Shown here: positions 1 to 64,000 of the stretch, in pieces
Numbering within the stretch: position 1 is the stretch's first letter
How the letters are laid out: each line of letters opens with the position of its first letter
NCBI RefSeq assembly: GCF_032854445.1
Contig: NC_088300.1
Coordinates: 27,325,608 to 27,389,607, forward strand
Length of the DNA: 64,000 nucleotides
Origin: Liolophura sinensis
Taxonomy: Eukaryota > Mollusca > Polyplacophora > Chitonida > Chitonidae
Direction of reading: 5' to 3'
The notes under the pieces: model-generated
What the model was told of the DNA's origin: nothing
The model's database searches: none
The model's input: the letters and a program-made list of their open reading frames with translations, nothing else
Program-made: the position numbers and the translations under genes

Positions 1-68
1 ACTTTTCCCTTCATGTCTTTCTTCTGGTGAGCCTGGGAAAGTAATGCTGCACTGTGTTTTGGTAAGAG
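1..68 (-). CDS. NCKAP1: NCKAP1 coding exon 20, truncated by window edge
   Basis: After a pyrimidine-rich acceptor (cacatttcag on the minus strand) the frame reads [18 protein letters not shown] and continues MKGK. This matches the lysine-rich linker that follows LLPKH in vertebrate NCKAP1. Phase is consistent with the upstream exon, which ends at AAG at 1133. The exon is open at position 1. Confidence 0.88.
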
Positions 69-3000
69 CTGAAATGTGAAAGATGAGCGAGAAATTTAGA
101 AACAAAATAGCAGCAACTGATGAGAGTCAAATAAGACATTAATAACAAGAAATCAGTAGGGTACTGAGGCAACTACAACCAATGATGTGAGGCGATACAT
201 GATTCAATATTTTGGTCTCCTTTAAGCCATTTTCAACAATTAAACTATGTTTCTGGGGTTTTTTTAACTGAAAAATATCTAATTGCCCAACATGTTACAT
301 CGTTTGTTGGAGTACTCTCCTAAAAGAGTAGGTTTGGTCTGGTTTGGATTAAACAACTTCCATGCCTGTTAATGATTCATTCTGAGCTTGTTTGTATGAA
401 TTCAGCCACACTTTTCAAATCGGGCCTCCCTGGCTCAGTCGGTTAGCGCGCTAGCGCAGCGTAATGACCCAGAAGCCTCTCACCAATGCGGTCGCTGTGA
501 GTTCAAGTCCAGCTCATGCTGGCTTCCTCTCCGGCCGTAAGTGGGAAGGTCTGCCAGCAACCTGCAGATGGTCGTGGGTTTCCCCCGGGCTGTGCCCGGT
601 TTCCACCCACCATAATGCTGGCCGCCGTCGTATGAGTGAAATATTCTTGAGTACGGCGTAAAACACCAATCAAAAAAAAAAAAAAAAAAAAAAAAAAACT
701 GTATGTAGTTCTACAACCTTTGTGCATGTTTGCAAGATGTTACTCAAGCATATTCTGAAGGCAATATTCTGTGACTAATAAAATTATGCTTTTTGTGGAG
801 CCCTGAAACCGGTCAATCCAACCAATGTAGTTTCCAAAATAAAAATAAAAATAGGCATAAATTGTACAGAAAGTTTCTCTTTCATATGCGAAAAGTTGGA
901 GGAATTAGGGTATGACGATATAAGTACATGTCAAATATAAACTATTTGACACTACAATGACTACTCTAACCAGAAAAATTTCATACTGCTAATGTTTTTT
1001 TTTTAAAGTGTTAAAGCAATTACACCTTATTGTTTGCCATGGCATGACTTGCTTAAATTGTAATGGAAAATGGTCTATTTGTCAAATATAACAGGCATGA
1101 CCAGGCTGTATCCCATGGCCTAATTAGCTTACCTTATAATGAAGAATGGACTGTTCCTCACAAATGGCAGTGATGACCTGGTTGACCTCTTCTGACATCT
1201 CCCTCAGAAAATAGTTTGCATACTGGACACTGGTAGTACCTATGGAGTACCGCTGGCAAGTACATGGAACAATGATGAAAATATCTTGTTTCATGGTTAA
1301 AGCTTTAACAAGGTACACTTCAAATAAATGTGTCAAAGTATCAGGACCAAGATCATCTTTTCACATATTATACTACACTTTGTCCGTGACAGAGTAACTC
1401 ATTTTCCCTCATTATGAGCTTTCTGTCGACATACAAAGGAATTCTGAGGTGAAATGTAGTTGTTAAGGCTTGACTAACCTCTTCTGGACACAAGTGATGT
1501 GTAGCATTCATGAAGTGGGCACAGATCAAAGGGAAGACAATAGTATATCGATGTTGTGCTGGAAACTCCATACACTGTTTAAACTGGTGCTCAAAATGCT
1601 GCGTATAAAAACTGAAACAGACAACAGCCAGAACAAATTACAGAGTTATAATCCCTGTCTTATTAATGTCTTATTTCTGGTATTGAAGCAAAATTACAAA
1701 CAAAACAAGCAGTATGTATCTGTTAATGACCTTTAACCATGTACATAAGAGTATAAACCTTGTACTGCTGATTGGGAGTTACACACATATACACCACATA
1801 ATATGCAGTAGAAAAACAACAACTGCCACATAATATGCATTATTCATTCATAATATCTCGCAGGCAGAAATTTAACATTATGTCCATGCAAGAGTGATGG
1901 AAGCAGGTAAATGCAGCTTAAACATCAGCTCACCAGTATATGGAGAGGTCTGCGGTTTCGTTGAGCATTTCGTCCAGGTAGTCCACCATTTTGGTGTGAA
2001 AGACGATAGTGTTGAGATGTTTAGCCAGATCCACATGGTCTTTTAGTATCAAACCTGACTTACTGACACTAGAGTAAGCCTGCAACAGCAAATGACAAAT
2101 GTATGTTATAATTAACATACCAATCAACATTAATACATACAAACCTATAATGTCTAAATCATACTCTGAGGTACTGAACCAAAAACTTCAATACTCCATA
2201 AAATAATGGCATGGGGAACGCTGCCATAAAGCCTGCTTCTCACCACACCCAGAAAGGGCAAGCAGTTTTCAAAACTTTGAACAGCTTTTATGACTTTTTT
2301 TTAGATTGATGCAGCCCAAAAAAGGCAGGAACGATAGACATTTCACTTCAGTAACTGTAATCTGCAATTTAAGATCTGAGAGTCATACCTGCAATCTGAA
2401 CCAGTCCAACCTCAGCCCCCGGAAATCAAATAATTCATTCTCCTCCACTGAAACAGGCAATAGTCAGCTTAGGAGTAATGTATGCAAAAAAACCCCCCAA
2501 AAAACAAGAAAAAAAAAACAACAAACCTGAAATACTACTATACCTGAAAAACAAATGCACTGCATGCTACAATAAGCTGAAGATGACAAACACAAAGTGA
2601 TTCAATGAGAACAATAATTCAGCTTTTACACAACAGTAAAAATGCAAAAAAACAAAGTATTCTCTTTATTACAGAACGTACCTTGCTTGACAGTCAAAGC
2701 TGCAATAGTGTTATAGACTGAGGACAATATCACAGACTCATCTTCTGGGCACATGGCCATTTTCTGAAACAAAAAGACCACCAACTGTTAATTGCAATTT
2801 CTTTTCAAACATTGCAAGCAAATGACAGTATCTTGAAAAATACCATACTATTTGAATTAAACAGTTTTCGGGATTTGAAAAAGTTTTCAAGATAACTTTT
2901 GTACACAGACCAGCTGCAGTGCTTTCAACAAAGTTTCACATCGTCAATAAAAATATAAGCACATTTAAAGTTAAAATTAAAGGTAAGGATTTCTTCAAAT

Positions 3001-6000
3001 TCTAAGACTATTTACAGATTGCATAATACACCCGTATATACATTTACATATATGTATTCCCCATTAAAATCAAAATAATTTCTTGGTTTTCTGGTCAAGA
3101 AAAAATGTCAGGAATATATTTGAGGACAATGAATTTTTCTGTGGATATAACATAATATTCAATTCTTAACGGCAAGAAAAACTTTGCCAGCATCATCATG
3201 TGAAGATAGTCTAGAAATGAGTGAGAAAGAGAATTACTAACCTGTATGAGCTGATTGAGAAGTACAGCATCATACCCAGACAGATACTGGACATAGTACC
3301 TCTGCATCACCTGGTTATACTTCTTCACTAGGGCTGAGAAAGATACAAATTGTATAACATGGCTTTATTACAAGATTTACAGACCATTCCAAGTAAACAT
3401 AACAAAAAATTATGCCAAGTAAACACAACAAAAAATATGTGTGGATATTCAGATTTTTATTATTGATTTTAATATTAAGAAACCTTTTAATATTTCATAA
3501 AAGCACCCCTTACTTCTACAATGTAGCTATTAAAAACATGCAACATAGACAGGGATACATGCTACTGATGTCCAGCCAAATAGGACTTTTTCAAGAGAGA
3601 CAAATTATATTACCACAACTTACCCTTTAATTCTTCCATGTAAAATAGAAGTTCTGGCAGCTGCCTACAATACAAAAACACCAATAAGGTATAAACAAAA
3701 ATTTAGAACATGGACAGTGATACATGTGCCACCTGCATTGCACAAAGGTACACAATACATAAGCAGGTGGATGTAGGTTAAAAACAGGTGTTCTGTTCTC
3801 AATATCTTTATAATTGTTTTTTACCATTATTGATCATTGTATAATGCCATCCTAAAAACCTGTTTACCCATACTATGACTGCCAGTACATTATGGGCAGA
3901 CGAAACAGGTGTGCCCGAAGTAAACAATCAAGTTATAGAAAGTTATGCTAGCAAATGTCATGTAACACTACACGAGCCAGAGTACAGCTTTCTGCCACCA
4001 CGGACATGGCAACAATTTGGATGTCAAGAAATCTTATTTTTATTAACAGTAACAAAGATTTCAAAACAATAACATTTCCTGGCATACATCCTTCTGAAGT
4101 AGTCAGGTCATAGTTGGTCTCATTACCTGTCTACAAAGTCTTCTTGAGCTATTTTGATATTGTGTCGCTTTGATGGGGGGTTGTCAAAGTGACGCAGCAG
4201 CCAGTGAATTTCATCTCTACCCATGCACACTGCTTGGAACACAAACAGGGCCTGCAAATTGAAAGTACATAGCCCATTATCGTAAACAGTGATTAACAGA
4301 GTAAAGTCTGATGTTAACCTTTTAAACACCTAAGAACACTATAATTCTACACCTGGATATTCTTAAACATCGAAATATAACTTTGTACCATAAATTTATA
4401 TCACTGTTGTGTAATGATCATGGGTTTTCGTGGGTGAAGAAAACCAAAGTGCCCTGGGTTAACCACTGACCCCTGGTAAGTTCAGCTTCTCCCACGTACA
4501 CATGCATGACATACAGATATTGGTGAATGACATCTTTAACAAACGTTAAACTACTCAAATGGCCAGACAGGCATTACGACTGTTTACTGTCACCAAAGCT
4601 ACATAAAGAGTGAGAATGGGGAGATTCACAAATTCCTCTCCTAAGGCCATGATGAAATACACCTCATTTACCATGATGACTGAAAGACAAGCCCCTTTGG
4701 CCACGACTTACCATAAACAAGCTAAGGAGTTAACTTACCTTTGGTCCCAACAACCCTGGCTGATCTGTAAAAATGGCTGTCAGCTCTTTCAAAGCTGTGC
4801 GGAGAAATTTCCTCCTCTCTCGATGTAGAGTTGGTCTGGAATACAATGAAGAAGTTAGATATGCAAAATAAGAACAAAGTAAAGCATGCTAAGCTGTATG
4901 TAAGTATTGGTGTTTACTATTGATGTACAGAACAAAGTAAAGCATGCTAAGCTGTATGTAAGTATTGGTGTTTACTATTGATGTACAGAACAAAGTAAAG
5001 CATGCTAAGCTGTATGTAAGTATTGGTGTTTACTATTGATGTGCAGAACAAAGTAAAGCATGCTAAGCTTAGTATTGGTGTTTACTATTGATGTACAGAA
5101 CAAAGTAAAGCATGCTAAGCTGTATGTAAGCATTGGTGTTTACTATTGATGTACAGAACGAAGTAAAGCACGCTAAGCTGTATGTAAGTATTGGTGTTTA
5201 CTATTGATGTGCAGAAAAAGTAAAGCATGCTAAGCTTAGTATTGGTGTTTACTATTGATGTACAGAACAAAGTAAAGCATGCTAAGCTGTATGTAAGCAT
5301 TGGTGTTTACTATTGATGTACAGAACAAAGTAAAGCATGCTAAGCTGTATGTAAGCATTGGTGTTTACTATTGATGTACAGAACGAAGTAAAGCATGCTA
5401 AGCTGTATGTAAGCATTGGTGTTTACTATTGATGTACAGAACAAAGTAAAGCATGCTAAGCTGTATGTAAGCATTGGTGTTTACTATTGATGTACAGAAC
5501 GAAGTAAAGCATGCTAAGCTGTATACAAGCATTGGTGTTTACTATTGATGTACAGAAAAAAGTAAAGCATGCTAAGCTGTATGTAAGTATTGGTGTTTAC
5601 TATTGATGTACAGAACAAAGTAAAGCATGCTAAGCTGTATGTAAGTATTGGTGTTTACTATTGATGTACAGAACAAAGTAAAGCATGCTAAGCTGTATGT
5701 AAGCATTGGTGTTTACTATTGATGTACAGAACGAAGTAAAGCATGCTAAGCTGTATGTAAGTATTGGTGTTTACTATTGATGTGCAGAAAAAAGTAAAGC
5801 ATGCTAAGCTTAGTATTGGTGTTTACTATTGATGTACAGAACAAAGTAAAGCATGCTAAGCTGTATGTAAGCATTGGTGTTTACTATTGATGTACAGAAC
5901 AAAGTAAAGCATGCTAAGCTGTATGTAAGTATTGGTGTTTACTATTGATGTACAGAAAAAAGTAAAGCATGCTAAGCTGTATGTAAGTATTGGTGTTTAC

Positions 6001-9000
6001 TCTTGATGTACAGAACAAAGTAAAGCATGCTAAGCTGTATATAAGCATTGGTGTTTACTATTGATGTACATCATGTAAAATGTTGTACTATTGACTGTTA
6101 GCACAGTCATAAAATTATTTCCCTCAGATGTTTTGAGGGTAAGCTTTTATTTAAAAGATTGTAAAACTATTCAGAATTTTTATCTGATAATATATCTGGA
6201 GAATAGGAACTTACTGGTAAGAAAACAGCACCTCAAACAATTAAAATTTAAAAAAAAATTTTGCCGTGTTTAGAAAATTATTTCAACAGGATGATAACAT
6301 GTTTTTCACACTGGATTCTGTACTCACCCTGTTTGTAGAGCACTGCTCTGAAACTCCCTCACCTCTGTCATACGTTTGCTCTGTATGTTATGACTAGAAA
6401 ACAGAAAGCATATAAATATTAATGCATGTAGTATGTACTGGTACAGGTAATTCAGACACATGTAATATATGGGAAGTCAACCACAATATGACGTGATAAT
6501 TTGTCACTCGGATGCGAAACCCACGACATACAACACAGTTCCGTGTGATCGAGTCTTGCCGTCTTAAAACAGTGTAATGTACAACTCACAGAGAGCAAGA
6601 TGTGGCTATTATGTTCTATCACACTGATATCTGCTGATATCAACCACCAGTTCACATATAAACTTAACATAATATATACATGGATCACAACTTCTATTTA
6701 TTCAGTAAGCATCGTTTTGGTATAGATACTAATACTGTTATCAAGCATAATGATGCTTGAACAAATATAGGTTGTGATCCATATATACCTTATATTATCC
6801 AACCCAGTTTCTAAATGTCATTGAAAGAAGTCAGCTATGAACTTAGACCCCATCTGAACTACCTTTGTGGGCCCCACCAGAACTACCTACCCCTTCAGGC
6901 TGTCAAAGAAGTTGGTGATGTAGCTATGTATATGGAGAACTTCGTCACGACACAGCTGTACGATGTAGCCTGCCTGTAGAGCTGTCTTCCACAGGTCCCA
7001 GGCCTGGGGGTCTGACAGGTGCTGATAACACAGCATCATCCCAACTGGAACAGGCAGCAGAACACACAATGGGTATACATGTACTGTAATTCTTCAACCT
7101 TTTCGCGTGTTTACAGGATGTTTATTCAAGAATATTCTGAGAGTATTACTCTATGTAAACTGATAAAATCATACTTTTTGTGAAGACCAGAAATTGGCCA
7201 ACACAACCAATGTAGTTTTGTCTGCAAACTTACATTAAAAAGGTGCATAAAAAGGATTGAAAGTTACTCATCATATGCAAAAAAGTTCAGTGATAAGGGT
7301 ATTATAGTGTTGACATTGGTTTACGTGTGACAGATTTGGTTGACATATAACATTGAACCATTGATACACCTGTCCATCTTCTTACTGTTTTTCATTTCTA
7401 TAATACAATTTATGTTCTTTATGGTTCAGCTTGTAAAGTAGTAGTCTCACTGGTGAGCATGGAGGGGATACAGCATAACACTATGAGATTTTACATGGCA
7501 TTTATGCCATGTAAAGCTTACTTTTCTTTTTGTCACTTTGAAATTTAAAAGCTGTTTGATCAGTCTGTGTCAATATGAAATTTAAAGCTGTTTGATCAGT
7601 CTGTGTCACTATGAAATTTAAAGCTCTTTGATCAGCCTGTGTCACTATGAAATTTAAAGCTGTTTGATCAGTCTGTGTCACTGAAATTTAAAGCTGTTTG
7701 ATCAGTCTGTGTCTACATGCTTACAGAAATGAATGCATTAACTTACAGATGACCCATTTTTCCATGGAATCTTGTGATAAATATTCACACTGAATCTGAA
7801 AGTGAAAATAAACAGCTCTTTAATACACGAACCAATATACATCTACATGACCTAAAGTACATATATAAATGTATACAAATCATTTATTCAACATACATGT
7901 ATACATATAACAGAAAAATTAAAGACATTTAAGACATTTTATTTTTAAAATTCAGTTCACTTACTGATCAAACACGTTGAAGCAGTACTTCAAATATGAA
8001 CAGTGTTTGACTTAAAGAAGCAATACAGCACAAAACGTGGCACAACCAGTTTTCAACAGAATTCTGTCCTGGTGACAGAGACAAAAAGCAATCGAAGTTC
8101 AAAGTGAGGCAGTTCTGACATAGTGGTCACACCAAAAAATTAAAGGATGTAGGCACAACTCCTTACCAGAATAGTATGACCCGTAATGCGGGCATATGAA
8201 AAGTGCTTCCTTATCATTTTTATACCTGCTGCCATGTTTACACTACCTCACATACCTGGTGAATGGCATAAACTTTCTCACATACCTGGTCTGTCAGTGG
8301 CACATTCATGATCTTGGTTGGTTCCCCCATCAGACTGAGCAACTGCTGAGACCTCATCTGTTCAGCTGACCACGTCCGCTGGGGGTAGATCTTGTGGAGT
8401 GAGAGCAGGGCAGGTAACAACAACTACAACAAAGCATCAAAATAAGACAAATCAAACTCTGATGAAGACTAGTACAAAAGAGCGACCTACATTCCATACA
8501 CTTGAAAACAGCAAAATAAACTGAATAGCATGCCAGAATCAGAAGATATTCACTTTTTGTTTACCTTCTTCCCTTACTAAAATATATCAAGACATATGAA
8601 ATACTCCTAATGGTAATAATGTTGTATTTAGCCCTAATCATTCATTCATTCTTAAAATATAGAGCACAATGTTCTCTTCCTGCATCTTAGGATAATGTGT
8701 AATTTTTGCCTGTTTGCTTTAAGTCCAGATTACAAGGTCCCTTTTGTCAGATCAACTCAAGGAAGTTGACTGGAATTCTACACATTGTATGAAATATCGG
8801 TCCTCCTGCTTTCATCTGATTAACCAAATTTGATGTTTTAATACATGTATAATAAATGGTACAAAGTGAACTTGGTTTCATGTTCAAACACAACTGGTAT
8901 CTTTATTTTGGCCATATATGACAACCATTTAACACAACACCTCTATTTGCAGTGCTACATCACTGAAATATCAGCACACCAGATAAGACATCACAACTTT

Positions 9001-12000
9001 GTACATGTACAACACTGATTCAAAGAACTCTCCTATACAATGCAGATGTACTAGGCTACTGAAGCTGTTTGATGCACAATGATATTGGATATTTGTCCAT
9101 ACATACATTTCATACATTTGTAACATTTTACAATGACACTGAAATAACTGGTTATCAACTGACACAATGCAGCTAGCCTATTCACCCCACACACCTACCC
9201 TTGAATGTGGAATGAACTCTTCTGCAAGTTTTTTCATTGGTGGATCATAATCCAAGATCATCTGTCCAAGTCTTGGGAAAGACGGATCACTGTAAACATA
9301 GAAAAACAATTCTGAATGTGAGATCTGTGGGTGAGACATGGATACGTCATGATTTTACACAAGTCGGTCAATTTCATCGGCTGCCTTAATCTGTTCAAGT
9401 TCTGATCTTCTTACAGCTGACCAGCCCTTGAACAACAAGGCTGGAGGCTTAACTCCATTTCTTTCTGGCAAAGGCTGTGACGTTATGTCAGACAGTTTTC
9501 CAGGTACTTGATTAACGATAGCAGTTTAACCTGGACTGTATGGTGTTTTACACCCATAAACCTGACAGACTGGCAAAGTCATAAATGGAATTATACACAA
9601 TTCAAATAAGTATATTCTGAAACATTGTTCTGTGTAGACTGATAAAATTATACTTTTTGTGAAGCCCTGAAATTGGCTAATCCATCCAATGTAATTTTGT
9701 CACAAATTGGACTGACAGTTTAATCTTTCACAGGCAAAACAGTTCGAGGAACTAGGGTAAATGAATTTCCTCCATGAAATGTACATACTGTATTTCATCT
9801 AAAGTTTAGCCTTTTTCAAGTGGCACAATTTGCTTGATTCTGATTATATCATTCGCTTTTTAGGGCCACTAAAGATTTTTGTTTGTCAGAAAAACTTAAT
9901 ACTGGCATGAAAAGTATCATTTTAAGGTCTTTATGTGCTACTGAAAGTACAGGTTTACACATTGATTTTACTTACAGTCCAAATGTAGTAAATCATGCCC
10001 TGACAAGACTTAGACCGATCGTACTCTCAGAATGTTCAAATGATACCTGTCTTGATGAGAATTCTATCAAAGATCCCATTACCTTGTGCTGTGAAGGAAC
10101 TCATGTGCTGCATTATACAGCCCCAGGACAGCCTTACGATCCTCCACTTTGGACACTAAAATCATTATACTGGTGTACGTGGACACCAGATCCAAGTACT
10201 GCTTCGTCAGGTCAAAGTTCAAAATCTGCAATGAAAGATTTGAAACTATTTTAAACACAAAACCTGTATAAATGTTGATCTTATTTTCACAAAGTATGGA
10301 AAATGGTGAAAGTTCAAATTGTTATATTCCGTAATGCATACAATGGTCATACATCACACAGCCTTTTGCATTAGTAAATTTTATTTTCTGACATTACAGC
10401 AATTTACTAAGAGATGAACCCATAAAGTAAAGAAAATTTATACATTTATATTTCATCAAAATATGACATACAATGTTGAGATGAACTTGGCAAGCATCCA
10501 TTGTAGTCAACAGATCTGTCACATGATCCTGGAAAAAAAAAAACATTAGCATTAATATAAAACAAAACGCACATGTAAATGCGGTGTTGTGCACAACACT
10601 ACTACAAAAAATGTGCCCAGAAGAACTGTTGTATATTAGCATATCACATTGTTATTATATTCATTTATTTATTTGATTTATGTTTTATGCCGTGCTCAAG
10701 AATATTTCACTTATACGACAGTGGCCAGCATTATGGTGGGAGGAAACCGGGTGGAAAACCACAGCCATTCCCAGGTTGCTGACAGACCTTCCCACATACG
10801 GCCAGAGAGGAAGCCAGCATGAGCTCACAGCTACCGCATTGGTGAGAGACTCCTGGGTCATTACGCTGCGCTATCGCGCTAACTAACTGAGCCACAGAGG
10901 CCCACCATTGTTATTATAACTTTAATCTAAAATAACATTACATACAACACAGTCACTCGCACAAAAAATTTATTTTATTACATGTGAAAGCTTCATTATT
11001 TATTATTTATTTAAACCAGCCATTTCTCAGTAATATATTACATGTATGTAATTACATCATGATTTGGACAACTAGATTAAATTTTTGTATTAATACACTA
11101 CCTTAAAATCCATGATATCCACAAATGTATAGTAATACAGTGATAATGATTTGACCACTTCATTCTTGAAGTTGTTGATAGAAGACATCTGCAAAGCACA
11201 GCACAATACAAATGTTTTTTAATAATTACCACTGACATTTGCCAGATTTACATAACTATGCAATGAGAGCACACATCAAAATAAAGCAGAATTTTAATTT
11301 TAGTGAAATAATGTACAAATGTTTACGCTATTAAAGTCTTAAGTGTGACCAGTTAGATGCTAGATTACAATAGTCCAAAATCCATTACCCCACTTGTTCC
11401 TCTTGCATCTAACACAGGGAACTTCTTCACAATAGTCCTCATTGAGCTTTCAAGAGTTTTCTCGGACAAGAACGGAGGTTTGTTCTCAGGGTTTCCAAGC
11501 ATCTAAACAACAGAACAAATATCAATTCCAATTAGACAGGTGCATGGCAGCCACTACAATCAGTAGCAATAACAAAGTGAAAACTTATTATGTATGAAGA
11601 ATTAGATATTTCTAAGAATCCAATCCTACCATGCCTATCTGTAGCGGGATTCACATCCCAATTTATTTACAAATGCTGTACAGTGTAAAATTATAGGGTT
11701 TTCTTCTTTGAGACGAAAATCTACTACAAGTATCTGATCGTTGGCTAATGCCATTGAGTAAAAAATAAGTCATACACACACTTTATTATGATTTTGCATA
11801 TTAATCATGTTCTAAAATGTGTGCTATTGCATGACATGAAAATTTCAAGCATTTTTCCTTCAAGTAAATGTATCTTCGTAGAGTCAGCCTTGAAATGCTG
11901 ATGAAAATATGCAATACATTGGACAATATGGCTGAATGTGTGCCAGTGTTGTCACTTAACAAGCAAGCTGCATGTATATGTGTGTACTCCCTTATTTCAT

Positions 12001-14892
12001 GCAGATGTCCATCTAAACTACAGCACTCAAATATCAGCTACATGCAATAGGCTTACTATCAAATTTTGATTCTCTTGTATTCAAAAAAGTACAATATGTT
12101 TCAATAATATGAGCACAAAATGTCTAATCACAGACCATATAAGTACATTAAAGCATTAGCCTTCAGGCATATAGTACAAGCATTTCATTCAACTAACAAG
12201 CACAAATGTAACAGGACAACATGGAGTAAAACATGACTTCATACAAAGGTGTTACAAAAATACCATCAAACAACAAACACTGTTTAAAACTTGGCAGAAT
12301 GAGTAAAAAATCACATTCACAAATAAAAGATGAGGGGCTAAAATATGAAAACAGTTACAGCCTTCCCTACTATGACTTCTTCCACTGAAATATTATTTTG
12401 GATAAGTACATTATACATGTAACTTTTTATTCTTTTTCTTCTATCAGTTTATATTCCCCTAGTTTGGATCAGAGGCCATCTTCATGCCTTAAATACATTA
12501 CAGTACTTGAAGGATAAGGATAACAACAATGTCACTTCCAGTCAAATATTAAGATGTGGCAAAGGCTCTTACCGTAACCTTATTCCAAGGTGAACAATGG
12601 AGGGGAAAAAAAAGCTAAATTAGAGTAATGCAAAAAATTGCGCACACAGAAATGGAAAAAACGATATACTTATTGCACATATGTTCCTCCCAAAATACAA
12701 AAAAACATCAATACCAGTAATCTGAATTCTTTTCATTTGCATCCACACATATTCAAGTAGGTACATGTACATTAATGGTACATAGTCTATTGCTATGTGT
12801 TCTGCTAAGGTAACATGCTATCCTTTGAAGTAAAAATATGATTGCAATCTTAGCTGTGAAGAAATAGGATAAGTATTCAAACTGCGTGTCATGAACCAAA
12901 ATATGCTCACATGCTTTTCCTGCTTCAGCCAACTGACATTTCTAGGTATATACTTTAAATAAAGGTATTTAAGTTTTAAAAACTAAACTAGAGCTGGAAA
13001 AGGTTCTATTCACAGCAGTTCAGATGAATTGCAACAAAAACTGTACATGTACATGTAAATATACATGATGCACCACAAAACCGAACGTGAACAATTTACA
13101 TGTTGTTTCAATGCCACTGATGGATGGACCATGCTCTGGAAATTGGACTACTGACCACCATTTTGTTTTACCCAATCAGTTACATTTATATTATTTTTAT
13201 GATCATTATGACACATGACTTAATGACACTGTACTTGTAGTACTCTCTCAGTTTGTGAGCTGATTTCCTAACTACTCACACTAAGTTTAACACCTGATTT
13301 CAGAACATTACGCTGGCAATAAAAATGTGGGAGAGATATTTTATTTTTTAGTTCTTTGATAGAGTTTGCAGTTAACTCATGTTTTACTATTACAACTTGC
13401 AAGCATAAAATGTTCTCAGATGTATGTATGTATGTACATGTAGGTATGCTAGGGTTTTATGTCCTGCCTAACAATTTTTCAGTCAAATGATGAGGAAGAG
13501 TCATTCAGATTCAGATGTGGTTAGACCAAACCCCAGATTGTGGTCTCAGGTTATAAATTCCACAGCAGTGCCCTAGTCACATTGATTCCACATGGTATCC
13601 TAATTTAGCTTAAGTCACAATTTTCCATAGATCTGAAATTATATGTTCCTACAACCTATACCTTTCTAGTCAGGGAGCAACTAGTATGACTCTGGGAGTT
13701 GTGCTTTTAAAATCATGAGAAATAATAAATCTATTCACCTCTCTCTTCACATTTCCAGAGGTTAACCAATCCGTAACAATTTGAGAATGCCATTACTCCT
13801 ATTTGATTCACTGCTAGAAAAATTACCAAATCATTGCATCCTGCTTTGGTTTTAAACTTGATAATCCTAGGTTTGTACCGAACTTGGTTGATAGGCGCAT
13901 CTATGTTTCCGTTACTAGCAGTCTGACGGTTATTTACTAAACGTCTCCTGCCGAACTTGTGAGCTTGTTGAGCATGTGCACTCATCTAGGCAGCATCTTG
14001 GACAACCAGCATGTTGTGTAATCGGGATTTACATGTACGTTTGTTTTTATCAAAGCAAAGGGTTTTATCGCACTTGAAACAGTGGCAGTTTGTCATGACA
14101 GAAGAAAAGGCTGAATGGGATCAATGCCTTGGCTTTTTGACCTTACCTCGGCACCAAATTTCTGGGGTTTTGGGCAATATCCAGGGTGCATGCTATATAG
14201 GATTACAGGCAACCATGCCAGTCTTGATGAAGAGTTATCCACGCACTGAACTTTTCATTTAATGAACCATTAACAAAATGGCCAGAGTGAAGAAAATAGC
14301 AGAAACCATACACCATACATGCACAAACTTTAAACACGGCTGCCTAGCCTACTTGCCAGATTTTAACGTCACCTGTGCCGTGGTGCATTATTAGTCAAAG
14401 GAGTGGGAGAAACTGATTAAGAAACCATCAGGTGGGAAAGTCGAACACTACAGAACTTTTGTATTTATGTCTAGAAATATATCTGGGAGAGAATTAGCCT
14501 GTGTTCAATTGTGTTTCTGTGGTACATAACAACGAATATTTTATTACGGACTGCTTGAGATAACCAGGGTCTACCAAACAACACACATTCGGGAACAAGG
14601 GCTCACTGCATTTTGTGATGAAGATAAATTGACACAGTATTTTCTGATTTGTACGGGCACGCCTGCTTGACACTGTTTCATTAATGACTGTAGCCAAAAT
14701 GGGGTTTGTGTAGTGAAGTGACTTCTAATGTAGCAAATGTAAACTCAAGTCAGACGACAGCATCATCACGGGGCTGCTGGTTATTACCTTTTTGATGTTG
14801 TAGATCCGCGTTAACATCCCTGCACCCCTGTCATTGAGGATGGTTAGCTTTTCGGCCAGCTTTTGCTGACTGGGTATCATTGCTCGAGACAT
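1..14892 (-). CDS. NCKAP1: NCKAP1 (Nap1/HEM family), WAVE complex subunit, 5' 20 coding exons
   Basis: NCKAP1 pairs with CYFIP/Sra1 in the WAVE regulatory complex, which links Rac to Arp2/3 actin nucleation at the cell cortex. Twenty coding exons were read on the minus strand, all with AG/GT borders and compatible phase: 14788-14892, 11389-11502, 11102-11188, 10472-10528, 10083-10225, 9199-9289, 8286-8423, 7747-7789, 6891-7044, 6328-6393, 4739-4835, 4127-4251, 3624-3664, 3242-3333, 2682-2763, 2389-2447, 1934-2079, 1479-1611, 1133-1252 and 1-68 (cut by the edge). They give 1961 nt, about 654 residues; vertebrate NCKAP1 is about 1128, so the C-terminal ~42% lies to the left. Family-typical strings include [16 protein letters not shown] (N-terminus), [41 protein letters not shown] and LLPKH. 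The start at 14892 (MSRAMIP) matches the family N-terminus; an in-frame ATG lies 24 bases upstream at 14916. The 4127-4251 exon carries a few extra residues (RHNIKIAQ) relative to vertebrates. No frameshift or stop was seen. Confidence 0.96.
423..700 (+). repeat. tRNA-derived SINE, family 1, full-length
   Basis: Full-length copy in an NCKAP1 intron, antisense to the gene. It has an A-box-like TGGCTCAGTCGGTT at 431-444, a B-box-like GAGTTCAAGTCC near 499-510, a conserved body and the tail TTGAGTACGGCGTAAAACACC followed by CAATC and ~27 A. A MITE-like copy follows directly at ~702. This is one of the best preserved copies in the window and a good family reference. Confidence 0.88.
702..912 (+). 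mobile_element. MITE-like inverted-repeat element, copy A
   Basis: Left end resembles TACTGTAATTCTTCAACC and right end reads GAATTAGGGTA, giving imperfect terminal inverted repeats. The interior shares TGATAAAATTATACTTTTTG-like and CCAATGTAGTTT blocks with the copies at 7082, 9598, 16961, 34667 and 44700. It has no coding capacity, and its ends have diverged. Confidence 0.6.
4871..6070. repeat. 58-bp minisatellite, about 21 units, NCKAP1 intron
   Basis: Units begin agaacaaagtaaagcatgct and end gtttactattgatgtac. Successive starts at 4871, 4929, 4987 and 5045 give a 58-bp period. Shorter units (51-52 bp, lacking about six bases after 'aagct') start near 5045, 5213 and 5787, each preceded by a unit ending gatgtgc instead of gatgtac. 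The array ends 35 bases from the splice acceptor of the 4739-4835 exon. ORFs across it are repeat artefacts. Confidence 0.97.
7082..7301 (+). mobile_element. MITE-like element, copy B (most complete)
   Basis: Begins TACTGTAATTCTTCAACC TTTTCGCGTG and ends TCATATGCAAAAAAGTTCAG..AAGGGTA. The two ends are imperfect inverted repeats of about 25 bp bordered by TA. The 220-bp interior is AT-rich, without a convincing ORF. It lies in the NCKAP1 intron upstream of exon 6891-7044, about 37 bases from the acceptor. Confidence 0.7.
7531..7713. repeat. 36-bp tandem repeat, about 5 units
   Basis: The unit reads gaaatttaaagctgtttgat then cagtctgtgtcactat. Five near-identical units occur, the fourth short by two bases. 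The array ends about 34 bases from the donor of the small NCKAP1 exon 7747-7789. Confidence 0.93.
9598..9759 (+). mobile_element. MITE-like element, copy C (left end degraded)
   Basis: Shares the interior blocks ATATTCTGAAACATTGTTCT, TTTTTGTGAAGCCCTGAAATTGGC and CCAATGTAATTTTGTC with copies A and B. The right end is AACTAGGGTA. The left inverted repeat is not clearly recognisable. NCKAP1 intron. Confidence 0.55.
10660..10904 (-). repeat. tRNA-derived SINE, family 1
   Basis: Reverse-oriented copy: the tail (ttatttgatttatgttttat, tcaagaatatttcac) is on the left and the tRNA-like head (gctaactaactgagccacag) on the right. Sense to NCKAP1, within the intron between exons 11102-11188 and 10472-10528. 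ORFs here come from the SINE body. Confidence 0.88.
13440..13500 (-). repeat. SINE tail fragment, family 2
   Basis: The string ggttttatgtcctgcctaac, then aatttttcagtca, matches the 3' tail of the family-2 SINEs at 18108 and 38197. Only the tail is clear, in the first NCKAP1 intron. A short ATGT simple repeat precedes it at about 13420. Confidence 0.5.
14788..14892 (-). CDS. NCKAP1: NCKAP1 first coding exon
   Basis: This exon encodes 35 residues, [11 protein letters not shown] through YNIKK, and ends in phase 0 at AAG|gtaata. It fixes the translation start and the direction of the gene. The next coding exon (11389-11502) is 3.3 kb away, the longest NCKAP1 intron in the window. That long first intron holds no recognised exon. 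Confidence 0.94.
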
Positions 14893-16146
14893 CTTTGCGT
14901 TCGGAATAATGCCCAAACAAGATCAAATTATTTGGGTGGGTCAGTCGCTCCTGTCAGTCCTCCATTGTGGCTTCCTCATTTCAGAACGAGGCACCGGAAG
15001 AGAAGGGTATTCCAGGAACAGTCCATAGTTTGGTAGGGGTGAACCAGATCCCAGGCGGCAGCTGTAAACACTTGGATGTTTCCCTTCCTGCTGGCGACAT
15101 ATCTTGTAGGGTAACAGTCACGCAAGGCATATACATGTTCAAACGCATACAAATTCGTTATATTTGCCTCGTGTGATGGCCGTTTTATTGCTTACGCAAT
15201 GTCCTCATACAAATCGTTTGTCTGTTTTTAGTGTTGACCGCATTTTGTGTAGAGTGATCATTTTTACAAACGTCAGAACTTACGCGATATAAAGGGTATA
15301 TTTAGCTGAGTAATTGGTTTGTTTGTCTACCTATCCGTGCCCCACACCAAGTTTGTAAATTTGATCATTATTTAATAATAATCGGCATATTTATTCAATA
15401 TTACAGAACAGAATTAACTAGTTGCTGAGCGGGTTAACTGTTATTTTGAGCAGTGGAGTTGCACGAGTAAAGTTGTGAAAATTTCCCAAATAAGTCAGAT
15501 TATAACGGTAAGGAGCATTTACTACTGTTTACATGCACATTAGAACATCCCTAGTATAAATCGATGTCAACTGATTGTTCTTACAAATTAACTAAGTTTT
15601 TCTTAGGTTGGCCTTACCAAAAATACTCCATGGTAATTGCTCAAATTGACAAAAAATAGCCGCCATCACAATATGTTTGTCTTAACTGGAACAAATATTA
15701 CTTGTAACATGATTAATGTGGCCACGCAAAATGTCATTCAAGGCAGATAATCTCTAAACACGGCCATACAGCTGCCTCCATTTGGGCTGATAAAGGTCAT
15801 GACCTCAAGGTCAGTCTTGTCAGCATGAAGGAGGCAGGCTCAATAACTGATATGATGTATGCTAAGAAATTGTGATTATTTTTCATGAGATGTAATTACC
15901 GTGAACCTTTTTGGTTCAAGTCTCGCCAGTAATTTAATTACAGAGCCCATACCTTTGATGTCAGGTTATGCTAGGGAAGTTAGGTGTGCTTGTGAATAGC
16001 GATAAATGTTCTTCATTGTAAATCTGAGACATTTAGGACTGTTTAACACCGCAACTGCATTGCTCGAAATGAGTCAATCCACTGCTCTCTGGTAGTCATG
16101 CTTGAGACACATTCCAAAAGAACAAAGTAAGACAAAATATCAAGGC

Positions 16147-16442
16147 ATTTGTCCTTAGAGTGCATGTACTGTGCCTCCTGGTTGCAGGACGGATTTAGGC
16201 TGTTCTTTTATCTAGTGCTACTTCACGGAGATGACTTATTGAAGGCAAGTAAGCCATACCACTTGAAACATTATACTGATATGGGACAACCAGTTGCTGC
16301 ACTATCCCCTTAATGCTGAACACCAGGCAAGGAAGCTACAACTTCCTCTTTTAAGATCTTAGGTGTGACCAACACAGGCTTGACCTTGGATCTACTGGAC
16401 CTCCTGAAGCAGACGCTCTACCAACTGAGCCTTTGGGGCTGG
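16147..16442 (-). repeat. tRNA-derived SINE, family 2, tail truncated
   Basis: On the minus strand the tRNA-like head is at the right (gctcagttggtagagcgtct), followed by the family body (aaggaagctacaacttcctc, ttatctagtgctacttcac, gcctcctggttgcaggacgg). The distinctive 3' tail seen at 18108 is missing. Confidence 0.8.
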
Positions 16443-16960
16443 TAGAGACTATTGAAGCAGTGCGTATTTTAAATATGCAGTTTCCATTATCATTTTGAAA
16501 ATGAGAGCTCCAGACCAAAAGCTGCAGCTGAACTAGCGAAAGCTGTATTCAAAGCACACAACCTCAGTGGTCACAGGTGTTCCCCTGGCTCGCATAATCA
16601 AAACTAATATGAACTCTAGTACAAGTACAATGCTCTAGATCAACCACTATTACTGTAAGTAGTGGAAAGCTGAGAATATTTCCTCTGGAGGAAAATGTAC
16701 CTTCTCAAACACACTACTTGTACATGCACCTCTGAAGACTCCTCTACTGATTGAACTTAAATATGATCACCTCAATGAAGAGAATAGAAAAATGGAACCA
16801 ATCCACTGCTTTGTCATCAGTATTATTAAATCATTGCAGCTTTATATTCATTTCTACAGCACTGTGAAGGTCATTCACACAAAGAGAACAATTAATTCAA
16901 CAACTTAAAATATGAACAACAGAAAGAACAAATACAGCATATTTAATGAAAATACACTTA

Positions 16961-17178
16961 TACTAATTCCTCAATCTTTTCACATCTGAAGGAGCAACTT
17001 TCAATGCAATTAATGTCACTTTTTCATTTAAATCTGGAGACAAAGCTACATTGGTTGGGTTAGGTCAACTTCAGTTATTCACAAGGAGTATAATTTTATC
17101 CCTTCACTCAAAATACTGCCTTCAGATTACAAGTGAATAAATCTCATGTGATATGTGAAAAGGTTGAAGAATTACAGT
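16961..17178. mobile_element. MITE-like element, copy D
   Basis: Ends are TACTAATTCCTCAATCTTTT and GTGAAAAGGTTGAAGAATTA plus CAGTA, a clear imperfect inverted repeat of about 25 bp. The interior carries the shared blocks in opposite orientation to copies A-C. It lies between 370 and 590 bases downstream of the FDPS stop codon. Confidence 0.7.
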
Positions 17179-17544
17179 AAATACAAAAAGAGCATACAAG
17201 TTCGAGATATTTCAGGATCCACTACCAAAGGCTTGATTGATACCAGGAATAAATCCATTGTATCCACAAACAGTGCAAGATACAAAATTACACATGAGGT
17301 AATATTCTATAACATTGAGCATGAAGGTATGAAATCACTTGTCACAATCTTTAGATCACTGCCTACCAATGAACACATCAAAAGAATAAAATCTGCGACA
17401 GTACAAAACGGTGGTCTAAAGTATATTTTGCTTCCAAAAAAGAAGTCTTGACAAATGACTCACAAAACTGTGTGTGATATATAAATAAATTACTATGTTA
17501 CCATAATAAACCCCGGGTAACTGATGACAATTCAAATCCATGGC

Positions 17545-20500
17545 TTATTTCTGACGTTTGTATATCTTCAAAGCAAATGTCAAAAAGACCTCCTTGGGTA
17601 GGTTTCCACTGAATTTGTTGATAAGTTTAATCAAGTCTTCATAACTTTCCTCTTCATACTTGGCGTAGACAGACTCCAGGTCTAATTCCTTGTATAGTGA
17701 TTTGATTTCAGCCACTTTTGCTGCATCATTCTGGCCATAATTATCCTGCAACGAAAATAACAACGAAGAAATGAATACAAAACATGTTTTCAGAATCAGG
17801 AGAGATAAGGTTGCCTAAGAGCTCAATACATAAAGTGCTTAAAATATTTACCATAACATGAACATACACAATAGGTATGTGATGGTAATGAACTGGGTTA
17901 TTTATGGTCAGTACCACACATTCAGGACATCAACAAACATCCCACGGATATTACTGTGCTTTATATGTAAACATAACCTGATACTACCCTAGACATTAAT
18001 TCCAATATATGAGAGACAAGTTGTGAATTTTGTAATATATGAATAATCCCCCTCATATTATTGTGCTTTAGCACTGTGTAAACTCAATACATGCAGCATA
18101 GTTATGGGGTGAGTGAGTGAGTGCTTGGGGTTTAACGTAGTGCTTAACAATTTTTCAGTCATATGGCGACAAAGGAGTCATTAGAGTACATGTAATGTGC
18201 CTATTTGTTGCAGGACAGATTTCCACTGCTCTTTTATCTAGTGCTGCTTCTCTGAGACACCTCACCGAAGGCAAGTAAGCCGCCCCGCCCGAGCCATTAT
18301 AATGATACAGGTCAACCATTCGTTGTACTATCCTCTTTATGCTGTATTCCAAGCAAAGAAGTTACAACTTCCTCTCTTAAAGTCGTGACTGTACCCAGGA
18401 TCTACCGTTCCCGAAGCGGACGCTCCACTAACTGTGCTATTGAGGCCAGTTCATAATTTTTGAGATACTACACTGCTTTAAGTGTAATATAGTGATTACA
18501 CACCGGCAGTGATGGCCTGGGCATGGCAATAAGCTATGCCTATGCTCTATAGAGTCGAGCTAAAAATGGCAGTGACAAGCTGAAAACTTGTCACTCGTGA
18601 AACAAATGGTCTTAATCCAGTTGCGCACACTTAACAAGCTGAGAAATGTAACATACCTTTAACACTTGTAACTGCTGTTTGTTAGCTTTCTTCAAAGCTT
18701 GAACTATCAGCCAGCCACATTTGTTGTCCTCAATATCTGTGCCGATTTTACCAATAACTTCTGGGTCTCCGTAACAGTCCAAGTAATCATCCTGGAAATC
18801 AAGAGACACTGATATATTACCTCACTAATGGATGATCACAACGCTGTCTGCCTTTTATGATTTTCTCTTGCAAAAAATCTTAGCTTCAATTTTGTGATAA
18901 AATAAATAATGTCTATGATTTCAAAGATACATTTTCTTGGTAATCCAAGTCATTATTTATTTATTTGATTGGTGTTTTATGCTGTACACAAGAGCATTTC
19001 ACTGAACAGCACTACTGTTGGAGGAAAACGGTCAAAGCATGGTGGGGGGAAACCCACAGTCATCTGTAGGTAGCTGACAGGCCTTCCCACGTATAACTGG
19101 AAGGGAAGTCAGCATGAGCTGGACTTGAACTCACATCAACCACATGGTTGACAGACTTGTAAGTCATTGTTCTGCACTCGTATGCTAACCAAAGTAAGCG
19201 GGAATCCAAGCACAATACAGATAAACATATTTAACATTATGTTAAGAAGCTTACCTGAACCTGGAAGTAACATCCCATGTGGAGGAGGATTGTCTTGGCA
19301 TTCTCGTGAGCCTGTTCATCAGTGATTCCAGCCTGAAGGCGAAAAGAGAACTGTTAACACAGGGATTAATTTCCCTGAGGTTAGCTGTGCTACTCCAGCC
19401 TACACCGTATTTATTTCTATATTTGATTGTTGCTGAATGCCGTAATAAAGAAGTTTTCACATATATCGTGGATGTCAGTTTTCAAAGTTGTGGAAACCAG
19501 AGTGCCAAGCATAAACCTCCAACTTTTGGCAAGTTAATGATGAACTTTCTCACATGACATACAGATACGCCCACAATAGTGGTGGATGACAATTGGTCTT
19601 CAATGAACGTTAGACTGTACAAACAACAACACAAGTGTCTTTAACAGCTCATTATCACCAGGGCCCCACAATCACAAAAAGGGAGAAACTACAAATTCAC
19701 TTTGACTTAGTAGGACAGTAACATTTTGATGACAAGATTCATGTATCATGCATGGCTGCGAAACTATTGTTTTCAGGGCCTAGACCGCTGTTCCCTCGAA
19801 GTGCCCTTTGCGTCCCAAAAAAAAAAAAGGGGGGGGGGGGGGAACAGCCTAAATTCATTATAAGGCTCTGATTATCTATATAGTCGCTAGGCTTCTGCTA
19901 GCCGTTCACCACATTAGGTTTGGCGCATATGATTTCTGTGTGGCGAAAGCAAATTGGCTTCCCTTCGCAGAGTGGCGTCCCTTCCCACAGTGGGGAAAGC
20001 AACAGATACCTTTCAACTTCAGTTGTTTAGGTTTAAAGTTCGTAAAATTACTCTAATTTAATTTTGGATCCACAATCAAGAAGGAAAATTTGACTTTAGT
20101 GTGAAAAAACTTGGTTATGAAAACAACAAAGTTTTTAAAGAGCATTTAAAATTAGAAATGTACGCCCTGAAGTAAGTGACAAAATTCGACCTGCGATAAT
20201 TCAATTAGCGTTCAGATTATGCGGGCCGGAAATTACTTTCAAAAAAAAAAATCCCGATCGACCGACCCAACTTTGCGGGGTTTGTTACCTGCAACAAACA
20301 ACTTTTTAATAATGGCCTGGGGTAGCTATGATACAATGTGATGATCAGATATACATATCATCCGGGATGGCAGAATTCTCCGCATATCAGTAAATACAAG
20401 CCATCCTTGGACTGAATTTTCAGGCTAGGTACGTGTTGTGGTGTGCACGTGGGGTGGAGGTCAACCGTAGGAACGGAGGCCCTTAAAAATGTACGAGAAT

Positions 20501-23500
20501 CGAAATATTCAACAATGAGGTGCCCTTCACTGGTAGTTCCACCCCCTGCCCTTCTGAGGCCAGATTAGGCCCTAGTTTTTCCTTTCACCCCACCCCCCCC
20601 CAACCCACAAGACTGATTGAAAGATTTTAGCTATGACAAGCAGATCTATGAAGATAAAGCTGTCTGTTGATTAGTTGATATATTTCTACATCTTACATTT
20701 TAACATGGACCATTCCTTTGTCTATGGGCATTGGAATTTGCTGTTATTTTTACTATTTGCTGTTCATACTCTAAAAACACATCTGCACTGGTAACAGGCG
20801 TGAGCCCTTTTCCACAACCGGATGCTTTGAAAAATAACCTGTCTGATGTACTGCCCAGTGACACATACCATGTACATAGCTAAGGCAACGGGGAGGTAGA
20901 AGGAATAGAACGCGGTCTTCCATTTGACGATGGCCATGTAGCGATCCTCTGTATATTTGATGAAATCTATGGAACCATCCAAGGCCGCTGTTGTCAAATC
21001 CAGGTTCTGTCCAATGATTGTGTTCAGTGTAATCTACAAAGAGACGTATATATTGAGTTAAATCAGACAGCCAGTGGTAGGAAAAGGTAACTTGGAGAGT
21101 AGATGGTTTCTGTTTGCACCACCAGCATTTCAAGGATACAGACCTCAATGTTTACAACCCTATTAATTATTATTAATAATAAGATTTCACCAACGATGGT
21201 TTTCTTCTTCTAAGGAATGATGGGACACGAGTTTTGGTATTTAATCCCCGTGTACATCACAGATTTACTGTAATTCAGCAACAACATGCCTCCAATCAGA
21301 CAACGAATTAATATACATTTGAACATCTCTGAAATAATAAATGATTTGGTTCATTAAATCTGACCAAAAACTACAGAAGATATTCTAAGCTCTGAGCAAA
21401 AATTAATACCACAGACACTCCAAAAGAATTCAAATGGTTGCCACTGCCAAATAACAACCGCTAAAATTTTATCCCTGACTGTTGAGGTAAAATGCTTTGC
21501 TAACTTTAGACGGACCATGTTCTTTACTATGGATAAACCAATCAAAAAAACTAACCTCGTGGAATAATTCCATAATATTCACGTAGCAGGGTTCATTCTT
21601 GAAATGTTTCTTGAGCACCACATATACGGCTGCCTCCAAGAAGAAGGAGTCATTGATGGCAGTGAGACCTACATTCTCCTGGAAAAGAACAGAATTTATA
21701 AATCATAATATTACCTAAAACAGGTTGATAATTTTGTGCCATCTTATTATATGTTAATGGTTACAATGATATGCTGCTCCTGGGTGCGCTGTTTATTGTC
21801 ATACCATGCTTTGATGCGAAGTCTAGCCTGCCTTTCAAGACAGCTTGACATTTTGATCCATCAATGATTTAGAAGGAAAAATGGGACAACAGTTTAAAAC
21901 CTCAAAGTATAAACCTGTTTTATGCCTGTTTTTTTTTTTCAAATTGCACAAAATTATATGCACAATTTATCATTACCTTTTTGTACCAACATGGCTGCCC
22001 TCTTCTTGTAACTGACGCATCCATGATATCATCAGCCACTAAGAAATACGCTTGGAGCTGAAATAACACATGATCTTGATACAAATCACAGTGACAGTAG
22101 ACCAAAGAAATTTTTTATTCAGGTTGACAAATCCATTCAAGCTTTAAACTACAACTCCTTCATTAGCCAAGGATCTCGGCTGTGATCTTTTAATATGGGG
22201 TTAGGCATAAGGGTGGCTAGCGGTCCATGGGTATCAGTCTATATAAGCCACTGAGGTCTCGGCCTACTCCTTCAACTACAACTGAGCCAGTGCAAGTACT
22301 TACAACTGTAACATAATCTAAAATTTCATCCAAAAAGTGCAAGGCACATAAATGCCTTGAAATATTACTTTATATTGCTTTGGAGCTGAAACTTACATCT
22401 TTCCAGTAGAATATCAGCCTACCTTGTGTCGTATATCATGATCATTATCTAATTCTGGCAAATACGATGAATAGAGCTGATCTGATGGCATCTTACCCAT
22501 TCCACACACCAGCCCAAAATACGAGCCTTTCGAAGATTAGACTCTGTATGTTTGCATTTATCTGTCAACAACTTGAATGATGTGACCACTGACACGCCTC
22601 GGTTTTTCTTCCCATGAGGTACATTATATTCATTCACCTGTAATATTGAAAAATTTATAAGCATTAAGTTTTGAGTATGTGAATGCACATACACTTGAAT
22701 GTAAATTTAATCCTGCCAAAATAAAAAGGTACAAACATGTCTAACATCACGTTGGTATTAATTTACTTCAAATATAAATATAGCAATGCTGAATACAGTT
22801 TTAGTAAGGCTTAAGAGATTGGCTTATAGCATTATGGCTAGTACCGCCACAGCTCCCAATCACCAACTTCCTGCCACCTCATAGGTTAATCATAGCGAGC
22901 TGAAGTGTGGGGTTTGCTTCACAAAGCATCACTGCATGTACATAGCTACCATGAGGATGAATTGCCTCCAGTGGTTGCCAGGGGGGTAATGTGGATTTCA
23001 TGTGCAGCAAATCCTTTGTGAAACTGGACTCATGGTTCGAATTCCCAGGTGTTTACATCTACAGATTCATCCCTGACTATATGGTCAGCAACCCTGTGAA
23101 CCTGTATTTTGCAAAAAGAGGATGTATGAGGATACAAACCTGTCTGAACCATTTAATAGCATCCTTAATCTCTGGATTGCTGATCAAATTTTCCTCTAGA
23201 TCATTCAGCAGGTCTGGAAAAACTTCATCAAACTGCTGTAATTCAGCATTAGACTTGGCCTTTTTGACATCTGGCTCACCCATCCTTACAACTCTGGAAC
23301 AATGTTGAGACTGCCAAACATAAAGAAATAATAGCAACAAGATATCAAACTGCTTTGAAAAAGTCTCCTTTCAGTAAAAAACAAACCTAACAATGTTCCT
23401 CCTAGTTAGTGTTTAACAAAACCTGGTATAGCAGGAATATTTGTCCCAGAGACAGATATGGCCTATATGACAGTTGATTCCTTGTTTCACTGTTTGTGTG

Positions 23501-24476
23501 TCATTTCACCTTCTGCATCGGAACTCAATAAATCATTTTTTGGCCAGAAACTGACAAAAAACGCGCCATTATCATACTCTAATGATGATGAAAAACGAAA
23601 ACTGTTCCATCGCAGAAGGGGGCCCACAGCAGTTCTCCAAAATACTGAGCCAAGCGAATACACAAGAAATCAACTGTCATTTACCTAAAAGGCAATCATC
23701 CTAAAAGTTTTCTGATACATTTTGTTAGTGCTCACATGAACGATGTTACTGGAATGGTAACAAGAAACCTAATGGGTCGCAAAACAGAACACATCTGAAT
23801 AATGGTTTATATATACATGTATGTCACTATTGGTAAGACAAAATAAGTCTGTTACACTACAAAAACACCACAGAATACAAATCAGACCGACAGCTATTTA
23901 CAGGTACTTTATATACATAGGGTGTGAGAACACCTGTTACATAAAGGATAACATGTGTGTGTTTAACTGGTTCAGTAACTGTATGGTCCCCCTCCCACGC
24001 ACGCATCAATATTCTCTGTTCTTCCTTCTGCACGTATAATAGTTCTGAGGTTTCAAACGTCAATGCTTTATTTTGATATCTGACTGACCTGCTAGAGTTT
24101 GGAATCAGTATATAATAAAGCAAGCCTTTTGCCCTGTTGAATTAGCTTGGTACTAACCACAAAAATTAAAGACTGCCATATAGACAAGTTAACTAGAGCC
24201 ATGTTCAGCACATGTACGTATGTATGTTTCATGTAAATTACATGGCTCATGTTCTTTTCACTGCCTAAAAAATCTTCTCAATTTTGAAGAATATCAGTGA
24301 TGTCAATTTGTGCAACAAAACTTACAGGGTAGGGCGTATCTTCCACGGAATAGCACCGTCCTTGTCGATTTCTTTAAAGCATATGCATTGAAGGAGATGA
24401 CAGACTGGTTACTTAGTTGATTAACATCACGCCATACTCACACCACTACAGCTGCCGAGGCGTCCGATGACACCAT
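17545..24476 (-). CDS. FDPS: Farnesyl pyrophosphate synthase, complete, nine exons
   Basis: FDPS condenses DMAPP with two IPP to make farnesyl diphosphate, the precursor of sterols, dolichol, ubiquinone and prenyl groups. Exons, all with AG/GT borders: 24442-24476, 23140-23293, 22497-22637, 21977-22057, 21556-21678, 20869-21033, 19255-19332, 18657-18791 and 17545-17745. They encode 370 residues. Visible motifs: HGKKNRG (IPP site, residues 71-77), first aspartate-rich motif DDIMD (119-123) followed by TRRGQ, KT in [13 protein letters not shown] (217-218), second aspartate-rich motif DDYLD (260-264), [12 protein letters not shown], and a basic C-terminus KRQK like the vertebrate KRRK. Y114-F115, at -5 and -4 before DDIMD, are bulky, as in C15-producing animal FPPS. 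The start at 24476 adds a short Ala/Val stretch; a downstream ATG at 23283 (MGEPDVKK) is an alternative. No clear mitochondrial presequence was seen. The gene appears intact. Confidence 0.96.
18108..18450 (-). repeat. tRNA-derived SINE, family 2, full-length
   Basis: Complete copy in an FDPS intron. On the minus strand: tRNA-like head (cacagttagtggagcgtcc), body, then the 3' tail, visible on the plus strand as gtgcttggggtttaacgtag followed by caatttttcagtcatatg, and a GAGT repeat. It is the reference copy for the family. Confidence 0.88.
18657..18791 (-). CDS. FDPS: FDPS exon with second aspartate-rich motif
   Basis: The 45 residues start exactly with DDYLD at the splice junction and continue through [20 protein letters not shown]. 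The aspartates bind Mg2+ and the IPP diphosphate in the family. A splice site immediately before DDYLD makes this motif easy to miss in gene models. Confidence 0.93.
18953..19198 (-). repeat. tRNA-derived SINE, family 1, diverged
   Basis: Tail at left (tatttatttgattggtgttt), body with cttcccacg and agcatgagctggacttgaac, head at right (gctaaccaaagta). Older than other copies, judging by small indels. Lies in the FDPS intron next to exon 19255-19332, about 57 bases from its donor. Confidence 0.82.
19816..19842. repeat. Adjacent poly-A/poly-G tract in FDPS intron
   Basis: Twelve A followed by about 13 G. The G run could form a G-quadruplex or triplex and is prone to length errors in assemblies. 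A C-rich run (about nine C) lies in the same intron near 20590. Confidence 0.75.
21977..22057 (-). CDS. FDPS: FDPS exon with first aspartate-rich motif
   Basis: Twenty-seven residues beginning [13 protein letters not shown] and ending in CWYKK. The first three aspartate positions bind the Mg2+ of the allylic diphosphate. Tyr-Phe at -5/-4 corresponds to the paired aromatic residues known to limit chain length in animal FPPS. Phase 0 at both ends. Confidence 0.94.
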
Positions 24477-24600
24477 TTACAGTACAGGCTCGTTGATTAG
24501 CCAACTTAGTTTCTTCTTTTGAAATTCAACCAATGTATGTGATCCTTACATTTGCAGGTCTACCCGATTTAATATCCCGAGGGGTGACAAGGGTTAGTAT
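24477..24600 (-). promoter_or_regulatory. Putative FDPS promoter with inverted CCAAT and SRE-like site
   Basis: Upstream of the FDPS start codon, CCAAT lies at 24530-24534 on the plus strand, so it reads ATTGG in gene sense. A GTCACCCCTC string (minus strand, about 24579-24588) resembles the sterol regulatory element ATCACCCCAC. Vertebrate FDPS is activated by SREBP with NF-Y at an inverted CCAAT box. The motifs are seen; their function is inferred and chance occurrence is possible. Confidence 0.3.
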
Positions 24601-25570
24601 TCCCGCGCTTTTCAAATTTGGACAAAATGCACTCTACACGCTGATCACAAAAATTTCTATTTTGGCCAAACTTAATCATAGGTCTCAGCTAAAATACTTT
24701 AGGTCTAATGAGCGTTATTTTCGGGAAATGCCACTGAACGAGTTCGTGACGAAAGTTAATGTATCTTCTTGAACAGTTTAATATGAAATATCAAGATTTA
24801 AAACTAAGTTTTAGTCGTTATCAAGTACCTCATGGTTGCACGTTATCGCTCAAATTCTGCTAATAGAATTTCAGAGCTGCCACAGAACATATTTAATTTA
24901 GTGAGAAAACGAACGAGTAAAAATAAAACACGTAATTGAATTTTCAGGGGAGATAAATCGTGGCTAAAAACTGATTCAGACGAAATTGGAAGGGAGGTAA
25001 GTCGTAAGTATCTGAATTTGTAGCTGTGCACATTGATCATTTACTCACGTTAGTGATATTTAAGGTTCAAATAACCTTTGCCGCAAATCAGAATATGACT
25101 TTGCTAGCATTTGACCATGTAATGAGATTGCAGAACTGAAGCGACAGTCAGACTGAGATTGATTTGTATAATGCTTTGAAGGCCTAATTAACATTACGGG
25201 CGTCAAGAGATGCTCAGTTTTCGTATGATAGTAAGTGATACGTACACATCTGTATTGTATTGTAGACCCGACAAGGCATGGCCGTCAAACCCAGTGCATC
25301 GTTACAAAATTTCAGACTGTAACCAAAAAATGATGTTCCCTGCCAATATGCGAGTGCGTGGATTTGATGAAAACTGTCAATTATAGGATCGGTTATGGTA
25401 TTGTAATTTGTAGGATAGCAATCGCTATGCAAGTTTATACGGTAGTTAAGTATTCCAATTAAAGCAGTTATTGTTCATTAATCCTTTAACTTTTTCATTA
25501 GTTTGATGTCCGTACTGCATATAGGTTATGTTGTATGTCATTGCTCTGTCAGGATGTCATTCACAGTGAC

Positions 25571-25852
25571 AAAGCCATTGAGTGGCTCAGTAGGTTAGCA
25601 CGCTATCGCTGCGTAATGACCCAGAAGTCTCTCACCAATGCGGTTGCTGTGAGTTCAAGTCCAGTTCATGCTGGCTTCCTCTCCGGCTGTTAGTGGGAAG
25701 GCCTGCCTGCGGATGGTCGTGGGATTCCCCCAGGCACTGCCCGGTTTCCTCCCACCATAATGCTGGCTGCCGTTTTATAAGTGAAATATTCTTGAGTACA
25801 GCATAAAACATCAATCAAATAAATAAATAAATAAATAAATGAAAGCCATTGA
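25571..25852 (+). repeat. tRNA-derived SINE, family 1, with 11-bp target-site duplication
   Basis: SINE body at 25581-25841, with A-box-like TGGCTCAGTAGGTT, B-box-like GAGTTCAAGTCC, tail and (AAAT)n. It is flanked by the direct repeat AAAGCCATTGA at 25571-25581 and 25842-25852. The duplication marks a retrotransposition event and fixes the element ends. Confidence 0.92.
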
Positions 25853-26328
25853 TACAGAATTAATAACTGAATGACAATTCCATGAACACAACTGTTTTAA
25901 GTTTTTTTCTGCATGCATATATTTTACTTGCATAGTTGCAGCATTAACATTTACTGCCTTGCTGAAATGTCATTTTTATGACTTGCATAGGAACCCATTT
26001 CATTTTTTAGTCAAAAGTTGTCACTGAACATGACGTTATCATTATAAGTACATTGAAAAATGAAAAATTTTCCTCCCCAGTGTTCCTAAAAATTTGGACG
26101 GGAAATTAGGTGTCAGTAGCCATACATTGTTTTGTGGTAGTTGCTAGATAGTATATGTATCTTGCACTGTTGCATAAGCTCATCAGTGCCTTGGCTATCA
26201 CAGTAAAATGACATCTTTAGCCGTGTTATAAACTTGATGAGAGCTCTCACCATGTCTTGCAAAAACCCGAGTGAACTCACAAGATTCTACTTATTCAAGC
26301 ATGGCCCAAGATGTCTACATGAGAAAAT

Positions 26329-26597
26329 CTTCCTGTTACTATTTATTGATTTATTTGATTGATAATTAGCGCCATACTCAAGAATATTTCACTTATACGA
26401 CGGCGGCCAGCATTATTGTGGGAGAAAACCGGGCAGAGCTCGGGGGAAACCCACGACCATCCGCAGGTTGCTGCCAGACTTTCCCACATACAGCTGGACT
26501 TGAACTCACATCGACCACATTAGTGAGAAGCTCCTGGGTCATCACACTGCGCTAGTGCGCTAACCAACAGAGCCACGAAGGCCCCCGCTTCCTGTTA
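26329..26597 (-). repeat. tRNA-derived SINE, family 1, with 10-bp target-site duplication
   Basis: Reverse copy (about 26339-26587) with AT-rich tail at left and head (gctaaccaacagagccac) at right. CTTCCTGTTA flanks it at 26329-26338 and 26588-26597. Most of the body is present, with a short internal gap after the cttcccacata segment. Confidence 0.9.
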
Positions 26598-27102
26598 TGC
26601 CCTGTGTGTATTAACATTTTATGATGTCAAAAGCCATTAATACCAGCACATTCTTGCCCCTTTCTACTGTTTGTCACTGTCATAACACCTCAACAGGACT
26701 TACAGTTAATAATTTTGAAAATTGCCCCTTTGTCATATTAGTATATCCCAAAGGGATTATGCTGTCTCAGTATCCTTCTGTGCATCCAGAATCACAATAA
26801 AACTGAAAGCACTTTGGTAAAGATTTCATATTTGGTGTGTACATTCATATTGAGATGAACTAAGTAATGCATGAAGTAAATTTCTGGTTTCCATCCAACT
26901 GATTAGAAGAAGCATTTCACACTGGTTCATATTGAGGGAGCTGCTGAACTTTCTTAACGAAAATGGGGCTATTCGGATGAAATTTATTGTTTCCATGGTA
27001 ACATGAAATCCTGTTTCTGTGCACACAATGCAAGTTATACTGATGTACACGTACATGTATATTTCAAATTTGGTATTCATATGGGGACTTTCATATGAAG
27101 TC

Positions 27103-27224
27103 CTTTCCAATTTGCCCGGTTTCTTCCCACCATAATGCTGGCTGCCATCATGTAAGAAAAATATTCTTGAGTACGGCAGAAATCAGCAGTCAAAAAAAGA
27201 AATAAATAAATACTTTCCAATTTG
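27103..27224 (+). repeat. 5'-truncated family-1 SINE with 12-bp target-site duplication
   Basis: Only the 3' ~98 bp is present (gcccggtttcttcccaccat through the tail and AAATA repeat). It is flanked by CTTTCCAATTTG at 27103-27114 and 27213-27224. Truncation at the 5' end with an intact duplication is what incomplete reverse transcription by a LINE enzyme produces. Confidence 0.9.
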
Positions 27225-27815
27225 AACTGGGACTGATTTTTAGGTTTCTACACATGTATAACTACCTCAGCCAACTGGAAATAGTTTTTAGGACTTGAAA
27301 CTTGTCGTTTTCAGTTGATTGTTAAAGAAACCTACATGAAATTTTTTTTCACCTGACTGTTTTGCATTTAACAAATTTAACAGTCATGTAAGCAGTTGTG
27401 TGTGTCACAATCCTTTCTCTTTCCTATTTATTTTACCATTTTATTTGTCAACTGCAAAACAAGAGCCTAACGGTTCCTGTTTACAAAATATTTGCCCTTT
27501 GACAGTATTACTATGCTCCTCACATATTTTCAGGGCATATGTACATGATGGCACACCATGATAGTATATGTATCAGTTAACCCGAGGAATTTATCTGTTA
27601 CTACAAGCTGCAAAATTCCTGTTGGGCTTAGAGACCATCACTCTTCCATACATATCTGTTAAGTTTGAATATAGGCTTTTTTTTGTTGTACCTGGGAATA
27701 ACTGTCAAAAGCAAGCTATTGTCTATTGTCTTGGGATGAAAGATGCAGTTTTAACTTGTACATACATGTATGTTTATCACAGTGTCAGACATAGATATTA
27801 CATATGTTTATAATA

Positions 27816-27960
27816 GTTAGAGCGTCAGTCTCAAGGTCTGGAGACACGTGGTCAAACCTACGTTGCATCATACTGAAAACATCAAAAATGATTCTTGTTG
27901 CTGCCTTGCTTGGCATTTAGCACTGAGAGGTTAGAGCAAGGCAAGATGACTGGAATTTCC
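27816..27960 (+). repeat. tRNA-derived SINE head, 3' truncated
   Basis: tRNA-like head (gttagagcgtcagtctcaag, then B-box-like ggtcaaacct) followed by ttgttgctgccttgcttggc and gcactgagaggttagagcaa, matching the element at 29981. No 3' tail was seen. Confidence 0.6.
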
Positions 27961-29980
27961 CTTTTGAAAATTTTTCTGTTACCTCTGTAAAAAATACTGA
28001 TTGTAAAATCACTGATCAATGATTTGGGTAATATGGAGTATATGTAACTTGTAATATAAAGCTTATGGAATGGTCTATTCTTTTTCAGAAAAGTGACAAT
28101 CTTAATACATGTAAAGTATGTCTTTTGGAATTAATATGAGACAAAGTAGGCTAAATGGGTGAATTATTCTGTTTTATGTCATGTCTTTTTTTTTAATGGA
28201 GAATTCTCTCGCAGTTAAACTTGAAGGAAGGGTTCAAGGATCAAATGGGTGCTTATCATGGTTAAGCTAAATTTCCAGGAAGTTTCTTTAAGAGTTAAGT
28301 AATCTGCTTCTCTTTTTTTTCTCCTACTAAATGTCTTTGGTATGAGTTTGAGGAAATTCATTCACATTGACATGTGAATCAAAAGAAAAAAGTTCACTAT
28401 TGGGGTTCAGTAGTTTAGTTTTGCTGAATCTGTCTAATTTTGAATTTTAGATTTAAATGAAATGAATGATTGTTCCAGTCATGCATGTTCATGTATTAAG
28501 AATGGAAATGTTATCACTCTTTCTTGTACGTGTTCTTTTCATGTGGTTTCAAAACCATGTCTTTGTAATTAAAGGACTAATATTTGCCTGAATACATGAA
28601 TAATGACTAGCTGCTAATGTGTTGCTCAGAAAAACATTAGAGTACCAGTATTAAGAAAATATGTGTTCTGGATTTCTGTGTAAAGAAAGCGACTAATAAC
28701 AATGATTAGCTTTTGTATGAATAAAAACTTCCTGATTGTAGTTTATCATCCATGGTGGAACAGAATTACAGGCAACGGGAAAAACTTCACAGTCTGATTA
28801 GCACATTTGTCCTGGAAGAAGCTTTTTTATCATTTTTTAAATGTTTTTACAGATAATAATCTATGATATAAATCAAGTGTATCTCGTCATAGATCTTATG
28901 TTGGTTGTACCGTTTTTCTTTGGTTTTACGTCTGCAGTGGTGTACACTATAAGTTGGCAAGCAAGTAAAGGAGGAAGTTATGTTCTGACAAGAATGTTGG
29001 TAGATGAGAGTTTTGATGGTGCAAAGTTATTCTAGCTGGATGATTTCCAGACCTCATTAGACTGTGCCAAGTAATTTATCTTCCTTTTTCTGCGTTGGTG
29101 AGTAAAATTTACCTCCTTAATAGTTCCTTTTTCTACTGGCAGACATTTTCCCATTAAATCTTGTCTTTGACCAAGCCAAAGTTTTGTGTGCTTCTTTTTT
29201 TTTTTTTTTTCTTGGATAGCTGTGTTCTGGCGCAACACATTTTCTTGGGTTATTTTGGTCTTTTGTTAAGGACTGTCAGTTGTGATAAGGCTGTGTACAA
29301 TAACATGCAAGTTTCTTCAGCAAGACTTATGGCTTTAAAGGTGTACTTTGTGGCAGTAAGTAATTGAGTGATTATATACTGTTATTATGTTAGGCGCCTA
29401 TAGCTGTTTTTTTCTTCCTTGTTTTACTGAAATGAGAATAGGTTCTATATGGGCCAGTTGTGTTCAATAAGCCTATATCTGATTACAATTCATACGGGGG
29501 AAAAAAAAACATTGCTTTCTTAATTCTTTTTCTCAAGAATTCTCATTCCAATAACCAAATCACCTGAAACTGTCCTGTTATGACTGAATCACACAGTTGT
29601 GTTTCTCTCTTCGTTGATAGCTCCCTGTGCATGCATGACCTGATGTACATAGATGTATGTATCTACATGTAACTGTATTTATGCAAGTGAAAAAAAATGC
29701 CGGTTTCCAGAATATAGTTATGTCGCTTGATTTATATAGGTATTTCGTTTCACCCGGCTATTTTCTACTATAAAGGCGATGTCCTGTGCGTTTAAATGTT
29801 TCCAGCTTCTCAGTAACTGGCTAACCAAATGCTGATTTTACAATTTTTCTGTTCAGCTATGCAGGGCTTACATTATCTTTTTGAGCAATAGGCTACCCTG
29901 GAATAGTAGTTGGATGGATGTACCTGACAGATAATGAAATGAAGTAAATTGGGACTATTGTCAGAGTATGAAGGGACTGC

Positions 29981-30286
29981 TTCGATGGCCGAATGGTTAG
30001 AGCGCCTCAAAGTTGGATGACCCAGGATCAAGTCCGAATATGGTCATATCAAACACTTTAAATTTGTACTTGTTGCTGCCTCACTTGGCACTTGGCACTA
30101 AGAGCTTCATGCAAGGAAACTGGACAGGTTGGCATGGTGTCTTCTGCCTGATACTTCAGCATGATACTCGCCCTGCCTCAAAAAGTCACAGTATATGTAC
30201 ACACACCTAATGACTCCTCGTCATGACTGAAAAATTGTTAAGTACGACGTTAAACCCAAAGCATTCATTCATTCAAAGTACTAAGG
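29981..30286 (+). repeat. tRNA-derived SINE with alternative head and family-2 tail
   Basis: Head gatggccgaatggttagagc is Ser/Leu-tRNA-like, with B-box-like ggatcaagtcc; body gttgctgcctcacttggcac; tail tgactgaaaaattgttaagt, then acgacgttaaaccc and (CATT)n. The tail is the same as in the 18108 element, but head and body differ. Confidence 0.85.
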
Positions 30287-31332
30287 TGGCTGATCAGTTT
30301 TTTTTACAAAAGTAACAGGCTACTTCCTTGTATTTTTTTCAACCTAATGCACAACAAATATGTCAAATGTCTGAAACTGAACGCAGAAGTGCACTCCATT
30401 TGATACAAACAGCATTTGGTGAATGTTGTCAAAACCCTCATGTTATAGTGGTGACATGATGCTATGCAATGTATGTGTAGCCCCCGTGTAGGTAAAAAGC
30501 TCTGTTAACTTCTTATGCGCTCTAGACATAATTTGGGAAAGATTCCTCCAAAATGCAGTTAAATATGTGAGATGCCTACTGAAGTAAGCTGCTGACTGAA
30601 ATATTGAAATGTGAATGTGTGTGTAAAGATGAGCTGGTTTGTCATGATATACTGAAAGATCCAGAAAACTCCGACTTTATAGTTCAAACTACACATTACA
30701 AGCTGCATATTAAAACTAGGCCATATTTGTGGGAAAATACAGATATACACATGTATATGTAACAGTTTTGAAATGGAGAGAGAAAAATAAATCTGAAATA
30801 TCTCAGTGCAGTATTTTTACATCTAGGGCCAACTGTTTTAAATTCATTTGAAGTGCCTGCAGTGTAAATGGATTCCAGAATGGAGTACTTTGTTGTATTG
30901 TTTTTTGTACAGAGAAACCTTGCATCTCTTTAACATGCTAGCAAATGCACATGTTAAATCATTTGTTTGTCGTGGCGTAGAGTTTTTTTTTATACCTGAG
31001 GTTGTCTTATTTGATACATGCACATCTTCTCATTATTTGCATCCATCATCATATAACATTGCATCATACATCATAGGCTTTTATCTGTTATCTTCTTTTA
31101 CTTTATGCTACAAGTGGAGATTTAGAGTATTGCCAAGAAAACCCATATCAGATCATCTGTAGACTATTTGTTGGTTAATGAGTAGAAGATGTACAACAGG
31201 AACTGTGTTTGGCATGGCCTGTTGGATATTTCCGACTTGTGTCTAGGTTACTGCTCCATGTGCAATCCTTATCCAGCAGGCTATTTTCTACTGTGTGCCA
31301 ACTTTATAGCTATAAAGCACCTCTTCTATCAG

Positions 31333-31570
31333 AAACAAGTGAAAACACTCTGGCGCTGCTTCGGTGGTAGCACCACACATGCTGTACAGTCCCGAGAAGA
31401 TGAATGCCAAGCCGACTAGTAATGGTGTTGTTAAGGTGGTGGAAGCGAAGCCTATCCAGGTGGGCATGGTGGTCAATGTGATTGTCCTGCTGGTCTTGCT
31501 GGCTCTCCTGCTCAGCTGTGTCAACTGGTAACGTCATGTCCTCCACCCCCACAGACTTCAAACTTTACAG
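31333..31570 (+). other. Predicted exon containing a microprotein ORF
   Basis: GC-richer island in AT-rich DNA. A plausible acceptor (cacctcttctatcag) ends at 31332 and a strong donor, CAG|gtgagc, follows 31570. The stretch between holds the 43-50 residue ORF described separately. It could be an exon of its own gene or a 5' leader exon of LNX, which is transcribed in the same direction. Prediction only. Confidence 0.4.
31400..31531 (+). CDS. Candidate tail-anchored transmembrane microprotein, 43 residues
   Basis: The ORF starts at ATG 31400 (A at -3; an in-frame ATG at 31379 would add seven residues, MLYSPEK) and ends with TAA at 31529-31531. It encodes a polar N-terminal half (MNAKPTSNGVVKVVEAKP) and one hydrophobic span of about 20 residues (around 21-41, containing VVNVIVLLVLLALLL), ending SCVNW. 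Codons in the span favour CTG, GTG, GTC and CTC, unlike the AT-rich flanks. Topology and the Asn at the start of the hydrophobic span resemble the regulin group of SERCA-regulating micropeptides (phospholamban, sarcolipin), but I do not recognise a specific family. Alternatives are an upstream ORF in the LNX leader or a chance ORF. Confidence 0.4.
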   Translation: MNAKPTSNGVVKVVEAKPIQVGMVVNVIVLLVLLALLLSCVNW

Positions 31571-34276
31571 GTGAGCTGTGGAACTCTCAGGTGATGATAG
31601 CCCTGTCATTGTTCACAGTCTGTGCTACATATTGTTGGCCATAATTTAGCTGTTAAACCACACAGATTAATACACATTATATTCTCTCAATATCATTATT
31701 CATGCATCTGTCTGTGTAAATATGGTTGTAAAGTACATTTATGTCAAGGAATGCAGGAACCTGTATACTAATATACCAGTTTGCTGTTTAGTTTTCAGGC
31801 AGTGAAAGTTATGGATATAGTGAGATTTGAGCTCCTGTCACTTTGGGTCTTTTTTAGTCAAATGCATATTTATTTCTGTTTTTATCTGCTGGTTAATCAG
31901 CCATTAGGGGACATTTTGATACCCTGACCATTTAACTTGGGCTAATGACTTGATAAGGGGCCCAAGTGTAAGACAGCATCAACTTTTTGTGGGATGTAGC
32001 AGCTATTGCAAAGTTTCATTTGTTCATATCCATGTATAGTTTTTAACTCAGAAAATTGTAGCTGTTGGTGAGATTTGAACTCATGACTGCAATTACAATA
32101 GATATGTTTTACATAGATATTTGGCTCATATCATCAGTGTATGTCGATTAGAAGGCATTACGAACAATCATAACTGCAAAAACTGAAAGTATAGGTACAC
32201 CTATGTATGTGTTGGAAATATGTGTTGATGACCCATTTGTTTAGACCTGAATATGTAGAAGATGTTAAACAACAGTGACTGCCTAATGAAAGACACCTGG
32301 CTGCCGTGAGGTTCCTACTCCTCATTAGCTTTTACCGTTTGTGTTTGTAGATCTGTACACAAGTCGACTCCCTTTTCAGTAGGTGCTAAGTAAACATTAC
32401 CTGAGTCAGAAATGTGCAGGATAATTTTGGGGGCACTAGAACATAGAAAATGGCAGGGTTTCTTTGTGGACCGTCTGGCATGGGGAGAACATGTATAGCT
32501 CCAGGTACTAATTTGGGGCTTGTATACAGTGTGCATAGATGAGTGTGGGAATTCGGTGTTAACTGACCTGGCTAACCCCCAGGTATGTCCAGTATAACAG
32601 GAAACATGGACAAGTACACACAACTAGGGTGGAGGCTATTCTAGGTGAAGCAGGGTGAGAGCTGAATTCAGATAAGAGGGAAATTGGGTGAAGCAGTGTG
32701 CTTGTACTGGGCACATGGCTGATATAACTTCCACCTGTTGTGTGCTGTTTTAACTGCAGGCCAGTTCCTCACAGATAAGTATCCTGATAGGAAGCTGGCA
32801 GGTCATTGTACTGGTCTATATGATGTTAGCCCTTCTCCTATTGCAAGTCGGTTTAAGTACATGCTGTAATAAGTAATAAGGAGTATTCAACTTCCACTGA
32901 CAGATGTCGCGAGAAAGTATAAGAGATTACATGAGTGCCTTTCACTTTACTCAGTCGATATTGGCTTGACCATCAGTGTACATACACAAATTAAAATGTT
33001 TAGTCGTTCGCTTGTTTTTGGGAGCACGAAATTATTGTGATGACCTCTAATTGAGACCAGATCTTCACAAAGATGACTTTGCATCATGCAAGTATTCTTA
33101 ATTTAAGACACATGTATGATGGTTTTTTGCATGAACTTCCATGTTTCTTTACAATGATATAGATAGGATCTAAGACATTTCACAACATTAAATCATACTG
33201 GCTAAACGTGACATACTGTACACTCAAAGTTATGAATAGATTTTAATAAAAAATAAACCATTCATCTCCCTTTGATATGTGTCTACAAAGTACTAGCACT
33301 GACTACATAAATTTTTTTTTTTTTTTTTTTTTTTATATTTGAAAGCTTTGGTATAGATTAATTTCAGAGCAAATAATAATAAATAACAAATCCTGTGTGA
33401 AGTGAAAGATCTTCCTGCATTCTGTTACCCCCTACTCACAAAGCCTTGTTCCTGCAGACATTCAGCGGAAACCACATACTGATCCTCAAATGTGCAGATT
33501 TTAATGGAAGCACATAGCTAGCGAATGTTGTAAACTTTAAATGGGATAATAAGTCTACCGGCGCCCTAATGACATCACCACCTTGCATTTTGAGATTGGA
33601 GTGGTTATTATTTAATATAGGCATATCATAAACAAATGCACGGAAAAGTTAACAATTAAGCTGTTGTCAACTGTACTTTATCTTTTAATAATCTAAGCAT
33701 TTTTTTCTTAAACCAGCAAACTTCAATATACGTATGTTCCCATAGAAACTTCAATTGATAAAAAAATTGTTCATAAATTTAATCCTCAGATCGATCAATT
33801 CTTAGGTTACATGTACATGTATATCATTCACTCCTCGAATTAAAAATACATAGGTTAGAATATTACTAATATGCTTTGTTTTATTTCTGTAAATTTATTC
33901 CATTCAGGATCTAGTTGGTATTAATGTGATATTGAGCTCTTTGCTTGATTGTTTCTGGATAAAGACCTGCATTCATGTAGAATGCTGAAGGTATTAAGGA
34001 CGTGTCAGTCATGGATAGTTTCAGTTGGAAACTAACACCAGGTACTCAAAGGGCTATAAATACGGGACAAATTGCTGTAAGCCAAGGAGGCTGAGGGCCA
34101 GTAAATCCAGCTACACACTGATTGTTTTCTCTGTCCCTGATGGGTAGCAGGGTGGGTCTTTTGGAGAAATCAGAGAGATATGGATATGTTTGCTAATTTC
34201 AGTACAGCCAGCTAGGAGCTCTCAGGTTAACGGGGTCTCAGTTTAGGGTATAAGGTGTGAACAGCATTATGAAGCC

Positions 34277-34336
34277 ATCTGATGACACTTAGTTTAGACA
34301 TGAGTTATCTGATGACACTTAGTTTAGACATGAGTT
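34277..34336. repeat. Exact 30-bp tandem duplication
   Basis: The 30-base unit atctgatgacacttagtttag.. occurs twice in a row without a mismatch, implying a recent event. Confidence 0.95.
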
Positions 34337-34666
34337 ATCGAAGTATTGCCTTCTGGGCCTCACAGCCTTCCAGCCTTGGATGAGGCGTGACAGGGAACAG
34401 CAGCCTAACTAACCAAGACTCTTACTTCCTACAGTCCATACTGTCTGCATTCATGCCCCCCCCCCCTCCCATCCTGAACCTGGTGAAAATCTAACATTCA
34501 ATCGCTTCATATCTGTATTTTTTAAGTTTTTCAAACATTGCTGACTTTTCAGTTGAACTTTGTTCATGGTTTGATTTTTTTATCTTTGCCCAAATATTTT
34601 TGGTGTGTTGTAAATTCCTTTGATGTGAGACTTTTTATACCATTACTGAAGTCCTGAAATGTCACT

Positions 34667-34858
34667 TACCCTAATTCCTCAATCTTCTCACATAGGAAAG
34701 TGCAAGTTGTGCAGCTTTATAATACAATTTTGAAGAAGAAGAAAAATCCTGTGGTCAGTTCCAGGGTTTCACAAAAATTATTATTTTATCAGTTTACACA
34801 AAATAATGCCCTAAGATTATGCTTGAAGAACATGCGAAAAGGTTGAAGAATTACGGTA
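34667..34858. mobile_element. MITE-like element, copy E
   Basis: Ends TACCCTAATTCCTCAATCTT and GCGAAAAGGTTGAAGAATTA plus CGGTA form about 25-bp imperfect inverted repeats bordered by TA. Interior blocks (gtttcacaaaaattattatt) match other copies in reverse orientation. Length 192 bp. Confidence 0.7.
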
Positions 34859-34898
34859 TCTGTACTTTTTGTTTACATTTCCTTTTCTCCTCTCTTGT

Positions 34899-35040
34899 TG
34901 TACGTGGGAAGGTCTAGCAGCAACCTGTGGATGGTTGTGGGATTCTTCTGGGCTCAGCCCAGTTTCACTCCACCATAATGCTGGCCACCTCTGTATCAAT
35001 GAGTATGGCATAAAACTCCAATCAAATTAATAAATAAAAT
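34899..35040 (+). repeat. 5'-truncated family-1 SINE
   Basis: Begins at gtacgtgggaaggtctagc and runs through ccaccataatgctggccacc to the tail aaaactccaatcaaattaat. The head is absent. The sense of the element is plus. Confidence 0.82.
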
Positions 35041-35216
35041 ACATGTAAATATATTTCCATTTCAAAGAGAAAGCAGATATGATTTACAATGTTCAAGTGC
35101 TTGTGACATGTAAGCCTTTTATTCTGGAAATTTAATACTGAAGTCCTGAAATGAAATCACTTGCTTTTTCTTTCTCTATTTTTTGAGACATAGAGAAAAC
35201 AAGTAGGATTTATAAT

Positions 35217-35662
35217 ATTCAGATGCCTTGTGAGCCTTTTTATTCAAGTACTTGTACCTTGTGAGCCTTTTTATTCAAGTTCTTGTACCTTGTGAGCCTT
35301 TTTATTCAAGTACTTGTACCGTGTGAGCCATAAGTTCAACTACTTGTACTATTTGAGCCTTTTTATTCAAGTACTTGTACCGTGTGAGCCATAAGTTCAA
35401 CTACTTGTACTATTTGAGCCTTTTTATTCAAGTACTTGTACCGTGTGAGCCATAAGTTCAACTACTTGTACTATTTGAGCCTTTTTATTCAAGTACTTGT
35501 ACCTTGTGAGCCTTTTTATTCAAGTTCTTGTACCTTGTGAGCCTTAAGTTTAACTACTTGTACCTTGTGAGCCTTAAATTCAAGTGTATGTGTGTTGTGA
35601 GCCTTTCATTTAAGTGCTTGTACCTTTAGTTTTAAATTCAATCACTTGTATGTTATGAACCT
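35217..35662. repeat. ~31-bp tandem array with 61-bp higher-order units
   Basis: Basic unit close to ttattcaagtacttgtacct tgtgagccttt. In the middle, two alternating variants (..gtgtgagccataag.. and ..tatttgagccttttt..) repeat every 61 bases (35321, 35382, 35443). The outer units are more diverged. Confidence 0.92.
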
Positions 35663-37736
35663 GTTAACATTTCTATTATGTCACTCAGTTTATGTTTCTG
35701 TTTCCTTTTGAGATAGAGTGGAAATAGATATGATTTATCACATTCAAGTACTTGTACATGGACAGGAATTTGGTAACCCTTGTTATACATTTATTAATAT
35801 TCACTGCTAAAGCCTTACCTGAAAGTTTTGTCATTGACAAAGAGAAAGTAGACATGATTTACAGTACTCAGACACTAATATACAGAGGAACATACACAGC
35901 AAGAAATCACATGTGTGTTCCCACGCTCCGTTTTCACAAGGAAATTGGTCTGCTGGGATGACAGGTAACCGCAGGTAACACAGGTAAGATTGGCTATTTA
36001 TAAAGTTGTCGCCCGACCCACTCACAGGTGTCAGCCTGACAAGGACCGCTGATGAGATAGCTGATTGTCACGGCAGATTATTTACGTTTAGCATGTATCT
36101 GACAGTGTATCAAAGCAAGTGAACATGGAGGGAATACTTGATTACCCCTGTCATGATTACCCCACATGTAACCTGTCAACTGTCCACATACATCCCCTCC
36201 TCATGAATGGACCTACCCTGTATATAGTATACATGTAGGTCTATACACTATATGCTATAAACTTCACAAACTGTATATGATGCATCAGTTTGCATATGTA
36301 AAAGCTGTGTGATAAAGACTTAGTGCTGTTATACTATTTAGAATATTTCTGAATCCATTCTGTTTTTTTTTTTTTGTTTTTTTTTGGTTCTTTTTTAAAG
36401 ATGATTTCTTTTGCTCCTTAGTATGTTTATTTGTAATTATTTGTCGAGTTAGACATTGACCCTCCCATCATTTCAACTAAGTATTAAAGAGTAACATTTA
36501 TGGGACAGTCATGAAAGCACTGGAGGTTAGAATGGCATCTTGATGTCTTAAATTTTAAGAGGCTTTTCCGTAGTAAAGATTTTGTCACTCCTGACTCCCG
36601 AAGGACACAAAACCATCATGGATATTTGATGACTTTCCTATCCCAAAAATTAGCTGTCTGTGAGATTTCCGTGTGTTGTTGATGAAAGTTTGATCATCAT
36701 ATCTTAGGCCAAGATATGGTGAAAATTGCTTTGTAATTAAATGTTTCACAAAAGCCATAACATTTTTATTAATGATTCTGTTTTAATTCATTTCTTTAAA
36801 TCCTTATCTCTAACTCTTTTTTTTTTATCTTTTTTTAATTGTTTTTGTATGCTGTATTTAATAATTCATAGCGTAAGTGCAGTCTGGTTTCTCAGGGTAG
36901 AAGAAATTAGGCATACAATGCCCCTCTCCAAACCGCCTGACTATAGGCTACAGGGAGACCATTTTATTTTGTTTAGATGAGCCAAGGCTATTAACATTTA
37001 AACTGGTGAGTGAAGTAACTGTGCTTTCCGACTGTTTTGACGTTTTAGGACAATGGCAGGTTGAAAAGGATCGCTCGGCAATTGAGTTATCTCTTTTCAG
37101 ACCTTGTCATACAGGTGTAACTTTCTTGCTGTGACCATTAGACTGTTTGAAGGGAATGATGGTGAAGGGCAATGTGTCCCATGTTAATGTCATTGATATC
37201 ATTCAAGTGTGTGTGTGGCATTTAAATCTAGCATTACCGTTTGTCTGTCGCCAGATATAATTAAAAGGTTAAAGACATTCCAGTGTAGGGAAGGTATGGA
37301 GCTGTCAGATCTAGTGTAGAGATCGGAATGTTAAATCATGTCTCAGTCTGTGGCAGGTGCTCAAACTTGTCTTGTTGAAGGCAGGAATTTGCTGCTGAAG
37401 TGAGTAACCTTGATGGGGTGTCGACGTGTCCTTCAAGTTTGATTCAGACTTGTTCTTTACAAAGTTGGGATTGTTCGTGTACTGATCCACTGTTTTGAAG
37501 TTGAATCACTGTTGCATCTGCAGCTGACAGATCCCCTGGGAGTACATTGACCTGTCAATTAAAGTACCTGTTCAGTGTAATAGTGGGAAAATTGTACACT
37601 CACATACAGTCATCCATTTTGCTTGTCAAGCTGGCATTATGCTAGGTATCAGTTAACCATGATAGTAAAGGAATTCAGGAAGTTCAGTGTATTTTGAGTG
37701 GAATGTGATAACGATAAGTGACGTAAAGTTTCGCCC

Positions 37737-38152
37737 CGTTGGGTACTGTCGTATCTGTAGGTTGTACAGATGTTCAGGGAATCTCTAGGTTATACAAGTG
37801 TTCAGGGAGTGGGTAGGTTGTACAAATGTTCTGGGAATCAAATAGGTTGTACAGAGGTTTAGGTAATCAGTAGGTTACACAAATGCTCAGGGGAATCAAT
37901 AGGTTGCACAGATGTTCAAGGAATCTGTACATTGTACAAATATTCAGGGAATCCATAGGTTGTACAGATGTTCAGGGAATCAGTAGGTTGTAAAGGTGTT
38001 TGGGGAATCTGTAGGTTGTACAGGTTTCCAGGAATCCGCATGTGGTACAGATGTTCATGGAATCAGTAGGTTGTATAGATGTTCACGAAACCAGTAGGTT
38101 TTACAGACGTTTAGGGAATCAGTAAGTTGTAGAAATGTTCGCAGAATCATTA
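37737..38152. repeat. ~28-bp diverged tandem array, about 14 units
   Basis: Unit close to gtaggttgtacagatgttca gggaatca, with many substitutions and one- or two-base indels. Its divergence marks it as older than the 58-bp or 70-bp arrays. Confidence 0.9.
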
Positions 38153-38187
38153 CCTTGCTACATGTACATCTGTTTTCCGTCTTTGCA

Positions 38188-38533
38188 CTAATGGGAAGGG
38201 TGAGTGAATGCTTATGGTTTAACATTTTTTCAGTCATATGTTGATGGAGGAATCCTTAGAGTACATGTAATGTGCCTCCTTGTTGCAGGACTGATTTCCA
38301 CCTCTCGTGTATCTAGTGCTGCTTCACTAAGATGACTTACTGAAGTAAGATGCCCCACCTGAGGCATTATACTGATATGTGGTCAAGCAGTAGTTGCACT
38401 TAATGCTGAACGCCAAGCAAGGAAGCTATAACTTCCTCTTTTAAGGTGTGACATGACACAGGATTGACCCTGTATCTACCGCCCTTGAAGCAGACACTCT
38501 ACCAACTGAGCCGTCGGGGCTGGTCTAATGGCA
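38188..38533 (-). repeat. tRNA-derived SINE, family 2, near full-length
   Basis: Tail at left (gagtgaatgcttatggttta, then cagtcatatg), head at right (actctaccaactgagccgtc). Flanks ctaatgggaag (38188) and ctaatggcaag (38523) suggest an imperfect ~11-bp target-site duplication. Confidence 0.85.
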
Positions 38534-39229
38534 AGAGTATTTGGAGTATATGGGGACTGTTAGAGGAGATATCTATCTGCATGGTTACTATAAATCTAGC
38601 TGGTTAGAGCTGAGAACTGTGATGTACAGCGACTGGGATCCATTTACATTTAGATCATCTGTCAAGTAGCTAAATGAGATGGATTGTTCATTGTCTACAG
38701 ATATGAATAAATCACTCAATTTTTGATTAGACCATGTCTGTGTGGTACCAGTTTTATCTATGTGACCACAAATGATCCCTGTGGTTCCAAGAATTGAAAC
38801 ATTATTTACAGCAAAACTCTTTTTCCCCATCATGAATGGTTAGACACGGGCGTGCATTTGGAATATTACCTATGCTTCGATGGTAATAGCCATTAACAAT
38901 AATTTATTGTAAATTATTTCTACTTTCAAACTTATTTGTTGAGACTCCCTATTTAAGCTTATTGTTTTTGACTGCTGCCAGGGAAATGATTACATGTGTT
39001 TGACAGTGTGCTTTGCTATTTCCAGTTTATGGTTTTAAGATGTAATCCATGGTGTCGGCCATAGACGCTCAATAAAGAGCAGCTTGTCATAAATCAGAGT
39101 GTTACTCCAGTAATAGATGTTGCTCAGGGGAGTCTGGTCTCATCCCACATGCCTCATCAGGCGTTACAGTATTTGCCAGAAAAAATCACCGGAAAAAGTG
39201 CATTTTTTAAGAGACAAATACAGGCTCTT

Positions 39230-39375
39230 GAAATATTACTTTTGGTATTGGAACTTAAATACATTTTTCCATTAGGATATCATACTACCTTCAAAATAAA
39301 CCTCAGGACAAATATCTAAAGTGAACAGAACTCACAGAATTGAGGAAAAACCTGTAAATTGGTCATGGACAAAGT
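39230..39375. repeat. Third dispersed repeat group, copy 1
   Basis: Shares aatattacttttggtattgg, a following ctaccttcaaaataaacctc and a ggtcatggacaaagttttagg-like end with segments at 40048-40165 and 49409-49545. Ends are not defined. Confidence 0.45.
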
Positions 39376-40047
39376 TTTAGGTCAAACACAGTATTTTTAA
39401 CTCTGTAATACTGAAACCTCTAGCTCTCAAGTGATAGGTATAGATGAGTGTGAGCTAAAATATCGTATGGTTGGATAGATCATCAGCGATGGCTGTGCTG
39501 TTATCTGATGCACATCACTGGTTTGGACAGTCCAAGATCACAGGTTCTCTGCTATAGCGTGTGCAATCAGATCATTGGTATTCTCCTGCATCGTCTGGCT
39601 GCCATTAGATGCCACTACACCTACTGGTTCATTATCAATCAGCTACATGGTGACTTGTTTGTGTGGGGTAAACACACGTACACTAACACATACATATGCA
39701 CATATATATGTGTCTGCAGAGATCATTCTTTTTGTTTTATAGAGATCAGATCCATTTGCTTTTGCCCCGGGAGGCCATTACCATGTTATTGACAGTTAAA
39801 TGTTGGACTGATAAGACGGTATTTCTGTGAGCCGGGTGCTTGTGGGTCTGCGGTAATGCCACAGTTCATGAGATGCCTGCTGTAGGCCGTACCTACTCTT
39901 ATGGTATTAGCATTAGACTGATGAAACTTCTGGCAGATCACTCATCCAAGGATACTGTATTGGGCTCTCTCTCATACCTATATGATCATGTGGTAATGCA
40001 CACAAACCGTATTTGTCCTAAAAATTCATTATTGTAGGCTAATAAAG

Positions 40048-40165
40048 CTCATAAAATATTACTTTTGGTATAACGTACCTTCCAAACAAATGTGAAAACA
40101 CTTTAAAATTAGTACAACTCTCAGAAGCAAAATGGGTAATTTAATCTTGATCAACATTTTAGATC
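40048..40165. repeat. Third dispersed repeat group, copy 2
   Basis: aaaatattacttttggtata, then taccttccaaacaaatgtg and tacaactctcagaagcaaa, align with the copy at 39230, with gaps. Confidence 0.4.
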
Positions 40166-43109
40166 AAGTGTACATAATGTACAAGTTTACATACACACCC
40201 ACATGTACAGGGCCTGTGGTCTAAATACGTATATTTCCACATTTTTGTTCTTACACAATGGCAACATAATTTTTCTGTTTTTTGCATTGTTGAAGATGGC
40301 AGATGCAGATGAATTTGAAAACATTTTCATTTACATTTGAATGCAAACAATAGTTTTGCTTCAGGACATGTCAGCAAATGCACTTAGACCTTTGCATTTT
40401 ACCTGAATAATGACATTGACATTTTGAACCACTTTATTGCAAATTATCTTAAGGGTGGATATCTTTTGTAATCCTTATGTCTAGCCTCATGCCTTTTCCT
40501 TAACACATTACTTTTTATTGCCACATTTAATTAAATGCCCCAAGACGAAGTTATTGTGTTGTGAAGACATTTTTTTTTCCCACTGAACTGCCGATGAAAC
40601 CTTCAAATGCTATGCATAAAACACATACACACAAAAAAAAATGTTCATAGAATTTCTCTTGAAATTAAAAATTGTTTTTTTAAAAAGCTTGTTTATGAGT
40701 ATCCTTAACCAAAACTTTTTTTGTGTTTGCAGTTGAATGCAAACTGAAGCAGGTGTTCCGAAGTAGATACATGGACGTTTTGCGTGAAAACTTTTTGGTG
40801 TGTAACCTTTGTTTGCTTTGCTCCAAGTTGCACATCCACATGTTCATGTAGCTGTGTGAGTGTATACACATTTGTAGTATGTACAGATTGTACAGATTCG
40901 CAACATAAACATGTATCAGCAAGTCTTCATTGCTATTTTTGGATGCTTAGTGCTGAGTGATGGGTTTGCGTTTTGGTTAACACAAAAGCCTTTACAGTTA
41001 CATGCATGTACCTTAATATATCAGGTTATATGTGATTTGATGAACCCAAAGGAACATTTTCAATTTTGGACAAAAATATTAGCATGGTGCATATATATAT
41101 GTTACATTGTTTAAATAAACAGATGCTATGCATCAAGTTCTTTCACGAGAACACCGTCATTAGCTGCAGTAGGCAGCACTGTAGGTTGCTTTATCTGTTG
41201 ATCAGTTGGCCAGATTTTTGACATTCTGTCTTTTAACCTGGGCCCTTCACTTTAACAAGATGCCTAAGTGCAAAATGAGCCAGCAGTATGTCACAGCTAT
41301 TGTGAATTTGTCATTATAGGTATAGAAATGGTCTCTGCCATGAGGGAAAGACACCATGTCATCACTGCTAAAAGAAAATTTCACCCATTAACACCAATTA
41401 ATTTGTTACTACCAATTAATGGTGTTGTTTTCTTTGCCAAGGGATGGTCTTGTTGTCTCTGCATGTAATGAGATTTGTCCCCGTGTCATTGCTGAATTCC
41501 CCTGGTACATCCTAAAAACTTGGGTCACATAGAGGTCATGATGCTAATTCATAGTCTGTCAGCTCTGATGCATGCACACTTTAATAAAGAAGATCAAGGC
41601 TTATTTTCAGTGACATTTAAATTTGCTCAATGCATCAGACATAGCAGGAGACTGTCAATATTTAATACACTATGTTTGCATTACAGAACATCCATGGATG
41701 CCCAGTTATTTTGTGAAATAAGAAGGATTGGTGGATCTTGCATAATAAAGCAAGTTGGCGTGGAATAATCAATAATCATGAAGTAAGAACAGATCCTAAG
41801 ATGTTTTGGAAGAATATAATTCATAAAGCCAACTTGCCGTCCCTGCCATTTTACATGTTTGATATGGTGATTTTCCTGTACTTAGCTCATGTTGCAAAAT
41901 ATTTGATTCTGTTAAACAAGTCAAGGGTATAAAAGCTGGTTAGTAATTGCTGGAAGAATACATGGAATGAAAATAGGATTCATTATTGTGATTTTAGTAT
42001 TTTAGCCCTATATTCCAGCAAAGTGATTCTTTTAGCATCTATGCATCTGTTACCTGCTGACATATTTTTCACTAGATTTTAGTCTCTGAGAAGAAATGTA
42101 CATGGACTTGTTTATTCATGTGCGACTGCCAAAGGGACCAGTCATTTTGTCAACCAAGTGTTTTATGTTAAAGATGAATGTTCATGGTGTGTAGATCTGA
42201 AAACTGATTTGTGATGAATCATCTAACAGGCATAAGTATAGTGCTAAAGCTTTGATTAACGGTATCTATTTTTGGTACATTTCTGGGAATGGTTTGTTCT
42301 GGGATCGATGGCTTGTATTGTCAAGAGCCCATTGTGTGTAGATTAAATGATCATGAATGGCAATAGTAGATGTTTGGAGTCGTGAGCAGCGTGAGGTGTT
42401 TTAGATGTACATGTATATAAACCTGCTTCACATGTTTCTGCGCCTGATGAGCTGATGTGGTTTGACTGTGGACTTGAATCATTGGATTGTTCTTTGTGGT
42501 TCCTGATACCTAGTAGTGGTGTCTGGTGATGTTTTATGATGTCCCTTACTGGGTGGTGACAGCACTGGTTGCCCGGTGTTCTTCATTGCTCTTGAGATGG
42601 TGTTTTAGCCAGTTAATAAGCATTAAGCTAGTAAAAATCTTTACCTGCACTAGTAATTGCTTGGTTGGTGTTTTCACCAAATTGCTAAAGGTACATGGCA
42701 TATTATCATCCTAAAGTACATGCATGCGTGTATATATCCTTTGTCTTCCTTTTATGTAAAATATACGAAGAAAAAGTATGCCTTGACAAAAACCCATCAT
42801 GCGCTAGATGCACAAGAATACGACTCATAACCATATTGACTTTGAGATTCATTTTCTGTAGTAATTTTGGCGGCCATATTTAATTCACTGAAAGTCAACT
42901 ATAATTGGTTGCACTTCACTTATTACAGAAGTGAGTAATATATGATCTGCTGTGTATTATCCATACATTAAAAGATGTAAAGAAATGAAATCTGATGTTC
43001 TGATTGGTAAATAAGTTTAATGACCAAATATTTTGAATTTCTCCTAAAGCTGCATTTTACTTACTGTTTTATAAAGAGATTAACACAGAACTTGCTACGT
43101 CAGTATGAT

Positions 43110-43290
43110 GGGCCTGGGTGAGGTGTCATGTCTGGTGTCTTCAGCACGATATTTCAGCGATGACAGCACTTTGGCGGCATGGACCTGCCCTGCCACAAGA
43201 AGACACAGTATATGTACATACACCTAATAATTCTTCGTCGTCATATTACTGAAAAATTGTTAAGCACAACACAAAATCTCAAGCATACAT
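43110..43290 (+). repeat. 5'-truncated SINE with family-2 tail
   Basis: ggtgtcatgtctggtgtctt, agacacagtatatgtacata and tactgaaaaattgttaagca match the body and tail of the 29981 element. The tRNA-like head is missing. Confidence 0.75.
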
Positions 43291-43887
43291 AAATATACAC
43301 AGATACATTTTGAATCCTGCACTGTCAAATTATCTTCCGTAGGCGAGGTGTCTCTAAGTGTTAATTTGCTGTAGGTTTCCAATGCTATCTTCTGGTGCCC
43401 ATACCCTAAAAAAACTTTACATGTATTTAGGACGGGTGCATGTACCTAATTGAGTCTGGCTAGGTCCAGTTGTTACAGAGTACCTGGTCGTGGTTAGATT
43501 AACATGTACAGTGTACAACAATTTGACTGGTACCCAATTATGTGTATTAATCAGAATTTGGAGCACCACAAAGCTATCATAATTTGATTATAACTACCAT
43601 GGCAACACATGTCAAAAGCATATGTTGTCATGGTAGTTAAAATCCACTTACCTCTATTAAAGATAGCTTTGTGTGCCAGGGTTCTGGTTCGAAGTGCTGT
43701 ACTAAGAGGTAGTGTGGTTGCCATGTGCTGATAGGATTATTAAGGTGGTAGGGTAGTGTGGTGCCAAGTGAAAAGATGTACAGAGGTACTATGGTTTCCT
43801 AGTTACCATTGCTGATGAGGTCTTGACACTCAAGTTGTTACTGATGTGCCCTAAGGAACATGTAGTTACACGTATACAGTAGGTTGT

Positions 43888-44021
43888 AGTCAAGTGGTTA
43901 AGATGCTTGCCTTTTTATCGCTAGGATATACAAGGTGCAGGTTCAAACCTACCCTACAGGGAAATTGAAGATTTTCCGACTGTTATGGGTTATGGTTTTT
44001 TTTTTTTTTTTTTTTTTTTTT
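43888..44021 (+). repeat. tRNA-like SINE head followed by a T homopolymer
   Basis: tagtcaagtggttaagatgc (A-box-like) and gcaggttcaaacctacc (B-box-like) have tRNA spacing and lead into a short body ending in about 26 T (43996-44021). It looks like a SINE promoter half, not a working tRNA gene: no acceptor-stem pairing is apparent. Confidence 0.5.
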
Positions 44022-44139
44022 ATGACAGTAAACAGTCAATGGCGATTGTTAAGACCACTTGTCTTCCAACAGTATGCTGAGCATACATTTGTCGGCATGT
44101 TACATGTGACAAAGTTTGTTAGTAACTTGTCAAAAGTCA

Positions 44140-44252
44140 GTGGTTTACCTCTGGCATTCTGGTTTCTTCCACCCAAAACCTGACTGCTGTCATAGAAACG
44201 AAAAATTCTTGAGTATGGAGTTGAACACCAATCAAATAAATAAATAAAATGG
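44140..44252 (+). repeat. Family-1 SINE 3' fragment
   Basis: ggcattctggtttcttccac and attcttgagtatggagttga followed by ccaatcaaataaataaat. Only the 3' third of the element is present. Confidence 0.75.
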
Positions 44253-44699
44253 AAATTATATTTGACCTAAAATTTTTTTCATTATTTTGAGAGTTCCAGT
44301 GATTGTAGAAAAATGTTTTGAGGTTTGTTTGCAAGGTAGGGTGATTATTATAATTTCCCAGTGGAAAAGTGTAAGTTTCAGCATCAAAAGTAGTGTTTTC
44401 TGAGAAATTTTATGGTCAATTTTTTTAGAGTAGTTCCAGTAAATGTAAACATTTTACTGTTGTGTATGTGACAAGGAGCTCATAGATATGCACAATGTAG
44501 TTTCATGCACAATGTAGTTTCATGCACCTATTAAAGGTACACTGAAAGAAAGTAAAAAGAAATTAAGTATTATGTGTAAAGGGGAAAGACTGAAAGCTAT
44601 TAATCTGAAACTATTTTTCCTGATTTTCATTTTTTCCCCAAGATTTCCTTTAGTGAATAAAGTGTAGTCAAATGGTTTAAACTATAATGACATCATTAC

Positions 44700-44852
44700 T
44701 GAATTTTCAATCTTACAAGTATACTTTTTGTAAAACCTTAAAACTGGCCAACCCAATTAGTCTAGTTTTGTCTCCAAAATCAAATTTGAAATGTGCATAA
44801 ATGATGCTTAAAGTTGCTCTTTCATAAGTGAAAATGTTGAGGATATAGGGTA
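44700..44852 (+). mobile_element. MITE-like element, copy F (left end missing)
   Basis: Shared interior (tatactttttgtaaaacctt, ctggccaacccaattagtct) and right end gtgaaaatgttgaggatatagggta. The left inverted repeat is absent. Confidence 0.55.
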
Positions 44853-45507
44853 AGTAAAGCAGTTTTCTGTGATGTTTCCTCTATAAGCACCAGATGAGTT
44901 TTTCTTTTCTTTCACTTTAGTGGTTTTATGCTCGTTGTTTACTCTTTTACTGATTTCCTGATACTGTATGCCTAGAGATACATAATTGCAGATGATAAGG
45001 ATTCTGATGTGATGTATCCCACTGGCCATAAACCATGGTCAAACTGAACATGTCTGGACTTGTCCAAGCATTTATAGCTGCTGATGCAAGAAGAGAGCTA
45101 TATATTGCTCCCTGATCAGCCTTATGTCAAGGCTATTTATACACAGCCCTGTGTTGTACTGTCAGCCTGTCAACAGGAAAAGATAATTTGGCTTCACATA
45201 TGCCCCATTTAACTGCCGCAGAACTCACAGGCCGATTGTCCAAACCAATTAAGTAAATGTATTAAGCAATAAATGCTGTATGGCTCTGTTTCACCTTTAT
45301 CAACATGTGTGATGAATGAAGAGACTTTAGTTTGGATAAAATTATGCCAGTGCAGTCTTTATTGGATTTTTCTCATGAGATGTTTAACGATGTAGCTACA
45401 TCATCCTGGTGACTAACATTATCGTATTTACTATTACACTTTATTGCCATATTTATTTTTGTGCCTAGAACTATTCTTAGCTCTTATTAAGGTATCATGT
45501 TCAAGCA

Positions 45508-45988
45508 TATATTTAAATTCATTATGTGACAATAGAATATCTGTATTATACACAATACATCACTATCACAGTTATTTAAATTTATTATATGACAATAGAT
45601 GATAGAATATCTGTATTATACACAATACATCACTATCACAGTTAGTTAAATTTATTATATGACAATAGATGATAGAATATCTGTATTATACACAATACAT
45701 CACTATCACAGTTAGTTAAATTTATTATATGACAATAGATGATAGAATATCTGTATTATACACAATACATCACTATCACAGTTAGTTAAATTTATTATAT
45801 GACAATAGATGATAGAATATCTGAATTATACACAATACATCACTATCACAGTTAGTTAAATTTATTATATGGCAATAGATGATAGAATATCTGTATTATA
45901 CACAATACATCACTATCACAGTTAGTTAAATTTATTATATGACAATAGATAATAGAATATTTGTATAATATACAGTAAATGACTATCA
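45508..45988. repeat. 70-bp tandem array, about 6.5 units
   Basis: Unit starts ctgtattatacacaatacat at 45541, 45611, 45681 and so on, an exact 70-bp period. Inner units are nearly identical, edge units diverged. Strongly AT-rich. Confidence 0.96.
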
Positions 45989-48900
45989 CACTTTGATCAA
46001 AAGATAAAACATGCCATTGGCTATAAAAGTATTTAATTGTCATCAAATAATTTTGGTGGCTTAATGAAAATTTGATCAACCAAAATGAATTTCAGTGCTG
46101 TTTCTTTCATTCTAGATTTACATAGATCTAGTTGTATATACTAAGCATAATTTAAAATATTTTGGTATGTGGATTGATAGTATGAGGTTTTTTATTGTAA
46201 GCATCCACAATTTGATAAAGCAATTTGCTAATAAATTACAGGAAAATGAACTTTGTATGGATTTGTGTTGAGCCATTTGCAGTCTTCAGATTGTTTCACT
46301 GACAATGAAACATTGCTTAGTTATGATCAGTTTATTTTTCCATATGGGAAGTCATTTTTCTTCTGATTTCTAAGATGTGTTAAATATTCATACTGTCCCT
46401 TTTTTTACATTTTTTTTTATTTCCATCTCTGTTTATTTTGCATTGAGATGAGAATTGACCACACAAGGGGTTTATTTATTAATTTGTTCCCAAGTTCATA
46501 TACAAACAGTATGTATGTGTCTATTAAGCCTTGGTTATAAACCTGAGTAATGTCATGAAGGCAGTCTATATATAGTGTTGATGACAGCTTAGATTGTCTC
46601 CTGGTTTACACAGGCAGATTGCCTCTCTATCCACTGAGCGAGACAGCGTTGTCGTCGTCAGTAAGCGTGAGTGTGTCACAAGGTGCTGTTGTGTTGTGCA
46701 GCCAGCTAGCTTACTTTGATTTCTGAGCTACTGACCTGTAAACATTCACTCAGCATTTGAACCAGCAATTGTGAACACATCTATATCTGACAGTGGCTGA
46801 ATTAAGGCTATTAATTGCCCATAGTAAACTCAGCTGTCCGAAAGTGCATCAGTACGTGCGACACTCTACAAATGGTGCTGATTTACTGTATGAGTGCTGA
46901 GTGCTGGCTGATTGAGCTCCACAGGTGAAGACACTGGTCACTGTTTACCTGGCCTGCCTACAGGTGATTAACCACCTGAATAAGGTGATAACCAATGCAA
47001 GACAGTCTTGTGTGATTGTGTCAACACATCAATAGCAGTGATTTATCACAAGGATTCAAAGAAGAGATTTTGTATACAAGTAAGTTTGAGCATTTATATT
47101 ACGGACATGTACCATAGGCTTTAAGTTTTACATTGTCTACCACTTTCCACAGGTTAATTTTGGGATTTGATGTGTAGCTATACATGAACATAAATATTGT
47201 AGTACATGTATGATTGGGTTATGTGAAAATATGCTGGGAACATTTTTATGTTTTTGATTATTGTACATGTATGTCCTGCAGATACATGTATATATACATG
47301 TACTTATCAGTACATAATATGACAAGCTACTGACAGCATGTCAGCTGAAACATGTGATATGATTTGGTGCTCACAGTATGAGGCCCACAACTGACTGCTG
47401 TCTTTATTTATACTCTATTTATTCAGTACTGGAGTCTTTAGATTTGCTCAGCCATGGGTGCATTCCACTGTCGTTTCATCCCGCTCTGGTCTCTTTAGTT
47501 ATACATTGAAACAGTTTCTTCTACAAGTTGTGTAGATGGAAATTTTAGCAGCCTTATTTTCTGTGTCAGTGTAATTTCTTCTCATTGGTTACACTATCCC
47601 TTGGCTGCTCTAACAAACCAATCTCCTCCCAGGATGTACATGTATTTATGAAGCATAATTCTATCCTCAAGCTTTATTACTTTGTAGGCTGTTGCCACGT
47701 GGTACTGTTAACATCCCGTGGATTACAACTATCCTACTTTATGTACAGTAAATGGATGAATCTTTTATGCAGTTCATTTTCACTGGAATGTAAGAAAAAA
47801 AATGGACGTAACAGAAAAAGTGGTAAATCCTTTCATTGGTATAGATATATTTCATATCTCAGTTTACCAAAATGTTTCAGTGTATCTGTGAAATCAGGTA
47901 TGTGTTGTTTTTTTGATCTAGATATGTGTTGCTAAAGATCAGATTTTATTTTAGGACTGATTTCTTTTCCTTTTTTGGGGGGTAGCTGTCAGCTGTAAAT
48001 AATAAAGTAAAATTTTTATTATGAAGCACTGTGGCAGTTTTAAATGGGTAATTTATTTTTGATGCTTACTTACAATGTTTAAAAGTTACAGTTTCATGTT
48101 TATGAGTTTTCATTTCTCAAAGGTACCAGGATGTTACTTACATATGGATATATACATGTATGTAAATCTTCCTTGCATGATATAAAAGTCTGGCAGCTAT
48201 GTCCTTTTTACCTTCCATACATCATTAAACCTGAGTGCCTATTGATGTGCTTTGCTGTTAAGCTAGCGGCTAAATCCCTCCTGTAGACGTTTTATTGAGG
48301 GATGTGTATTCACAAAAGAATGTCCTATTTTTCTTCTTCTCTTTTTTTTTTCTCTTCCTCATTTTGTGTGTCAGTGTTCAAGTTAAGCTGCAGTATAAAT
48401 AGCTGTGAATAGCTGGTTTGTTACTGGTGCCTGTGCTCAGGAGTAAGTTTCTTTTGCATTGAGGTGCATAGAGTTGTGACGGCTGTGAAAAAGCTGAGGC
48501 ACTCCTGCACATTCTTCCTGTCTGAACCTAGCCTTTGTATCAGTTGGTCTGTTGCTCTACACTTAAGTGCCTGGTGTTCAGGGACGATTGTTTTTATCTG
48601 TCGTACAGTATGCTTCAACTAATCTAATATGCTCATGTAGATGCTAGCACTTGATAACACAGTTCAGTTAATATTTATAAAGTTCCTGCAGATAAATTTG
48701 ACACACTGTTTACAGAGTGCTCTGGCAATAAGTTGTCCCATGTTGAGTCTTTTCTTTATTCCTTTGTCTTTATGCATGTCTATGTTCACATAGAGTGAAG
48801 CTGAAGAAAATTACAACAGACTGAATTTTCTCTGACAAATTAAAATGGATTGCTATCAGTATATTAATAATGCATAGATGGTATCCATGTAAACATGTGT

Positions 48901-49408
48901 GAAAAAAAAAAACACAATCGTGGATCTTTATGTTGAGTTACTGGTAACTAAATACTTGAACTCTTCTGCCAGTCATTATGATTGTTTTTACATGTTTTAG
49001 GGCATAATAAGGGAGTTTATAAATTCTGTGTCTCTTGTGAAAAAAAAGAGAGAAAAAAAATAGGGCTAATTTTCATTTCATTTGACATTAAACTATAAAT
49101 GTCATAAATTATAAAGGCCCAAGTGTCTTCTTCACATTGGTGTGGGAACTGGCAATAAAAATATCTCTGTTCATCAAGAATGTCTGTAATGTGTCATGTT
49201 ACTCAATCTTCAACTTCCGCTCCATTTAACCTTTTCCAATGAACCCGGTGATTTAATAAACTGGATTGACGCAGTTACCATGTACAGATGTAACATGCAC
49301 TGTACTGCTGGAGCAAACTTCAGTACACTGTTAGACTTCATTTCTAATGGTGTAAATGATCTAAAATTTTACCTAAAAATGCATATTTAAAGACAAATTA
49401 ATGTTATA

Positions 49409-49545
49409 AACTATTACTTTTGGTGCTGGTATCATCCTACCTTTCAAAGAAACCTCGGATCACTTTTGTACATGTGCTAAGATCAATAAAGCTGTCACAG
49501 TTGGGCTATAAAATGAGTATGAAATTAGTCAAGAGTAAAATTTGG
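49409..49545. repeat. Third dispersed repeat group, copy 3
   Basis: ctattacttttggtgctggt, atcctacctttcaaagaaac and tagtcaagagtaaaatttggtc correspond block by block to the copy at 39230. Confidence 0.45.
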
Positions 49546-52162
49546 TCCTTTTGCCATATATGTACGTGACAAGACCAGGCCAAACCAGAAAATAAAATAA
49601 AGACAGAATTGGCCCTTATTGTCCACATACAAAATGATTCATGTTGTGCTTCTGGTCAGTCGAAGGACCACATCCTGGATGGTATGGTAATGTGCATGCT
49701 GGCCAGAGTTGGAGGGAGAATAAATTATGTCAGGATTTTGCCTTTCATCTCTCTTCATGAGTATTCATATATGCAGTGTTTCAGCTACTGTCCTGTTTAG
49801 CAAAGATTACAAACATGTACGTACAAGTGCCTTCTGAATGTGTTAGCATATATATTGTTTTCTTGCTTTTAGAACACTATATGAAATGGTGTACATGCAG
49901 AGTGTCCCTGTGTACTGATTGTTTTCTGTTTGTAGTACATGTATGCTTTTCTGCATTCCAACCACACTTTTAATAGTGTTTAGTGTACAAGTATATTTGC
50001 TTGACGTGCAGATTTGTGGTCATTTTCACATACAAGCCATTGGTAAAGTATGGACTTTTTATTTGCTCATCAGTGTGCATGCCAGTTATGAAACAAATTT
50101 GTCCTGTACCCCACTTGTATGTCAGTACATTGTGCCAGTGGTAATGTCAGATGTTACATATAGAGGAACATTGGAAATGCACATGTATTAGAAGTTATAG
50201 TGCTTCTTACATGTGTAAATATGCAGACCTAGTCATCTACACATGCATGTGTACACGTATTTCAAACTGCTCAATTTCTACCTACTAGATTTTGGCGTAA
50301 TTTAATAAATCCTTTGTACTTATTCTTCTGGCCTTGAAAGTCAATCAACTGAGCTCCTATGTATATTGATAGAAACTCTTTTTTTGTATTTGAGGCTTCA
50401 GTGTGGAATAACACACCTTTACAGTTATAAAAAAGAACAGCACTTATTACTATAGGCTAAACTGACAGTATCAGTGTTGTGATTTAAATCATTAACCTCA
50501 CTGAGTTCTGATATTAACCAGTGTCAGGGTAGAGGACACATGTGGTTGACAAATATATGTACATGCATTGCATATATCTGTTCAGTTTCATTGAGTGTGT
50601 TTCAGTGAAGGAGCTACTTCGTTAATTGGCATTTTCCATGTTTTGGCCTTCTGTCATTTGTACATGCCAACCAGGTAGTAGCCAGAAATGTGAATATATA
50701 GGTGCCCAAACAGCCCTTTTTTGAGACCATTTGGTTCAAGCAGGATGTCAAGATTTAAAATCATTTAAATTTTAATATAAATAAATGTGAAAAGTGATGA
50801 AGACAGGGAGCCTAGCACTGACTTTGTACTTCACCTGTCCATGTGGCTGACTGTCAGCTGACTAAACTGTATTAAGCTCAGCTGCATGTGTCAGTCAGAT
50901 AGAGCCCTGTCATCATTCTGAGTCTGTGTCCTCTCAGTGCTAGTGTATGCATGTGACAACAATCTCTGTGGTTACTTCCCCTTGGATATGGATTTTCTTA
51001 TTAGACTTTTGGCACTCCACCAAATCTGTTAGCAATCTCTTTCCTCCAGTGTACAGAAATCAAACAGATGGAAATTCGTGCCGCCAAGAATAATCAATGT
51101 TTGAATTAGGAGAATGTAACAGAAGCAGGCTTGGAGCTTTAACCCCAGCTTTCCACATCAAGAAGTTAAGACATTACCCTTGGTAAGTGACACAATAGTT
51201 TCATTCTCATCATCACACCAACGACAGACTTCTCGCGGTGTTCTGCTACATTCAGATTCATCTCCCTTTGTCTGTATTGTTGTTGATGTTGTTTCATGGA
51301 TTAGCAGGATGGTTAGCCTCGTGGCAGACTCCTGTCCAAATCTCAGTGTCAGCCGAGTGTAAACTCTACCACCCTTAACGGTCAAACAATGGGCACAGAC
51401 CTCAAAGGGTAAGGTCAGTGCTGTGGCCGTCACAACAGGGCCTCTGTCTGGTCCAGCCAGCCGTAGACATCCCACGACTTTTGCTCGTCATCTTTATCTG
51501 TAATAGCCAAGTATTGATCTGAAGACGCATCAGGCCAGGCATCAGCCAGCCATCCAGCTAGCAGCAGACGTAGACAGGGGATAATAATGGTCATCGTAAA
51601 GCCCACTCTTGTTCCCTATAATCAGCTTACCCAGCAGCCGGCTGTCAGATATAACCTAATACATATCTCACATTTAGAGCCGGTCTCACAACATTTAGAT
51701 ATTGCTTTTATGGTTTTTGTGTGATTTCTTCCTCCCATAGAAGCCTTGTATATGTTCTGGCACACTTGCCTAGGACAGCCATACGTTCATCATTTTGAGG
51801 TAATACAGTTTATTTATTTTCCCAACTCGCATTCTGTGATGACATTTAGCACCATATTTCTCATTAGATTTCCATTGACAGTGGGACTGTTTATGCATGA
51901 GCTCAGTTCAACATAGATCATTTTGGATAGGTCTGTATGCAGGATTATTGTACAGTAATTACTTACAGCACTCACCTATTTGTCCCACCTGTCATACTGC
52001 TCATATACATATATGTGAATTGCTCCCATTTCCTCATTTCCCATGCCATACATTTGAACATGATTTGATGTGTGTATTGTTGTGTACAAATTTAAGACAT
52101 ACATGTTCAAGCACAGTGACACATGTAGTTTCAGAAGAAAAACCAGAGAGCTGTAATCTTTG

Positions 52163-52405
52163 TTTTTTTGATTGGTGTTTTACACCATACTTAAGAATAT
52201 TTCACTTATACGATGGCAGCCAGCATTATGGTGGGAGGAATCCGGGCAGAGCCCAGAGGAAACCCACAATCATCCACAGGTTGGTGCTAGACCTTCCCAC
52301 TTACGGCCGGAGAGGAAGCCAGCATGAGCTGGACTTGAACTCACAGCGACTGCTTTGGTGAGAGACTCCTGGGGCATTATGCTGTGCTAGTGTGCTAACC
52401 AATCC
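52163..52405 (-). repeat. tRNA-derived SINE, family 1, full-length
   Basis: tttttttgattggtgttttac tail at left, full body (ccttcccacttacggccgga, agcatgagctggacttgaac) and head tgtgctaaccaatc at right. A 154-codon open frame at 51897-52361 runs into this element and is not a gene. Confidence 0.88.
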
Positions 52406-55400
52406 TTTGTACATTTACATGTAGTACCTGTAGCTATCATCCGCCAACAAACATCCGCTGCTCCACATGTAAAACGCAACAGTTGTTATGGTGAACCTAT
52501 ATGTGTGCATGTAAATTTCATTGTTTCCAGACTCATAGGGAATGGAAATGTATTAAGGTGAAGTATTAAGGTGAAGTATTAAGGTAAATACATGTATTGA
52601 GCTTCAGGGTGCTATGGAGTCAGTCCATTTTTATACATGTACGCATTTAATGTATTACAAGATAAAACACTAGTGCAGTGTATGATGATGAAATGTCATG
52701 GGTGTTTGACAGTCACCTGTTCTAGGTGTGCACATACATGTAGGTAAAGATTATGGTCTATGGCTATGGTATATTTGCTGAGCGAATGGGGCCAGATTTA
52801 GCATACCTGTACTCACCTGACAGCCTGATTTATGTGCAGAGCTTGACTCCTTCATGTACCTGACCTAATGATATACAACTAAGTGACAGGTGATATCAGC
52901 TTGACAGGAAGTTACTGTAATATATACCTCTAGGACAGGGGGTAGGAAATCACTTGGTGAATTTCCCTATGGATGCCAGCTTCAGGTACATGGAAGTTTT
53001 TGGCTATCAGTTGTGTAACATTTATAGATTGTAGTTTAAATGTTGTGCCATCATATTTGTGGTTTTAAAGTTGTTAAATTTTCACTCAAGGTAAGGGAGT
53101 AAGGTCATCTGAAATGGCTGGATCTGCAAGGTACATCTAGTAATGGAAGTAGGTGTTCTGGTTTACTTAAGGCTGACATAATTCATCTGTGCAGCAAAGT
53201 AATGCTTGTGGGTAATTCATGTAGTATGGCATTGTATGTGTGAAAAGTTTGTATAAAACTTAGAACAGCAAATTCTTGAAACATTCTGATTTGTTTCATG
53301 ATGACATAATTTCATCTGTAAAATGGAGTAGCTCTATAAATATACAAGGTGTTATGTAAAAAGTTCGTGTAAAATTTAGAGAAAAAAACGGTAGATTCCT
53401 TTAGCAATACTCACCACACCTCAGACTTAAACTGATAATGCACCAGATTGATCTTGGATTAATTACTTTATTTCTAATGCCTTAGGCTATTATTGTAGGA
53501 CATTGTCTGTGTGTACTCATTTGTGTTGCATTCTAGCTAAGAATAGCGTGATGAAATCACTGGGAGTTTTCAGTTTTATGCATGTGTGTGGAAGTATTGC
53601 CCTCACCTTGCTGTTTTTAGAAAGATGTTAAATGAGTTCAGCATGAACACAGACTGTCTGTTAAGATGTCAGTATTTTATAGGTTTTTTTAATACAAAAT
53701 GTAGTTCTCTTCACAGTTATATTTAATAATCTACACAAATGATTCTAGAATTTGAGGGTCCCATAGTCAGGGAAGATTTCTGTAACAGTGAGAAGCCAGC
53801 TAAATCGGTACTACCAAGCCATATAGGGCCTACATTGTACAGTGTTGCTGGCCCGTAGGATAGCTGGGTATATAGCAGTAATGTGGTCAGTATTATACTC
53901 TTCCTAAAAAAACAGATTGTGTCAATATTTGTCAAAAACATGTATAAAGGTACATGTAAATGATTAAGAAAATTCATGGGATGTCCTGATAAAACACACC
54001 TATACCTTAGTTACAGGTGTTTTGTATGACTCTGGTTGAGGTGCGGTGAAATTCTGCATATAAACTTGTCAGTCAGTTTTCATTGTCATTTGATATATTA
54101 AATCACAACTAGAACTGATTCAGATTTTGTTTCTGTCATCTGATATCTCGGTGTTGATACCCTGTTAAAAGTAATCACTAATGAATAATTTCTTCTTATT
54201 CTTTGTCTTCAAAACAATGTATTTGCTTTAAATGACCCAGAATTTCGTCCACAATTAACTATAAAATTTACTGTATTCTAATTCTTGAAAAGTGCTTTAA
54301 AGCTGATTTGGAAGATATTATGGTATCCTGCTGGAAAACTGTGTTTCAGCACCAAAAGTGGTATTGTATGCCATTAATTTGCCTCTAGAAAACCCCTTTT
54401 GTTGGCAAAAATTGGGGTCATTTTGAGTATCTAGATTGCAGCACATACATGATAGATCCACACTGCTGCAGACTTGTTTTTTGTATGCTACTGTCATTAA
54501 CCTATTCCACTGTGATGGAAATAAACAGGTAAACAATCTCAACTGCCCTTCCAGCCTTGTTGCAATATTTATGTCTGCTAGACGAATCACTGTATTTATT
54601 TCAAAATTTATAAGGATAAATCAGATATTAATGGAAGTGTCTTCAGGAGATAAGCAAGCAGGAAGTTCCCTGTCTGATCAACTTCCTTCACAGTTCATTG
54701 GTCAACAACCTGTGATTTCAGGGACAGCATTTCACCAATCAGAACGGTGGTATAGGTAGCTTGTGGCATGGGTTTGCTGAACTTTGTTCTATATGCAAGC
54801 AGGTTGTTCTATTCGCGGTTTTAATACAGTTGAAGAAATCAGAAGGTACATCAGACAGTAGTTAAACATTAATAGATGTGATTGTTAGAAATTTCTAACT
54901 TGGGTGGAAAAGCACATGTTTTTGTGTTGGAAAACTACATGTTGTTTCCTATATGCCTATTTGTAAGCATTCACACAGTGTATTATATTTATTGCATTAA
55001 AGATGGCAAATTTTTGTATTGGATTAGCCTGGCTATCGTATAAATAATATGTATTAATATGTTATTCACTATATGTACGTATATCTGTCAAATGGTTGTG
55101 TATAAACTACATTCTGTGTACATGTAATTGGACCATCACATGTATATGTGCTAACACATTATACAGTATTCCCCTGTTCTGTTTCTTTTGGCCACAGCTT
55201 TGTGTTGTTAGCGGCCAATTGAGTCCTGCATGTGCAGATTTTCTCGTTTGTATTTTAAGCCAAGAGGCTCAGGTGTGTCACTAATAATTTATATAGACAG
55301 ATATTGAAATACCTAATTATTGTTCCAGTCTAAATGTTGCCATAACTCACATGCCCTTCCATAGACAATTCAATATAACCAATTGGTAATTCGAAACACA

Positions 55401-58400
55401 GAATTTCTCCATCCATGTAGGCATAATTAGTTTACACAAATATTTAATCAATTTCTTGTAACAGATATTTTTACTGGTGTTGTTATGTATATACAATAGA
55501 CATACAAAGTGTATGTTTATAAACATGTGTACATATGTTTGTTTCCCTGTACATATGTTTATTTATCAAAACAGGGCACTCTTTATATTTAGGCTGTTGT
55601 TGAAAGGCTAGGGTAATTTCCCTTTAGACAAGCAGCTTGACCTGCAGCACGAAGTGGACAATGGCAGGGCTGTCGTGGGAAAGTCTGTATTGATTGGTAC
55701 AGTAGAAGGCTGCCCAAACAAAGGTTTCACATTCATATGAAAGACAGCATAGAATTTTGACTGTAATGTTCACTGTATTTGTGTGCTAACAGTCGCACTA
55801 TGTATGCACATCAGCTGATATTTGTAATCAAGCGTTGTGCGTAAAGTCATGTGTCTTGTGAAATGCTGGCAGGATTATTGAATACTAATCCTACTCAAAG
55901 CCCTCACAGTATATGATCAGTGGCCATAGTGTCTAGATTGTATTTCACGATCAATGACAGCTGAGAAATCACATGGAAGTTACAGCCATTTGTATGAGCT
56001 AAGACAATATATTCCATGGCATGGTTTGGCAGATACTTTGAGATCTACTTTATATTCTTGTCTTTGTTAATATAAAGCACGTGTAGTTCTATCCAGTCCA
56101 AATGTGAATGCGATTTTTTTTCCCCTTTATTCTTTTTTTCTTTTTTTTCTTCTGCACTTCACTATGAATTGCTAAGCTCTGAGCCTTGAAGAATGTGTGA
56201 TGTCAGTCAGCTGATTGGTCAGCTTGTAATATTCTAGAACATGCAACTAGGCCAATAGTCTGAGGACACCCCATATGTTCTGCGAGAAGACCCTTTCCAC
56301 CCCTTCTTTTGTGCGATATGATTCCAAGAGCCTAATTACCGCCTTGCCCATTTCCTTGTACATCATGTATCCAGACCAGCCCATGCTGTAAGTAGGGGAG
56401 GTGGGAATGAAGCGGAAATGCTGAGAGGCCATTGTCTGGAGATGGGGTCGGGGGACTGCTTTAGTGTATTAGGCTGATGTATGGTTGTAAGCGGGACAGA
56501 TTGGGCCAGATATATGTAAGCTGGTGTACCCTCGTCTGGCCCCTGTCTATGACCTCTAACTGATTAAGCACTATTGATTGGTTTGGAGAAAAGAGGCTGG
56601 TATAGACGCCTGGCTGGCCCACTCGGTTACCGTGCCCACAACTTGACCTCGGGCGGCGGACAGTTACCTTGTGTGGAAAGGTGTGGGCGGGTGGTGATCG
56701 AGGCTCTGGCTCAGCTGCAGTCATGTGCAGTCTACCATTCGGCTTGCTCTGGCTTCAGGCTGCTATTAGCCTTACAAATTTATGGACACAACATATTCCT
56801 GTAATTATGTGATCAATGTTCATGTAGTGCCTCTGCTCGTGATGCGTGTCCACGCCAGCTGTGTGCTCGTCTCTGGCCTTGGCAGGGTGTGAAGTCTGTC
56901 TGTAGGTTGTACAAATCCATGTGTGGGTGAGTAGAATGCATATCCAGTATTGGTCTGTACAGTTAAGCCTTGCAATAGCATGTATCACATGTGGCATAGC
57001 AAACAATCTATATTTATAGTACAGGACCCCATGATGTCATTTCTTTTTCAACCTCAGAGATTTCTCGATACCAATTCAGCTTTCCTCGTAGAGGTTATAG
57101 ATTAATGGAAATCTGTTGGTTTCCTGTAGAAAAGGTGTTTGTTGCATAAGGTTTCGAGATAGAATGGGAACATTTAGTTTGTCGATCCCATTGGGTTATG
57201 TGCGGTAACATATTGTGAAAATTTACCCATTAACATTTAGTCTGCCAAGATGATCTGGGCCAACACGAAATCGGTTACATATGATTTGCTGATGGCATAA
57301 AACTGTGATCATTCACTGTCTCTTACCCACGGACAAGTTGCATAGATTGTGATAGACATAACTCCATAAATTGTTTCGTAAATGTACATTGGTCAAGGAA
57401 TGGTAAGTCTAAATATCGAAGAACTTCCCATAGCTTCATGTTGCATGTATTCTAAAATTATCACCCAACATGTCTAGAAAATCTCTTTAGAACAGTGACG
57501 TCTTTAAGGCGACATTTTGCTGTTTATGAATTCAATACATTTGCCTGTTTGTCCCGATCGTAATGAAACTTGTTTTTTTTTTTTCATGAGTTTTTATTTA
57601 GACTGTATTAACTGTAACATATCATACAGAATCAGTGTTGTGACATTGCAGTTGGCTAAAAATCATTGATTAAAATAATGGAACGATTTTTCTGTTTTTC
57701 ACTGCTATGAAAGATTATGGATAATTACATTTTTTGCATTTACAGCCTGTTTGCTTGAGAACAGGAGTATGTGTTTTAATGAGATTTGACAGCTTAAAGC
57801 CTGAAAAGCATTTGTTAAACAGACAGTTACTATAATTAGAGTTACCTAACAGCTTTTTTGTCACGGGAGAGGTTTACTCTTTAAAAACCAAGATGAAAGT
57901 GATAAGCATTGTTTTGACAGAACTTGAGCGTAAATCTTTATGTTAAAATGATGTGATCTTGTTTAACAGTGTACAGTTATCCAAGTTTGACTTCTTTAAA
58001 ATAGTGGAAATAATTACATGTTCATTTATTCTTGTCACTTTTTTTTTTCCATATCTCTTTTTATAATTTTTCTCTAACAATGTCCAAATTTATTTTCCAA
58101 ATATACCTTATCTGATCAAACCGCCCTTACCTAGATAACATATGCATGTTCATTGTAGAAATATATATGTGTATATGCACCTAGTTGTCCATGCATACAT
58201 AGTTTACAATAATAGTTGTACTGAAGGTCAATTTAATACAAAACAACTTCACCCCTAGCATGTCTAATGAAGCTCTCCGCTGGGATATTGCAGAATACAA
58301 GGTTCACCGGAAAGATTTGAACGCATACATGTATGTTAAATCCAGTGTAAGTTTTTCTGTGATATGCTGTTGAGAGGAATCCTTTGATTATTAAACATAA

Positions 58401-58457
58401 AGTGTCAAACTATAATTTACCATTTAGGCATTTAGGAATTGAAAACAATTGATATAA

Positions 58458-58573
58458 CTGACAACCACTGTATCAGTGAGTTACAAACACTGTAATCAAT
58501 GAGTTACAACCACTGTATCAGTGAGTTACAAACACTGTATCAGTAAGTCACAACCACTGTATCAGTGAGTTAT
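58458..58573. repeat. 22-bp tandem array, about 5 units
   Basis: Unit close to ctgtatcagtgagttacaa plus aca or cca; the aca and cca variants alternate, suggesting a 44-bp higher-order unit. Confidence 0.88.
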
Positions 58574-58799
58574 AATGAGAATAATTATTGACTCATACTG
58601 GTGCATATATTTTACATTTGATTGTCCATCTTGTCACAAACACAACATATATGACACTTGTATCGCCTTTATTTTGTCACCTCAGATTCCTTTCATTTTA
58701 CTCACACTTAAAGATACCACTGTGTCTGTAACATGTTTTTGCATTAGATAGTTTATCGCTCATTAATCCTAAGATGTCCGTCTAGTGGATATGTATAAA

Positions 58800-59058
58800 C
58801 CACTACAAGTAACATAACTTGTAACAGATGACCCCATTGCTGTTCACTACAAGTAACATAACTTGTAACAGATGACCCCATTGCTGTTCACTACAAGTAA
58901 CATAACTTGTAACAGATGACCCCATTGCTGTTCACTACAAGTAACATAACTTGTAAACAGATGACCTCATTGCTGTTCACTACAAGTAACATAACTTGTA
59001 ACAGATGACCCCATTGCTGTTCACTACAAGTAACATAACTTGTAACAGATGACCCCAT
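58800..59058. repeat. 44-bp tandem array, about 6 units
   Basis: Unit cactacaagtaacataactt gtaacagatgaccccattgctgtt. Units are nearly identical (one extra A and one C-to-T in the fourth), so recent. Each unit contains the near-palindrome caagtaacataacttg. Confidence 0.95.
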
Positions 59059-59221
59059 TACTGACGTCCAAATTATGTATCTTGACAAGACTTGGGATTA
59101 TTGACCTCCCAAACCTTATCAAATGACTGATGGACCCTCGATGTATGTGTATCCAATCTATTTCAAGGATTTTGTGTGCCCTAGTGTAAACTGTTTTCTG
59201 AACAGAGAGATTTTCTTGCTA

Positions 59222-59308
59222 TATTTATTTATTTATTTGATTGGTGCTTAAGCTGTACTCAAGAATATTTCACTTATGTGATGGTGACCAGCATTATTGT
59301 GGGAGTTT
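59222..59308 (-). repeat. Family-1 SINE 3' fragment
   Basis: tttatttatttgattggtgc and ctcaagaatatttcacttat, then ccagcattattgtgggag: only the 3' end of the SINE, reverse oriented. Confidence 0.8.
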
Positions 59309-60194
59309 CTTTCTCTAGAACCTTGTTCTATTATATTTTGGAGATACATATAGATGTATATGCTGTATGTGTTATCACAATTTTTGGGCTTGAAAGAGGT
59401 GCAAGTTGTGCAACTAACACAGAGCCCAAATTATATACGATCAGACAGCTCTGCTTGTTCAATCTGCTATATGTTTATTGTTTCCAAGCTGGAACTGGTG
59501 GAGGGACTTGATATCTCAAGACCTCTTTAATTGATTGTTTTCGAACTTGAACAGTTGTATAATATATCTGAGTAGATGGCTAGGATTGGTGTTCATGAAG
59601 CTGCACAAAACAATATGACAGCCACTGTCATCTTTGTGTGCAGGCCATTGCACTTTGTAAGGATGATAACTCGAATCTGTTTGGACCAATTGCCCTCAGA
59701 CTTAAGACAGTGACATGAGATGATTGGGAGACCCTCAGAGATTGGCTTAACTTTGATGATATGGCAGCCATATTTCCTGGTTGATACATTTTGTGGGGAT
59801 GACAACGTTTTGAACGTTTGTGCTTTCCACCAATCACATGCATTTTGATATCCATGGTGGGCTGTTGTAGGATAATGGCACACACTGACTGCTGTATGTG
59901 ACTGTTGAAGAGGCGAATATGTGTACAGATAAAAGATTAACTTCACTAAGGCCAATATTAGGCAAGGCACATGGACTATGAGTCTAATTTTAAACCGAAA
60001 ATAGATTTATTGCCAGAATACACTGAAATCCCAAGTGGGTGTATATCATTTTCATCGCCCATCATTTTTGTACACATTCAGAGTGAATGCAAAGAGAGGT
60101 GACCATACAAAACAAAATCCGCTGTTGTTCTCAAACAGTGGAACATTAGCACAAGATCATCTGATTCACAGTAGCAGTGTGGCCATTGGCAGCT

Positions 60195-60530
60195 ATTCCT
60201 TAAAGGGACATACCGCCTAAAGAAATTCAGAATTTTTGTGTTGTTTCAGCTAAATACAAAAATAAAGTCCATTTGACTCCTATAAAACTAAACCTCCTTG
60301 GCCTTTATTTTCCGAAAAATGTCATTTAAAAGAGTTATAACGGGAAATCTGTCATTGCTGTAAACTGTCCGCCCGATAAGATTACTCATAAATGAGACAG
60401 CGCAAAGATTCCCACGGTGAAATGGTGGCTTGTGGATCGCACATCGGTCTAGTAAACCAAATACAATCATACTTAATTGAAGTTAAGTTACATGGTAGGG
60501 GCTGCATCACAACACAATACCATTTCAAAG
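60195..60530. repeat. Possible dispersed element (ttaaagggacataccgcc)
   Basis: Opens with ccttaaagggacataccgcc, a style of repeat start common in marine invertebrate genomes, and runs through a moderately GC-rich body. Only one copy is seen here, so the call rests on general resemblance. Confidence 0.25.
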
Positions 60531-60934
60531 TCTGACGAACATCAACTGTCGACTAGACAAGGGGAAGTAACCCAGTCAAAAAATGTCAGTCATCGGCCAT
60601 GTTTCTATTAACTATAGTGACTTGCGTGAGTTGATGATTGAAGGGAAACCCTGGATAAAACTGAACATTCAATTGTTTACTCAGCCAGATACATGTCATT
60701 AGACATCTGGAAGTCTCAACTTTATGCAGATGATGTCTAACATAACAGCACAATTTTTTTCTGCGGATGTAATTTGTATCATGAAACATTTGCATTGCAG
60801 CAGCATTTCAACTTAGATGCTTTACCATCATGATTTGCAGATTCAGCATTCTGTAATGATCATAAACTTGTATTAGAATAAATTATATCATCGTAAGGCA
60901 CAATGATAATATTGGATACCCGAAGTGCTTGGTT

Positions 60935-61191
60935 TTTATTTCTTAATACAGAGCATATGATGTGGGGTAACATATAAAAGTACCAAAAAGCTTCTTAGCT
61001 GTCTTCTTCGGGCGTAAAAATGGCTTTAAACTACAGTTTCTTAAGGCCGCAGCTGTCAGTCTGAAAATTAAGTAGCCCACAGTGATGACGTCTACAGGGG
61101 TAGCTCTCAAAACAACTTTGTTGGGGGGAGAGTCAAACTTTGGGGCACTGAGCTGATTGCTTGCTCCCATTGTGTTCATCGATGACATCAT
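60935..61191 (-). CDS. Candidate 82-residue ORF with adjacent polyadenylation signal
   Basis: The ORF (61191 to 60943) opens with MMSSMNTMGASNQLSAPKFD, has a mildly hydrophobic middle (VDVITVGYLIFRL) and a lysine/arginine-rich segment (KPFLRPKKTAKKLF). AATAAA lies at 60935-60940 (minus strand), two bases after the TAA stop. Its codon choice looks more gene-like than the flanks. I recognise no family. It could be a terminal exon of a small antisense gene, a processed remnant or chance. Confidence 0.25.
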
Positions 61192-63239
61192 TTTTAAATA
61201 TACCTGATCAATGATGGAAAATATGCATAAAATACAGGGGTTATTAAAAAAATTTTTTAGTCATATCTTTATTTTTCCTTTTTAAAGCCATAATTGTCGT
61301 TTTTTTATAGTACCTTTCATGTTTCCTTTTACAGATAATTAGGGCCATTATCGTAGCTATAAGAAAAGGTTACAAAAGAGATATACTGTCCATGAAGCTG
61401 ACATTAGGATCATGTGTTTTCATTTTTACATACCACTAGTCTCGCTCCACGATTCGCATGTGGTACACAAAGGATAATTTTATTAGCAGTGAAACTGACA
61501 TTCATGACAAAATAATGTAGTCACATGTCTGAGGCCACTCTCCAGTTTTTCTTAGGTGAAGTATGTGGAAGAGCGATCTCTCCTTTTTTTAGAGGGGGGA
61601 GGTGGGACAGGAAGGTCTGACATTGATGAATACCCTGTAATTACCCGCACAAGATCCATTGTTGTCTAAGATAGGTGCTGTCTGAGTTCTAGCCATGGGA
61701 GACCTGGCAAGCCAGACACACTAATTGATACATCAGAAGGAATGTTAATAGATCAGAATTCCTGATGAAGGAATTAACACAGCGAAAACGCTTTTGTGCT
61801 AATGCCTTGTGCATTTCTTATTCGTGTCATTTTTCCCCTACATGTCTAGTAAATCCTCTCAGATAGATAGATAGATAGGAAGTGAAGGTATTGTTGTAAC
61901 CATTTACTTAGCTGTGTATTGCACATGTATACACTGGTATACAATCCCACTACAAACAAAGCTACCCTATTTCTTCTAAAATTTAGGACACTTGGTCTGC
62001 TCGTTTTAGCCAAAATATTCGTAAAATCTAACAGGAATATTCAGTTTCTTTTCCCTAACATGGTTGGACCATTTAATGAACAACATACTTGTATCTTTAC
62101 TTTTCCAAAAGGCTGGTAAAGAAATGTAATATTCTATATATGTTATAATTTCATATTTTGTACTTAAGCTATGCATGTACTAGTATCATCATGTCTGACA
62201 ATGTGTAAAAGATGTTATCTTAATACTCAACCTGGTAGCTGATACTCTGGTTGACTGATTCTTATTCACAAGCTGAACGTTGATCGAGACTGATAGCGTA
62301 CACAGCACACAACGTGGTGAGAGCACGATATCGTACCCAGAAGACGCTTCAGTCCCGGAGGGTAATTCTTTTTCTGTGTGTCATACTGTGCAAAGTATCA
62401 CACCTATAGACATGTTGTTGTTAAGTTCTTATTTATGTACATGTTGATTAGGCAAAGTGATAAAATATTCATTTTTTTGCATACTTGAATTCATGTTTCA
62501 TCTATTGTGTATAGTGTAAGTGTTAGCACTTGAAGGCCTATCAGATAGATGTATTATATTGTACATCCAAATCCACAACTTGATGCTGTTATTTATACGT
62601 GTATGTAGTGGTGAAAACATGTTTGGGAACTGAATTCACAATATTGGGCTTATGTATAGGGCCTATTTATGCATTCATTAATGACCAGCTTTAGAATTTA
62701 AAGGGAAATGACTCCGTCTTGGAGACTTCGTGTATGGTGTGCAGCCATTTAAAATTCGCAGTAGAGAATCGAAATTGCTGTTGGTGATGTTTATTTACTG
62801 TGGGTTAAATTATCAGATTTGGGAAATGGCATAGCAGGCTGATTGGCTTTGGTACATCCCATGTTTTCCTGTGAGTGGAATTCAGGATGTTAAGTGCGAT
62901 GTGTTCTCTGTTTTTTGTCTCTAAATTGTTCCCTCTTCTGTTACATGATGGGCCAAGTTGTCTGTACTGTATTTCGCCTAAAGTTTGGTCTGTAAAAAGG
63001 CTCTTTCGGAAGGACATGGCGGCTTTAACGTTATGCTTTGATGGCAATGCCTTCTTGTACCTAATTTTTCTATTAAGGAATTTAATCAAACTTAAGTTTA
63101 CCTCTAAGAAGAAATCACTCAGAATCAAGCAGAATGTGTCATGTGAAAAATGATCATTTTCAGGTGAAATGTACACATGTAGTACCTGTAACACTATTCT
63201 GCCTGTGCTCTTACAATTTGTGACTTTGTGTGTTTTCAG
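61192..63239. other. Non-coding region before the LNX leader exon
   Basis: AT-rich sequence with a short (GATA)n near 61863-61878. Open frames at 61919-62119 and 62805-63194 have no recognised family. Probably LNX upstream or intron sequence; it ends in the acceptor tgtgttttcag at 63239. Confidence 0.5.
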
Positions 63240-63248
63240 ATACCCCTG

Positions 63249-63388
63249 ATGTAGCTGAGGACTTGACGGTAATAGTAACGATGGGCTAGACGATGACCAT
63301 GCTCTTCTACTCTACTAACAGAGGTGTACATATTGCTTCTTTGAGCTTGACTGGTCTGAATGGCTGTGGTGTGAGTTGCTCCCCCTAG
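63249..63388 (+). promoter_or_regulatory. Three upstream ORFs in the LNX 5' leader
   Basis: ATGTAG at 63249-63254 (start immediately followed by stop), ATGGGCTAG at 63281-63289, and a 31-codon uORF at 63293-63388 ending 28 bases before the main ATG. Such arrangements usually reduce or gate translation of the main frame. They apply if the exon begins at 63240 as predicted. Confidence 0.6.
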
Positions 63389-63416
63389 CTATCTTTACCT
63401 CCCCTCCTGCCACCAC

Positions 63417-63721
63417 ATGATGGCACTACAAGCAAGAATGTCCATGAGGCGGCGGATCCGGCGGGAAGCGATCTGCGCAGCCTGTGGACAGTTCCACGAG
63501 CCGGGTGGCACCCACCTGTATGATTACCACACGGCCGTGGACGAGGACCTGATGTGTCAGATCTGTCTACAACCCCTGGTCAACCCCATAGACACCAAGT
63601 GTGGGCACACCTTCTGCTCCCGCTGCCTGCGCAACTACCTCAAGGTGCAGCCAATGTGTACCATCGATAAGTCTGTGATCAACCTGAAGGACTGCCAACA
63701 GTCTAGTATACTCGTCAGAAG
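63417..63721 (+). CDS. LNX: LNX-type E3 ubiquitin ligase, first coding exon (partial)
   Basis: LNX proteins are RING E3 ligases with PDZ domains; vertebrate members bind and ubiquitinate Numb and other membrane-associated partners. The predicted exon spans 63240-63721, bounded by tgtgttttcag and AAG|gtgagt; its coding part starts at ATG 63417, with a better Kozak context at the next ATG, 63420. It encodes 101 codons plus two bases. Residues 20-33 form a first zinc-binding knuckle (CAACGQFHEPGGTH after Ile). The RING at 47-84 has C47-C50, C62-H64, C67-C70 and C81-D84, the C3HC3D pattern of LNX1/2, with LQPLVNPIDTKCGHTFC typical of the family. SSILVRR follows, as in LNX2 (SSILVHK). The PDZ domains lie beyond the right edge. 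LNX1 versus LNX2 cannot be assigned. Confidence 0.92.
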
Positions 63722-64000
63722 GTGAGTGGTCATGTTTTTTTATCAGCTAAAAATAATTTCTGATCGCAGAAGTTGTGATTAGGAAAAGCACCACACATTT
63801 GAACACAGTTGAATGCTTAAGTCTAATGATATGATCTGAATTTAAGAAACTAAAGAAAAATTCTTCCTGTTTCCAGGTTGGTGTTGAGGCACAAGGCATG
63901 CAACAATTAATGAGGTGTCACTTCTATTTGGGGCGAATCTTCTCAGACTGTTTCATAACTTTTTACATGCTCATCCATAATCAAGAAATAGCTTCGCAGT
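63722..64000 (+). other. LNX intron (5' part)
   Basis: Starts with the donor gtgagt and runs to the window edge. AT-rich; nothing else recognisable. Confidence 0.75.

Follow-up and report, generated by a model that had tools for sequence, protein, structure and literature searches.

Small proteins built around a single membrane helix are a recurrent product of short coding sequences, whose peptides generally carry a transmembrane helix and have a median size of about 80 amino acids, and one such family, the protostome single-span microprotein Purriato (Prto), is reported in molluscs, measures 77 amino acids in Drosophila and has its conserved residues in the C-terminal part outside the span (excerpted text of PMC10036370). 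The regulins, comprising phospholamban, sarcolipin, the sarcolambans, myoregulin, endoregulin, another-regulin and DWORF, offer a further comparison. Here we set beside these systems an open reading frame (ORF) in the window, by which we mean the whole 64,000-nucleotide stretch of DNA analysed, from a Liolophura chiton first given as L. japonica and since corrected to L. sinensis (PMC12441733).

If translated, the candidate would fit among the short-coding-sequence peptides as an ordinary member, but one shorter than the median of about 80 amino acids given in the excerpted source, and its layout is shared by many small membrane proteins. Its likeness to Purriato, compared by description and not by sequence, is that of a small single-span protein of protostomes; the conserved C-terminal region outside the span, as the excerpts of PMC10036370 describe it, is absent from the candidate, whose 50-residue form has a single residue beyond the predicted helix, which speaks against membership of that family. 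With the regulins it has in common the size class, one predicted C-terminal span, a short tail and an early polar residue, whereas it differs in having no profile match, no anchored match to phospholamban (the sole regulin aligned) and no Phe in the span. No relatives of the candidate were found in the collections searched. The features of the locus are given below, with splice sites scored by approximate matrices.

31311..31316, + strand: TATAAA, a possible core promoter, with which an upstream exon would be unnecessary
31313..31333, + strand: candidate splice acceptor, weak by the approximate matrices, with the exon running from 31333
31379..31531, + strand: candidate coding sequence, read directly, 50 codons plus TAA, peptide MLYSPEKMNAKPTSNGVVKVVEAKPIQVGMVVNVIVLLVLLALLLSCVNW
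31400..31402, + strand: second in-frame ATG in the context GAGAAG-ATG-A, with a purine at −3, a possible start of a 43-residue form
31460..31525, + strand: hydrophobic span by hydropathy (KD, 19 residues; KD19) and AlphaFold2, predicted helix at residues 28–49 of the 50-residue form
31568..31576, + strand: splice donor CAG/GTGAGC by the approximate matrices, 39 nucleotides after the stop

Direct reading confirmed the ORF of the original prediction, which had described 43 or 50 residues with a hydrophobic span and an SCVNW tail. From 31343 the frame runs open (62 codons from stop to stop) until the TAA at 31529–31531, giving 50 codons from the ATG at 31379 and 43 from that at 31400, and the peptide ends in one strong hydrophobic stretch followed by SCVNW. 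Initiation is favoured by a purine at −3; the first ATG has a C at this position, and the ATG at 31400 is better placed. In the genome searched (609,464,459 bases in 632 contigs) the ORF is single-copy, DNA and protein searches each giving one match, and an origin from a repeat or transposon was rejected on these counts.

The window has 1,220 stop-to-stop ORFs with at least 30 codons, and the KD19 hydropathy of the span, 3.06, is the highest among them; an alignment-free AlphaFold2 model contains a single helix at residues 28–49, with a mean pLDDT of 95 for residues 31–40, 92 for residues 41–50 and 56–58 for the first twenty residues. Both predictions thus agree on the one membrane-spanning helix that is typical of small single-pass microproteins and place it at the C-terminus, while it is from charge only that we infer a cytosolic N-terminus, four Lys and two Glu preceding the span and no charged residue following it. 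A fold search of the PDB with the model returned no match at E ≤ 10, a result that is little informative for a single helix. The base composition of the span matters because membrane proteins are reported, in the excerpted account of PMC7005711, to emerge from T-rich noncoding DNA. T stands at 16 of the 23 second codon positions and G or C at 19 of the 23 third positions, and with T at 23 of 69 positions overall the span is not a T-rich tract.

The island around the ORF, described originally as GC-richer, is so relative to its immediate surroundings, with G+C of 0.48 and 0.51 in two 250-base windows centred on it against 0.32–0.38 in windows just outside; other nearby stretches also reach 0.45–0.47, however, so that it is not unique. 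Length by itself is uninformative, because an ATG ORF of 43 or more codons appeared in 24% of 20,000 dinucleotide shuffles of 31333–31570. An ORF of this length combined with a KD19 hydropathy of at least 2 arose in 0.16% of the shuffles and with a hydropathy of 3 or more in none of the 20,000; the codon score of the candidate was reached alongside the length in 0.35%, and score, length and a hydropathy of 2 or more came together in 0.01%. We also drew a genome sample of 200 kb from 20 other places, containing 976 ATG ORFs of 30–100 amino acids, among which 11 reached the codon score, 24 a hydropathy of 2.2 and two a hydropathy of 3, while none reached the codon score and 2.2 jointly. The nearest miss was a low-complexity ORF of 67 amino acids (locus L037; codon score 6.6, hydropathy 2.99). 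Assuming independence of codon score and hydropathy, about 0.09 joint chance hits would be expected per 64 kb at 2.2, and 0.007 at 3. Separately, a 63-residue ORF (MLVYSSTSSNSPDHISFIIPDLISFVILLNVL...) with a hydropathy of 3.13 and a codon score of 3.5 was seen at 1578–1769 (+) of locus L035 (G000:C7:15000001-15010000), possibly another single-span protein or exon.

Codon use was scored with a model built from 18 kinase loci of this genome, two of the original 20 (L005 and L008) having been dropped owing to in-frame stops, and was compared with a null set of 5,303 open 43-codon stretches from 24001–31200 and 31701–62500 on both strands. The 43 codons of the candidate have a synonymous codon log-odds of 7.83, against a null mean of −2.87 (sd 3.26), and none of the 5,303 stretches reaches this value; with amino-acid use included, the full codon measure of the candidate is reached by 0.7% of them. 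As the stretch is G+C-richer, the raw score flatters the candidate; high scores also come from G+C-rich ORFs that look like repeats and from the antisense frame. Composition was controlled in two ways, by the dinucleotide shuffles of the island and by re-encoding the peptide under the local base composition, the latter reaching the codon score in 0.97% of 20,000 trials (P 0.0097, 43 codons).

The claim that codon use is unlike that of the flanks held on the downstream side, where the mean bias per codon in the same frame is −0.077 (37 codons) against 0.184 in the ORF, and was weakened upstream, where it is 0.054 (37 codons). All six 8-codon blocks of 31379–31522 have a positive codon score; upstream of the first ATG four of five blocks are slightly positive, one at 0.17 per codon, as is the block containing the stop codon. 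The contrast at the ORF edges is graded and soft, and weak at the upstream edge. In the interval from 23.4 to 63.3 kb, the candidate frame, at 9.9, and its antisense frame at 31310–31564, at 10.6, have codon best-segment scores above all others, with fourteen other ORFs, some of them repeat-like, scoring 6.0–8.2. An antisense coding exon at 31310–31564 was rejected: across the 50 codons of the ORF the mean is 0.184 per codon in the sense frame and 0.099 in the antisense frame, minus-strand acceptors scoring over 5 open no exon between 31326 and 32172, and the best nearby minus-strand donors score 5.5 by the approximate matrices.

Codon bias is an uneven marker here, because the FDPS-like exons of the window carry little of it (0.002, 0.105 and −0.048 per codon). 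Four ORFs elsewhere in the window, at 455–661 (+), 10685–10870 (−), 25594–25806 (+) and 26343–26519 (−), have similar peptide text and look, from these translations, like copies of one dispersed repeat that would mimic coding bias. For the candidate, codon bias lends indirect support to a translated ORF of fewer than 100 codons, and we consider 31379–31531 to be probably coding. Together with the composition controls, the hydropathy and the AlphaFold2 helix at residues 28–49, it supports the small membrane protein with one C-terminal span that had been proposed.

Of the two exon borders in the original prediction, the strong donor at 31571 was upheld: by the approximate matrices it heads the + strand donors of the window, with the RING exon donor at 63722 just behind, and is second among 7,862 GT sites on both strands, one other equalling or beating it. 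Given the usual 50–55 nucleotide rule, the gap of 39 nucleotides between stop and donor would let the transcript escape nonsense-mediated decay if this were its last junction. The supposedly plausible acceptor at 31332 is present but mediocre, falling within the top 5% of 7,448 AG sites on both strands, and it has rivals in acceptors whose exons would begin at 31247 and 31280. TATAAA occurs in 52 copies on the + strand of the window, so the copy at 31311 may be chance. An in-frame extension to an upstream coding exon was rejected, since acceptors scoring over 4 open no exon between 31334 and 31400. For the proposed exon we regard the 3′ border as plausible and the 5′ border as uncertain.

We hold it to be about an even prospect that 31379–31531 encodes a small single-pass membrane protein of the chiton, which would have 43 or 50 residues and act through helix contacts. 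The charged N-terminus would stay in the cytosol, the span would enter the ER membrane post-translationally in the tail-anchored style, and at most a few residues would be exposed to the lumen; less certainly, the helix might pack sideways against a larger membrane protein (a transporter, pump, channel or translocon) or self-associate. Action via the helix is the most likely mode, because there is no folded domain outside the membrane, and the charge pattern and this absence of a domain together suggest, as the most likely type, a tail-anchored microprotein working by contacts between its helix and a larger membrane protein. Searches of Pfam, PDB sequences and PDB folds gave no family match naming a function, no paper containing any of four fragments of the peptide was found in the literature searched, and no relatives were found in viral contigs, where none would be expected for a mollusc gene. 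Nothing found points to a pump rather than to some other membrane partner, and non-membership of the regulins would still be compatible with action on a pump. If real, the protein would add a small membrane protein in chitons, a group with few sequenced genomes, and would indicate that codon signal with composition-matched controls can flag such genes in raw sequence; even then it would not alone alter what is known of pump regulation.

Competing accounts of the ORF begin with chance. A fortuitous frame in a G+C-richer noncoding stretch, part of an unrelated RNA exon or of a regulatory element, would be in keeping with the 24% of shuffles of equal length, with the coding-like scores of G+C-rich repeat-like ORFs and of the antisense frame, with the weak codon contrast upstream of the ATG and with the selection of the candidate from the whole window by the original prediction, and membrane proteins are reported from noncoding T-rich DNA in the excerpts of PMC7005711. 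The span, however, is not T-rich and has no equal in 20,000 shuffles, the codon score keeps a P of 0.0097 after composition matching, and the strongest + strand donor lies alongside, so that we judge this account rather unlikely. A different assignment takes the exon as an upstream 5′ exon of LNX, in which the ORF would be a long uORF or a second cistron. Among eight neighbouring ORFs compared with Pfam, three on the minus strand matched Nckap1 (PF09735), one matched polyprenyl synthetase (PF00348), 63375–63722 (+) matched RING families and three had no match; judged by eye, two of the unmatched ORFs resemble additional exons of FDPS, and the RING exon, within 63375–63721 (+), resembles LNX. 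On the strand of the candidate LNX would be the next recognised gene in the downstream direction, donor 31571 calls for a partner site, and acceptor-like sites at 63240, 63322 and 63389, before or within the start of the RING ORF, make a further 5′ exon plausible. Against this stand the distance of 32 kb and the decay that a translated 50-codon uORF would be expected to provoke in a many-intron mRNA; an LNX exon is quite improbable.

Two further readings accept a membrane peptide. One, which we consider highly unlikely, makes it a SERCA-inhibiting micropeptide of the regulin type, its span lying in the pump groove and Asn33 playing the part of phospholamban Asn34. The layouts would agree in a short cytosolic part, one span and a tiny tail, 17 residues follow the Asn here and 18 in phospholamban, and an early polar residue in the span is expected of regulins in the excerpted account of PMC8396278. 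Yet the ORF matched no Pfam family at E ≤ 10 under HMMER filters that drop most weak matches, no PDB sequence matched it, and PF04272 gave nine matches over the whole genome, all below the cut-off and none at the candidate, in a scan that may miss weak ones. The Asn-anchored BLOSUM62 score against phospholamban (sequence identical to PDB 1zll) was 20.0, at chance level beside 15.7 for shuffles (sd 7.7, P 0.28). The span has no Phe, and the basic kinase site motif of phospholamban is absent. On Pfam, PDB sequences, PF04272 and the anchored score alike, the regulin-type, SERCA- or pump-modulating function first suggested for this ORF is unsupported. The best PF04272 match in the genome lies elsewhere, at G000:C2:13607804-13607887 (locus L023), with 20.7 bits against a cut-off of 25 over profile positions 20–47. 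The other reading concerns a second donor-like site and a second hydrophobic tail, with these features:

31457..31465, + strand: second donor-like site CAG/GTGGGC, in phase 0, where the predicted helix begins
32760..32876, + strand: candidate for an alternative terminal coding segment, preceded by an acceptor, a phase-0 hydrophobic tail, ASSSQISILIGSWQVIVLVYMMLALLLLQVGLSTCCNK followed by a stop
32990..32995, + strand: ATTAAA, a possible poly(A) signal of a terminal exon beginning at 32760

By this account, the choice of donor 31460 or 31571, each joined to the acceptor at 32760, would swap two membrane spans on a common cytosolic N-terminus. By the approximate matrices the donor at 31460 is in the top 0.29% of donors and tenth on the + strand, so that both donors are among the ten best of that strand, and the acceptor at 32760 is in the top 1.9%; donor 31460 and acceptor 32760 agree in phase 0. 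The tail comprises 38 hydrophobic residues (KD19 2.5), lies 1.2 kb downstream of the candidate on the same strand and has one match in the genome. Of the 144 acceptors in the window, both strands included, that score the same or better, it is the only one that opens a phase-0 tail with a KD19 of 2.4 or more, although these odds are flattered because the tail was noticed after looking. Against the swap, the codon signal is absent from the tail (−1.26 over 38 codons), and the two spans resemble each other no more than their composition predicts, their likeness score being reached by 48% of span shuffles and 10% of whole-tail shuffles, on which ground exon duplication was also rejected as the origin of the tail. 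Neither the tail nor its joined form matched Pfam, and AATAAA or ATTAAA occurs 106 times on the + strand of the window, so the ATTAAA at 32990 may be chance. We find the swap very doubtful; if true, splicing would re-target a tiny membrane regulator, a compact case of changing a membrane helix and little else. Upstream of the candidate, the stretch at 30230–30295 ends in GTACGACGTTAAACCCAAAGCATTCATTCATTC and presumably has the look of a tail from a molluscan tRNA-derived SINE.
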